Under the pieces are notes generated by a model. The model did no database searches and was not told the DNA's origin. It worked only from the letters and a program-made list of their open reading frames with translations. Below are positions 1 to 43,911 of a DNA stretch of 43,911 nucleotides, in pieces. The position numbers were made by a program, and so were the translations under genes. Position 1 is the stretch's first letter, and each line of letters starts with the position of its first letter. Source of the DNA: Bacillota bacterium (GTDB taxonomy: Bacteria; Armatimonadota; HRBIN16); the NCBI GenBank assembly GCA_023511455.1, contig JAIMBJ010000030.1, positions 1 to 43,911 of the forward strand, written 5' to 3'.

Positions 1-334
1 AGAACGTCCCAGCCCCTCGGCGGTGTGTGGAAAGAGTGTATCATGTTCTCTTTCCCACGTCTATACTAACAGAGCGTCAGCGAAGCATCTCGTTTCTGCC
101 CATCGATGCTTTCCGAGAGTCCTTAATTCGCCCAGAATAACAAAGGATGCACCAGGAATGACACATTACGGCTGTTTACAACTCGATCGTGGTTTTCACC
201 GGGTAACGCGGTGCCTTCCAAAAAATTCGCCAGCGAGAGAGGGCGTTCCTGCGGGACAGAGCGTGGTTGCAGGGGGTGCGGCACGGGGACGGGTAAGCAA
301 CTTACCCGTCCCTGCCAGATTGAAGCCGAGGGTT
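1..334. other. Intergenic region at left edge
   Basis: No convincing gene is seen here. The only long plus-strand frame runs antisense into the next gene and has no clear ribosome binding site or recognisable domain. The one structured element is the inverted repeat at 286-312, listed separately. The rest shows no promoter or repeat that I can support. Confidence 0.6.
286..312 (-). terminator. Perfect 12-bp stem hairpin downstream of the 335-1309 gene
   Basis: GGGACGGGTAAG (286-297) and CTTACCCGTCCC (301-312) are perfect inverted repeats around a CAA loop. The hairpin starts 22 bases beyond the stop codon of the minus-strand gene, where a terminator would lie. There is no T-run after the stem on the minus strand, so it could end transcription weakly, protect the mRNA 3' end, or simply be a repeat. 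Confidence 0.5.
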
Positions 335-1309
335 TTACTCCTCCACCATCCGTCCAAAGTTCCTGACCAGAATACCGAAGTCGAACAGGCTCACTTCTCC
401 GTCACCGTCCAGGTCGCCGAAGAAGATGTCGAAGAAGCTCAGCTCCCGAACGCTGCCGTCTCCCATCTCCACGTCCTTTTGCACCGCAGGCAACGCGCTA
501 CCGAAGAAGAGCACCAGGTCATAGCTGCCGTCCGGCACGTCAGGGTCGGCCTCGAAATCGCCGTCCTCGTCCAGTTCCACGTGCTGCACATCGGCGATTT
601 CTCCGTCAGGGGTACGGATTTCCAGTGTGGCATAACGTTTGCCGACATAGGCATCGCTGTTGACATGTCCCGTGATACTGCGTGAATAGAGCCGAAACGC
701 CAGGTCGTCTCTCCCACCGTCGCAGGCGTCGATGAGCGGCTGCGTCCACGGGGGAAACTGCCCTGCAGGGCACAGCTTTACTTCCCGATGCGCCGACCAG
801 CGGAAGTCCTCCTGTTCGGGGCGCGCGCTCTCCTTGTCTGACTCCGAGATCTGGACCCAGTAGTGTTCCTCAGCACGCTGCATGAAGGGCGTCGGCAGGC
901 GGGCGGAGAAGTAGAACACCCGCTTCTGCGTGCAGTCCCATCTGCCGGTGTAGCGGATCACGTCGGGGCGGATGCAAGTGCGGTAAATCGGTTCTGGCGC
1001 CGGCTGACAGGTGCCGGGAATGTTACGGTAGATGGCGATGTAGTAGCTCCATCGTTTGCTGTACTGAGCCGCATTGAGCAACACGCCCCACCAGCTCACC
1101 CGCACGATGGGGCCGGTTTTGGTGCAAACCCAGTCATCCATCGCCACTTTCTCGAGGGGGCGGGGCTGCTCGCAGCTGAACACGCGCGACTCGTGGGAAG
1201 CGAGCTTCCACGTATACGGCTGGTTCCACTTGAAACTCCAGTTGGTTTGTGCCCACGCGCTTACGGTCATGGTAAGCATCGCCAGCACGGGCAAAAGGCG
1301 AACTTTCAT
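335..1309 (-). CDS. Secreted protein of unknown function with a single dockerin-like C-terminal repeat
   Basis: This 324-residue protein starts at ATG 1309, preceded by AAAGGAG in a good position; a longer in-frame start at 1357 would have no such site. The N-terminus is a signal peptide (MKVRLLPVLAMLTMTVSAWA). The central part, rich in Trp, Tyr and Cys, is not recognised. Residues around 220-295 look like a beta-sandwich with an 'LEIRTPDGE' strand, similar in placement to carboxypeptidase-regulatory-like modules. The end is DLDGDGEVSLFDFGILVRNF, a calcium-loop motif of the dockerin type I kind, present once instead of the usual pair. The same tail closes the protease encoded just upstream on the same strand, so both are probably exported and attached or sorted the same way. 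The molecular role of the body is unknown. Confidence 0.75.
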   Translation of the reverse strand: MKVRLLPVLAMLTMTVSAWAQTNWSFKWNQPYTWKLASHESRVFSCEQPRPLEKVAMDDWVCTKTGPIVRVSWWGVLLNAAQYSKRWSYYIAIYRNIPGTCQPAPEPIYRTCIRPDVIRYTGRWDCTQKRVFYFSARLPTPFMQRAEEHYWVQISESDKESARPEQEDFRWSAHREVKLCPAGQFPPWTQPLIDACDGGRDDLAFRLYSRSITGHVNSDAYVGKRYATLEIRTPDGEIADVQHVELDEDGDFEADPDVPDGSYDLVLFFGSALPAVQKDVEMGDGSVRELSFFDIFFGDLDGDGEVSLFDFGILVRNFGRMVEE

Positions 1310-1335
1310 CGTTGGTTTCTCCTTTCGTGGTGTTG

Positions 1336-1361
1336 AGGGATGCCCTGTGCAGGGCATCCCT
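1336..1361 (-). terminator. Perfect 12-bp stem hairpin between the two tail-bearing genes
   Basis: AGGGATGCCCTG (1336-1347) pairs perfectly with CAGGGCATCCCT (1350-1361) around a two-base TG spacer. It lies 8 bases beyond the protease stop codon (1370-1372) and before the ribosome binding site of the next gene. No T-run follows on the minus strand. It may terminate or stabilise the protease mRNA, or be an interspersed palindrome. Confidence 0.5.
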
Positions 1362-1369
1362 GTTGCTTC

Positions 1370-4300
1370 TCAGTCGTCCCCAATCGCGCCGAAGTTGCGC
1401 ACGAGGATGCCGAAGTCGAATAGCGTCACCTCGTCATCTCCGTCCAAATCGGCGCTGGGGTTCCAGTTGCTGTCGCCCGGCAGGCTGCCGAAGGCTGCCA
1501 CCAGCTCACCGAAGTCGAATAGCGTCACCTCGTTATCGCCATCCACGTCGCCGTTGACCACGCTGAAGTCCACGGTGACATCGCCGGTGATGGCGACCCT
1601 CGGGCGGGTGTGTCGCAGCCAGTGCGACGCCTTCGCCGCCACGTCGAACGTGCCGTTGCGCGTGGTATTGAAAGAGTACTGGCTGCTGCCGTTCAGGGTG
1701 ACGACGTGTGTCTCCAACGGGCTGGTGTCACCCGGGTTGCGGATTTCAATGGTGACCGAGACAGTACTGGGGTCTCCGCTGAAGTCCTGCAGGTCCACCG
1801 TACCGCTGACCTTGCGAGTGCTTGCCGCCACGGTGAGCGTGCCGGTGCTACTGCTGGGGTTGAGCGGGTCATCCCCGGCGAAGACGACCTCGATGGTGTG
1901 CGCGCCAAGTGCTGCGCCTGCGGGGATGGTATAGCCGATGCTGGCGACGCCGCTGGAGTTGGTGGTGGCGTTGCCTACCGCCGAGCCGTCCACCTTGAAC
2001 TGCAGGGTGCGTCCCACAATCAACGCGCCGTCGTGTGCTCGGCGCAGGGTTGCGCTCAGCGTCACGGAGGAGCCTCGCGTGCCCGACGCATCGGCTACCG
2101 AGACGGTGGTATCGGCATATCGGCGGAAGGTGGCACTGCCGGAGCTGCCGTGGTAATCGGCGTCGCCACCGAATGACGCGCTCATCGGCACGTTGCCCAG
2201 CACGCCTGCCGTCACCGTCCACGCGCGGGAGGCGACCCCTGAGCTGTTGGTGTTCGCGCTGCCGGCGTTGCTGCCATCCACGTTGAACTGTACGGTTTTG
2301 CTTGCCAGCACCGCATTATCCGAAACGCGCCGGAGCGTGGCTCGCAGTACCACCGAGTGACCGATGGTGCCGGACGCATTGTCTACTGTCAGCGAAGTGG
2401 TGTATCTGGTCGCCACGGTGTAACTGGGACTGTATGACCAGTTGCCCGCCACGTCGCGAGCCGCGAACTGGATACGGTTGACAGACGCGCTCTGCTGGTT
2501 GAAGGGCACGTTCGGCGCGCTAATGGTCTGGAAGGCGTTGGTGCCATCCGAACCCGTGATCGTGCCCAACTGCCACCCGCTCCACGTCGATCCTCCATCC
2601 GTAGAATAGCGATACCAGCCCCCACTGGAGATACTTAACCCCGACAGGATATCCCGCACCTGCACGATGCAGGTCGGCGTGAGCCCGGTGCTGCCCACGT
2701 CGGTCACGGAGAAGTTCTGCCAGTCCTGCGGGATAGTGGTGTCGATCTTAACGACCTGCCAGCCGCTGTCGCTGTAGTTGCCTGCACGGTCGTAGGCGCG
2801 GAAGTAGACCTGGTTCTCGCCGCTACCGCCCTCCTGATTGAAGGGCACGCTCGCGGCGTAGATCCACTCCAGCGCGGTGCTGCCGTTCGAAGCGACGGTA
2901 CTACATGCGAACGGTCCCTGTGTCCCCGTGCCAGCCGTCCAGTACCAGTAGTACAGCGCACTGGTGTTCAGTCCGGAAAGCTCGTCCCGCACCTTGATCC
3001 AGCAGGAAGGCGCGGAGGTGTTCGCCCAGTCGGGCCAGAAGTCCTGCCAGTTGGTCGGGCTCGTACCGTCCACGATGATGGTGTTGGTGACACTCCCGTC
3101 GGCGCCGTTGATGGAGCGCACGCGGTAGCGGACGCTCTTGCTGCCTTCGCTGGTACCGCGAAGGTTCCACACGAGGCGTCGCCAGTAGCCGGCAGGGATG
3201 TTGCCCTGATTCATACCGGAGAGATTGCCGAGATTGAAACTCTCCTCTGCGCCGTTGGGGGCGTACCGCACGTAGGTCATGCTGTTGCGGCTGATGCCCG
3301 AGCTGAGCAGGGAGATGTCCCCGAACACACCCGACGCCACGAAGGAGTCGGCGCGCGCCCAGCCGATGACGTCGAAATCTACATTCGGCTTCACCGCCAC
3401 AGGGGTTTGAAAGACCTGCGTGATATTCGGGTTGACCGCTCCATACACCGCGCGCACCGCCACCGACCACGACTGCGAAGAACCTTCGCGTTGCGCGTAG
3501 GTGTACACCTTGATACGGTAGTCACCCGCACCCGCATTGGTGATGGTGATGACCTCTACGTTATCCCGCGAGGAGAGGGAAGACCACTCCCCGGTGGCGC
3601 CGCTGGAGAAGGGGGCTCTATCCAGATAGATGTCGAGGTCGTTCTTGAGGGCGACACTACCACCCGATGGGGCGGGAGCGTCGGGATAGACCAGCACCAC
3701 GCGCAGCAAGGTGGCGGTCTGCGGCAGGTTGAAGTCCACCGTGCGAAGGTCGCCAGTACCGCCGTTGTTCCACCACCACACGTGCCACCAGCCGTCCACG
3801 TTGTAATGCGAGAGCATGGCGTCGACCTTGCCCCGTCCCTGAGCGGCGGAGCTGACGCCGAGGTCAATCGTGTTGGCGAGGATGACCGCTTTGGTCGCCC
3901 ACGCGGGGAAGTTGTAATGCCCGATCATGCCCGCCACCAACCCGGCGACATGCGGAGTAGCCATCGAGGTGCCGCTCCAGCCGTACCTGTAACCAGAATT
4001 GTTCGTGTTGCTCAGAGAATCGATCCACGAGCCGGGCGCCACCACGTCGGGCTTTACACGACCGTCACCCGTTGCGCCTCTCGACGAGTAGTCCGTCACG
4101 CGGTCTACATAGTTCGGGTCGTCGTCGTAAATCGCGCCGACGGTGAACGCGCCCTTCGCCACGCCGGGGGCGCTGATGGTGTTCGCACCAGGACCGTCGT
4201 TTCCCGCGGCAATCACCGGCACGATGTTTTGCTGGAAAATCTCATCCACCTTGCGGGACTGCGCATCCGTACCGGCGAGGTTCGTGCCGCTGGAACCACC

Positions 4301-5641
4301 GCTGTAGTTGAACACCTGGCGGCTGTAGCGTGCTTCACGTCCCTGCATATCCAGCAAACCCTCGTACACCGAGTTGCCTTCCGCGACACCGCGCCCGTCC
4401 GCTGCGCGACGGAACACCTTGCTGATGAGGAGGTCATAGCCATCCACGTTGGTATCCTGCAGCCCCTGCGCCGTACCGCGATAGCGTGCCTGAATGCCGC
4501 CTTCGCCCATAAAAGTGCCCGTCACGTGCGTGCCGTGACCGTGCACGTCGTCCCACCAGTTGGTCTCAGTGGTGCGGTTATAGCCGGCGGTGCCTCCCCA
4601 GATGTTGTTGAGGTCCCAGTGGAAGCTGAGCCCCGTGTCCATTACCCCCGCCTTGATGGGGCGTCCGCCCTCGGGACGTCCGTCGTGCTGGTAATACCAC
4701 AGCAGGTCCGCGCTGATGGACGCCTGTGACTCGGTGTGCATGGCGTATGCGGGACGCACCGGCTCCACAAACAGCACCGCGTTTATGTCCAGCAGGCGGT
4801 TGATGGAAGCAGCGTCCGCCTCCACATACATCACCGCCAACGAGGGGTCGTAGGTGCCTGTCTCCGCCACCAGCGCGGACACCGCCCCGCGTGCGCCCTC
4901 ATCGGGCGCGAAGAGGTTGACATACAGCCCGATGCGCTCGCTGGTCTGCCCGCCCATAAATAGAAGCAGTTCGGGGTCCAGCTTCTGGAGGGGGTAGGGC
5001 TGACCGACCCAGCGCACCTGCGGATGCGCCGACACGGCGTTCAGCGCGTCTACCGGAATGCGCGCCTGGTAGGCGTTGTGCGGGTAGAAGCCGAACAGCT
5101 CCACCCCGCGCTCCTGCAGCCACGCCTGCATGCCCTCATCCAGCCTGTCGTTGAGCAGAATGAAGGCGTACACCGCGCGTTTCGCATCCATGCCCTGCGC
5201 CGAGAGCGCTGTAGACTGCGCCAGCTGCGCCAGCGCGGGCTGCAGCTTCTCGCCCTCGGGGGGCACGTACTCTCCGCTCAAAAACGCCAGCGCGACCCTC
5301 TCGCCTTTGGTGCCGAAAGGCAGAGGGAAGCGACCGGCTTGCACCACACCCTCGTTGCCCAGCCCCAGTCCTTCCCGCACATACGCAGGACCGACAGGTC
5401 GGTTGGCGTTGGCTTTTTCGGGGCGGGTGTGCGCCACAGAGGTTTGATACTGCAAGGGGGGATCCAGACCGGGGATAGCCAGCAGCATATCCAGCGGGCT
5501 ACCCGGCATGAAGGGAAAGCCTCCCGAAGGGGGAGGGGACTGCTTCGCCTGCTGTGAGTGCGAAAGCGGTGCCTGAACGGTGAGGAGCAGCATCGCCATC
5601 GCCCATCCCGCAGGCAGAAGCCTGAAAGATTTGAGCCTCAT
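1370..5641 (-). CDS. Secreted subtilisin-like (S8) serine protease with Ig-like repeats and dockerin-like tail
   Basis: The protein has 1423 residues, starts at ATG 5641 behind AAGGAGG, and has a signal peptide (residues 1-29). The S8 catalytic domain carries Asp335 (AGVMDTG), His369 (HGHGTHVTG), the oxyanion Asn481 (AAGNDGPG) and Ser559 (GTSMATPHVAG), so it should be active. Residues about 100-300 form a propeptide-like region. The domain after the catalytic part (about 640-740) resembles the P/proprotein-convertase-like beta-sandwich. Two repeats containing 'VRDxLSGL' follow (about 870-1070), then two Ig-like repeats with 'LRR' and 'TNSSGVAS' (about 1080-1275), then a carboxypeptidase-regulatory-like module (TIEIRNPGDTSPLETH). 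The tail has two dockerin-like loops (DVDGDNEVTLFDF and DLDGDDEVTLFDF). It is probably an extracellular or surface-held protease. The substrate is unknown. Confidence 0.95.
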   Translation of the reverse strand: MRLKSFRLLPAGWAMAMLLLTVQAPLSHSQQAKQSPPPSGGFPFMPGSPLDMLLAIPGLDPPLQYQTSVAHTRPEKANANRPVGPAYVREGLGLGNEGVVQAGRFPLPFGTKGERVALAFLSGEYVPPEGEKLQPALAQLAQSTALSAQGMDAKRAVYAFILLNDRLDEGMQAWLQERGVELFGFYPHNAYQARIPVDALNAVSAHPQVRWVGQPYPLQKLDPELLLFMGGQTSERIGLYVNLFAPDEGARGAVSALVAETGTYDPSLAVMYVEADAASINRLLDINAVLFVEPVRPAYAMHTESQASISADLLWYYQHDGRPEGGRPIKAGVMDTGLSFHWDLNNIWGGTAGYNRTTETNWWDDVHGHGTHVTGTFMGEGGIQARYRGTAQGLQDTNVDGYDLLISKVFRRAADGRGVAEGNSVYEGLLDMQGREARYSRQVFNYSGGSSGTNLAGTDAQSRKVDEIFQQNIVPVIAAGNDGPGANTISAPGVAKGAFTVGAIYDDDPNYVDRVTDYSSRGATGDGRVKPDVVAPGSWIDSLSNTNNSGYRYGWSGTSMATPHVAGLVAGMIGHYNFPAWATKAVILANTIDLGVSSAAQGRGKVDAMLSHYNVDGWWHVWWWNNGGTGDLRTVDFNLPQTATLLRVVLVYPDAPAPSGGSVALKNDLDIYLDRAPFSSGATGEWSSLSSRDNVEVITITNAGAGDYRIKVYTYAQREGSSQSWSVAVRAVYGAVNPNITQVFQTPVAVKPNVDFDVIGWARADSFVASGVFGDISLLSSGISRNSMTYVRYAPNGAEESFNLGNLSGMNQGNIPAGYWRRLVWNLRGTSEGSKSVRYRVRSINGADGSVTNTIIVDGTSPTNWQDFWPDWANTSAPSCWIKVRDELSGLNTSALYYWYWTAGTGTQGPFACSTVASNGSTALEWIYAASVPFNQEGGSGENQVYFRAYDRAGNYSDSGWQVVKIDTTIPQDWQNFSVTDVGSTGLTPTCIVQVRDILSGLSISSGGWYRYSTDGGSTWSGWQLGTITGSDGTNAFQTISAPNVPFNQQSASVNRIQFAARDVAGNWSYSPSYTVATRYTTSLTVDNASGTIGHSVVLRATLRRVSDNAVLASKTVQFNVDGSNAGSANTNSSGVASRAWTVTAGVLGNVPMSASFGGDADYHGSSGSATFRRYADTTVSVADASGTRGSSVTLSATLRRAHDGALIVGRTLQFKVDGSAVGNATTNSSGVASIGYTIPAGAALGAHTIEVVFAGDDPLNPSSSTGTLTVAASTRKVSGTVDLQDFSGDPSTVSVTIEIRNPGDTSPLETHVVTLNGSSQYSFNTTRNGTFDVAAKASHWLRHTRPRVAITGDVTVDFSVVNGDVDGDNEVTLFDFGELVAAFGSLPGDSNWNPSADLDGDDEVTLFDFGILVRNFGAIGDD

Positions 5642-5971
5642 CGAGATTCCTCCTTGTTTTCAGGGATGGCCTGCTGCTCTTACCCGGCACCGGTCGGAAC
5701 AGCGTGGTTAACCCTGATGCGTCACGGCTACTTCTATCACGCTAACATTTAGCTTCGCCATATTGTATCACATCCCCGTTGCAAAAACACGTGTTTTCGC
5801 GGGTTAATGCAATTATTTTGGAAAATATTCCTGCGGCTGTCGTGTGACAAACTTCCGGACTCTTCGGGCGTGAGGGTTTTCCCCGTTTCCGCGCGTGGCA
5901 GTAGGCAAAACCGCATCGCTGCGCTCCTTTTCGACTATGACGGGCAGGCGCTAAAGGTCATCCCTTAGGAG
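5642..5971. other. Intergenic region upstream of the S8 protease
   Basis: This 330-base gap separates two minus-strand genes. It holds the protease ribosome binding site, a candidate extended -10 promoter and a perfect palindrome (AAAACACGTGTTTT, 5784-5797), each described separately. Nothing else coding or structured was found between about 5800 and 5971. Confidence 0.6.
5762..5790 (-). promoter_or_regulatory. Candidate extended -10 promoter of the S8 protease, with a palindrome over the -35 region
   Basis: On the minus strand, TGATACAAT (TACAAT at 5767-5762) forms an extended -10 element about 120 bases before the protease start. The -35 position (GTGTTT) is poor, as often seen with extended -10 promoters. 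The perfect 14-bp palindrome AAAACACGTGTTTT (5784-5797) covers the -35 position and could be an operator. The call rests on sequence alone. Confidence 0.4.
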
Positions 5972-7165
5972 CTACCGTCTCTCCCGCTGCACACGGATGG
6001 AGTCTCCAAACGCCCAGCCACACAGCACCCCAAGCCACAGCAGGTTGGGCGCAAACAGGGCTACCTGTTCGCGTCCGGGCGCATAGCTGAGCAGAAAGCC
6101 CAGTGTCAACCCTACAACCACCCCGACCGCCCGGTTGAGTGTACGGTGGAAAGCGTTCCGGGTAGAGGCTATCAGCAGGTACAGAAACGCCGCCGCATAG
6201 AAAGCAAATAGCCCCAGCACCCCCAGTAGCCCGGCTACCGCCAGACGCGCCTGCGGTACTCCCTGGCGATGAGGCCACCAGACCACCTGCGCGATCGGCT
6301 CCACCGCTCCGCTCAGCGAGATCAACGCGCCCGACATCATGCCTGCCGTGAGCATCAACAGTACCAGCGCCATACTCCATCGGCTGATAAAACCGATGCC
6401 CTGAAACGTGCCATCCACCTCCAGCGCGAGGTACCACGGCGCCAGCACCAGCATCACCACCGCTGCCCATCCGAGTATGGTACCGTAGCGCGCCCATAAA
6501 ATGGCAGGGGGAGAGGTGTAAGACGGCGGCGTGCCGGCGAAGTAACGCTGGCGCAGCAGGGCATCCAGCTTGGACTGTGCGCTCTCCAGACGGGGGTTGC
6601 ACTGCAGGGCACAGGTGAACATGGCGATGGCTTCCTCGATGCGTCGCTCTTGCCTGTACACGTCGCCCAGGATCTCGTATGCCTGTGCGTTGTGGCGGTT
6701 CAGGCGCAATACCCGCTTCGCCAGAGAAGCCGCCTCGTGCAGGCTACCGCGTGCATATGCCAGCATGGCGTTCTGCAGCAGCTGCTGCACTTCCAGTTCC
6801 GCGCTGCGAGCAGACGTGTAGGTAAACGAGAAATCAGTGGTCGTTCGGCGTTGCTGGGTGTGTTGTTGCGAAGAAGCAGGGCGCGAGCGTGGCGGGGGCG
6901 TGCTGCTGGTGGTTCTACCGCTGCCCGTTCGCGCCTGCTGTGCCCGATGGCGCATCAGGTCGTAATCCGCTCGCAGTGACGGGCTGGTCAGCACGCGGTA
7001 TGCCTCGGTAATCTCCTTGAACAGCCGCTCGGCGTCGGGAGAGCGGTTCACGTCCGGATGGTATTTGCGGGCGAGCTCGCGGAACCGCCGACGAATCTGT
7101 TCGTCAGTGGCGTTGGGAGGCACCCCCAGCACCTCGTAGTAGTCTCGCTCCGGCATCCGCAGCAT
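5972..7165 (-). CDS. Membrane-anchored J-domain and TPR protein
   Basis: This 397-residue protein starts at ATG 7165 with AGGAG, three bases after the stop of the PilC-like gene, so the two are probably co-transcribed. Residues 8-70 are a J domain with the HPD motif at 36-38, which in this family stimulates the ATPase of an Hsp70 (DnaK). A linker rich in Ser, Thr and Gln follows, then TPR-like helices (about 125-190: '[22 protein letters not shown]'-type repeat, split over two helices). The C-terminal half has about five hydrophobic segments and is probably in the inner membrane. It lacks the Gly/Phe and zinc domains of DnaJ itself, so it is a specialised co-chaperone. Its position beside two type II/IV pilus platform proteins suggests a role in assembly of that machine, but this is inference. 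Confidence 0.85.
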
Positions 7166-7168
7166 GTG

Positions 7169-8356
7169 TTACTCTCCTAAAAGCGCTCCTCCTCCGCCAG
7201 CGTATCCCTGCCAGAAGCCGATAATCATACTGGCAATCCACAGCGCAATCAATAGATACACGCCCACACTCAGCACGACGACCGCCTGCCCGCTTTTGAC
7301 GTCGGTCTCCTGTTCATAATATTCGGCAACTTTGTCCATCATCGAATCGACATTGCCGGTGCTTTCGCCCGTCCACAGCATGTCCAGCACCAGCCGCGGC
7401 ATCACCCCCGTGCGACGGAAGGCTTCCGATATCGACTGCCCATGCTCTACCTCTCGGATCGCGCCGCGCAGGCGTTTGGTCAGGTAATAGTTGTCGGCGG
7501 CAAGCGCGGCGACGGCAATCGCTCGGGGCAGGGAGACACCTGCGGCGTAGAGCGCAGCCATCGCGCGGCTGAAACGCGCCATCGCCATCTGCCGCACCAG
7601 CCCACCGATGCCCGGCACCATCAGCTTCAGGGAGTCATAAGCCTCCCGCAACGGCGCTACCTGCAACAGGATGCGCACCACCGCTACGACGGCAAGAACC
7701 GCCAGCAGGATTGGTCCCGCCCAGCCGACCGTCTCGCGCAGGTATGGTATTAGCCCCCCGCCGACCACCAGCACAGGGATTTTGGGGATGAAGATGCCCG
7801 CCAGCAGCAGCACTTTGGGGTAGAACGTGCCCGCGCGGATTTTCAGGCGCAGCTTGTAGTCGCGCTCCAGATAGTCCGCAAGGCGTTCCAGCATGTTCTC
7901 CAGCAGCCCGCCCTCTTCGCCCGCCTGAATCAGCGCGAGCTGCAGCTCGTCAAAGACGTGCGGGTGCTTGCTCATCGCCTGCGCCAGCGATTTGCCCGCC
8001 ATCAGGTCGTTCACCACCGCCTGCACCACGCGGCGCAGGCGCGGCTTGCCCGTGTTCTCCGCCACCGAAAGCAGCGCGCGATGGATGGGGATCCCTGCCC
8101 GCACCGCCGTCGCCATCTGGCGGTAGAACACCGCCAAATCGCGCACCGATACGCCCGAGTACACCGGGTAGACCACCTTCTGCATCACGACCTGTTCCGC
8201 CTGTTGCCTGTTCACCGTGCGCTCGGGGCGGACGTCTAACAGCAGTAAGCCCATCTCCCGCACGATGCCCGCCGCGCGACGGGTGTCCTCCGCCTCTACG
8301 AGACCAGTTACCGTGCCGCCCTGCTGATTCTTTGCGGTGTAACGATAGACAGGCAT
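7169..8356 (-). CDS. Type II secretion/type IV pilus inner-membrane platform protein (GspF/PilC family), second copy
   Basis: This 395-residue protein starts at ATG 8356 with AGGGGGAGA, 12 bases after the upstream paralogue. It begins MPVYRYTAKNQQGG, typical of GspF/PilC, and has two T2SSF domains. The first carries 'FYRQMATAVRAGIPIHRAL' and 'LAQAMSKHP..F'; the second carries 'FSRAMAALYAAGVSLPRA' and 'VLDMLWTGESTGNVDSMM'. Three transmembrane segments are visible, near residues 180-200, 215-235 and 365-385. In this family the protein sits in the inner membrane and couples a cytoplasmic ATPase to pilin assembly. No ATPase, secretin or prepilin peptidase gene is in the window; the two pseudopilins here could be substrates. 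Confidence 0.9.
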   Translation of the reverse strand: MPVYRYTAKNQQGGTVTGLVEAEDTRRAAGIVREMGLLLLDVRPERTVNRQQAEQVVMQKVVYPVYSGVSVRDLAVFYRQMATAVRAGIPIHRALLSVAENTGKPRLRRVVQAVVNDLMAGKSLAQAMSKHPHVFDELQLALIQAGEEGGLLENMLERLADYLERDYKLRLKIRAGTFYPKVLLLAGIFIPKIPVLVVGGGLIPYLRETVGWAGPILLAVLAVVAVVRILLQVAPLREAYDSLKLMVPGIGGLVRQMAMARFSRAMAALYAAGVSLPRAIAVAALAADNYYLTKRLRGAIREVEHGQSISEAFRRTGVMPRLVLDMLWTGESTGNVDSMMDKVAEYYEQETDVKSGQAVVVLSVGVYLLIALWIASMIIGFWQGYAGGGGALLGE

Positions 8357-8368
8357 ATCGTTCTCCCC

Positions 8369-9598
8369 CTATGGCGTCTGGAAAAACTCGTCCACAAAGC
8401 GGAACATGCCCTGGTAATAGGTGTGCGCCATCCACAGCATCGCTGCGCCGCCCAAAATCAGCATCCCCAGACAGCCGATGCGTATCAGCGCGAAGGACGC
8501 CCGCTGATAGCGCTCGCGCAGGGTCTCCTCGTGATAGCCTGCCACGCGGTCGAGCATGGCGGCGATTTCCCCGCTCTGCTGTCCGGCGGCGACCAGGCTG
8601 ATGGTCTCCCAGTCAAACAGTCCCGTCGCCTGCAACGCGCGGTCGATGCTCTGTCCCTGTCGGATGATGGGCAACGCCTCGATCAGTTTCTCCCTCACGA
8701 AGACGTTGCCTGCCGACGGAGCGGCTGCCTCCCACGCGCTGATGGCGGGCACTCCCGCGGCGAACATGCGGTGCAGGGTGCGCAAAAAAGCGGCGAGCGC
8801 ACGTTGACGGTTCAACGCCCCAAACACTGGCAGGCGCATCACCACCGCATCCTTCCAGCGGCGGTTGGCGGGCAAATCCAGAAACCACCACACGCCCGCC
8901 GTGACCAACATGACCGCCAGAAGGATGGGCAGAGAGCGCGTCAGAAGCAGGGTAACGTAGCGCTGATAGAACTGCGATGCATCCCCGCGCCCCATGCCGT
9001 AATAGAAAGCAGGGAACAGCGGCAGCACCAGCAACAACATGCCGATGCCGTTCAACAGCAACAGGCGCGGTATCCACAGCTTGCGCCACAGGGCGTGTTC
9101 CTGTTCGTAGTGCGCGGCGATTTCGTCGCAGATGATGTCCAGCGAGCCGCCCAGCTCGCCCGCGCGGAACATGCCCACCACGTGCGGCGCGAACAGGCGG
9201 GGAAACTGTTCCATCGCCTCGGAGAGCGACTGTCCCAGATGGGCGTTTGCGAGCATGGCACGCGCCGCCGCCTGCAACGATTCGGGCATGGAAGGCTGGT
9301 CGGCAATCTGGCTGAGCGCGGAAACAGGGTTATTGCCCGCCCGCAGGAGGGATGCCAGCTGCCGGAAGAAGACGGCGCGCGCGTGCAGGCTGGCAGTGGC
9401 GCGTTCGGCGCGGCGGTTGGTGCGCTGGGGTGGGGCAGCCGCCTGCACGGCACTGTCCGTCTTGGAGATGATGCGCTGCACTACGAAGCCGCGCGCCCGC
9501 AACAGCTGCTGCAAACTCTGCTCGTCGCTTGCCTGCAGCGTGCCCACAACGGGTCGTCCGGTGGTCTCGTCCACTGCTTCAAAGCGATAGGTCGGCAT
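8369..9598 (-). CDS. Type II secretion/type IV pilus inner-membrane platform protein (GspF/PilC family), first copy
   Basis: This 409-residue protein starts at ATG 9598, inside the 3' end of folK (20-base overlap). It begins MPTYRFEAVDETTGRPV and has the duplicated T2SSF domain. The motifs are 'FFRQLASLLRAGNNPVSAL' in the first half, and 'FLRTLHRMFAAGVPAISAW' with 'AAGQQSGEIAAMLDRVA' in the second. Hydrophobic segments lie near residues 170-195, 220-240 and 380-400. It is clearly related to the next gene but diverged throughout. Two such genes in a row are unusual; they may form a heteromeric platform or serve two different filaments. Confidence 0.9.
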   Translation of the reverse strand: MPTYRFEAVDETTGRPVVGTLQASDEQSLQQLLRARGFVVQRIISKTDSAVQAAAPPQRTNRRAERATASLHARAVFFRQLASLLRAGNNPVSALSQIADQPSMPESLQAAARAMLANAHLGQSLSEAMEQFPRLFAPHVVGMFRAGELGGSLDIICDEIAAHYEQEHALWRKLWIPRLLLLNGIGMLLLVLPLFPAFYYGMGRGDASQFYQRYVTLLLTRSLPILLAVMLVTAGVWWFLDLPANRRWKDAVVMRLPVFGALNRQRALAAFLRTLHRMFAAGVPAISAWEAAAPSAGNVFVREKLIEALPIIRQGQSIDRALQATGLFDWETISLVAAGQQSGEIAAMLDRVAGYHEETLRERYQRASFALIRIGCLGMLILGGAAMLWMAHTYYQGMFRFVDEFFQTP

Positions 9599-10085
9599 CT
9601 TGCAGCTTCCACACCTTCTGCGCCTGCACCGCAGGCTGTTTCAGCAATTCACAGATGGGTGTGCCGTCGGGCATCGTCAAATCTGGCGCAATCTCCAGCA
9701 GAGGTATCAGCACGAAGGCGCGCTCATGCATTCGCGGGTGGGGCAGGGTCAACCGTTCGGTATGCATCTGCACGCTCTCGTACAGAACAATATCGATATC
9801 GATGGTGCGGGGACTGCCGTAGTGGGTGCGCACGCGCCCGCCCGCTTGCTCCACCGCCAGCACATGCTCCAGCAGCTCGAGCGGCTCCAGCGTGGTGTCC
9901 ACCTGCACGACCGTATTCAAGTATAGCGGTTGCGGCGTGTCGTAGCCCACCGGCTCGGTCTCATACACACTGGCGCAACGCACCACCTGCACCTGCGGGG
10001 TATGCAGGCGGCGAACCGCCTCGCGCAGGTGTTGCAGCCGGTCGCCCCGATTAGAGCCGAGACTGAGCCACGCATTAGCACCCAT
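9579..10085 (-). CDS. folK: 2-amino-4-hydroxy-6-hydroxymethyldihydropteridine pyrophosphokinase
   Basis: FolK transfers pyrophosphate from ATP to 6-hydroxymethyl-7,8-dihydropterin in folate synthesis. The 168-residue length is normal. The N-terminal 'AWLSLGSNRGDR' and the signature 'PRTIDIDIVLY' followed by 'LPHPRMHERAFVLIPLLEI' are diagnostic; the two Asp residues of the DIDI segment bind Mg2+. No folP or folB is beside it. It lies six bases after the zinc-ribbon gene and overlaps the first PilC-like gene by 20 bases, so it appears to be caught in an operon of unrelated function. Confidence 0.95.
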   Translation of the reverse strand: MGANAWLSLGSNRGDRLQHLREAVRRLHTPQVQVVRCASVYETEPVGYDTPQPLYLNTVVQVDTTLEPLELLEHVLAVEQAGGRVRTHYGSPRTIDIDIVLYESVQMHTERLTLPHPRMHERAFVLIPLLEIAPDLTMPDGTPICELLKQPAVQAQKVWKLQDADLSL

Positions 10086-10091
10086 CGCTTT

Positions 10092-10595
10092 CTATCCAAA
10101 GCCCGAAAACGGCGGCACCCGCTTGCGCAGCAGGCTGAACAGGGAAGCCAGCCAGTTCGCCCGCTCGACCTGCTGCTGGCTTTCGATCGCATACTGCGCA
10201 ATGGCGAGTTGCCGCCTTTCCTCGTCCTCCGCGCTCTCGCGGGCGTGCAGCTCCTCGAACACCTTGCGCAGCTCGCCGTTCTGCACCCAGATACCATGAC
10301 ACTGCTCACATCCGTCCAGTTCCACTGGCGAGTCATACAGGTAGCGGTATGGGTGCAGCGGTATCGCGCATCGCGGGCAACGACGTTGCACAGTCTCATC
10401 TGGATCATACTGGACGTCCGGGAGCGCACGGTCCTCAATGCTCAGCAGGATGAGTGGGTCTACCTGCATCAACGCGCGCAGTTCCCCCTCGTCCAGCCAG
10501 ATGCCTGCGCAGGCAGGGCACACGTCCACGACGACGCCGTAATAGGTTTGGGCTTCCATCTCGATCCGACAATCGGGGCACAGCGGTGCGCTCAT
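10092..10595 (-). CDS. Double zinc-ribbon protein (zf-TFIIB type)
   Basis: This is a 167-residue cytoplasmic protein. The start is taken at ATG 10595 because AGGAGGAAACG precedes it; the frame is open upstream to 10658 but without a site. Two CxxC...CxxC ribbons are clear: Cys6/Cys9 with Cys26/Cys29, and Cys73/Cys76 with Cys96/Cys99. Both are followed by the family pattern 'GIWLDEGEL' or 'GIWVQNGEL'. The C-terminal part (about 105-167) looks helical and charged. Family members are of unknown function, possibly binding nucleic acid or protein. It is followed closely by folK. Confidence 0.85.
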   Translation of the reverse strand: MSAPLCPDCRIEMEAQTYYGVVVDVCPACAGIWLDEGELRALMQVDPLILLSIEDRALPDVQYDPDETVQRRCPRCAIPLHPYRYLYDSPVELDGCEQCHGIWVQNGELRKVFEELHARESAEDEERRQLAIAQYAIESQQQVERANWLASLFSLLRKRVPPFSGFG

Positions 10596-10642
10596 CGTTT
10601 CCTCCTCATGAAGTGGGTATCCTGTCCGATTGTACCCCAACG

Positions 10643-11413
10643 CTATTCTCGCTGGCAAAACCAGCTGTATCGGCTGGACTCGGCGTCGGTGATGGGGATT
10701 TTCCAGCAGAACACCTCATCGGATACGCTTTGCGGGCAGTTCCACAGCACGGGCGGTTTGGTCGCCTTCAGCCACCGCGAATGACCGTCGTAAAACAGGA
10801 ACACCGCCCCGCCGTGATGCACGATGGAAGGGCAGTCGGCGTTCACGGGGTGGTACGCGCCGTCGTTCAGCGTGATTTGCTCGTCGATGAGCAGGGCAAC
10901 GCGGGCGGGTCGCTCCACGGCCGTTTCGGGGATGAACGCCAGCCCGGCGTTCATCGAGTAACTCAGCAGTTTCTCCTCGCGCGGGTCCGACGGGCAGATG
11001 TAAAGCCCGGCGTTCCTGACGTACGGATAGAGCACGCCGCTGAGCGGTCCCTTCACGGCGAGCCATTCGGGGTTCACCGGTGCGGTGGTCTCCTGTCCGA
11101 CGGGCACGGCGTAGATGCAGGGCACCCACTGCGCACCAGAGTTCCACCAGAAACCGCGCATCCACGCGGGCCATGCCTCGCTCACCCAGCCGCCCATGCA
11201 GTTGCCGTCGCCGTTGCCCGCGTTGCGCCCGTCGTAATCGGTGCGGTACATCGCGAACGCCAGCCCCAGCTGCCGCAGGTGCGCCAGACAGGTGGTTTGC
11301 CGTGCCTTCTCGCGAGCCTGCGCGAACACGGGAAACAGGATTGCCGCGAGTATGGCGATAATGGCAATCACGACGAGAAGCTCGATCAGCGTGAATGCCC
11401 TTAAGCGAGACAT
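10643..11413 (-). CDS. Pseudopilin-like protein, prepilin N-terminus and H-X9-DG C-terminus (DUF1559 family)
   Basis: The protein has 256 residues from ATG 11413. That start lies nine bases from GGAGG, the same spacing as the second copy at 13176; ATG 11419 and GTG 11422 are alternatives. The N-terminus has the prepilin motif '[11 protein letters not shown]' and a long hydrophobic helix, cleaved and methylated by a prepilin peptidase in this class. The C-terminus has the H-X9-DG signature ([12 protein letters not shown]). The middle has paired Cys and aromatic residues as in the DUF1559 family, which is abundant in Planctomycetota and Armatimonadota. It is likely a minor pilin or a surface or periplasmic filament subunit. 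Function is not established. Confidence 0.9.
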
Positions 11414-11448
11414 GTTCATCACCCTCCTGCGGGGATATAGGCAGTTCT

Positions 11449-11477
11449 ATTATAGCGAAAATCTGTGAGGAAGTCAG
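11449..11477 (-). promoter_or_regulatory. Sigma-70 type promoter of the pseudopilin gene
   Basis: On the minus strand a -35 CTGACT (11477-11472) and a perfect -10 TATAAT (11454-11449) are separated by 17 bases. Transcription would start near 11442, about 30 bases before ATG 11413. Confidence 0.65.
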
Positions 11478-11840
11478 CAAGCCCCTTCTCCCGCAATGTG
11501 GAGACATCGCCTGTCCTGAAATGTCCGCGCCTTCACTGTTTCTCTTCTAAACAGCGGGCTGGCTACCTCACGTTCTCCTCTCTCAACAGGTAGCGGAGGT
11601 TCCATTCCTGTAAACGGTGTTCCCCCTCTGGAGTCAACAGAACGAAACTCACGGTAAACGCCAGTTCCGAATGGGTAAACCGTTTGCGCACTGCCTCCGG
11701 TTGCCCCGCGAGCCACTCTTCGGGAGATTAGTGACGGCACAGGGAGTCGGACAAATCGGAGGGCAGCTTGGACCGATCGAGTCTGTCCCCCGTCGAAACA
11801 CGGTTTTTTTCACCCCACGCCGCAGAAAGCATATCACCCC

Positions 11841-11869
11841 TTGCATAATCATATTCAATCAGTTATAAT
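11841..11869 (+). promoter_or_regulatory. Sigma-70 type promoter of the ArsR-type regulator
   Basis: TTGCAT (11841-11846) and a perfect TATAAT (11864-11869) are 17 bases apart. The start point would be near 11876, about 27 bases before ATG 11903. The AT-rich stretch around it is a plausible place for self-regulation by the encoded repressor, but no clean operator palindrome is visible. Confidence 0.75.
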
Positions 11870-11902
11870 AATATCCAACAGGTTATGCTTTTGGGGTGTG
11901 CC

Positions 11903-12880
11903 ATGCGGGCGCATATTCTGGAAGTACATGGTCCGGACAGTGTCGAGCTGTTCAAAGCGCTGTCTTCCGAAACGAGGGTGCGTATCCTCGAACTGCTTGG
12001 GCAGGGCGAGCGCAACATCAACGAAATCGGGCAGGCGCTGGGCATCTCACAGCCTGCGGTGACCAAGCACACGCAGCTGCTGGAGCAGGTTGGGCTCATC
12101 AAGACCGAGTACAAACCCGGCGTGCAGGGGATGCAGAAGCGCTGCCGTCTGGCGTATGACCGGTTCATTATCTCCTTCGAGCCCACGCATCCTCTGGAAG
12201 ACCGCGTGGAGGAGGTCGAGATGCCCGTCGGGCTGTACACACTGGTGAACCCCACACCTACCTGCGGACTGGCGAACCGCGAGCGCATCATCGGCTTCCT
12301 GGATGACCCGCAGTCCTTCTTTGACCCCGAGCGCGCCACCGCGCAGCTGCTGTGGATGGCAGAAGGCTTTGTGGAGTATGTGTTCCCCTGCTCGCTCGGC
12401 GCGGGGGTGGAGATACGCCGCCTCGAGTTGCTGGTGGAGGTCTGCTCGGAAGCGCCCAACTACGACAACGACTATCCCTCCGACATCACCGTGTGGGTGA
12501 ACGGCGTGGAGATAGGCACGTGGACATCACCGGGCGACTTTGGCGGGAAGCGCGGGCGGTTGAACCCCGCATGGTGGAACGACTACATGACCCAGTACGG
12601 TATGTTGAAAATCTGGTCGGTGGACGCGGAGGGCAGCTATGTGGACGGCACACCGGTTTCCGAGACCACCCTTGCCGACCTGATGCTGGCGCCTCACCAT
12701 CCCATCGTGGTACGTATCGGCGTGAAACCCGATGCGGAGCATATCGGAGGTTTCAACCTGTTTGGGCGGGGCTTCGGCAACTACGAACAGGACCTGGTGC
12801 TGCGCCTGCACTACGCTGTCCGGGCACGGGCCAATCGCACCGAAGCAGTGGTCGCGCAGGAAGGAGGTGAAAACGGATGA
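11903..12880 (+). CDS. ArsR-family transcriptional regulator with a large C-terminal ligand-like domain
   Basis: The 325-residue protein is taken from ATG 11903, six bases after GGGGTG; ATG 11885 is an alternative. Residues about 10-75 form a winged helix of the ArsR/SmtB type ('LFKALSSETRVRILELLGQG', then 'ISQPAVTKHTQLLEQVGLI'). No metal-binding Cys pair of the classic metal sensors is seen. The remaining 230 residues include a beta-rich domain with 'ITVWVNGVEIGTW', 'AWWNDYMTQYG' and 'LVLRLHY'. Related long ArsR proteins tend to lie beside sugar-use genes, and here GH43, BNR and sugar ABC genes follow, so it may sense a carbohydrate (inference). Its stop overlaps the start of the next gene (ATGA), so the two are translationally coupled. 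Confidence 0.85.
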   Translation: MRAHILEVHGPDSVELFKALSSETRVRILELLGQGERNINEIGQALGISQPAVTKHTQLLEQVGLIKTEYKPGVQGMQKRCRLAYDRFIISFEPTHPLEDRVEEVEMPVGLYTLVNPTPTCGLANRERIIGFLDDPQSFFDPERATAQLLWMAEGFVEYVFPCSLGAGVEIRRLELLVEVCSEAPNYDNDYPSDITVWVNGVEIGTWTSPGDFGGKRGRLNPAWWNDYMTQYGMLKIWSVDAEGSYVDGTPVSETTLADLMLAPHHPIVVRIGVKPDAEHIGGFNLFGRGFGNYEQDLVLRLHYAVRARANRTEAVVAQEGGENG

Positions 12881-13089
12881 GCTCATCGGGCTTGAAGCGA
12901 GAGATCCCCGGCTGGGTGGGGGTTGTGGTCGTCGTAGTGATACTGGCGGTGCTGGCGATAGCCGGTTATCGGTTTTTCACCGCAGGAGGGCCACGCAAAC
13001 CCGGTGAATACCCGCCGGAGGCATATCGTCCGCCGGGGTATGTGCAACCCTCGCAAACGCCGGGCGCCGCAACCGGCGGAGGGCGGTAA
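12877..13089 (+). CDS. Small single-pass membrane protein
   Basis: This 70-residue protein starts at ATG 12877, overlapping the regulator's stop by four bases, with GGAGGTG upstream. Residues 13-36 are a strong transmembrane helix (WVGVVVVVVILAVLAIAGY). The C-terminal half is rich in Pro, Gly and Tyr ('PPEAYRPPGYVQP') and probably disordered. No domain is recognised. The tight coupling to the regulator suggests a linked function, but it might also be a minor envelope protein. Confidence 0.7.
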   Translation: MSSSGLKREIPGWVGVVVVVVILAVLAIAGYRFFTAGGPRKPGEYPPEAYRPPGYVQPSQTPGAATGGGR

Positions 13090-13175
13090 TAGTATCACTG
13101 CGGTTGCGGTACCAATTTGCGATCGCTACTGGTCGCATGGACTAACATGACAAAGATCAGAGGAGGTTATCTGAA

Positions 13176-14009
13176 ATGTCCAAACGCAAAGCGTTCACAC
13201 TGATCGAACTGCTCGTCGTCATCGCGATTATCGCGATTCTGGCGGCGATCCTGTTCCCGGTGTTCGCCCAGGCTCGCGAGAAGGCACGGGCGGCATCCTG
13301 TCTGTCCAACATGAAGCAGCTGGGACTGGCTCTGCAGATGTTCGCGCAGGACCATGACGAGTATCTGCCCAAGGCATGGTTCAACGACGAGCCCGATACC
13401 TCGTGTCCGCAATGCTGGGGCTACAAAGACCCCATGTGGGGCTGGGACTACGTGCTACTGCCCTACGTGAAGAACAAGCAGATTTACCAGTGCCCTTCGG
13501 ACAGCGAGAGCTATCCACGCGGACTGTGGAACGACGGCTGGAGCAACCTGCCTGATAAGCCGGACGCGGACAACATTCCGGGTTCCTACCGTATCAACAT
13601 CAGTGACTACCCGAACGGACCCTGGAACGCGCTGAAGCTGTCCGCTCTGGAAAAGCCCGCAGAAGCCATCCAGATTGTGGAGAGCGTGCCGGGCATCAAT
13701 AATGCTCAGTGGCATCAGGTGGCTACCTGGGAAGCGGATGAGGGCTATGTATGCATCGACTTCACCGCTAACGTTGCCTACGGACGCCACAACAAAACCA
13801 CCGGCAGCACCATCTCACAGCGCAACCAGGGCGGTTCCAACTACGTGTTCGCCGATGGTCACGCCAAGTACATGACCTGGGGACAGACCTGGCGGCGCAT
13901 TGGCGACGACGTGCAGAAGGGTGGGCAGACGGTCACGCCCACTATGTGGCGGCAGAACTTCTCCGGCTGGAACGACCGCTGCAACTATCGGGAAGGACAA
14001 AACCGGTAA
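13176..14009 (+). CDS. Pseudopilin-like protein, prepilin N-terminus (DUF1559 family), second copy
   Basis: The 277-residue protein starts at ATG 13176, nine bases after GGAGG. The prepilin motif ([11 protein letters not shown]) and hydrophobic helix match the first copy residue for residue from 'AFTLIELL' to 'AQAREKAR', while the DNA differs at many third positions. The rest is different. The usual final H-X9-DG is present as N-X9-DG ([12 protein letters not shown]), so the signature His is replaced. Two Cys residues (TSCPQC) may form a disulfide. Likely exported and assembled or retained through a type II/IV pilus-like system, whose platform genes are at 7169-9598. Confidence 0.9.
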
Positions 14010-14015
14010 GGGAAA

Positions 14016-14056
14016 CCCTCACCCCAGACCCCTCTCCCGACACTTCGGGAGAGGGG
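14016..14056. repeat. Interspersed CCCTCACCCC repeat with a perfect 12-bp stem
   Basis: CCCTCACCCCAGAC (14016-14029) is followed by the arms CCCCTCTCCCGA (14029-14040) and TCGGGAGAGGGG (14045-14056) around a CACT loop. The same 14 bases recur at 31784-31797. It lies seven bases after the pseudopilin stop and may act as its terminator. This type of short dispersed palindrome is common in many bacterial genomes. Confidence 0.75.
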
Positions 14057-14121
14057 CGTTCCCCCTTTACCGGCAAAAGCAGGCAGGATCGCAGACACAA
14101 GTCAGACAGATGGAGGTTCCT

Positions 14122-15030
14122 ATGGCAACCTATACCAACCCCGTGTACGCCCGCGATTTCCCTGACCCTCATGTGCTGGTCTATCGCGGCAAGTTCTACG
14201 CCTACGCTACGCACTCCTCAGGGTATGACTTTCAGGTCATGGAGTCGCCCGACCTGGTGCACTGGACGCATAAAGGCAGCGCGTTCTGTCCCCCGTGGTC
14301 GCGCGAACACCTGTGGGCGCCCGAGGTGATACAGCATCGCGGCGTGCTGTATATGACCTACTCTGCCCGCAACCCGGAAACCGGCAAACACGACATCGGC
14401 ATCGCCACCTCGACGAACCCACTCGGTCCCTTCACCCATCGCGCCATCCTGGTGCACGGCGACGACAACCGCGTGGGGGTGATCGACGCCACCGTGTTCT
14501 TTGACAAAGACGGCACCCCTTACCTGATATATTCGGAGGAAGACCCTCGTGCGATTGTGCTGCGCCGCATGACGCCTGACCTGTTGCGCGTCAGCGAAGA
14601 GAAGACCGTGCTGCTGCGTCCCGACCGCGACTGGGAGAAGGGCATCGTGGAAGCGCCAACCATGCTCTACCGCAACCGCACCTATTACCTTTTCTACTCT
14701 GGCGGCTGGTTCCAGAGTTATAAGCGCGATGCCTGCTACGCGGTAGCCTATGCGACCGCTTCCTCACTCAAGGGACCCTACACCAAAGCCGAACGCATCC
14801 TGCAGACCGTGCCGGGCAAGGTGTACAGCCCGGGACACCAGTGTATTGTACGCCTGCCTTCGGGGGAGATGTGGATGCTGTACCATGCGTGGGACGACCA
14901 GAACGAACCGCTGTACGGCTCCAACCCGCTGGGGCGCACGCTCCGGCTGGACAGGCTCTACTGGCGAGATGGCAAACCGTATGTGGACGGACCAAGTACT
15001 GAACCCAGACAGGCGCCGAGAGTGAGGTAA
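14122..15030 (+). CDS. Glycoside hydrolase family 43 enzyme, probably cytoplasmic
   Basis: The 302-residue protein is taken from ATG 14122, five bases after GGAGG; in-frame ATG 14110 is possible. GH43 enzymes are five-bladed propellers acting mainly on arabinose or xylose linkages by inversion. The three acidic residues are visible: general base Asp15 (RDFPDPH), pKa-modulating Asp122 (GVIDATVF) and general acid Glu177 (GIVEAPTML). There is no signal peptide, so it probably acts on imported oligosaccharides. The next gene starts four bases later and an ABC sugar importer follows, so this is an uptake-and-degradation operon. Exact substrate cannot be told from sequence. Confidence 0.92.
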   Translation: MATYTNPVYARDFPDPHVLVYRGKFYAYATHSSGYDFQVMESPDLVHWTHKGSAFCPPWSREHLWAPEVIQHRGVLYMTYSARNPETGKHDIGIATSTNPLGPFTHRAILVHGDDNRVGVIDATVFFDKDGTPYLIYSEEDPRAIVLRRMTPDLLRVSEEKTVLLRPDRDWEKGIVEAPTMLYRNRTYYLFYSGGWFQSYKRDACYAVAYATASSLKGPYTKAERILQTVPGKVYSPGHQCIVRLPSGEMWMLYHAWDDQNEPLYGSNPLGRTLRLDRLYWRDGKPYVDGPSTEPRQAPRVR

Positions 15031-15033
15031 CCC

Positions 15034-16119
15034 ATGCACCTCTCGTGGTCTGCGCAAATTCACCCAGCAGAAGGAGCAAAGGGGTTTCTGGTGATGCCCG
15101 GCGGCGACGTGCTCGCCGCACGCACCGAAGCACGCGCCGATGGGGTATTCGTTCTGCTGTCGCGCAGCCGTGACGGCGGACGCACATGGGAGCGAGTGGG
15201 TACCATCGTTTCCGACCCCGACGCAGCCACTGACCTCGGCGACGGCAACCTCTGCCGCACCCGCCGCGGTGAACTGCTCTACGTCTACCGCCATAACCGC
15301 TACAGGGGTGAGACGCTGTACTACTCCATCAAGGTCGCTTGCAGCGCAGACGGCGGTAAGACGTGGAAGCCCCATTCTACCGTGTTTGAAGTGCGTCCTG
15401 AGGGAGAGGGACCGAGCCGGGGGCTGTGGGCGCCATTCCTGTTTGAAACGCGGCGCGGCGTGCTGCAGTGCTACTATGATGACGAGTACACTCCCTGGCG
15501 CGAGAGGTTCAGCGGACACCAGTGGGTGCGGATGCACACCTGGAACCCTCACACGGAATGGTGGGAGAACCCGGTGACTGTCAGCCGGGCACATGACCCC
15601 GGGCACCTCTCACGCGACGGCATGGCCAGCGTGGTGGAGCTGACAGATGGGCGATTGCTGTGCGTGCTGGAGAGCGTGCAGACCTTCCCTCCCCATGCGG
15701 GTGTGATACGCTGTGTGGAATCACTCGATGGAGGGCGCACCTGGAGCTGGACACGCGAAGAACGGCGTGTGGTCTATCAGCCGAACGACACAACCTTTAT
15801 GGCGCTCGCGCCGTGGGTGGTGAAACTGTGGGATAAGGTGCTGCTGTGCGTATTCATCACGGACCAGGACCGCCCCGTGCCTGATAAACCGGGAACGCCT
15901 CCACCCCGCCTCAACATGGACGTGAAGTGCGTCTGGAGCACCGACGGCGGCAGAACGTGGAGCCGCCCCGCCAGCACGGTATACAACGACACGCACAAAT
16001 GCTACATGCCCGGGGTGGGCGTGTTGAAACAGACAGGCAGCGCAGCAGAGATTCTGGTCATGTTTCTCGAAACACAAAAGGGATTCTTCAGCCGAAGGGG
16101 CGTTGTGCGGAGGGGATAG
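15034..16119 (+). CDS. BNR/sialidase-like propeller protein with four Asp-boxes
   Basis: This 361-residue protein has four Asp-box repeats: SRDGGRTW (45-52), SADGGKTW (104-111), SLDGGRTW (230-237) and STDGGRTW (302-309). They mark a six-bladed sialidase-type propeller. An N-terminal 'FRIP' arginine motif, as in true sialidases, is not seen, and no signal peptide is present. It may therefore hydrolyse or bind another glycan. It starts four bases after the GH43 gene and ends directly before the binding protein, so it belongs to the same operon. Exo-sialidase activity should not be assumed. Confidence 0.85.
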   Translation: MHLSWSAQIHPAEGAKGFLVMPGGDVLAARTEARADGVFVLLSRSRDGGRTWERVGTIVSDPDAATDLGDGNLCRTRRGELLYVYRHNRYRGETLYYSIKVACSADGGKTWKPHSTVFEVRPEGEGPSRGLWAPFLFETRRGVLQCYYDDEYTPWRERFSGHQWVRMHTWNPHTEWWENPVTVSRAHDPGHLSRDGMASVVELTDGRLLCVLESVQTFPPHAGVIRCVESLDGGRTWSWTREERRVVYQPNDTTFMALAPWVVKLWDKVLLCVFITDQDRPVPDKPGTPPPRLNMDVKCVWSTDGGRTWSRPASTVYNDTHKCYMPGVGVLKQTGSAAEILVMFLETQKGFFSRRGVVRRG

Positions 16120-17403
16120 ATGCCATGTGTAGCCGCAGGCTTTAGCCTGCGTTCAATCATTGTCCTCTGCCTCCTAAGCCTGCTGCTGGTGAGCTGTTCG
16201 CCCGGTAAACACTCCGGCAACGTCGCCAGCGCGGAAATTCGCTTCTGGAACGGCTTCACGGGTCCCGACGGCGCGACGATGGAGAAGATTGTCAAACAGT
16301 TCGAGCGGGAGACAGGCATCCGCGTCAAGATGCAGATTATCCCCTGGGGCACCTATTACGACAAACTGGTGCTGAGCCTCGCTTACGGCGGCGCACCCGA
16401 TGTGTTCATCTGCCACGCCAACCGTATCGCCGAGTTCGCCCGTTACGGCGTCTTTCGCCCGCTCGACGACCTCATCGAGGCGGATAAAGGCTTTAACTCT
16501 TCCGACTTCCTGCCCAACATCTGGAAAGCGGGACAGTATGCGGGCAAGCAGGTAGGACTGCCGCTGGACTGCCACCCGCAGGGGCTGTACTACAACCTGA
16601 AGCTGTTCCGCGAGGCAGGGATTGTGGACGCACAGGGCAACCCCAAACCTCCTGAAACATGGGAGGAGTTTCTGGATGCCGCGCGCCGATTGACGAAGGA
16701 TAAAGATGGCGATGGACGACCCGACCAGTGGGGCTTCGCCTTCACTTGGCTGCGCACCAACTGGATTACCTTCATCAGCCAGCATGGAGGTTCCATCCTT
16801 TCACCCGACCTGAAGCGCGCGGCGCTTGCCGAGCCTCCCGCCGTGCGAGCCACCCAGCAGATGTGCGACATCATCACCCGATACGGCGTCGCCCCCAAGC
16901 CCGAGGGCTTCGATTCGTGGATGGGCTTCCGGCAGGGGCGGGTGGCGATGGCAATCGAGGGCATTTACATGCTCTCCAGTGTGGAGGAGCAAAAAGGGCT
17001 GGAGTACGCGGGCGCGCCTGTGCCGTCCTTCGGACCCAGGCGGGCAGTATGGGGTGGTTCGCACCTGTTGTGTATGCCCAAAGACCTCTCGCCACAGCGG
17101 GCGCAGCTGGTTTGGCGGTTCATGCGCTACCTTTCCGACCACAGTCTGGACTGGGCAGAGGGTGGGCAGATACCCGTGAGGCGTTCGTTATTAAACCAGC
17201 CGCGCTTTCGGCAGATGCGGGTGCAATACGCCTTCGCAAAGCAACTGCCCTATGTGGTGTTTGAACCCGCTTCGCACAAATCCACCGAGATCATGCCCTT
17301 CTACGATGCCGCCATCGAGGCTGCCCTGCTGGGAATCAAAAGCCCACAGGACGCCCTGAACGAGGCGGCACGACGAATCCAGCAGGTGCTTGACCGACCA
17401 TGA
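16120..17403 (+). CDS. Carbohydrate ABC transporter substrate-binding lipoprotein
   Basis: The 427-residue protein starts at ATG 16120, immediately after the BNR stop, with GGAGG six bases upstream. Residues 1-26 are a lipoprotein signal with lipobox LVSC (Cys26). The mature part matches family-1 solute-binding proteins: 'WNGFTGPDGATMEKIVKQFE', 'GGAPDVFICHANRIAEFA', 'GLPLDCHPQGLYYN' and 'PPETWEEFLDAARRLT'. It delivers sugars or oligosaccharides to the two permeases that follow. The first codons overlap a REP-like palindrome (16134-16151), so part of the signal peptide appears to be encoded by a repeat. Confidence 0.93.
   Translation: MPCVAAGFSLRSIIVLCLLSLLLVSCSPGKHSGNVASAEIRFWNGFTGPDGATMEKIVKQFERETGIRVKMQIIPWGTYYDKLVLSLAYGGAPDVFICHANRIAEFARYGVFRPLDDLIEADKGFNSSDFLPNIWKAGQYAGKQVGLPLDCHPQGLYYNLKLFREAGIVDAQGNPKPPETWEEFLDAARRLTKDKDGDGRPDQWGFAFTWLRTNWITFISQHGGSILSPDLKRAALAEPPAVRATQQMCDIITRYGVAPKPEGFDSWMGFRQGRVAMAIEGIYMLSSVEEQKGLEYAGAPVPSFGPRRAVWGGSHLLCMPKDLSPQRAQLVWRFMRYLSDHSLDWAEGGQIPVRRSLLNQPRFRQMRVQYAFAKQLPYVVFEPASHKSTEIMPFYDAAIEAALLGIKSPQDALNEAARRIQQVLDRP
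16129..16151. repeat. REP-like palindrome inside the binding-protein start region
   Basis: GTAGCCGCAGGCT begins at 16129; CGCAGGCT (16134-16141) and AGCCTGCG (16144-16151) form a perfect 8-bp stem with a TT loop. A diverged copy of the left arm, GTAGCCGCGGGCT, occurs at 31839-31851. It lies inside the reading frame of the lipoprotein signal peptide. The hairpin so near the start codon could lower translation. Confidence 0.6.
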
Positions 17404-18317
17404 AACTACTGGCTCTTCCGGCTCATAAAAGACATGAGGCGCTGGTGGGTTACCTGTTCATCGCGCCCTATCTGGTGCTGTTTGTGGCGTTCGTGCTGGT
17501 GCCGGTAGTGTGGGGGTTTTTCATCAGCCTGCACAACTGGCACGTGCTGGGCGAACAGAAGCCCTTCGTGGGCTTTGCCAACTACCGCGCCCTGCTCCGG
17601 GATGACCTGTTCGGTATCGCCCTGTTGAATACAGGCTATTTTGCCCTGTTGACGGTGCTTCCCGGAAACGCGGTTTCGCTGCTGCTTGCTCTGGGACTGA
17701 ACGCGCGTATTCGTGGCGAAGATGTCTACAAAGCCATCTTCTACCTGCCCGTCATTCTGTCGGTGGCGGTGGTGGCGATTATCTGGCGGTGGATGTACAG
17801 CACCGAGTTCGGGTTGCTCAACTATTACCTGAAGGTGGTATGGCAGTTCTTGCACCTGCCCGGCGAGTTCCAGCCTGTTGCTTGGCTGAACAGTCCGCAG
17901 ACCGCCATGCCTTCGCTCGCATTGATGAGCATCTGGTGGGGCGCAGGCGGCAACATGCTCATCTATCTGGCGGGACTGCGCGGCATCCCCGAAGAGTACT
18001 ACGAGGCGGCACGTATCGACGGGGCGGGTACCTGGGGAAGGTTCTGGCACATCACCCTGCCCCTGCTGAAACCGTCGCTGTTGTTCTGTCTGGTGATGTC
18101 GTTGATTGGCTCGTCGCAGGTGTTCGGGCAAAGCTACATCCTGACGGGCGGCGGACCGCACTACAGCACGCTCACGGTGGTGCTGTACATGTATCAAACG
18201 GGTTTCAGCCTGTACCGCATGGGCTACGCCTGCGCGGTGGCATACGTCATGTTCGTCATCGTACTGGGTTTTACGCTGCTGCAGTTCCGGTTACTGTCCA
18301 CGAGGAGGGAGGAATAA
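17400..18317 (+). CDS. Carbohydrate ABC transporter permease (MalF/UgpA type)
   Basis: This 305-residue inner-membrane protein overlaps the binding-protein stop by four bases (ATGA). About six transmembrane helices are visible, beginning with 'YLFIAPYLVLFVAFVLVPVV'. The ABC-permease EAA loop is clear (EEYYEAARIDGAGTWGRFWH, then ITLPLLKPSL); it contacts the ATPase. It should pair with the next permease to form the channel. No ATPase gene is in the operon, so a shared MsmX/UgpC-type ATPase from elsewhere is expected. Confidence 0.95.
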   Translation: MKLLALPAHKRHEALVGYLFIAPYLVLFVAFVLVPVVWGFFISLHNWHVLGEQKPFVGFANYRALLRDDLFGIALLNTGYFALLTVLPGNAVSLLLALGLNARIRGEDVYKAIFYLPVILSVAVVAIIWRWMYSTEFGLLNYYLKVVWQFLHLPGEFQPVAWLNSPQTAMPSLALMSIWWGAGGNMLIYLAGLRGIPEEYYEAARIDGAGTWGRFWHITLPLLKPSLLFCLVMSLIGSSQVFGQSYILTGGGPHYSTLTVVLYMYQTGFSLYRMGYACAVAYVMFVIVLGFTLLQFRLLSTRREE

Positions 18318-18321
18318 ACAG

Positions 18322-19152
18322 ATGCGCTTTTCGTTTGTTCGCTTCCTGCTTTACTTACTGATGACGGCAGCCGCTCTGCTTTTTCTGATGCCTGTCGCGT
18401 GGATGCTGGTGATGTCTATCCTGCCCGAGCACGAGATTTTCCAGCCGGTGCCGCACTGGATCCCGCAGGAGCCCACCCTTCAGAACTTTCAGGAGCTGTT
18501 CAAACGGGCGGAAGAGGCGCCGGTGATGCGCTGGTTCTGGAACAGCCTGTTTGTGGCGGGTACGGGCACACTGACCTACCTGTTGCTCAGTTCGATGGCG
18601 GCATACGCTTTTTCGCGGCTGGAGTTTCCGGGCAGAAACATCCTGTTCTTTGTCGTGCTGTCCACGCTCATCATACCCGGACAGGTCACCATTATTCCCG
18701 TGTTCCTCATCCTGCAGAAGCTGCACTGGTTCAATACCTACTATGCGCTGATTGTGCCGGGGCTGGCGGGGGCGTTCGGTGTGTTCCTGCTGAGACAGTT
18801 CTTCCTCACCATCCCGCGCGAGATAGAGGAAGCGGCGTTTATCGACGGTTGCGGCAGGGCAGGTATCTACTGGCGCATTATCCTGCCTCTCAGCAAGCCC
18901 GCGCTGGCAACGCTGGCGATATTCTCCTTTCTGGGTGGATGGAACGACTTCATGCTACCCCTGATTGCCACCAACGAGATCGAGATGCGCACCCTGCCCG
19001 TCGGGCTGACCATCTTTCTGGGGCGATACAGTATGCAGTACGGTCTGGTGATGGCAACAGCGGTGCTGGCAACACTGCCCGTGCTGCTGATGTTCCTGCT
19101 GTTCCAGCGGCACATTATCCGCGGCGTGGTGCTGACGGGACTGAAGGGGTAA
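18322..19152 (+). CDS. Carbohydrate ABC transporter permease (MalG/UgpE type)
   Basis: This 276-residue inner-membrane protein begins four bases after the first permease, with GGAGGGAGGAA upstream. Six helices are visible, and the EAA loop reads 'EIEEAAFIDGCGRAGIYWRI' followed by 'ILPLSKPAL'. It is the second channel half of the sugar importer. Its stop is only four bases from that of the convergent HD-GYP gene, leaving no room for separate terminators. Confidence 0.95.
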   Translation: MRFSFVRFLLYLLMTAAALLFLMPVAWMLVMSILPEHEIFQPVPHWIPQEPTLQNFQELFKRAEEAPVMRWFWNSLFVAGTGTLTYLLLSSMAAYAFSRLEFPGRNILFFVVLSTLIIPGQVTIIPVFLILQKLHWFNTYYALIVPGLAGAFGVFLLRQFFLTIPREIEEAAFIDGCGRAGIYWRIILPLSKPALATLAIFSFLGGWNDFMLPLIATNEIEMRTLPVGLTIFLGRYSMQYGLVMATAVLATLPVLLMFLLFQRHIIRGVVLTGLKG

Positions 19153-19156
19153 ACGG

Positions 19157-20227
19157 TTATGCCACTTTGTCCATAAACACGTCTTCTTCTGGAATGGAGG
19201 GAGGGCGCGCGTTCAGTCTCAGGTTCTCTATCAGCGTTTCCCAAACGCTGGTGGGAATGCTGAAGAAAGCCTTCACGACCTGCGGGTCAAACTGTTTGCC
19301 TGCGCATCGCTCCAGCTCTGCCGAAGCCTCCTCCAGCGAGAGCGCAGAGCGATAGGGGCGGTTGGATGTCATGGCGTCCACAGTATCTGCCACGGCGAAG
19401 ATGCGAGCCCCCAGCGGGATTTCCTCTCCGCGCAGCCCCTGCGGGTAGCCGCTGCCATCCCACTGTTCATGATGGCAGAGCACGATCTCCTGCGCCGCCT
19501 TCTGCAGGGAGCGCACCTTCATGCACATCCGATAGCCGATGACAGGGTGCTGGCGCATGATTTCCCACTCAGCGGCGTTTAGGGGGCCTTCCTTGAAGAG
19601 TATCCTGTCAGGGATGCCGATTTTGCCCACATCGTGGAGCAGCGCGCCCCGCTCGAGGTCGGGATATTGCTGGTGAGGCACACCCATCGCCTCCGCCAGT
19701 ATCATGGTGAAGGAGGTGACCCGTTCACAGTGTCCCTCTATCTCTTTCTCACGGATTTCCAGCGCGCTCAGCAGTGCCTCCAGCATGTCGGAGTAGGCTT
19801 CATTGAGTTTGCAGAGATACCGTTTCTGCTCCTCCATCCAGAGTTGGTGGCGGCGGATGTTGCGCTCGATGACGATAGGCAGTTCGTGAGAACGCCAGGG
19901 TTTGACCAGATAGTCGCTGACTCCGCAATCCAGGATCTCTCGCATGACCTCCACGGAGTCATCACCCGTCATCACCACCACGGGGATTTCTGGATGTTGT
20001 TGATGCAGATGTTTGAAGAAAACTTTACCCCCCATGCCGGGCATGTGCAGGTCGGACAGGCAGATATCCACTCGCTGTTGCGCCAGAATCTGTAAAGCCT
20101 CCTGAGCGTTGTATGCCACCATCACGGTGTAGCCGTACGAGCGCAAGATACGCGACGCTGCCTCGCCGATGAGGGGCTCGTCGTCGACAACCAGCACACA
20201 AGCGCCGGACCAAACAGCGTTTTTCAT
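19157..20227 (-). CDS. Response regulator with HD-GYP cyclic di-GMP phosphodiesterase domain
   Basis: The 356-residue protein is taken from ATG 20227 (MKNAVWSG); ATG 20284 is open but has no binding site. Residues 11-120 are a receiver domain with acidic Asp15/Asp16, phosphoacceptor Asp59 (CLSDLHMPG) and Lys109 (LVKPW). Residues about 150-330 are an HD-GYP domain with His198-Asp199 (LLHDVGKIG), the HHEQWDGSGYP segment (252-262) and 'IFAVADTVDAMTSNRPYR'. Such proteins break down cyclic di-GMP when phosphorylated. No kinase gene is beside it, so it is an orphan regulator here. It could oppose the diguanylate cyclase at 25071-26453. Confidence 0.93.
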   Translation of the reverse strand: MKNAVWSGACVLVVDDEPLIGEAASRILRSYGYTVMVAYNAQEALQILAQQRVDICLSDLHMPGMGGKVFFKHLHQQHPEIPVVVMTGDDSVEVMREILDCGVSDYLVKPWRSHELPIVIERNIRRHQLWMEEQKRYLCKLNEAYSDMLEALLSALEIREKEIEGHCERVTSFTMILAEAMGVPHQQYPDLERGALLHDVGKIGIPDRILFKEGPLNAAEWEIMRQHPVIGYRMCMKVRSLQKAAQEIVLCHHEQWDGSGYPQGLRGEEIPLGARIFAVADTVDAMTSNRPYRSALSLEEASAELERCAGKQFDPQVVKAFFSIPTSVWETLIENLRLNARPPSIPEEDVFMDKVA

Positions 20228-20313
20228 TTGATTTCTCTTTGAGGAAGGATAGTCGGATTGCCGTCCACGAACACTGCGCAACATCCATCATTATCGGCAA
20301 ACTGATAGTCATC

Positions 20314-20649
20314 TTACAGGGTATTGCCGAACCGTTCTACATACTCCCGTAACATTGCCAGACATCGCTGCAGGTAATAGTTCGTGATGGCTTGCAGGTT
20401 GAAAGGCCCATCCAGAGCCGCTTCGCGGATGTTTTCGGGGACAACCTCGATGTAGGGCAAATTGGAGGGGAGGCTGACGGAGATACGCTCGGGCATCTTC
20501 AGCAGGCGTACACGGCTTTCAAAACTCGGCGACCACTGGACGTGAATTTCCATCAGCCATTGAGTGCCATCCGTGGCGGTATAGAACTCCTGATGAGTTA
20601 CCGGAGCAGGAAAGGATATTCCCGGCGGGGCTTTTATTTTGTCAGCCAT
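20314..20649 (-). CDS. Small protein of unknown function overlapping sdhB
   Basis: A 111-residue frame starts at ATG 20649, inside the last 16 bases of sdhB. The binding site is weak, but overlap with sdhB would allow coupled translation. The sequence has normal protein composition, with 'WLMEIHVQWSPSFESRVRLL' and a helical C-terminus ('NYYLQRCLAMLREYVERF'). It has no signal peptide, membrane helix or recognised domain. It is placed as the last gene of the succinate dehydrogenase operon. Confidence 0.6.
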   Translation of the reverse strand: MADKIKAPPGISFPAPVTHQEFYTATDGTQWLMEIHVQWSPSFESRVRLLKMPERISVSLPSNLPYIEVVPENIREAALDGPFNLQAITNYYLQRCLAMLREYVERFGNTL

Positions 20650-21404
20650 TTGCGCAACCTGTTCACGATGATGTCCCGATTCAGCTCGGCGATAGCCCGG
20701 GTCAGCGGGATGCCTTTGGGACACACTTTCACGCAGTTTTGCGCGTTGCCGCAGCCCGTCAGTCCGTCGGGACCCGCCAGCACATCGAACCTTTCGTCTT
20801 CCAGTGTCGCCCCCACCGGGTGCAGGTTAAACAGCTTCACCTGCGCCAGAGCCGCAGGACCGATGAAGTTCGAGTGGGAGCTGACGTTGGGACACGCTTC
20901 CAGACAGCATCCGCACGTCATGCACCGGGCGAACTCATACCGCAGCTCGCGAATGTTGTCGGGAATACGGGGACCCGGACCCAGATCGTGAGTGCCGTCG
21001 ATGGGCACCCATGCTTTGATGCGCTTGAGCGTTTCGAACATCTCACTGCGGTCGACAATGAGGTCGCGCACCACTGGGAACTTGGTCATCGGTTCCAGGG
21101 TGATTTCCAGATGTCCGTCCACGCGCTTGCCCACCTCGTCTACCAGCGCGGAGCAGGACTGTCGCACTCTGCCGTTGATGACCATCGTGCAGGTGCCGCA
21201 CACCTCTTCCAGACAGGAGGCTTCCCATGCGGGCGCAGTGGTCGGCTTGCCCTGTCGGTTGACGGGGTTGCGCCGGATGTGCATCAGGCAACTGATGACG
21301 TTGGCGCGCGGCTTATAGGGTATCTCGAACTCTTCCCAGTAGGGTTTGCTATCGCGATTGTCCTGACGCTTGACCTTCAGCACCACACTCTTGATGTCGC
21401 TCAT
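20634..21404 (-). CDS. sdhB: Succinate dehydrogenase iron-sulfur subunit
   Basis: The 256-residue protein carries electrons from the flavin to the quinone site. The [2Fe-2S] ligands are Cys64, Cys69, Cys72 (SCLEEVCGTC) and Cys84. The ferredoxin-type half has CMTCGCCLEACPN (161-173) and 'CGNAQNCVKVCPKG' (218-231), which bind [4Fe-4S] and [3Fe-4S] clusters. It overlaps sdhA by four bases, as expected for an sdhCAB operon. Sequence and order match the Bacillus-type enzyme. Confidence 0.97.
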   Translation of the reverse strand: MSDIKSVVLKVKRQDNRDSKPYWEEFEIPYKPRANVISCLMHIRRNPVNRQGKPTTAPAWEASCLEEVCGTCTMVINGRVRQSCSALVDEVGKRVDGHLEITLEPMTKFPVVRDLIVDRSEMFETLKRIKAWVPIDGTHDLGPGPRIPDNIRELRYEFARCMTCGCCLEACPNVSSHSNFIGPAALAQVKLFNLHPVGATLEDERFDVLAGPDGLTGCGNAQNCVKVCPKGIPLTRAIAELNRDIIVNRLRKWLTK

Positions 21405-23296
21405 ACCGTTGCCCCCCTGTCGTCCTTGGCACCAACCGGAGCCGCTAATTCCGGCTGCGGCTGTAAAGTCGCCTTCTTATCCACGTCATACTTGCGGGTG
21501 CGCGGTGGTATCAACGAAGTATCCACCGGCTCATAGAAGATGTCCGGTCCGTCCGGAGTATAGCGCGCCATCGTGGTCTTGAGCCACTGGGAATCGTTGC
21601 GTTCGGGATATTCGGGCTTGTAGTGCGCCCCACGGCTTTCGTTGCGCAGCAGTGCGCCCCGCGTGATGACCTGCGCCAGTATCAGCATGTTACGCAAGGC
21701 GCGCGTGAACGGCACAATCTGGTTCGTCCACAGCGACGAGTCGGTGATGTTGATACGCTTCCACCGCTCCATCAGCTCCAGAATCTTCTCCTCCGTCTGC
21801 CGAAGCCGCTCGTTATAGCGAACTACCGTGACGTTATCGGTCATCCACTCGCCCAGCTCCTGATGCAGGCGGTAGGGATTTTCGTCGCCGCTCATCTTCA
21901 GTATCTGCTGGAAGTCCTGTTCGTGACGCTGACGCTCGATCTCATACAGGGATTCGGGCAGGGCATCTGCCGTCGTTTCCAGCCCGTGTACATAACGAAC
22001 CACAGCGTTGCCCGCCACTTCACCGCCAAAGATACACGCCAGCAATGCGTTTGCGCCCAGGCGGTTCGCCCCGTGGTACTGATAGTCTACCTCGCCCGCC
22101 GCGTAAAGACCGGGGATGTTGGTCATCTGATTGCGGGTGCTTTCGGGGTGCAGGAAGCCGTCGGGCGTGCGCTCGTAGTCCACCCACAGTCCGCCCATCG
22201 AGTAGTGCACCGCCGGGAACACGCGCATGGGCACTTCTCGCGGGTCTTCACCTACGAACTTCGTGTAAATCTCGAGGATACCCAGCAGCTTGCGCTCGAT
22301 CAAATCGCGCGGCAGATGCGTGATGTCCAGATACACCTCGTTGCGTCCCATGATGCCGCGCTTTTGTGTCACGCACACCTCGAAGATTTCGCGTGTGGCG
22401 ATGTCGCGCGGCACCAGGTTCCCATAAGCGGGGTATTTCTCTTCGAGGAAGTACCAGCGGTCGCTTTCCGGGATGTCGCGCGGGTGGCGCTTATCATAGG
22501 GGTCTTTGGGAACCCACACCCGTCCGCCCTCCCCGCGAATCGCTTCGGACATCAGGCGCAGTTTGTCCTCGCCCGGGATGGCGGTGGGGTGTACCTGAAT
22601 AAACTCGCCGTTGGCATAGTAGGCACCCTGCTGGTAGCAGATGCTGGCAGCGGAACCGGTATTGATAATGGAGTTAGTGGACTTGCCAAACAGGTAACCG
22701 GGTCCGCCCGTTGCCATCACCACCGCGTCGGCTCGGAAGGCGCGGATTTCCATCGTATGCAGGTTTTGCGCCACAATGCCCCGACACCTGCCATCTGCAT
22801 CCTGCACGATGCCTAAGAAGTCCCAGCCTTCGTATTTGTGCACCAGCCCGTCCACCTCAAAGCGACGCACCTGCTCATCCAGCGCGTACAGCAGCTGTTG
22901 ACCTGTCGTAGAACCGGAGAAAGCGGTGCGGTGATGCTTGGTGCCTCCGAAGCGTCGGAAGTCCAGAAAGCCTTCGGGGGTACGGTTGAAGGGCACTCCC
23001 ATGCGGTCGAGCAGGTAGATAATGCCCGGTGCGCGGTAGCACATACTTTTGACGGGAGGCTGGTGCGCCAAAAAGTCGCCACCATACACCGTGTCATCGA
23101 AATGCTCTTCGGGGCTATCGCCCTCGCCTTTGGTGTTCACCGCTCCGTTGATGCCACCCTGCGCACACACGGAGTGACTGCGCTTCACGGGCACCAGCGA
23201 GAACAGGTCTACAGGCAATCCCTGCTCCGCAATTTTGATGACCGTCATCAGCCCGGCGAGCCCACCACCGACCACTGCCACACGTTGCTTTGCCAT
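21401..23296 (-). CDS. sdhA: Succinate dehydrogenase/fumarate reductase flavoprotein subunit
   Basis: The 631-residue protein oxidises succinate to fumarate in the citric acid cycle. It has the N-terminal dinucleotide fold (VVGGGLAGLM), His41 in 'RSHSVCAQGGINGAVN' that is the site of covalent FAD attachment in this family, and the active-site region 'HPTAIPGEDKLRLMSEAIRG'. The C-terminal Arg-rich 'RNESRGAHYKPEYPERND' segment is also present. GAGGTGAGAAACG precedes ATG 23296. The 'TKGEGDSP' segment is characteristic of Bacillus-type (menaquinone-linked) enzymes. Confidence 0.97.
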   Translation of the reverse strand: MAKQRVAVVGGGLAGLMTVIKIAEQGLPVDLFSLVPVKRSHSVCAQGGINGAVNTKGEGDSPEEHFDDTVYGGDFLAHQPPVKSMCYRAPGIIYLLDRMGVPFNRTPEGFLDFRRFGGTKHHRTAFSGSTTGQQLLYALDEQVRRFEVDGLVHKYEGWDFLGIVQDADGRCRGIVAQNLHTMEIRAFRADAVVMATGGPGYLFGKSTNSIINTGSAASICYQQGAYYANGEFIQVHPTAIPGEDKLRLMSEAIRGEGGRVWVPKDPYDKRHPRDIPESDRWYFLEEKYPAYGNLVPRDIATREIFEVCVTQKRGIMGRNEVYLDITHLPRDLIERKLLGILEIYTKFVGEDPREVPMRVFPAVHYSMGGLWVDYERTPDGFLHPESTRNQMTNIPGLYAAGEVDYQYHGANRLGANALLACIFGGEVAGNAVVRYVHGLETTADALPESLYEIERQRHEQDFQQILKMSGDENPYRLHQELGEWMTDNVTVVRYNERLRQTEEKILELMERWKRINITDSSLWTNQIVPFTRALRNMLILAQVITRGALLRNESRGAHYKPEYPERNDSQWLKTTMARYTPDGPDIFYEPVDTSLIPPRTRKYDVDKKATLQPQPELAAPVGAKDDRGATV

Positions 23297-23316
23297 CGTT
23301 TCTCACCTCAGCGTGC

Positions 23317-23967
23317 TTATCGAAATGCGAACAGCGCCGTCCAGCCCAGCGCGGTCAGCAAGACGAAAATGACCACACAGACCTTCGCACAGGCTCGTTG
23401 CGCTTTCTCGCTGACCGTAATCCCCCAGCGGATGCAGAAGTTCCAGATGCCGTTGGACAGGTGGAACGTTGCCGACGTAATGCCCAACAGGTAAAAGGCG
23501 ACGAGAAGCGGGTTTCGGAAGTACTCCACCATGCCATCGTAATAGATGTTCGCACCAAACAGGCGATGGCTGATGGTCGTTCCCCACACATGCACCGCGA
23601 TGAACACAATCAGGATGACCCCGGTGATGCGCTGCCACAGGTACATCCAGTTGCGCCAGTAACGGTAACGTCCCACGTTCACCTGCCCGTGTGCCGTGAT
23701 GACCAACCCGTAAAGTGCGTGGAACAGTAGGGGGATAAAAATCAAGCCCCACTCCAACACAAACAGAATATGCGGGGGCATTTTCTTGTTGAAGAAATCA
23801 ATGACCGCGTTAAAGTGTGCGGGACTGGCGAGCGCGAAGGAGTTCAACGTCAGATGCTGCACCAAGAAAATACCGATAGGGACGATACCGGAAAGCGAAT
23901 GCAGTCTGTGCAAGACATGGTTGTCCGCCGCGATAAGCGACCTGCGGCGTGCCGTTGCTACAGCCAT
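23317..23967 (-). CDS. sdhC: Succinate dehydrogenase cytochrome b558 subunit
   Basis: The 216-residue membrane protein is taken from ATG 23967, preceded by GGAGGAACAG; TTG 23979 is less likely. Five hydrophobic segments are visible, with His residues in the helices ('DNHVLHRLHSL', 'FLVQHLTLNSF', 'FHALYGLVITAHG', 'FIAVHVWG', 'ATFHLSNGIWNF') suited to two haem b groups. A single large anchor with no separate SdhD is the type B arrangement of Bacillus, which reduces menaquinone. It is the first gene of the operon and is separated from sdhA by 20 bases. Confidence 0.93.
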   Translation of the reverse strand: MAVATARRRSLIAADNHVLHRLHSLSGIVPIGIFLVQHLTLNSFALASPAHFNAVIDFFNKKMPPHILFVLEWGLIFIPLLFHALYGLVITAHGQVNVGRYRYWRNWMYLWQRITGVILIVFIAVHVWGTTISHRLFGANIYYDGMVEYFRNPLLVAFYLLGITSATFHLSNGIWNFCIRWGITVSEKAQRACAKVCVVIFVLLTALGWTALFAFR

Positions 23968-24009
23968 CTGTTCCTCCAACCATCTTTGTTGCTAACACAG
24001 CGTGTCTTT

Positions 24010-24039
24010 AGTATACCTTAAATATCGCAATCAGGTAAA
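24010..24039 (-). promoter_or_regulatory. Candidate promoter of the sdhCAB operon
   Basis: On the minus strand -35 TTTACC (24039-24034) and -10 TATACT (24015-24010) are 18 bases apart. Transcription would start about 37 bases before ATG 23967. The divergent ispH gene starts about 75 bases away on the other strand. Confidence 0.5.
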
Positions 24040-24114
24040 CATCCTGAAGAAGTGGGTGGTAGACGTGCTGTTGCATCGGGTACAATGGGCATCGGTAGAG
24101 AAAGGGCAAATGGA

Positions 24115-25074
24115 ATGGAGACGATTATTCTGGCTTCACCGCGTGGTTTCTGCGCAGGGGTGTCGTACGCCATCGAGGTGCTGAACCTGGCAATAGAGGC
24201 GTATGGCACTCCGATATACATGCGCCATGCCATTGTGCATAACGAGCATGTGGTGCGCTCGTTCGAGCAAAGAGGCGTGATCTTCGTCGAAGACCTTTCC
24301 GAGATACCTCCGGGTTCTACGGTGGTGTTCAGTGCGCACGGGGTATCGCCCCAGGTTCGTCAGGATGCAGCTGCACGCAACCTGCGCGTCGTCGATGCCA
24401 CTTGCCCGCTGGTATCGAAGGTGCACCGCGAGGTACAGCGGTTCGCCGCGCAGGGGTATTACGTCATCTACATCGGGCACGCTGGGCACGTGGAAGCGAA
24501 GGGCACGATGGGACACGCGCCCGGGCAAATCACACTGGTGCAAACGGTGGAGGACGCCGAGCGTGTGCAGGTGCCTGAAGGCAAACTGGCGGTCGCCACT
24601 CAGACCACCCTGAGCGTTTACGAGGTGGAACGCATCATGGCGGTGTTGAAACGGCGTTTTCCGCACCTCGAAACGCCTCCGAAGGAAGATATCTGCTATG
24701 CCACCACCAATCGCCAGAACGCCGTAAGGGAGCTGGCAAAGCGGTGCGACCTGCTACTGGTTGTCGGCAGCCGAAGCAGCAGCAACTCCAACCGTCTGTG
24801 CGAAGTGGCGCGGGAAGAGGGAGTACCCGCCTATCTGCTTTTGGATCCCGAAGAGGTACAGCCAGAATGGCGTACCGATTACCGAGTGGTCGGTATCACC
24901 AGCGGTGCATCCACTCCAGAAAGCTCGGTGGAGGCGATTGTGGGTGAGCTGCTGAAAGGGCAGGAGCATGTTCCCGTACACACGCTGGAGACCGCGCGGG
25001 AAAACATCACTTTTCTTCCGCCACGTACACTGATTGCCAAGGCGGCACAGGAGGCTTCCACCAACCGGCGCTAA
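24115..25074 (+). CDS. ispH: 4-hydroxy-3-methylbut-2-enyl diphosphate reductase
   Basis: IspH makes isopentenyl and dimethylallyl diphosphate in the last step of the MEP pathway. The 319-residue protein starts at ATG 24115 with AAGGG eight bases upstream. Its three cluster ligands are Cys13 (PRGFCAGV), Cys97 (VDATCPLV) and Cys194 (DICYATTNRQ). The substrate-binding segments 'AIVHNEHVV', 'FSAHGVSP' and 'SRSSSNSNRL' are intact. A TACAAT -10 lies at 24081-24086, but its -35 is weak. The stop overlaps the stop of the convergent cyclase gene by four bases. Confidence 0.97.
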   Translation: METIILASPRGFCAGVSYAIEVLNLAIEAYGTPIYMRHAIVHNEHVVRSFEQRGVIFVEDLSEIPPGSTVVFSAHGVSPQVRQDAAARNLRVVDATCPLVSKVHREVQRFAAQGYYVIYIGHAGHVEAKGTMGHAPGQITLVQTVEDAERVQVPEGKLAVATQTTLSVYEVERIMAVLKRRFPHLETPPKEDICYATTNRQNAVRELAKRCDLLLVVGSRSSSNSNRLCEVAREEGVPAYLLLDPEEVQPEWRTDYRVVGITSGASTPESSVEAIVGELLKGQEHVPVHTLETARENITFLPPRTLIAKAAQEASTNRR

Positions 25075-26453
25075 GCAGCCGCCTCTTCCTGTCGCTTCTC
25101 CATCAGAGGGCGCACGCAGTTGCGCCCGGCGCGTTTGGCTTCGTACAGCGCGGCGTCTGCCACCTCCACGAGTTCGGAGGGAGACAGCATATACGGCATA
25201 TACTCCGCCACACCGAAGCTGGCGGTAACCTGACGATAGGGAGTGCGCAGCTCCGCAATCGCCTGACGCAGTTGCTCTGCGACACAGACGGCTTCACTCA
25301 GAGTGTGGCACGGCAGCAGCACGCACATCTCCTCGCCACCGTATCTTGCCGTAAAGCTTCCTGCGGGAGCGTTTTCTTGCAGGGTCTGTGCTACCAGGCG
25401 CAGTACGTCGTCGCCTGCCCGGTGTCCATACGTATCGTTAAAACGCTTGAAGTGGTCTATATCCAGCAATACAAATGAAAACGTACATTCTTCCTGCCGA
25501 GCCGCCGTGAAAAACTCCGCGAGTTTGTCCTGCAAGGCGCGGTGGTTCAACAACCCGGTCAGCGCGTCGGTAAACGCCAGGCTTTCCAGACGTTCGTTGA
25601 GAGCGCGAAGCTTCTGCTCGTACTGCACCCTTTGGGTGATGTCCACGCTGGCACAGATACCACCCACCACTTCCCCGGCGGGTCCGTGCAACGGAAACAG
25701 ACTGCGCAGCACGTGCCGCGTGCTGCCATCCCGGCAGCGGTCCACGCTCTGCACCGTGATGTTCTGTTCGCCTCGCATAATCAGGTGGATAAGTTCGGTC
25801 ATCGCCTCTTCGTTTTCAGGAGGGATGATGGTATCGAAGATGGAGCTTGTTAACACCTCGTACTCTTCCCAGCCGTAAAGCTGAGAGGCTGCACGGTTCC
25901 ATTCGTAGATAACTCCCGCCGCATCAAAGGTAAAGCACGCCACGGGTACGTTTTCGAACAGCTCCCGGAATCGCAGGTTCGCCTGCTGAATCATCTCCTG
26001 CGACTGCTCCAGCGCCTGCGTTTTCATCTCCAGCTCCTCTTTCTGGCGGGCGAGTTCGTCGTACGCCTGACGCAAACGCTGTTCCATGTCCAGAATGCGC
26101 CTCGCCACGCTGAGACGAGAGGCCAGCTCTACGCGGTCCAGCGGCTTGGAGAGAAAATCATCGGCGCCGGTTTCAATGGCATGGAAACGGTCCTGCTTGG
26201 AGTCGCGGGCTGTCAACAGGATAAAGTAGGTATACTGTTTGTTTTGCCGGGCACGAATCCGTCGGCAAAGCTCCAGCCCGTCCACGCCGGGCATCATCCA
26301 GTCGGAGATGACCAGCGGGAACTCCTGCTGGCAAAAGGCTTCCCATGCTTCGGCGCCGTCTTTGGTGGCGTGCACCGTATATCCCAGCTCTTCCATCGCC
26401 TTTTGCAGCACCAGTCGCGAAACGCCATCGTCTTCGGCAATCAACACCCTCAT
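25071..26453 (-). CDS. Response regulator diguanylate cyclase (REC-PAS-GGDEF)
   Basis: The 460-residue protein starts at ATG 26453, overlapping the kinase stop by four bases, with GAGGGG upstream. Residues 1-120 are a receiver with phosphoacceptor Asp51 (VISDWMMPG). A coiled coil (about 120-160) leads to a PAS domain (about 160-275). The cyclase domain (290-450) has '[10 protein letters not shown]', the metal-binding '[12 protein letters not shown]' (Asp331) and the active loop GGEEM (372-376). The loop ends in Met instead of Phe, and an RxxD inhibitory site before it is not seen, so product feedback may be absent. It is the probable output of the upstream hybrid kinase, making cyclic di-GMP. 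Confidence 0.94.
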
Positions 26454-29137
26454 GCTGCAAGCCCCTCGTCGTTTTTCTGTTGCTTTTCGTAAGCTTCCAC
26501 CAACCGTAACAGTTCGTCTTCATTCTGTATCTGTTCATCCAGCGCGTCCTGAGAGAGCGCATCGTTCATCTGATCGCAGAGGGATTCCACATCCTTCGCG
26601 CCAGCGGCAATGCTCAGACGCTTCAAGGACATCAGGGTATGGCGTGCGTAGTTGACATCTCGCGCCTGTAAAGCCTGTGTCATCTCCGCAACCAGCCAGC
26701 GCGCCTCCTGCGCAAACCGGCTGCGGACTGCCTCTCCGAGAAGAGGTGTCCGCGCGCGGCGGCGTACCGGGTTCCACTTTTCCACCATCTGCGCCAGAAG
26801 GTCTATTTTCACCGGCTTGCTGAGATAGTCGTCCATGCCTGCCGCCAGGCATCGCTCGCGGTCGCCCTCCATAGCGTGGGCAGTCATAGCCACAATGGGC
26901 AGGTGCTTGCCAGTGCTCCTCTCTCGTTCGCGGATGAGACGGGTTGCCTCGATGCCGTCCATCTCCGGCATCTGGATATCCATGAAGACCAGGTCATACA
27001 CGCGGTTTGCGGTGAGATCTACTGCCTCTCGCCCGTTCATTGCCACCTCCACCGAGCACCCCAGTCGTTGCAACATGTGCAGAGCCAGTTTGCGGTTGAC
27101 CTCGTTGTCTTCCACCAGCAGGACGCGCACGCTGGCAGTGCGTCGCTCCATCCTGGGGGTGTCTGGTTGGGTTATTTCATGGCTGATACCGGCGGCCTCG
27201 CACAGGGCGTTGTACAGCTGCGAACGGCGCACCGGTTTCGTGAGCCAGACATCCACACCGGGCTGTTCTGCCTGCTGTCGCACCGGCGAGCCGACAGAAG
27301 AGAGTAAGATGATTTTACATGGTGACAGCGTTTCGATGGAGCGAATATGCTTGGCGACATCCACTCCATGCATCCCCGGCATCTGGTAGTCCAGCACCAC
27401 CGCGTCGAACGGGCAGGGGGAAACCGAGGTGAGCATCCTCAGCGCTTGCTGTCCGCTGTCTGCCTCCTGTACGGTGCATCCCCACGACTGCAGGTGTTCT
27501 CGCAGGATGCGGCGGTTTGTGGCGTTGTCATCCACGACCAGCACACGCAGGCTGCTGATTTTCTGGTCAGGAGTCATTGGTGCGCCCTTTTGTTGATTCT
27601 GTGACTTCTGCAAAGGCAGCTCCACCCAGAAGGTGCTGCCCTCGCCGGGTGTGCTTTGCACGCCAATCCTGCCTCCCATCAGCTCGGTCAGCTGCCGGCT
27701 GATGGTCAATCCCAGACCCGTGCCCCCGTACTTGCGGGTCACCGAACCATCTGCCTGAGTGAAACTCTCGAAGATGGTTGCCTGTTGCTCGGGGGCGATG
27801 CCGATGCCGGTATCCTTGACGGAGAGACGTATCCCGACGGTGGAATCGGTCTCATAAATCACCTCCGCGCTGATAACCACCTCGCCCTTCTCGGTGAACT
27901 TCACCGCGTTGGAGGTCAGGTTGTTCAGTATCTGTTTGATACGAACGGGGTCTCCGCGCAAAACATCAGGGATATCCGGCGGCACCACCGTGAGCAGCTC
28001 CAGCCCTTTTTCGTGGGCCGGTCGGGCAAATGTGGCGCCCACCTCTTCCACCACACTGCGCAGGTTAAAGTCTACCTGCTCGATGGTCATCTTCCCCGCT
28101 TCGATCTTGGAGAAGTCGAGAATATCGTTAATGACGGAGAGCAGGGAATCCGCACTGTACTTGATGGTTTCCACATACTCTCGTTGCTCCTCGCGCAGGT
28201 CGGTCTGCAAAAGCAGTTCGGTCATGCCGATAATGCCGTTCATCGGGGTGCGGATTTCGTGGCTCATGTTGGCGAGGAACTGCGACTTGAGTTTGGATGC
28301 TTCCAGTGCCGCCTCACGCGCTTGGATTAACTCCTGCTCGGTCTTCTTGCGCTCCGCGATTTCCTGTTGCAACTGCTGCGTGCGCATTTCCACACGCATC
28401 TCCAGCTCGGCGTTCATGTTCTGCAGTGCAGCCTCGCGCGCCTTAATCTCCGCCAGCATCTGGTTGAAGCCCTGCGTGAGAATGCCAATCTCATCGTGCG
28501 AGGGGGTATTGATATGTATCGAGTAGTCCTTTTTCTCGGAGACGTAGCGCATGGCGTCCACCAGCTTCAGGATGGGGTCGGTGATCCAGCGCTGGAGCCT
28601 TCTTGACAGCAGAAACGCCAGCACTGCCGAAAACAACAGCAGAACGCCAAAAGAGCCAGCATAACGACGCAGGTGCCCATGCCAGCCGCGAAGGTCGTAG
28701 CGCAGGTGGAGCGTGCCGACTTTTTCGGAACCCTCGCTGGTTACCGGCATTACCACTTCGATGGCGTTTTGCCCGTGATGTACCCCTTCCTCAAAGGTCG
28801 ATGGAAGCATCGTGTCGGGCGATTCATCGGAGCGTAAGTAGCTGGCAAAAAGCCGCTTGTCGGGTGTATACACGGCTGCGCTCAGGATTTCCTGCGTGGA
28901 GCGCAGTGACAACAGCACCTCCGCGCACGCCTTTTCATCTCCAAAGGTGAGTGCAGCGGCAACGTTCGTGGCGGTTATCTTCGCTACAGAGAGAGCATGA
29001 CCTGCGGCATTGTGCCGATACACAGCGGCGTCATACAAAACAATAGTAACCGATGCTATCAGCAGTGCCAGAGTGGAGGCGACGAGGCTGACAATCACTA
29101 TCTTCCACACAATAGACAAGCGAACTCGCTGCAACAC
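26450..29137 (-). CDS. Hybrid histidine kinase with CHASE8 sensor, two receivers and an HPt-like tail
   Basis: The 895-residue protein starts at GTG 29137, five bases after the YfiR stop. Domain order: transmembrane helix (about 12-34); CHASE8-type periplasmic sensor with '[20 protein letters not shown]' (about 36-155); second helix (about 160-178); HAMP (about 180-230); coiled coil; HisKA with His293 ([10 protein letters not shown]); HATPase with 'NLTSNAVKF', 'DTGIGIAP' and '[13 protein letters not shown]'; receiver 1 (Asp583, VLDYQMPG); receiver 2 (Asp720, FMDIQMPE). A degenerate HPt-like tail has His833 ([10 protein letters not shown]). CHASE8 domains are also found in YfiN, which YfiR controls, so YfiR encoded just upstream probably acts on this sensor. 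The phosphorelay could end on the adjacent cyclase. Confidence 0.93.
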
Positions 29138-29142
29138 GCCCG

Positions 29143-29718
29143 CTAGTCCCTCCGCTTTTCCTTGACGATTCTTGCCAGGCTGAGCAGTTTCGAACTGATG
29201 GACACATGCGCTCGTCGGGCGGCCTCGAGATTAATCTCAAACCGCACCCGCTTCTGCTCCACAAAGAAACCTATCATGCCGCCTTTCGCGGCGAAACCCT
29301 CGCTCTCCCCAACCACCAGCACAGGGGAGTCACCCAGTATCTCCAGAATGCGGGGCAGGCTTTTGGCTTCCGCATCCGGCACAAACAGGATGTGACACTC
29401 CCGCAACTCCTGCCCGATACTCACCTGTTTGACCACGATGGCTCTACCCTTCACGCTCTTGCCGTGTACCGCTTGCTGAAGGGCGTCTGTGATGCCGGAC
29501 TTACCCAGCACCCCGATCACGAACGGAGCCGAGGTGCTGGCAAAGGCACTGGAAGAATACTCGATGTAACTTGTAAAGTGGTAAAGGAAAGCGGCTTTTA
29601 CCTCCGTTTCGTTGTAGCCCTGTGCGTGCGCGACTGCCAGTGGCAGGGTAACAATCACTGCCACAAACACTTTGTGCATTGCATGTAAGCGAATCTGTTT
29701 GCTTTTTAGAACTGCCAT
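29143..29718 (-). CDS. YfiR-family periplasmic protein (DUF4154)
   Basis: The 191-residue protein is taken from ATG 29718, overlapping the receptor stop by 13 bases; ATG 29679 (MHKVFVAV) is an alternative with a shorter signal sequence. A signal peptide ending 'LPLAVAHAQ' is followed by the family start '[16 protein letters not shown]'. Later segments '[17 protein letters not shown]', '[18 protein letters not shown]', '[19 protein letters not shown]' and '[20 protein letters not shown]' fit the whole YfiR fold. YfiR represses the CHASE8 diguanylate cyclase YfiN in Pseudomonas. Here the next gene is a CHASE8 histidine kinase, the likely partner. Confidence 0.92.
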
Positions 29719-31715
29719 GAGATTGTTCCATATACTGCCCGCTGGGGAATACTGTCGCGTTCCCACAGCGGATGCTCGAACTCGCGGATGTCGCGCTTGA
29801 GCAAGTTCTGCAGAGTGAGCCTCATCTTCACCCTGTCCGTGACGCGCCAGCCGATAGAGACGTCCAGCCGGTAGTAGCTGGGCAGGAAGTCCATCCCGAA
29901 TAACCTGTCCACGAAGAAGAGATAGGTATCCACATGCCATCCTCTGGACAGGTTCAGGTGCGAGCCGATGTTAAACTGGTGCCTCGGCGTGTTACTGGTG
30001 CTGTCACTGTGCAGTCTGAAGGGGTCTTTGCTGTCCGGCGCCTGTTGCAGGCGATAGGTGATGTTCGCATACCCGAGGTCCAGCGTCCAGTTGCCGGTCA
30101 CATTCCAGCGGGCGGAGACCTCGAAGCCGTACGTCCGTCCATGTAACTTGTTGCTCATGTACACCGGTACCACCAGGTGGGGCACAGGCGTTGCTTCCAC
30201 AAAGGGGTCTGCCGGTTCGAAACTGCGCAGGTTCCTGTACACGTTATAGAACGCCGAGACATCCAGCGACAGGTTCTGGTGGGGCTGACTTCGGTAGCCC
30301 AGTTCGTAAGCGGTTACCTCTTCCGAGCGAAAGTCCGGACTGCCGTAGATACGTGAGACCACCGGCAAGCCACTCGCCATGCCCTCATAGTAAGCCTGGA
30401 TGACGATGGAACGTTCCGCCCGGGTGGGCATCCGAACCGCCCGCGATACCGCTCCCCACCAGACATTCTTCTCGTTCGGCTTCCACAGCAGGCGCAGGTT
30501 CGGTTGCAACTCCCACGCGGTGTAGCTGTTGTTCTCCAGCTTCGAGCCAATGGTCAAGCGGGTATTGCTGTTGAGTGTGAGATCGCCCTGCACGAACGCC
30601 CCGAAGATATGGTCGACCCGGCTGGGCGGCTGCAGGGACATGAGCGGCCCGGCAAAGGTTTTGTCCGAGGTGTACTTGTATTCGATACCCCAGAGAATAT
30701 CACGCTTCTCGTTCGCCTGTATCCTCTGCTGCCAGTTGAGGTCCACAATATCGCGGAACTGTGTGAGCTCGATGGGTGAACGCCCACTGTGGTCATAGTA
30801 AACGTGCAGGATATCGGTGATATTGCCTCGCTGACGGTTCCACGTGCCCATCAGGTAGTAACCGGAGATGGTATAGCGGTCATCGATGATGCGCGCTCCG
30901 GGCAGGGTAACGTCGGGGATGCGCAGCCGCTGCCCCGCCCTGCCGGTATACACTTCACCGTGTAGGATGAAGCTCTCGTTCGGGGAGCGGTTCCAGTCGG
31001 CGCGAAAACCACTGCGTCGCACCAGCCATCCGTCGTTGTTGCGCACATACTCCCTGTCCTGTTCGAGGTCATCCCGCTCCTGGTAGAGAGTATACGCCCG
31101 GTAGTATCCGTTGTCGCCGAGTTTGCCTCCAACGCGCCATCCGCCGAAGGCTTGTTCCTCACTTCCACCACCTGATACCCACAGCGTCCCCTGCGTTTCT
31201 CGGGCGGATTTGGTGATGATGTTAATAACTCCATTGACCGCGTTGGCGCCCCAGAGGGCTGCACCAGGCCCACGAATAACCTCGATGCGTTCGATGTCCT
31301 GCATAAACAGGGGCGGCTGCGCATCCCAGTATACACCGGAGAAGAAGGGGGTGTAGACGCTGCGTCCGTCCATCAGCACCAGGAGCTTATTCGAGTAGCG
31401 ACCGTTGAATCCGCGCACTGCTACCGCCCACTTGCTGGCGTCGATGATGCCCACATGCACGCCGGGCACGAGGCGAAGCACCTCAGGGATGCTGGTTGCG
31501 CCCATGCGGTGGATGTCCTCTGCGGTAATCACGTATACCGAAGCGGGTACATCCCATACCGGCTGTGCCTTCTTGGAGGCGGTAACAACCTCTATCTGCA
31601 TGAGTTCCTCAATGCTAAGCTGAGTGAGGTCCTGCGAGGGCGGCGAGGGGTCACTGTAAGCAGACCCCATAGCGAATGCCCAGAGACACGTGCACACAAT
31701 CATCATGGAGCGCAT
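29706..31715 (-). CDS. TonB-dependent outer-membrane receptor
   Basis: The 669-residue protein starts at ATG 31715 with GGGGAGAG upstream and has a signal peptide (about 1-21). A short N-terminal segment 'LSIEELMQIEVVTASKKAQP' precedes the plug domain (about 45-165), which has 'PASVYVITAEDIHRMG', 'PEVLRLVPGVHVG' and 'VRGFNGRYSNKLLVLMDGRS'. The rest is a beta-barrel that ends in an aromatic residue (SWQF), as outer-membrane barrels do. It may import a ligand or act as a sensor. It is the first gene of the receptor-YfiR-kinase-cyclase operon, which favours a signalling role. The ligand is unknown. Confidence 0.95.
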   Translation of the reverse strand: MRSMMIVCTCLWAFAMGSAYSDPSPPSQDLTQLSIEELMQIEVVTASKKAQPVWDVPASVYVITAEDIHRMGATSIPEVLRLVPGVHVGIIDASKWAVAVRGFNGRYSNKLLVLMDGRSVYTPFFSGVYWDAQPPLFMQDIERIEVIRGPGAALWGANAVNGVINIITKSARETQGTLWVSGGGSEEQAFGGWRVGGKLGDNGYYRAYTLYQERDDLEQDREYVRNNDGWLVRRSGFRADWNRSPNESFILHGEVYTGRAGQRLRIPDVTLPGARIIDDRYTISGYYLMGTWNRQRGNITDILHVYYDHSGRSPIELTQFRDIVDLNWQQRIQANEKRDILWGIEYKYTSDKTFAGPLMSLQPPSRVDHIFGAFVQGDLTLNSNTRLTIGSKLENNSYTAWELQPNLRLLWKPNEKNVWWGAVSRAVRMPTRAERSIVIQAYYEGMASGLPVVSRIYGSPDFRSEEVTAYELGYRSQPHQNLSLDVSAFYNVYRNLRSFEPADPFVEATPVPHLVVPVYMSNKLHGRTYGFEVSARWNVTGNWTLDLGYANITYRLQQAPDSKDPFRLHSDSTSNTPRHQFNIGSHLNLSRGWHVDTYLFFVDRLFGMDFLPSYYRLDVSIGWRVTDRVKMRLTLQNLLKRDIREFEHPLWERDSIPQRAVYGTISWQF

Positions 31716-31783
31716 GTTTGAATCTCTCCCCTGTGCTAAGCCGAGACAAGTCTAATAGTCATTTTCGGCAGATGATGGTTGTG

Positions 31784-31822
31784 CCCTCACCCCAGACGCC
31801 TTTGCGCGCTGTGGGAGAGGGA
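31784..31822. repeat. Diverged copy of the CCCTCACCCC interspersed repeat
   Basis: CCCTCACCCCAGAC (31784-31797) is identical to 14016-14029. The right part keeps GGGAGAGGG (31813-31821), but the matching left arm has decayed to GCCTTTG, so the hairpin is lost. It lies between the receptor gene and the tRNA promoter. Confidence 0.65.
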
Positions 31823-31838
31823 TGCGGCGCCACCCCTG

Positions 31839-31851
31839 GTAGCCGCGGGCT
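31839..31851. repeat. Half-copy of the GTAGCCGC[A/G]GGCT REP-like element
   Basis: GTAGCCGCGGGCT matches the left arm at 16129-16141 with one change. The right arm is not intact. It lies next to the diverged CCCTCACCCC repeat, so this intergenic region seems to collect dispersed repeats. Confidence 0.45.
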
Positions 31852-31931
31852 GCAGTTTGCCCAAGCCGATGGCGGGGGTTACATTCCGCCCAGAATTTGT
31901 GCAGCACCCCATCTCCTATCCTCTTGCTCCC

Positions 31932-31961
31932 TTGACAGATGCGCGTGATACCCTGTATAAT
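31932..31961 (+). promoter_or_regulatory. Consensus promoter of the tRNA cluster
   Basis: Perfect TTGACA (31932-31937) and perfect TATAAT (31956-31961) are 18 bases apart. Transcription would start near 31968, about 11 bases before tRNA-Glu. All three tRNAs are probably made from it. Confidence 0.92.
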
Positions 31962-31978
31962 AAGTCCGTCAAGGTTAT

Positions 31979-32055
31979 GGCCCCATCGTCTAGTGGACTA
32001 GGACACCTGGTTTTCAGCCAGGAGATCGGGGGTTCGAATCCCCCTGGGGCTACCA
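31979..32055 (+). tRNA. tRNA-Glu (anticodon TTC)
   Basis: The 7-bp acceptor GGCCCCA pairs with TGGGGCT (first pair G-T). The anticodon stem is CCTGG/CCAGG with loop TTTTCAG, giving anticodon TTC at 32013-32015. The T-arm is GGGGGTTCGAATCCCCC, and CCA is encoded. Confidence 0.97.
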
Positions 32056-32062
32056 TATCGGT

Positions 32063-32147
32063 GCCGAGGTGGCGGAACTGGTAGACGCGCACGTTTGAGG
32101 GGCGTGTGCCGCAAGGCGTACGGGTTCAAGTCCCGTCCTCGGCACCA
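32063..32147 (+). tRNA. tRNA-Leu (anticodon GAG)
   Basis: The acceptor GCCGAGG pairs with CCTCGGC. The anticodon loop TTGAGGG gives GAG at 32097-32099. A long variable arm (TGCCGCAAGGCG) marks a class II tRNA. The T-arm is CGGGTTCAAGTCCCG and CCA is encoded. Confidence 0.97.
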
Positions 32148-32159
32148 GACCGTGAAGGT

Positions 32160-32234
32160 GGGCGATTAGCTCAGTGGAAGAGCGCCTCGTTCACACCGAG
32201 GAGGTCGGAGGTTCAAGTCCTCCATCGCCCACCA
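32160..32234 (+). tRNA. tRNA-Val (anticodon CAC)
   Basis: The acceptor GGGCGAT pairs with ATCGCCC. The anticodon stem CCTCG/CGAGG encloses TTCACAC, giving CAC at 32092-32094, which reads only GUG. The T-arm is GGAGGTTCAAGTCCTCC with encoded CCA. Confidence 0.97.
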
Positions 32235-32319
32235 TACCTTCTGAGACCACCTTCGCTTGTCCTCCTTGCACACCTGCTGCTGCATTTGGGGTATCATCAT
32301 CACGGTGGGTGAGCAAACC

Positions 32320-33285
32320 ATGCATCGCCAAACGGGCACTGCGGAGCGATACCTCATCCCCTCAGGGAGCTTTGAACCCGCCTATCTGGCGCTGTACCGC
32401 AGGGGCGAACTGCAGCGGCGGGTGGAGGAGGCAGTCGCGTTGCTGGAGCAGTGTCGCGTCTGCCCACGCCATTGCGACGTTAACCGCCTGGCGGACGAAA
32501 GGGGTATCTGTCGCATAGGCAGGTTCGCACGGGTGTCCAGTTATTTCCCGCACCACGGCGAGGAAGACTGCCTGCGTGGATGGAACGGCAGCGGTACCAT
32601 CTTCTTCTCATGGTGTAACCTGCGCTGTGTGTTCTGCCAGAACAGCGACCTCAGCCACCGCGGCGAAGGCGTAGAGGTTCGTCCCGAGCGGCTGGCAAGC
32701 ATGATGCTTCACCTGCAGTCGCTGGGCTGTCACAACATCAATCTGGTCACGCCCGAACATGTGGTGCCGCAGGTGCTGGAGGCGCTGGTGCTTGCTGTGG
32801 AGGGCGGTCTGCGCTTGCCCATCGTGTATAACACCTCCGCCTATGATTCGATGGAGAGCCTGCGCCTGCTGGACGGCGTTGTGGACATCTACATGCCCGA
32901 CTTCAAGATATGGGACCCCGAGAAGGCACACCGCTATCTCAAAGCGCGAGACTACCCCGAGGTCGCCCGCCGCGTGATTCAGGAGATGCACCGGCAGGTA
33001 GGCGCGCTGAAGTTCGACGAGAATGGGCTGGCGAAGCGGGGCGTGCTGGTGCGCCATCTAGTGATGCCAAACGCAGTGGCAGGCACCGAGCATATCCTGC
33101 GCTTTCTCGCCGAGCAGGTCGCGCCCGACACTTACGTGAACGTGATGGCGCAGTACCACCCCGCGGGCATGGTTTCCTCAGAACGGTACCCCGAAATCAA
33201 CCGTCGCATCACCGCACAGGAGTACTGGCAAGCAGTCCACCTGGCGGAGCACCTGGGCTTACGGCTGGACGAGCGATTAGCGTGA
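32320..33285 (+). CDS. Radical SAM protein of the PflX type (COG1313-like)
   Basis: The 321-residue protein is taken from ATG 32320 with GGTGAG upstream; GTG 32305 is possible. It has the radical SAM CxxxCxxC motif at Cys99, Cys103 and Cys106 (SWCNLRCVFCQN), which holds a [4Fe-4S] cluster and cleaves S-adenosylmethionine. A second Cys set precedes it: Cys45, Cys48, Cys52 and Cys64 (CRVCPRHC...GICRIG). This pattern and 'VDIYMPDFKIWD' are typical of PflX-like proteins, related to pyruvate formate-lyase activating enzyme. No glycyl-radical enzyme is nearby, so the substrate is unknown. The gene ends nine bases into the convergent glycosidase gene. Confidence 0.88.
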   Translation: MHRQTGTAERYLIPSGSFEPAYLALYRRGELQRRVEEAVALLEQCRVCPRHCDVNRLADERGICRIGRFARVSSYFPHHGEEDCLRGWNGSGTIFFSWCNLRCVFCQNSDLSHRGEGVEVRPERLASMMLHLQSLGCHNINLVTPEHVVPQVLEALVLAVEGGLRLPIVYNTSAYDSMESLRLLDGVVDIYMPDFKIWDPEKAHRYLKARDYPEVARRVIQEMHRQVGALKFDENGLAKRGVLVRHLVMPNAVAGTEHILRFLAEQVAPDTYVNVMAQYHPAGMVSSERYPEINRRITAQEYWQAVHLAEHLGLRLDERLA

Positions 33286-35394
33286 ACTGCTCGAGCGGAT
33301 GCGGTATGCCTCGCCGTGTATCTCCCGCGCTGCCTGTACCATCTCGGGGTAGGGCGTATCGGTGATGGTGACAAAACCGATATTGTAGTTCTCGCCGTCG
33401 AACCAGCGTCCGGTAAGCGGCTGGTCGTTGTACTGGAACCAGTGGCAGCCCACGAAGTTGGGATGTGTCAACACACTGGTCAGGTAGTCCTTATACATGC
33501 GGGCGCGGTCGTGCTGGTCTTTCGCGGCGACCAGTCCGGTGTGGAACATGCCCCTGTCCAGCGCACCGAAGTGAAACTCGCCGATGATGGCGGGTTTGTC
33601 CAGTCGCTCCACAATGCTATAGCGTTCGCGCTCCACTCGCGGCGCGTAGATGTTGAAGCTGATGACGTCGCAATACTCCGCCGCCGCCTCGACGGCATCT
33701 TGCCCGTACCACGCAAACCGACAGCCCAGATACAGATGATTGGGCGCGAGCTCCTTCAGCACCTGACGCACCGTACGGAAGTACTGCCTCGCCAGGTTTT
33801 TGACAAACTCCGCGAAGTCCTGCCTGCGGGCATCGGTGGATGGCGGCTGCAGCCTCTGGGGTTTCTCCAGTTCCTCCCAGCTGGCAAAGGAGCTGTTCCA
33901 CGCCGCGTTCAGTCTTTCTATCTGACCGTACTTCTGGCGCAGCTGCTGCACGAAGGCGCGCTTGGCGGGCGAGTTTGCCGCGTCTTCCTGCAACGTGCCG
34001 TACGCCAGTCCGTAACGACCGCCCTCTTCGCCTGTGCCAGCCCAGCTCAGCTCGTTGTCCACGAAATAGCCAATGCACCAGGGGTCGTCACCGATGCGCT
34101 GTGTGACTGCGCGCAGGGAGTTGCGCACGCTTTGCTCGAATTTGGGGTCAAAGGGGTCGTGCATCTTGCCCCAGTAGTCGTTGCCGCTGGCAACCCTAGC
34201 GTGGTCACCACCGATGTGCGCCGTGCCCACGTAGGGAACCTTTCCGTTGCGGTAGAAGTCCCAGTCCGACCAGTTGGCGATGGTGTTAAACCCCCATGAG
34301 TGCAAGCGGCGCAAGGTCACGTCCATCCACAGCGGCTTGTAGTTCTCCCCGTACTTGCGCTGCAGGTTCAGGGCATACCAGTTGATGGTTCTACCCTCTT
34401 TCACTGGTCCCGAGTGTATCCCCGAATGATAACCGATATGCCTTGCCAGTGGACTGCCCTCTTCAGGCAGCCAGGTGAACATCTCCTCGCGTCCGGTGAT
34501 GAAGGTGGCGTCGCCAGTATGCACACAATCCATCCCCAGCGAGACGAACAGCGTGCCTGCTGGAGTCACCAGCCACCATTTGCCGTCGTGTTTGGCGGTG
34601 CGGAAATAGCCGGTCGCCTGCAGTTTGGGACCACTCTTCCAGCCGCCGTACTCGTCGCGGTCGGGCAAGGTGGGGAACCGCCGCAACTCCTGTTCCTCCT
34701 GCTGGCGTCTCCGTCTCAGGTCCGCCTCGTCCTTCACTTTTCCGGGCCAGTCGCCACCTGCCCACTGCCCAAAGCGATCGACAATGCCTTTGACCGGCGC
34801 ACTGCCTTCGATCAGGCGGATGTTGTCGATATGCAGTTTTATCGGTTTGGCTGGACGGTGGAGAAAGACCTGAAACGCCACGATATGGCTCAGGTTCAGC
34901 CTGTGCGGATTTGCCACTCCCAGCAGAATGCCACCACCCTGCACCAGCGGCGGCAAACCTCTCATGCCGTAGTCCATCGGGTTGAAGGCAAGGGGAAGCA
35001 CGTAGGTCTGGGTCTCCCCGGCGCCGATGGTGGTGGTTGCCTGACGACAGTGGTTCCAGCCGTCGGCGCGCGGGTCGTCGTCCACGCGGATGCCAAACCA
35101 TACCGGTTCGGTGTTGGGATTATAGATATCTATCGCCAGCGCGCCTGCTCCCGTCCAGTTCCACGCCTGGGCAGGACGGAACGTGACGTTCGGCCATTCA
35201 GCGGGCTGAAACTCCACCTGCAGAGCCTGCCCCGACAGTTTGCCACCCGCCGGCACGCGCTGTATCTGAACCTCGTTGCGTACTGCTTCCTTCAGGTGCT
35301 CTTCCTTCTCGAAATCGAACAGCACCTGCTGCGCTGCGGCGCTGACCGAAATCCCTATCAACAGGCACATCAGGCTCAACCCCCACCCGTACAT
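33277..35394 (-). CDS. Secreted GH50-like (beta-agarase-like) glycoside hydrolase
   Basis: The 705-residue protein is taken from ATG 35394, preceded by GGAGGTAACGAT; the frame is open further to 35565 without a site. Residues 1-22 are a signal peptide. Residues about 25-200 form a beta-sandwich carbohydrate-binding-like domain. The rest is a TIM barrel of clan GH-A with 'GYFVDNELSW' (acid/base Glu448) and 'PAIIGEFHFG' (nucleophile Glu606). The 'VDNELSW' and 'GEFHFGALDRG' segments resemble beta-agarases of family GH50, which act on galactose linkages by retention. True agarase activity is uncertain, since many non-marine relatives exist. It shares orientation and export with the GH172 gene upstream. 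Confidence 0.85.
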   Translation of the reverse strand: MYGWGLSLMCLLIGISVSAAAQQVLFDFEKEEHLKEAVRNEVQIQRVPAGGKLSGQALQVEFQPAEWPNVTFRPAQAWNWTGAGALAIDIYNPNTEPVWFGIRVDDDPRADGWNHCRQATTTIGAGETQTYVLPLAFNPMDYGMRGLPPLVQGGGILLGVANPHRLNLSHIVAFQVFLHRPAKPIKLHIDNIRLIEGSAPVKGIVDRFGQWAGGDWPGKVKDEADLRRRRQQEEQELRRFPTLPDRDEYGGWKSGPKLQATGYFRTAKHDGKWWLVTPAGTLFVSLGMDCVHTGDATFITGREEMFTWLPEEGSPLARHIGYHSGIHSGPVKEGRTINWYALNLQRKYGENYKPLWMDVTLRRLHSWGFNTIANWSDWDFYRNGKVPYVGTAHIGGDHARVASGNDYWGKMHDPFDPKFEQSVRNSLRAVTQRIGDDPWCIGYFVDNELSWAGTGEEGGRYGLAYGTLQEDAANSPAKRAFVQQLRQKYGQIERLNAAWNSSFASWEELEKPQRLQPPSTDARRQDFAEFVKNLARQYFRTVRQVLKELAPNHLYLGCRFAWYGQDAVEAAAEYCDVISFNIYAPRVERERYSIVERLDKPAIIGEFHFGALDRGMFHTGLVAAKDQHDRARMYKDYLTSVLTHPNFVGCHWFQYNDQPLTGRWFDGENYNIGFVTITDTPYPEMVQAAREIHGEAYRIRSSSSR

Positions 35395-35468
35395 ATCGTT
35401 ACCTCCCTCTGTGTTCCGCATCACTCGATACGCCACTTTGGTGGTTATTCCTCCGTGCCCATGCCACA

Positions 35469-35497
35469 TTGCGGGAGATACCCTGCAGTGGTAAAAT
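35469..35497 (+). promoter_or_regulatory. Candidate promoter of the truncated nucleotidyltransferase
   Basis: TTGCGG (35469-35474) and TAAAAT (35492-35497) are 17 bases apart, about 21 bases before ATG 35518. A GGAGG ribosome binding site also remains, so the control region of the broken gene appears intact. Confidence 0.5.
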
Positions 35498-35517
35498 ACT
35501 GGCGGAGGACGATAACA

Positions 35518-35694
35518 ATGCATCGCGACAGCGTGTTGCGGGTGCTTTCCGCGCACTGGAAACAAATCGCAGAGGACTACGGCGTTCGGCGAATGGCTGT
35601 GTTCGGCTCGGTGGCGCGTGGGGACGCGACCAGGGGGAGCGAAGGGGCACGCGCGGTGCCCCTGCCGGAGTTTATGGTGCTTCCTGAATCTTGA
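35518..35694 (+). pseudogene. Truncated MNT-type nucleotidyltransferase
   Basis: The 58-residue frame has the N-terminus of a minimal nucleotidyltransferase: 'HWKQIAEDYGVRRMAVFGSV' then 'ARGDAT', with the GSxxRGD motif. The second metal-binding block (normally SDxDLLV) is missing; the frame runs into 'RGSEGARAVPLPEF' and stops. The downstream part of the domain, and any HepT-like partner, are absent. It also overlaps the 3' end of the convergent GH172 gene by 23 bases. It is probably the remnant of a toxin-antitoxin or similar module cut off by a deletion or rearrangement. Confidence 0.7.
35643..35663 (-). terminator. Hairpin downstream of the GH172 gene
   Basis: AGGGGCAC (35643-35650) and GTGCCCCT (35656-35663) pair perfectly around a GCGCG loop, nine bases beyond the minus-strand stop of the GH172 gene. 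No T-run follows on the minus strand. It lies at the point where the nucleotidyltransferase frame departs from its family. Confidence 0.5.
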
Positions 35695-37690
35695 TGAAGT
35701 CCAGCCCGAACATGTAGCGGTCGCCCGTGCTGGCGGGGTTCGTGCCCACTACCTCAACGCGCAACACGTTTTGCCCCTGCTTCAACTGCACCTTTCCCAT
35801 GCTGATTTTGCCCGTGTGGATAACGCCGTTGTGGAACAGGTCTATCACTTCGCCGACGGGTGTGCCGTTGACCGACAGGCGAAACTGACCGTAGTCCACC
35901 GCTTTGGTCATCGCCGCTATCAGCTCGTATGTGCCCGCCTTGCTGGCGTTAAAGCCCAGTTCCAGCACGTCGCCCGGCTTTGCGCCCGTCCACCAAAGAT
36001 GTTTGGCGTCGCTCCATGCCTCACCGAAGCCCTGCATATCCTGTATGGTGACGTTGCCTCCGGTGTGGCTTAACACGCTCATCTTCTCGCCCTCGATAGC
36101 ATCCGGCTCGCGGTACACTTTCAGCTCGGGCAGCCGCACAGGCAAACGCTCCCGCAGCGTGGGGAAGCTCCGTGCGCCCTGCTGGCGGTCGGTATACCAG
36201 TAACCGATGGTGCTGTAGCCGACCTCTGTCTCCGCCCAGTGCCACACCTCGATATCGGCGCGGAACCTTTGCTGGAACGGCACGTTGTCAATAATCAAGA
36301 AACGGTTGTTGGACACATGTCCGAAGTTAGCGGGACCGTCGGCGCGGGGCTGGTTGTGGTAGGCATGCGTGAAGGGCGTTGGGTTGCACCAGGCATAGCC
36401 GAAGAAGTCCTCCGTACCGGTTCCAAAGGTGCTCGGAAAATCTTCTCCATCGACGTAGAACTTCTCGTCACCCTCACCCCACCATGCTTTCACAGGGTTT
36501 GCGATGCTCAGGGCGACACCCACGAATCGCCCGGTGCCCTCCGCTTCCGCCATCGTCCAGTCGCGCATCGGTCGGGAGCGGATGGGATACTGCGTGTGCC
36601 ACTGCGCGTGGAAATAGAGTTGCTGACCGCTCCAGCGCGTGGGCTGTACCACTACCCTGCCCGACAGGCTCAGGGGTTCATCGCCGTCGTTGCGCACGCG
36701 CAGCACTGCCCGTCTGGCAAAGGGCATTACCCAGTGGCTGTACATCGTGCCGTTTTGCAGTATCCCGCAGGGCAACGCCTGATAGGGGTTCAAGCCCGGT
36801 CCCGTGCCAAAGAAGTCCCCCAGCGGAGACCACACCGAGGGCAACGTGGCATCATCCCAGGTGATTTCCAGTACCGCCGCCGGCAACGCCTTCTGCAAGT
36901 CTTGCGCCTGCGGCTTCATCTCTATCGCCACCACACGCGCCGGTCCCTGCAGTTCCAGCGTGCGTGAACCGCCTGCGGGGATACTCCAGCGGATGGCATA
37001 CGCTCTGGAACCAGAAGGAGGACGCCACGTCTCGTAGGGCTTTGCCAGCCGCTGGGCAACCTGCTCACCCAGCCGCCGCGTACGCTCCACCGCCTCCCAC
37101 GAGAAACTCTCTACGGAGGTGCCGGGCGGGTAGAGCCGGTAGTTCACATGATAGTACATCCCTTCACCGCCTTCTACAGTAACCAGCGCGCGCCTGGCAA
37201 AGGGAATGGGGAAGTAGATATTCGCACCGCTGGAACGCATACCAGCCAGCGGGGGTACGAAAGGATAGCCAAGCGAACCGTCAAAAAGCTTCGCAAAGTC
37301 GCGCTCGATCACCGGGTTCTCCGCGCCGTCGATGTAGATGCGCAGAACACCCTTCGGGTTCGCTGACCAGATACGCACTATCGCGCCCGGACCCGGGATG
37401 TCTGCCATCACCATCTCCCTGCGCCCGTTGCGCTCCTCGATGCGGATATAATGACCGGCATCCCCGTTGGCGAACCAGTCTACCTTCTTGCCATTCACAA
37501 TGCGGCTGGCGCGGTCGTAGCTGGATGCCTGTTTGCACTGTTCGCCCTGAAGAGGTTTGATGCTCAGCGCGCTGAGGTCTATCATCTGCTGGAGCAGGTC
37601 GGATAGGGTGAGCGAAGGTGCCGACAACACCGGTGCAGTAGACAGTACCATCCCGGCGACCAGCAAGCACAACACCCTGCCACTTCTCAT
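35672..37690 (-). CDS. Secreted GH172 glycosidase (DUF2961) with C-terminal carbohydrate-binding-like domain
   Basis: The 672-residue protein is taken from ATG 37690 with GGAGGAACAGTGAC upstream; the frame extends to 37747 without a site. A signal peptide covers about residues 1-23. The family signature 'WWGEGDEKFYVDGED' and 'GTGTEDFFGYAW' is present. Glu406 and Glu427 are 21 residues apart, the spacing recalled for the two catalytic glutamates of characterised GH172 fructosidase/arabinofuranosidase-type enzymes. The last 130 residues ('LELGFNASKAGTYELIAAMT', 'RLSVNGTPVGEVIDLF') look like a beta-sandwich binding module. It probably cuts furanosides outside the cytoplasm; the natural substrate cannot be assigned. 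Confidence 0.9.
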   Translation of the reverse strand: MRSGRVLCLLVAGMVLSTAPVLSAPSLTLSDLLQQMIDLSALSIKPLQGEQCKQASSYDRASRIVNGKKVDWFANGDAGHYIRIEERNGRREMVMADIPGPGAIVRIWSANPKGVLRIYIDGAENPVIERDFAKLFDGSLGYPFVPPLAGMRSSGANIYFPIPFARRALVTVEGGEGMYYHVNYRLYPPGTSVESFSWEAVERTRRLGEQVAQRLAKPYETWRPPSGSRAYAIRWSIPAGGSRTLELQGPARVVAIEMKPQAQDLQKALPAAVLEITWDDATLPSVWSPLGDFFGTGPGLNPYQALPCGILQNGTMYSHWVMPFARRAVLRVRNDGDEPLSLSGRVVVQPTRWSGQQLYFHAQWHTQYPIRSRPMRDWTMAEAEGTGRFVGVALSIANPVKAWWGEGDEKFYVDGEDFPSTFGTGTEDFFGYAWCNPTPFTHAYHNQPRADGPANFGHVSNNRFLIIDNVPFQQRFRADIEVWHWAETEVGYSTIGYWYTDRQQGARSFPTLRERLPVRLPELKVYREPDAIEGEKMSVLSHTGGNVTIQDMQGFGEAWSDAKHLWWTGAKPGDVLELGFNASKAGTYELIAAMTKAVDYGQFRLSVNGTPVGEVIDLFHNGVIHTGKISMGKVQLKQGQNVLRVEVVGTNPASTGDRYMFGLDFIKIQEAP

Positions 37691-37752
37691 GTCACTGTTC
37701 CTCCCTCGGAATGTCTGCACTCTGTTGGAGCAGTTCTTGGCACGCAAGGCGG

Positions 37753-37766
37753 TCTCCTGCAGGAGA
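37753..37766. promoter_or_regulatory. Perfect 14-bp palindrome upstream of the GH172 gene
   Basis: TCTCCTGCAGGAGA is a perfect palindrome about 63 bases before the GH172 start, in a 174-base gap. It could be a regulator site. No clear -10/-35 pair was found near it, so the call is tentative. Confidence 0.3.
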
Positions 37767-37864
37767 GGAGCCTTTGATGCATCAGCCTGTTGACGGAGGT
37801 TCAGGGAAAATACGGTTCGGCAGGAGCCTTGATTCCTCTGGAAAACGTGCTTCAGGTTTGTTGG

Positions 37865-39003
37865 CTACACCCACGCGCCATACACCAGCACCAGATTATC
37901 GCGGTGTATGACTTCGTCGGCGCGCTTGAAGCCGAGCCTTTGCTCAATCTGCGAGGTCTGGCAACCTGCGATACGCGCCAGTTCCTCACTGCTGTAGTTC
38001 GTAAAGCCGCGGGCGAATACGTGTCCCTTCTCGTCGCGCACGTCCACGACCTGCTGGGGGAGAAAAGGACCTTCACAGGAGAGCACGCCTGCTGGAAGCA
38101 GGCTTTTGCCATCGGTAACGATACGTTCTCTGGCTCCTTCGTTGACGATGATAGTCCCCGCAGCGGGCAGACCATACGCCAGCCAGCGTTTGCGGTGACA
38201 CAATTTGCGGGGCAGGGGATAAAAAACCGTTCCCACAAATCCATGCCCGCGACAGATGTGGTGGATAATCCCCTCGTGTCTGCCGTGCGCAATCACCATC
38301 GTCACGCCGGAGGTAGTGGCAATCTGTGCCGCCTGCAGCTTGGTCACCATCCCGCCCGTGCCCACGCGCGTGCTGCTTCCGCGCGCCATACGCCAGATGT
38401 TTTCGTCCAGCCGATGCACCTCGCGCACCAGTCGGGTGTAGCGACCGTCTGCGTCGGGCTCGTAAAGCCCTTCCACGTCCGAGAGCAGGATGAGCAGGTC
38501 GGCGTCCAGCAACGAAGCGACCATCGCCGCCAGCGTGTCGTTATCGCCGAAGCGAATCTCGTCAACGGCGACAGTATCGTTTTCGTTAATGACTGGCACC
38601 ACTCCCATTTTCAGCAGTTGCTGCAGGGTATTGCGGGCGTGCAGAAACCGCTGCCGTTCGCCGAAGTCCTCACGGGTGAGCAATACCTGTGCGACGGGCA
38701 GGTCGTACGCGGCAAAAGCCGCCAGATACGCCTGCATCAAGAGGGGCTGACCGATAGCCGCCATCGCCTGCTTGAGAGGCATGGTGGCACGTGTCTGGTA
38801 GGGGGTGGTCTGAGCGGCATAGTTTTCCCACTGGTCGATGCCTGCACGGATAGCGCCGGAACTCACCAGCACCACATCGGCGCCCGAACGATGTTCTGCT
38901 GCGCACTGCATGGCGAGCGAGGCGATGTATACACGGTCTAGCGCACCGGTTTCATCCGTCAGCGTACTTGTTCCAACCTTGATGACAATCCTTCGGTAAG
39001 CCA

Positions 39004-39004
<1 letters not shown>
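37865..39004 (-). CDS. proB: Glutamate 5-kinase
   Basis: ProB phosphorylates glutamate at the gamma-carboxyl in the first step of proline synthesis. The 379-residue protein has the amino-acid-kinase domain ('RIVIKVGTSTL', 'VVLVSSGAIRAG', 'VPVINENDTVAVDEIRFGDN', 'LILLSDVEGLY', 'VGTGGMVTKLQAA'). It ends in a PUA domain ('EGPFLPQQVVDVRD', 'FARGFTNYSSEEL'). Its start overlaps the obgE stop by one base (TAATG), so translation is coupled. The usual next gene, proA, is absent; an unrelated GH172 gene follows. Confidence 0.96.
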
Positions 39005-40302
<1,298 letters not shown>

Positions 40303-40318
40303 CTACCTCGAATGCACG

Positions 40319-40346
40319 AAAAGGCTCGCGCACTGGCGAGCCTTTT
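40319..40346 (-). terminator. Terminator-like hairpin in the rpmA-obgE gap
   Basis: AAAAGGCTCGC (40319-40329) and GCGAGCCTTTT (40336-40346) form an 11-bp stem around GCACTG. On the minus strand it reads as a GC stem ending in a TTTT tract, an intrinsic terminator form. It is after the rpmA stop (24 bases) and 16 bases before the obgE start, too close for a separate promoter. It may attenuate obgE-proB or process the mRNA. Confidence 0.75.
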
Positions 40347-40369
40347 CATTTCCTCACCACCCTGCCGAT

Positions 40370-40642
40370 TTATGCAGTCACCGCTTCGGCAACGGGCACC
40401 ACGCTCACGCGCCGGTTCTTCTTGTCGTGGCTTTCGTATTTCACCACGCCGTCTACCAGCGCGAAAAGGGTGTAATCGCCGCCCATGCCCACGTTCTTGC
40501 CGGGCTTGAATTTGGTGCCTCGCTGGCGGATGATGATGCTTCCCGCCTTCACGAACTCGCCAGCGTATTCCTTCACGCCGAGGCGCTTGGACTTGCTATC
40601 TCGCCCGTTGCGGGAGCTGCCGACACCTTTCTTGTGTGCCAA
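40370..40642 (-). CDS. rpmA: 50S ribosomal protein L27
   Basis: The 90-residue protein begins [19 protein letters not shown], with the basic tail that reaches the peptidyl-transferase centre. The N-terminus starts directly at MAHKKG, without the cleaved extension found in Firmicutes. '[20 protein letters not shown]' is diagnostic. It lies 16 bases after rplU, the usual order. Confidence 0.98.
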
Positions 40643-40658
40643 TTGACCTCACCTCACT

Positions 40659-40970
40659 CTACGCTTCGATGCTCTGTACGCGAAGAACGGTCTGCCACTG
40701 CCGATGTCCGTAGTGACGCCGCTCGTTCTTCTTGGGTTTATACGTGAACCCGATAATCTTCTTACCCTTGACGTGGCGCACCACTTCTGCTACCACTTTC
40801 GCATTCGGTACGGTGGGTGTGCCAATGCGCAGACCGTTATCGTCCTGTACCATCAGCACCTCGGTCAACTCGACGGTCTGCCCTTCCTCCACCGGCAGTT
40901 TTTCCACACGCAATATGGTATTCGGTTCTACCTTATACTGTTTTCCACCTGTCCTGACTACAGCGACCAT
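40659..40970 (-). CDS. rplU: 50S ribosomal protein L21
   Basis: The 103-residue protein is taken from ATG 40970 (MVAVVRTGGKQYKVEPN), the normal length. An upstream in-frame start at 41042 would add 24 residues and lie in the -35 of its promoter, so it is rejected. 'HVKGKKIIGFTYKPKKNERR' and 'GHRQWQTVLRVQSI' are typical. A consensus promoter lies at 41014-41042, giving a leader of about 37 bases. Confidence 0.98.
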   Translation of the reverse strand: MVAVVRTGGKQYKVEPNTILRVEKLPVEEGQTVELTEVLMVQDDNGLRIGTPTVPNAKVVAEVVRHVKGKKIIGFTYKPKKNERRHYGHRQWQTVLRVQSIEA

Positions 40971-41013
40971 TGCCAGCCCACTCCCTGTGGATTTGCCTTC
41001 AAACTCCTGTAGG

Positions 41014-41042
41014 ATTTTACCGAACAAACCTTCCTTTGTCAA
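41014..41042 (-). promoter_or_regulatory. Consensus promoter of rplU-rpmA(-obgE-proB)
   Basis: On the minus strand, perfect TTGACA (41042-41037) and TAAAAT (41019-41014) are 17 bases apart. Start would be near 41007. It is one of the two strongest promoters in the window. Confidence 0.92.
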
Positions 41043-41071
41043 GGGTACCTGAGGGTGTTCGGAAATAGGGA

Positions 41072-41350
41072 GTGCAGCGGGTCTACTCCGAAGCCCTTAT
41101 CCTCACCATCGCCCTGTTGCGCACCACCCGACGCCTCTCGTATCGCCAACTACTCTTTTGCGTCGCCCCCGAAGTGCTGTCCCGCTTTCACGACCCCGAC
41201 TACGGCGACTACTTCGAGACGCTGGACGAGTCCTGCCAGCCCACACACACCTACGAGGGCAGCGCATGGAAAGCGGCGTACCACCTCACGCAGGCGTGGT
41301 GGCATGTTGCTAGAAACCTGTATGACACGGACATGACATGCGTGTTGTAA
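41072..41350 (+). pseudogene. Possible transposase N-terminal fragment
   Basis: A 92-residue frame opens at GTG 41072 with no good ribosome binding site, after a stop at 41066. Its start 'YSEALILTIALLRTTRRLSY' followed by 'RQLL' resembles the N-terminal helices of IS4/IS5-like transposases. The rest ('DYGDYFETLDES', 'WKAAYHLTQAWWHVARNLYD') is not recognised and no DDE catalytic residues are visible. It is most likely the remnant of an insertion element; it might instead be an unknown small protein. Confidence 0.35.
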
Positions 41351-41491
41351 AGCGGGGTGCCCCTGCGCCCTCCACGAGGTCACCGGCATCTTTACTTGGG
41401 GTGCTTGCGCCACATGTCGGTGTGTATGTCTATAACAAACACTTTGCCGTCCGAAGTAGAAAAGCGTTTGACGGCGTCGCTCAAGAACAGG

Positions 41492-42730
41492 TTACCGCCG
41501 GGTCCGGACGAACACACATTGCTTGGTGGGGTCGTAGCGGATGTTTGCACCCAGCACCTGCCGCACTACCTCTATCGGCACATACAGGCGACCCCGTATC
41601 AGCCGGGGCGCCCTCGATGCCTGCATCTGTCTGCCTGCGATGCTATAACGGCTTTGCCCCGCCTGCAAACGAACCTCTCCCCGTCTGGTGACCACGATGC
41701 ACGCACCGTTCTTGTACCAGCGCAATCCACCACGCTCTCCACCAGCCATCAGGTAGCCCACCCAAAAGTAAGCATCTCCGCCGATGTCTATAGCCGGACG
41801 GTTCAGATGCACCAGCCGCCCGTCCCAATCTACCTTCACGGGTCGCTCTCGCGGAGCAGCCGTATTGCGGATGGGCTTGCCCTTCTGCCGGGCAGAACCT
41901 TGCAGTATGTCCCACCCGAGCAGGGTGCCCGTAAACGCATCTACTGCACAACCGTACCCCAGCCAGACGTGTCCAGGGCGGTCGCCGTATACCGTCAATC
42001 GATACACCAGCGTCTGCCAACCAAAGGGATCTGGGTACATGACGAATAGCCTATCCACGACGCCTGCTTCGGCGTTCACCAAACCCAGCTGTTGTGCCGC
42101 CGCCGCAAAGGCTTGCTCGGGGGTCAGGACAGGTATCGTGCTGACTAACAGCGGGTAGTAGACGCAGTTTGCTCCTGTCACCCGTCCGTAGACCCTGTCT
42201 ACATCCACGCGGCACCAGCTGGGACCATACACGCCGTTCGGCAGCCGCTGCCAGAAGTAGACGGTGTGTTCGGCAGGAATGCGCCCTATCCCTGCGCCCG
42301 AACGTACCTCTATGTGGTTGAGCAGCTCGGGCAGCGGATAATGGGTCTGCATGTAGGAACGGGCGATGGGTATCGCCTCCTGCTCGCTCAACGTTGCCCG
42401 CCGCCGCAACATCTCCTCACTAAACGGCTCATCGTAGAATGACTCGTCCAACCACCAGTACCATCTCCAGCTCCAGTGGTTGATATTGAAGGCGCAAATA
42501 AAGAACTCCCAGTTGTTACAGCGCAAACGGTGGAGCGCTTCCACGCCCAGCCGTAGCGAAGGCGGTGCGATGTATTGAACCTCCACTGGCGCGGCTTCAT
42601 CCCCGACGATTTCTCGCACTTTTTGGATTGCCTGCTCGCGGGTGACGTACTGCCAGACATATTGCGCGGATGCCGTCGGCGCCCAACCAAGCCACGCCAC
42701 AAACGTAGCGACGAACACAAAGCGTTTCAT
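41492..42730 (-). CDS. Secreted protein with PepSY/YcdB-like and copper-amine-oxidase-like domains
   Basis: The 412-residue protein starts at ATG 42730 with GAAGGAGGTAAACC upstream and has a signal peptide (MKRFVFVATFVAWLGWAPTA). The body has repeated segments like those of PepSY/YcdB proteins: 'VTREQAIQKVREIVGD', 'TLSEQEAIPIARSYM' and 'VLTPEQAFAAAAQQLGL'. The last 80 residues ('GEVRLQAGQSRYSIAGRQM', 'PRLIRGRLYVPIEVVRQVLG') form a copper-amine-oxidase N-terminal-like domain, a cell-wall or surface module in many bacteria, without oxidase activity itself. PepSY domains often inhibit proteases. The gene lies 22 bases after the caspase-like gene. Confidence 0.75.
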   Translation of the reverse strand: MKRFVFVATFVAWLGWAPTASAQYVWQYVTREQAIQKVREIVGDEAAPVEVQYIAPPSLRLGVEALHRLRCNNWEFFICAFNINHWSWRWYWWLDESFYDEPFSEEMLRRRATLSEQEAIPIARSYMQTHYPLPELLNHIEVRSGAGIGRIPAEHTVYFWQRLPNGVYGPSWCRVDVDRVYGRVTGANCVYYPLLVSTIPVLTPEQAFAAAAQQLGLVNAEAGVVDRLFVMYPDPFGWQTLVYRLTVYGDRPGHVWLGYGCAVDAFTGTLLGWDILQGSARQKGKPIRNTAAPRERPVKVDWDGRLVHLNRPAIDIGGDAYFWVGYLMAGGERGGLRWYKNGACIVVTRRGEVRLQAGQSRYSIAGRQMQASRAPRLIRGRLYVPIEVVRQVLGANIRYDPTKQCVFVRTRR

Positions 42731-42752
42731 GGTTTACCTCCTTCTGTTTGCG

Positions 42753-43911
42753 TCAGGGTAAGAGCCTCAGAGTCGGGTCTCCCTGGAACTCGACGTCGAA
42801 TTGCCCACGGGCCCATATTAGCCCACCGTAGGCAGTTTCTGCCCAATTTCTGGTTGCTTCACGAGCGGTCATGTACGCTTCATGTATCGTGTGATTCTTA
42901 AGCAATTCCATAAAGCCGGGTGACTTCGGCTCATTAGTGCGTTCCCAACCGTCCAGAAATACACACACTGCATTCGAGTGCACGGCGAGATAGCCGATGG
43001 TAATCACCACTTTCGCCCCTTTCCATAGAAACCAGTCGCTCAGTCCGCCTGCCTGCACTCCCGTATCCAGCTCGCACCCCACCAGCAGGACGAGGTGCAG
43101 GTTGGTCAGCGTATAACCACGGCCCCCGATGCTCTCCAGGATGAGACAATCCTGCCATCCACGAAGCCCGGAAATCGCATACCAGTCCGCGTAGCAGGTG
43201 ACGAGCCACTTCTGGCTGTGTTGGGATGCCTGGTCTGGCGGTTTGTTCTCGCCCCTCAATAGTAGCAACTTTCCTGCAAACTGTGCTCCACTGTGCCCCG
43301 AGAACAGGACAGCCTTGAGCGGCTTTGAACCGGTTGCAGGGTCGATATACTCCAGCGCACGGCGCATTTGTCCAATATCAGGGTTACCATACCACCAAGC
43401 AAACCCCTTTAGCCGTTTGAAACCCATCTTCTTGCATCCTTCCCAGAAATATCCTGCTTGTGACTGACCGACATCGGAATTGACAAAGGCGATAATGGCA
43501 GAATACGCTTTCTGAGCATTTTCTGGTTTCGCCTTACGTCGGCGATGGGCTTTGTCGATGTCATGATGGTTGTCTGTCGCCATAAGCAGGAACACATAGC
43601 GTCCGGACTCTTCGGGCGAAGGCATCGTGAACTCCAGACAATGCTGCCCTGGTGTGAGTTGGTTACTGCTCAGGGAGTGACTGTGAACAATGTTCAGCTC
43701 CGGGTCAAAAACCACCAGGTGTGCTTCTGAAGCGGGGCGGTTCTCCGAGGAGGTTAGCGAATAGTGTAAGCGGTAGGTGGCTTGCTCTCCATTATCCTGC
43801 ACAAGTTCCAGCAATCCTGTGGTCAGTTGCAGAAAATCCGACCGGTTGCTATCCCTGTCTGGCAGGGTAGGCACACGCGCCTCTGCCGAAAGCCGATACA
43901 GGTATATCCCG
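42753..43911 (-). CDS. Caspase/CHAT-like (clan CD) protein, 5' end beyond the window
   Basis: The frame is open to the right edge, reading 'GIYLYRLSAEAR' before the GTG at 43874, so the true start is outside. Numbered from that GTG, residues about 20-130 form a beta-sandwich. A clan CD cysteine-peptidase fold follows, with His194 (AVLFSGHSGAQF) and Cys267 (LVLLVGCELDTG) in the arrangement of the His-Cys dyad. 'GLSDWFLWKGAKVVITIG' matches the helix-strand after the Cys in CHAT and gingipain-like proteins, and the end 'FQGDPTLRLLP' resembles the C25-type 'GDPxLRL' close. It may be a secreted or surface protease. Activity, substrate and full domain order are unknown. Its neighbour has PepSY-like repeats. 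Confidence 0.65.
   Translation of the reverse strand, partial: GIYLYRLSAEARVPTLPDRDSNRSDFLQLTTGLLELVQDNGEQATYRLHYSLTSSENRPASEAHLVVFDPELNIVHSHSLSSNQLTPGQHCLEFTMPSPEESGRYVFLLMATDNHHDIDKAHRRRKAKPENAQKAYSAIIAFVNSDVGQSQAGYFWEGCKKMGFKRLKGFAWWYGNPDIGQMRRALEYIDPATGSKPLKAVLFSGHSGAQFAGKLLLLRGENKPPDQASQHSQKWLVTCYADWYAISGLRGWQDCLILESIGGRGYTLTNLHLVLLVGCELDTGVQAGGLSDWFLWKGAKVVITIGYLAVHSNAVCVFLDGWERTNEPKSPGFMELLKNHTIHEAYMTAREATRNWAETAYGGLIWARGQFDVEFQGDPTLRLLP

What the first reader, a model, noticed from the sequence alone, without database searches (positions are those of the whole stretch)
42753..43911. Caspase/CHAT-like secreted protein
The His-Cys pair, the 'GLxxWFLxxGAKVVITIG' segment and the terminal 'GDPTLRLLP' together fit a clan CD peptidase between the CHAT and C25 (gingipain) types. 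A beta-sandwich lies before it and the frame continues past the window. Such a protein outside the cytoplasm in this lineage could be an uncharacterised protease or a self-processing surface factor.
Basis: partly seen in the sequence, partly recalled or inferred. Interest (0 to 1): 0.6.

Follow-up and report, generated by a model that had tools for sequence, protein, structure and literature searches.

The report
Secreted caspase-like enzyme with partner gene
The fragment at the window edge is the C-terminal half of a protein, exported in its relatives, that carries a caspase-like (CHAT/gingipain-type) cysteine-peptidase domain; it belongs to a phylum-wide Armatimonadota family on a swappable Ig-like scaffold, usually followed by its own secreted PepSY-type partner that may hold the enzyme in check.

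Summary
Confirmed and extended. The minus-strand gene (42753-43911, cut by the contig end) encodes a clan CD-like His-Cys domain. In an alignment of 21 divergent relatives the catalytic His and Cys are the only invariant columns. Profile comparisons link the window's domain to CHAT (89%, E 2e-6; 0 of 200 shuffles reach it), more weakly to C25, and clearly (97%) to a wider family that matches both at 97%. That wider family hits solved SAVED-CHAT by sequence (E 8e-6). Pfam, however, finds nothing in the window's own protein, and the AlphaFold models are poor (pLDDT 36-40), although their best PDB matches are clan CD.

(2) The next gene downstream (41492-42730) encodes a secreted YcdB/PepSY + Cu_amine_oxidN1 protein. 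Its relatives follow caspase-like versions of the scaffold protein (11 of 18 loci not used for training) and not the others (0 of 34; Fisher p 5e-7). Best reading: an extracytoplasmic CHAT/C25-like peptidase paired with a PepSY regulator, by analogy with SleB-YpeB. Activity and inhibition are untested.

The parts
42753..43911 (-). 3' part (385 codons plus stop) of the caspase-like scaffold gene; the 5' part is missing because the contig ends here
   Evidence: about 246 N-terminal residues present in relative L036:6376-8133
42756..43511 (-). C-terminal caspase-like (CHAT/C25-like) domain
   Evidence: alignments A2, A3, A12; hhalign; VIA-align
43293..43295 (-). codon of predicted catalytic His (His206; His194 from the GTG)
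   Evidence: invariant in 21 of 21 family members
43074..43076 (-). codon of predicted catalytic Cys (Cys279; Cys267 from the GTG)
   Evidence: invariant in 21 of 21 family members
43509..43910 (-). end of the shared scaffold: last strand of the FlgD-Ig-like domain and the strand-rich linker domain
   Evidence: A8; scaffold profile found in 41 of 291 Armatimonadota genomes
43835..43911 (.). 77 bp identical to the reversed start of contig C36, which carries a scaffold paralogue with an M23-like C-terminus; assembly break at a repeat
41492..42730 (-). partner gene 22 bp downstream: signal-peptide-like N-terminus, YcdB/PepSY-like repeats, C-terminal Cu_amine_oxidN1 domain
41510..41722 (-). Cu_amine_oxidN1 domain of the partner (residues 337-407)
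   Evidence: Pfam E 6e-9, 36.2 bits, cut-off 24.2

Best explanation
An exported cysteine peptidase of the CHAT/C25 type (clan CD), displayed on a lineage-specific FlgD-Ig-like scaffold and co-expressed with its own exported PepSY/YcdB partner. Proposed working: the scaffold protein is exported through its signal peptide (seen in relatives, lost here with the contig end). The C-terminal domain forms a caspase-like sheet that places His206 and Cys279 as a catalytic dyad and cleaves a peptide bond in a surface, wall or foreign protein (inferred). The partner, made from the next gene, binds the peptidase domain through its PepSY-like repeats and chaperones it or keeps it inactive until needed, as YpeB is thought to do for SleB (inferred from the pairing and the domain type). 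Shown: the domain's family relationship, the invariant dyad, the scaffold, the pairing. Not shown: catalysis, substrate, binding, inhibition.
For: His and Cys are the only invariant columns in 21 relatives. Window-type profile vs CHAT: 89%, E 2e-6, score 49.7 against a maximum of 21.2 in 200 column shuffles; vs C25: score 34.7 against a maximum of 26.5. Window-type vs extended family 97%; extended family vs CHAT 96.9% and vs C25 96.7%. Extended family vs PDB SAVED-CHAT 8tl0: E 8e-6. Pfam CHAT or C25 above cut-off in two members. Structure: 13 of the best 13 PDB matches of model 1 and 7 of the best 7 of model 2 are clan CD. Signal-peptide-like starts in L036 and in the partner. Partner relatives directly downstream of caspase-like versions in 11 of 18 loci outside the training set, 0 of 34 for other C-termini. 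A CHAT-like secreted gene without the scaffold is also followed by the partner (L142). PepSY in 8, DUF4901 in 7 and Cu_amine_oxidN1 in 11 of 24 downstream genes. SleB/YpeB precedent: PMC13393411, PMC6660665.
Against: Pfam and NCBIfam find no family in the window's own protein. AlphaFold models have pLDDT 40 and 36; all VIA-align Z are below 8, a level the tool says may mean only a common arrangement. No activity or binding data. Catalytic His/Cys can be kept for reasons other than proteolysis. PepSY in the window's partner is weak (DUF4901 E 0.08). Several copies in related genomes are frame-broken or deleted (L036, L037, L141, L042), so the gene is not essential. Loci from one genome are not independent in the Fisher test, and the caspase-like label came from a loose motif rule whose false-positive rate on shuffles is 5.6%, corrected by eye.
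Confidence: 0.6

Rival explanations
1. Polymorphic secreted effector with cognate immunity protein: the shared scaffold delivers interchangeable toxic C-termini against competitors, and the downstream secreted protein protects the producer.
For: Shared 5' halves with unrelated 3' halves within a genome (100% over 77 bp C30/C36 then no match; 93.7% over 189 bp between G003 copies A1 and B then no match). Many C-terminal types are wall hydrolases. Partner genes remain where the effector is deleted or truncated (L042, L141, L140).
Against: Hydrolase-type C-termini lack the PepSY partner and have propeller-type or other neighbours. No link to a toxin secretion system was seen; none was searched for. 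A partner shared across distant loci looks more like a common regulator than narrow immunity.
Confidence: 0.2
2. Catalytically inactive surface or adhesive protein that keeps the caspase-like fold as a binding domain.
For: No activity data; low-confidence fold. Inactive members of peptidase families are common in general (own knowledge).
Against: His and Cys are the only two invariant positions in 21 members about 13-61% identical to the window, which is hard to explain without catalysis.
Confidence: 0.12
3. A true Peptidase_C25 (gingipain-type) protease.
For: C-terminal GDPTLRLLP aligns with the C25 end; extended family vs C25 96.7%; one member (L206) passes the C25 cut-off.
Against: The window's profile is closer to CHAT (89% vs 35%); no C25 hit in the window protein nor anywhere in the genus.
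Confidence: 0.08

Closest known systems
CHAT domain (PF12770), e.g. SAVED-CHAT 8tl0, TPR-CHAT/Csx29 7zoq, DdvA 8rot
   Same: His...Cys order and spacing, 'LxxC' followed by 'GLxxxFLxxGAKxVV'; best profile and structure matches
   Different: Here the domain is on an exported Ig-like scaffold with a PepSY partner; the window's protein is below the Pfam cut-off
Peptidase_C25 (gingipains, PF01364)
   Same: Clan CD, extracytoplasmic, conserved C-terminal GDPxLRL strand
   Different: No Pfam C25 match in the window protein; smaller domain; type IX secretion signal not tested
SleB-YpeB (Bacillus spores)
   Same: Secreted hydrolase with a PepSY-repeat protein in the same operon, thought to hold it inactive
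   Different: Different hydrolase (lytic transglycosylase) and different architecture; the partner here ends in Cu_amine_oxidN1; inhibition not tested here
Polymorphic toxins (CDI/Rhs-type)
   Same: Common N-terminal part, interchangeable C-terminal enzymes, recombining families
   Different: No known delivery module seen; partner tied to one enzyme class only

Membership tests
Clan CD cysteine peptidases | Catalytic His then Cys, each after a hydrophobic strand | tested here: met
   Only invariant columns in A12; motifs FSGHS and LLVGC
Clan CD cysteine peptidases | Caspase-haemoglobinase fold | tested here: inconclusive
   Models pLDDT 40 and 36; top VIA-align rows all clan CD, best Z 7.7
Clan CD cysteine peptidases | Cys-dependent proteolysis | not testable with these tools
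   Needs an assay
CHAT (PF12770) | Window protein above Pfam cut-off | tested here: not met
   No Pfam family at E up to 10
CHAT (PF12770) | Family members above Pfam cut-off | tested here: met
   L143:5014-6363 26.2 vs 24 bits; L179 (own genome) 19.3 bits, below
CHAT (PF12770) | Profile-profile similarity through His and Cys | tested here: met
   89%, E 2e-6, above 200 of 200 shuffles
Peptidase_C25 (PF01364) | Window protein above Pfam cut-off | tested here: not met
   No match; none in the genus; one remote member, L206, passes
Peptidase_C25 (PF01364) | Type IX secretion C-terminal signal | not tested
   No T9SS search was made
Peptidase_C14 | Profile similarity | tested here: not met
   hhalign 2%, within shuffles
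FlgD-Ig-like scaffold family | FlgD_ig domain followed by DSNRSD-type linker domain | tested here: inconclusive
   Met in relatives (34 of 61 at E up to 0.01); in the window the FlgD_ig part lies beyond the contig end
PepSY-type regulator (YpeB-like) partner | PepSY/YcdB repeats in the partner | tested here: inconclusive
   Window partner DUF4901 E 0.08; relative L143:6372-7484 PepSY 42.6 vs 24 bits; 8 of 24 partners PepSY at E up to 0.1
PepSY-type regulator (YpeB-like) partner | Inhibits its operon partner | not testable with these tools
   Needs a binding or activity assay
Polymorphic toxin system | Common N-terminus with interchangeable C-terminal enzymes | tested here: met
Polymorphic toxin system | Dedicated delivery system and cognate immunity | not tested
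   No delivery search made; partner function unknown

The most novel reading that the evidence does not exclude
Armatimonadota carry an undescribed, domain-swapping extracellular system in which CHAT/C25-like peptidases on a common Ig scaffold are each kept in check by a cognate secreted PepSY protein: a protease-inhibitor (or effector-immunity) pair acting outside the cell, using a domain class otherwise best known from intracellular signalling and phage defence.
Probability: 0.3. Interest if true: 0.78.

Novelty: new variant of a known kind. Interest (0 to 1): 0.57.

Why it matters
CHAT domains are best known from inside the cell (CRISPR-guided and SAVED-linked proteases). A phylum-wide exported version that lies between CHAT and gingipains and travels with a PepSY protein would be a natural link between the two families. 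It would also give a directly testable model of how PepSY domains control enzymes other than metalloproteases. It would put a function on a multicopy, recombining gene family of a poorly studied phylum.

Tried and rejected
Pfam, NCBIfam and PADLOC on the window protein: nothing. Single-sequence scan of genome contigs and profile scan of viral contigs: no relatives. AlphaFold with the three sequences allowed by the tool: too poor to read on its own; Foldseek: no match at E up to 0.001, although the top row was the CHAT protein DdvA. Peptidase_C14 membership: rejected. Missing 5' half of the gene in the own genome: only a 52% identical fragment at the end of contig C54 and the C6 paralogue, so it was not recovered. 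Literature: no paper found joining CHAT domains with PepSY (open-access library only); the search for DdvA found nothing.

Full report
THE OBSERVATION. It is open to the end of the window, which is also the end of assembly contig C30. The last 77 bp are identical, reversed, to the start of contig C36, where the frame leads into a different C-terminus. The gene therefore continues into a sequence shared by paralogues that the assembly could not place (inference). Complete relatives in the genus show what is missing: about 246 residues with a signal-peptide-like start, an N-terminal region and a FlgD-Ig-like domain (L036:6376-8133).

CONSERVATION. Window-type catalytic domains were found in only 5 of 291 Armatimonadota genomes when searched with the sequence itself: the own genome, two genus relatives (G003 twice, G005 frame-broken), and two distant genomes. 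The same two were found in genome contigs as Chthonomonas and Chthonomonadaceae MAGs. His206 and Cys279 are invariant in all four lineages compared.

FAMILY. No Pfam or NCBIfam model matches the window protein. Profile-profile comparison with alignments of CHAT, C25 and C14 domains taken from related genomes gave CHAT 89% (E 2e-6), C25 35%, C14 2%. Of 200 column shuffles none reached the CHAT score (49.7; maximum 21.2) or the C25 score (34.7; maximum 26.5), while C14 lay within the shuffles. The CHAT alignment pairs His with His, Cys with Cys, and GLSDWFLWKGAKVVI with the corresponding CHAT segment; the C25 alignment pairs the Cys and the terminal GDPTLRL.

STRUCTURE. Even so, the best 13 PDB rows for the window model are all clan CD (TPR-CHAT 7zoq Z 7.7, SAVED-CHAT 8tl0 7.2, DdvA, caspases, separase, an asparaginyl endopeptidase, gingipain K), followed by ribokinase-type proteins. 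The best 7 for the L069 model are again clan CD (8tl0 Z 7.7, caspases, DdvA), followed by flavodoxin-like proteins. Z below 8 is not proof by itself; the fold is supported but not established.

SCAFFOLD FAMILY. A profile of the region before the catalytic domain found 41 of 291 Armatimonadota genomes, often several copies each. Of 61 open frames with a C-terminal part of at least 150 residues, 34 match FlgD_ig at E up to 0.01; other matches include Amidase_3 (5), CHAT (2), C25 (2), NAGPA (2), NLPC_P60 (2), C39_2 and zincin types. A motif rule flags 26 of 61 C-termini as caspase-like, with 5.6% on shuffled C-termini; at least one flag (L189, an amidase-like C-terminus) is false. In an alignment of 21 caspase-like C-termini, the window's included, only two columns are invariant, the His and the Cys. 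This set links the window to known families: window-type vs extended set 97.4% (E 1.1e-11); extended set vs CHAT 96.9% and vs C25 96.7%; a 13-member profile hits SAVED-CHAT 8tl0 at E 8.4e-6; L143:5014-6363 passes the CHAT cut-off and L206 the C25 cut-off. The own genome has a second such protein with a clearer CHAT signature at C29 (L179).

PARTNER. The next gene downstream, 41492-42730, 22 bp away, encodes a signal-peptide-like start, YcdB/PepSY-like repeats and a Cu_amine_oxidN1 domain. Its relatives sit directly behind the caspase-like gene in the window, G003 (three pairs), G005, G080, G100, G013 (two tandem pairs) and G037 (two). Tested on loci not used to build the partner profile, 11 of 18 caspase-like genes are followed by a partner at E up to 1e-3, against 0 of 34 genes with other C-termini (Fisher p 5e-7); with an iterated profile more caspase-like loci gain the partner. 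Loci from one genome are not independent. Pfam finds PepSY in 8, DUF4901 in 7 and Cu_amine_oxidN1 in 11 of 24 genes behind caspase-like versions; behind the others WD40-like propellers are commonest, and PepSY and DUF4901 are not among the 25 families shown of 38. In G019 the partner follows a secreted CHAT-like gene without the scaffold (L142:7670-9999), and in G059 a frame-broken scaffold/caspase-like gene (L209). Partners without an intact enzyme gene also exist (L042, L140, L141), and in G042 (L196) a partner lies behind an M23-type scaffold gene, but about 1.2 kb away with another gene between.

HOW IT MOST LIKELY WORKS. Shown: family relationship, invariant dyad, scaffold, pairing. Inferred: export, catalysis, and control by the partner. 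PepSY proteins are known to hold or stabilise secreted hydrolases: YpeB, encoded in an operon with SleB, is thought to keep it inactive (PMC13393411), and its N-terminal part inhibits SleB in vitro (PMC6660665). I propose the same relation here, with a cysteine peptidase as the enzyme. The main rival is an effector-immunity pair: the shared 5' and swapped 3' halves fit it, but the partner is tied to one enzyme class across distant lineages, which fits a common regulator better.

VERDICT. It is a new variant of a known kind: an exported CHAT/C25-like peptidase family with a dedicated PepSY partner. No open-access paper found joins the two domains.

Noticed in passing
L003:2-1744, L038:5463-10223, L042:8109-9287, L040:4317-6281: The same scaffold carries M23-, Amidase_3-, NlpC/P60- and HExxH-type C-termini in the own genome and G001, mostly followed by secreted propeller-like genes instead of the PepSY partner.
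   Followed up: partly
L042:1951-5362 (own genome, contig C50): Two partner-type genes (one frame-broken) follow a truncated remnant of a second caspase-like type: the partner outlives the enzyme gene.
   Followed up: partly
L035:6996-12179 (G003): Two tandem enzyme-partner pairs with different caspase-like types; the second type ('YTHGAQ..MTACWSG') is deleted internally in G005 (L141:1899-2459).
   Followed up: partly
L036:7900-8236, L037:5671-6700: Near-identical copies of the enzyme gene in G003 and G005 are frame-broken in the catalytic domain; could be decay or sequencing error.
   Followed up: no
L179:1962-5372 (own genome, contig C29): A second, more CHAT-like enzyme with its own weakly similar partner 4 nt downstream.
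   Followed up: yes
L147:1377-6640, L188:111-3418 (G048): Scaffold proteins with a 'WYVHGLNK...FIINCSA' C-terminus, possibly another caspase-like type, also followed by the partner.
   Followed up: partly
G000:C54:16-402 (L220): A contig end carrying an N-terminal scaffold fragment (52% identical to L036); may flank the lost repeat upstream of the window gene.
   Followed up: no
window 37865-41042: Housekeeping genes on the same strand downstream of the pair: ribosomal protein L21-like, Obg-like GTPase and glutamate 5-kinase-like (read by eye from the frames).
   Followed up: no
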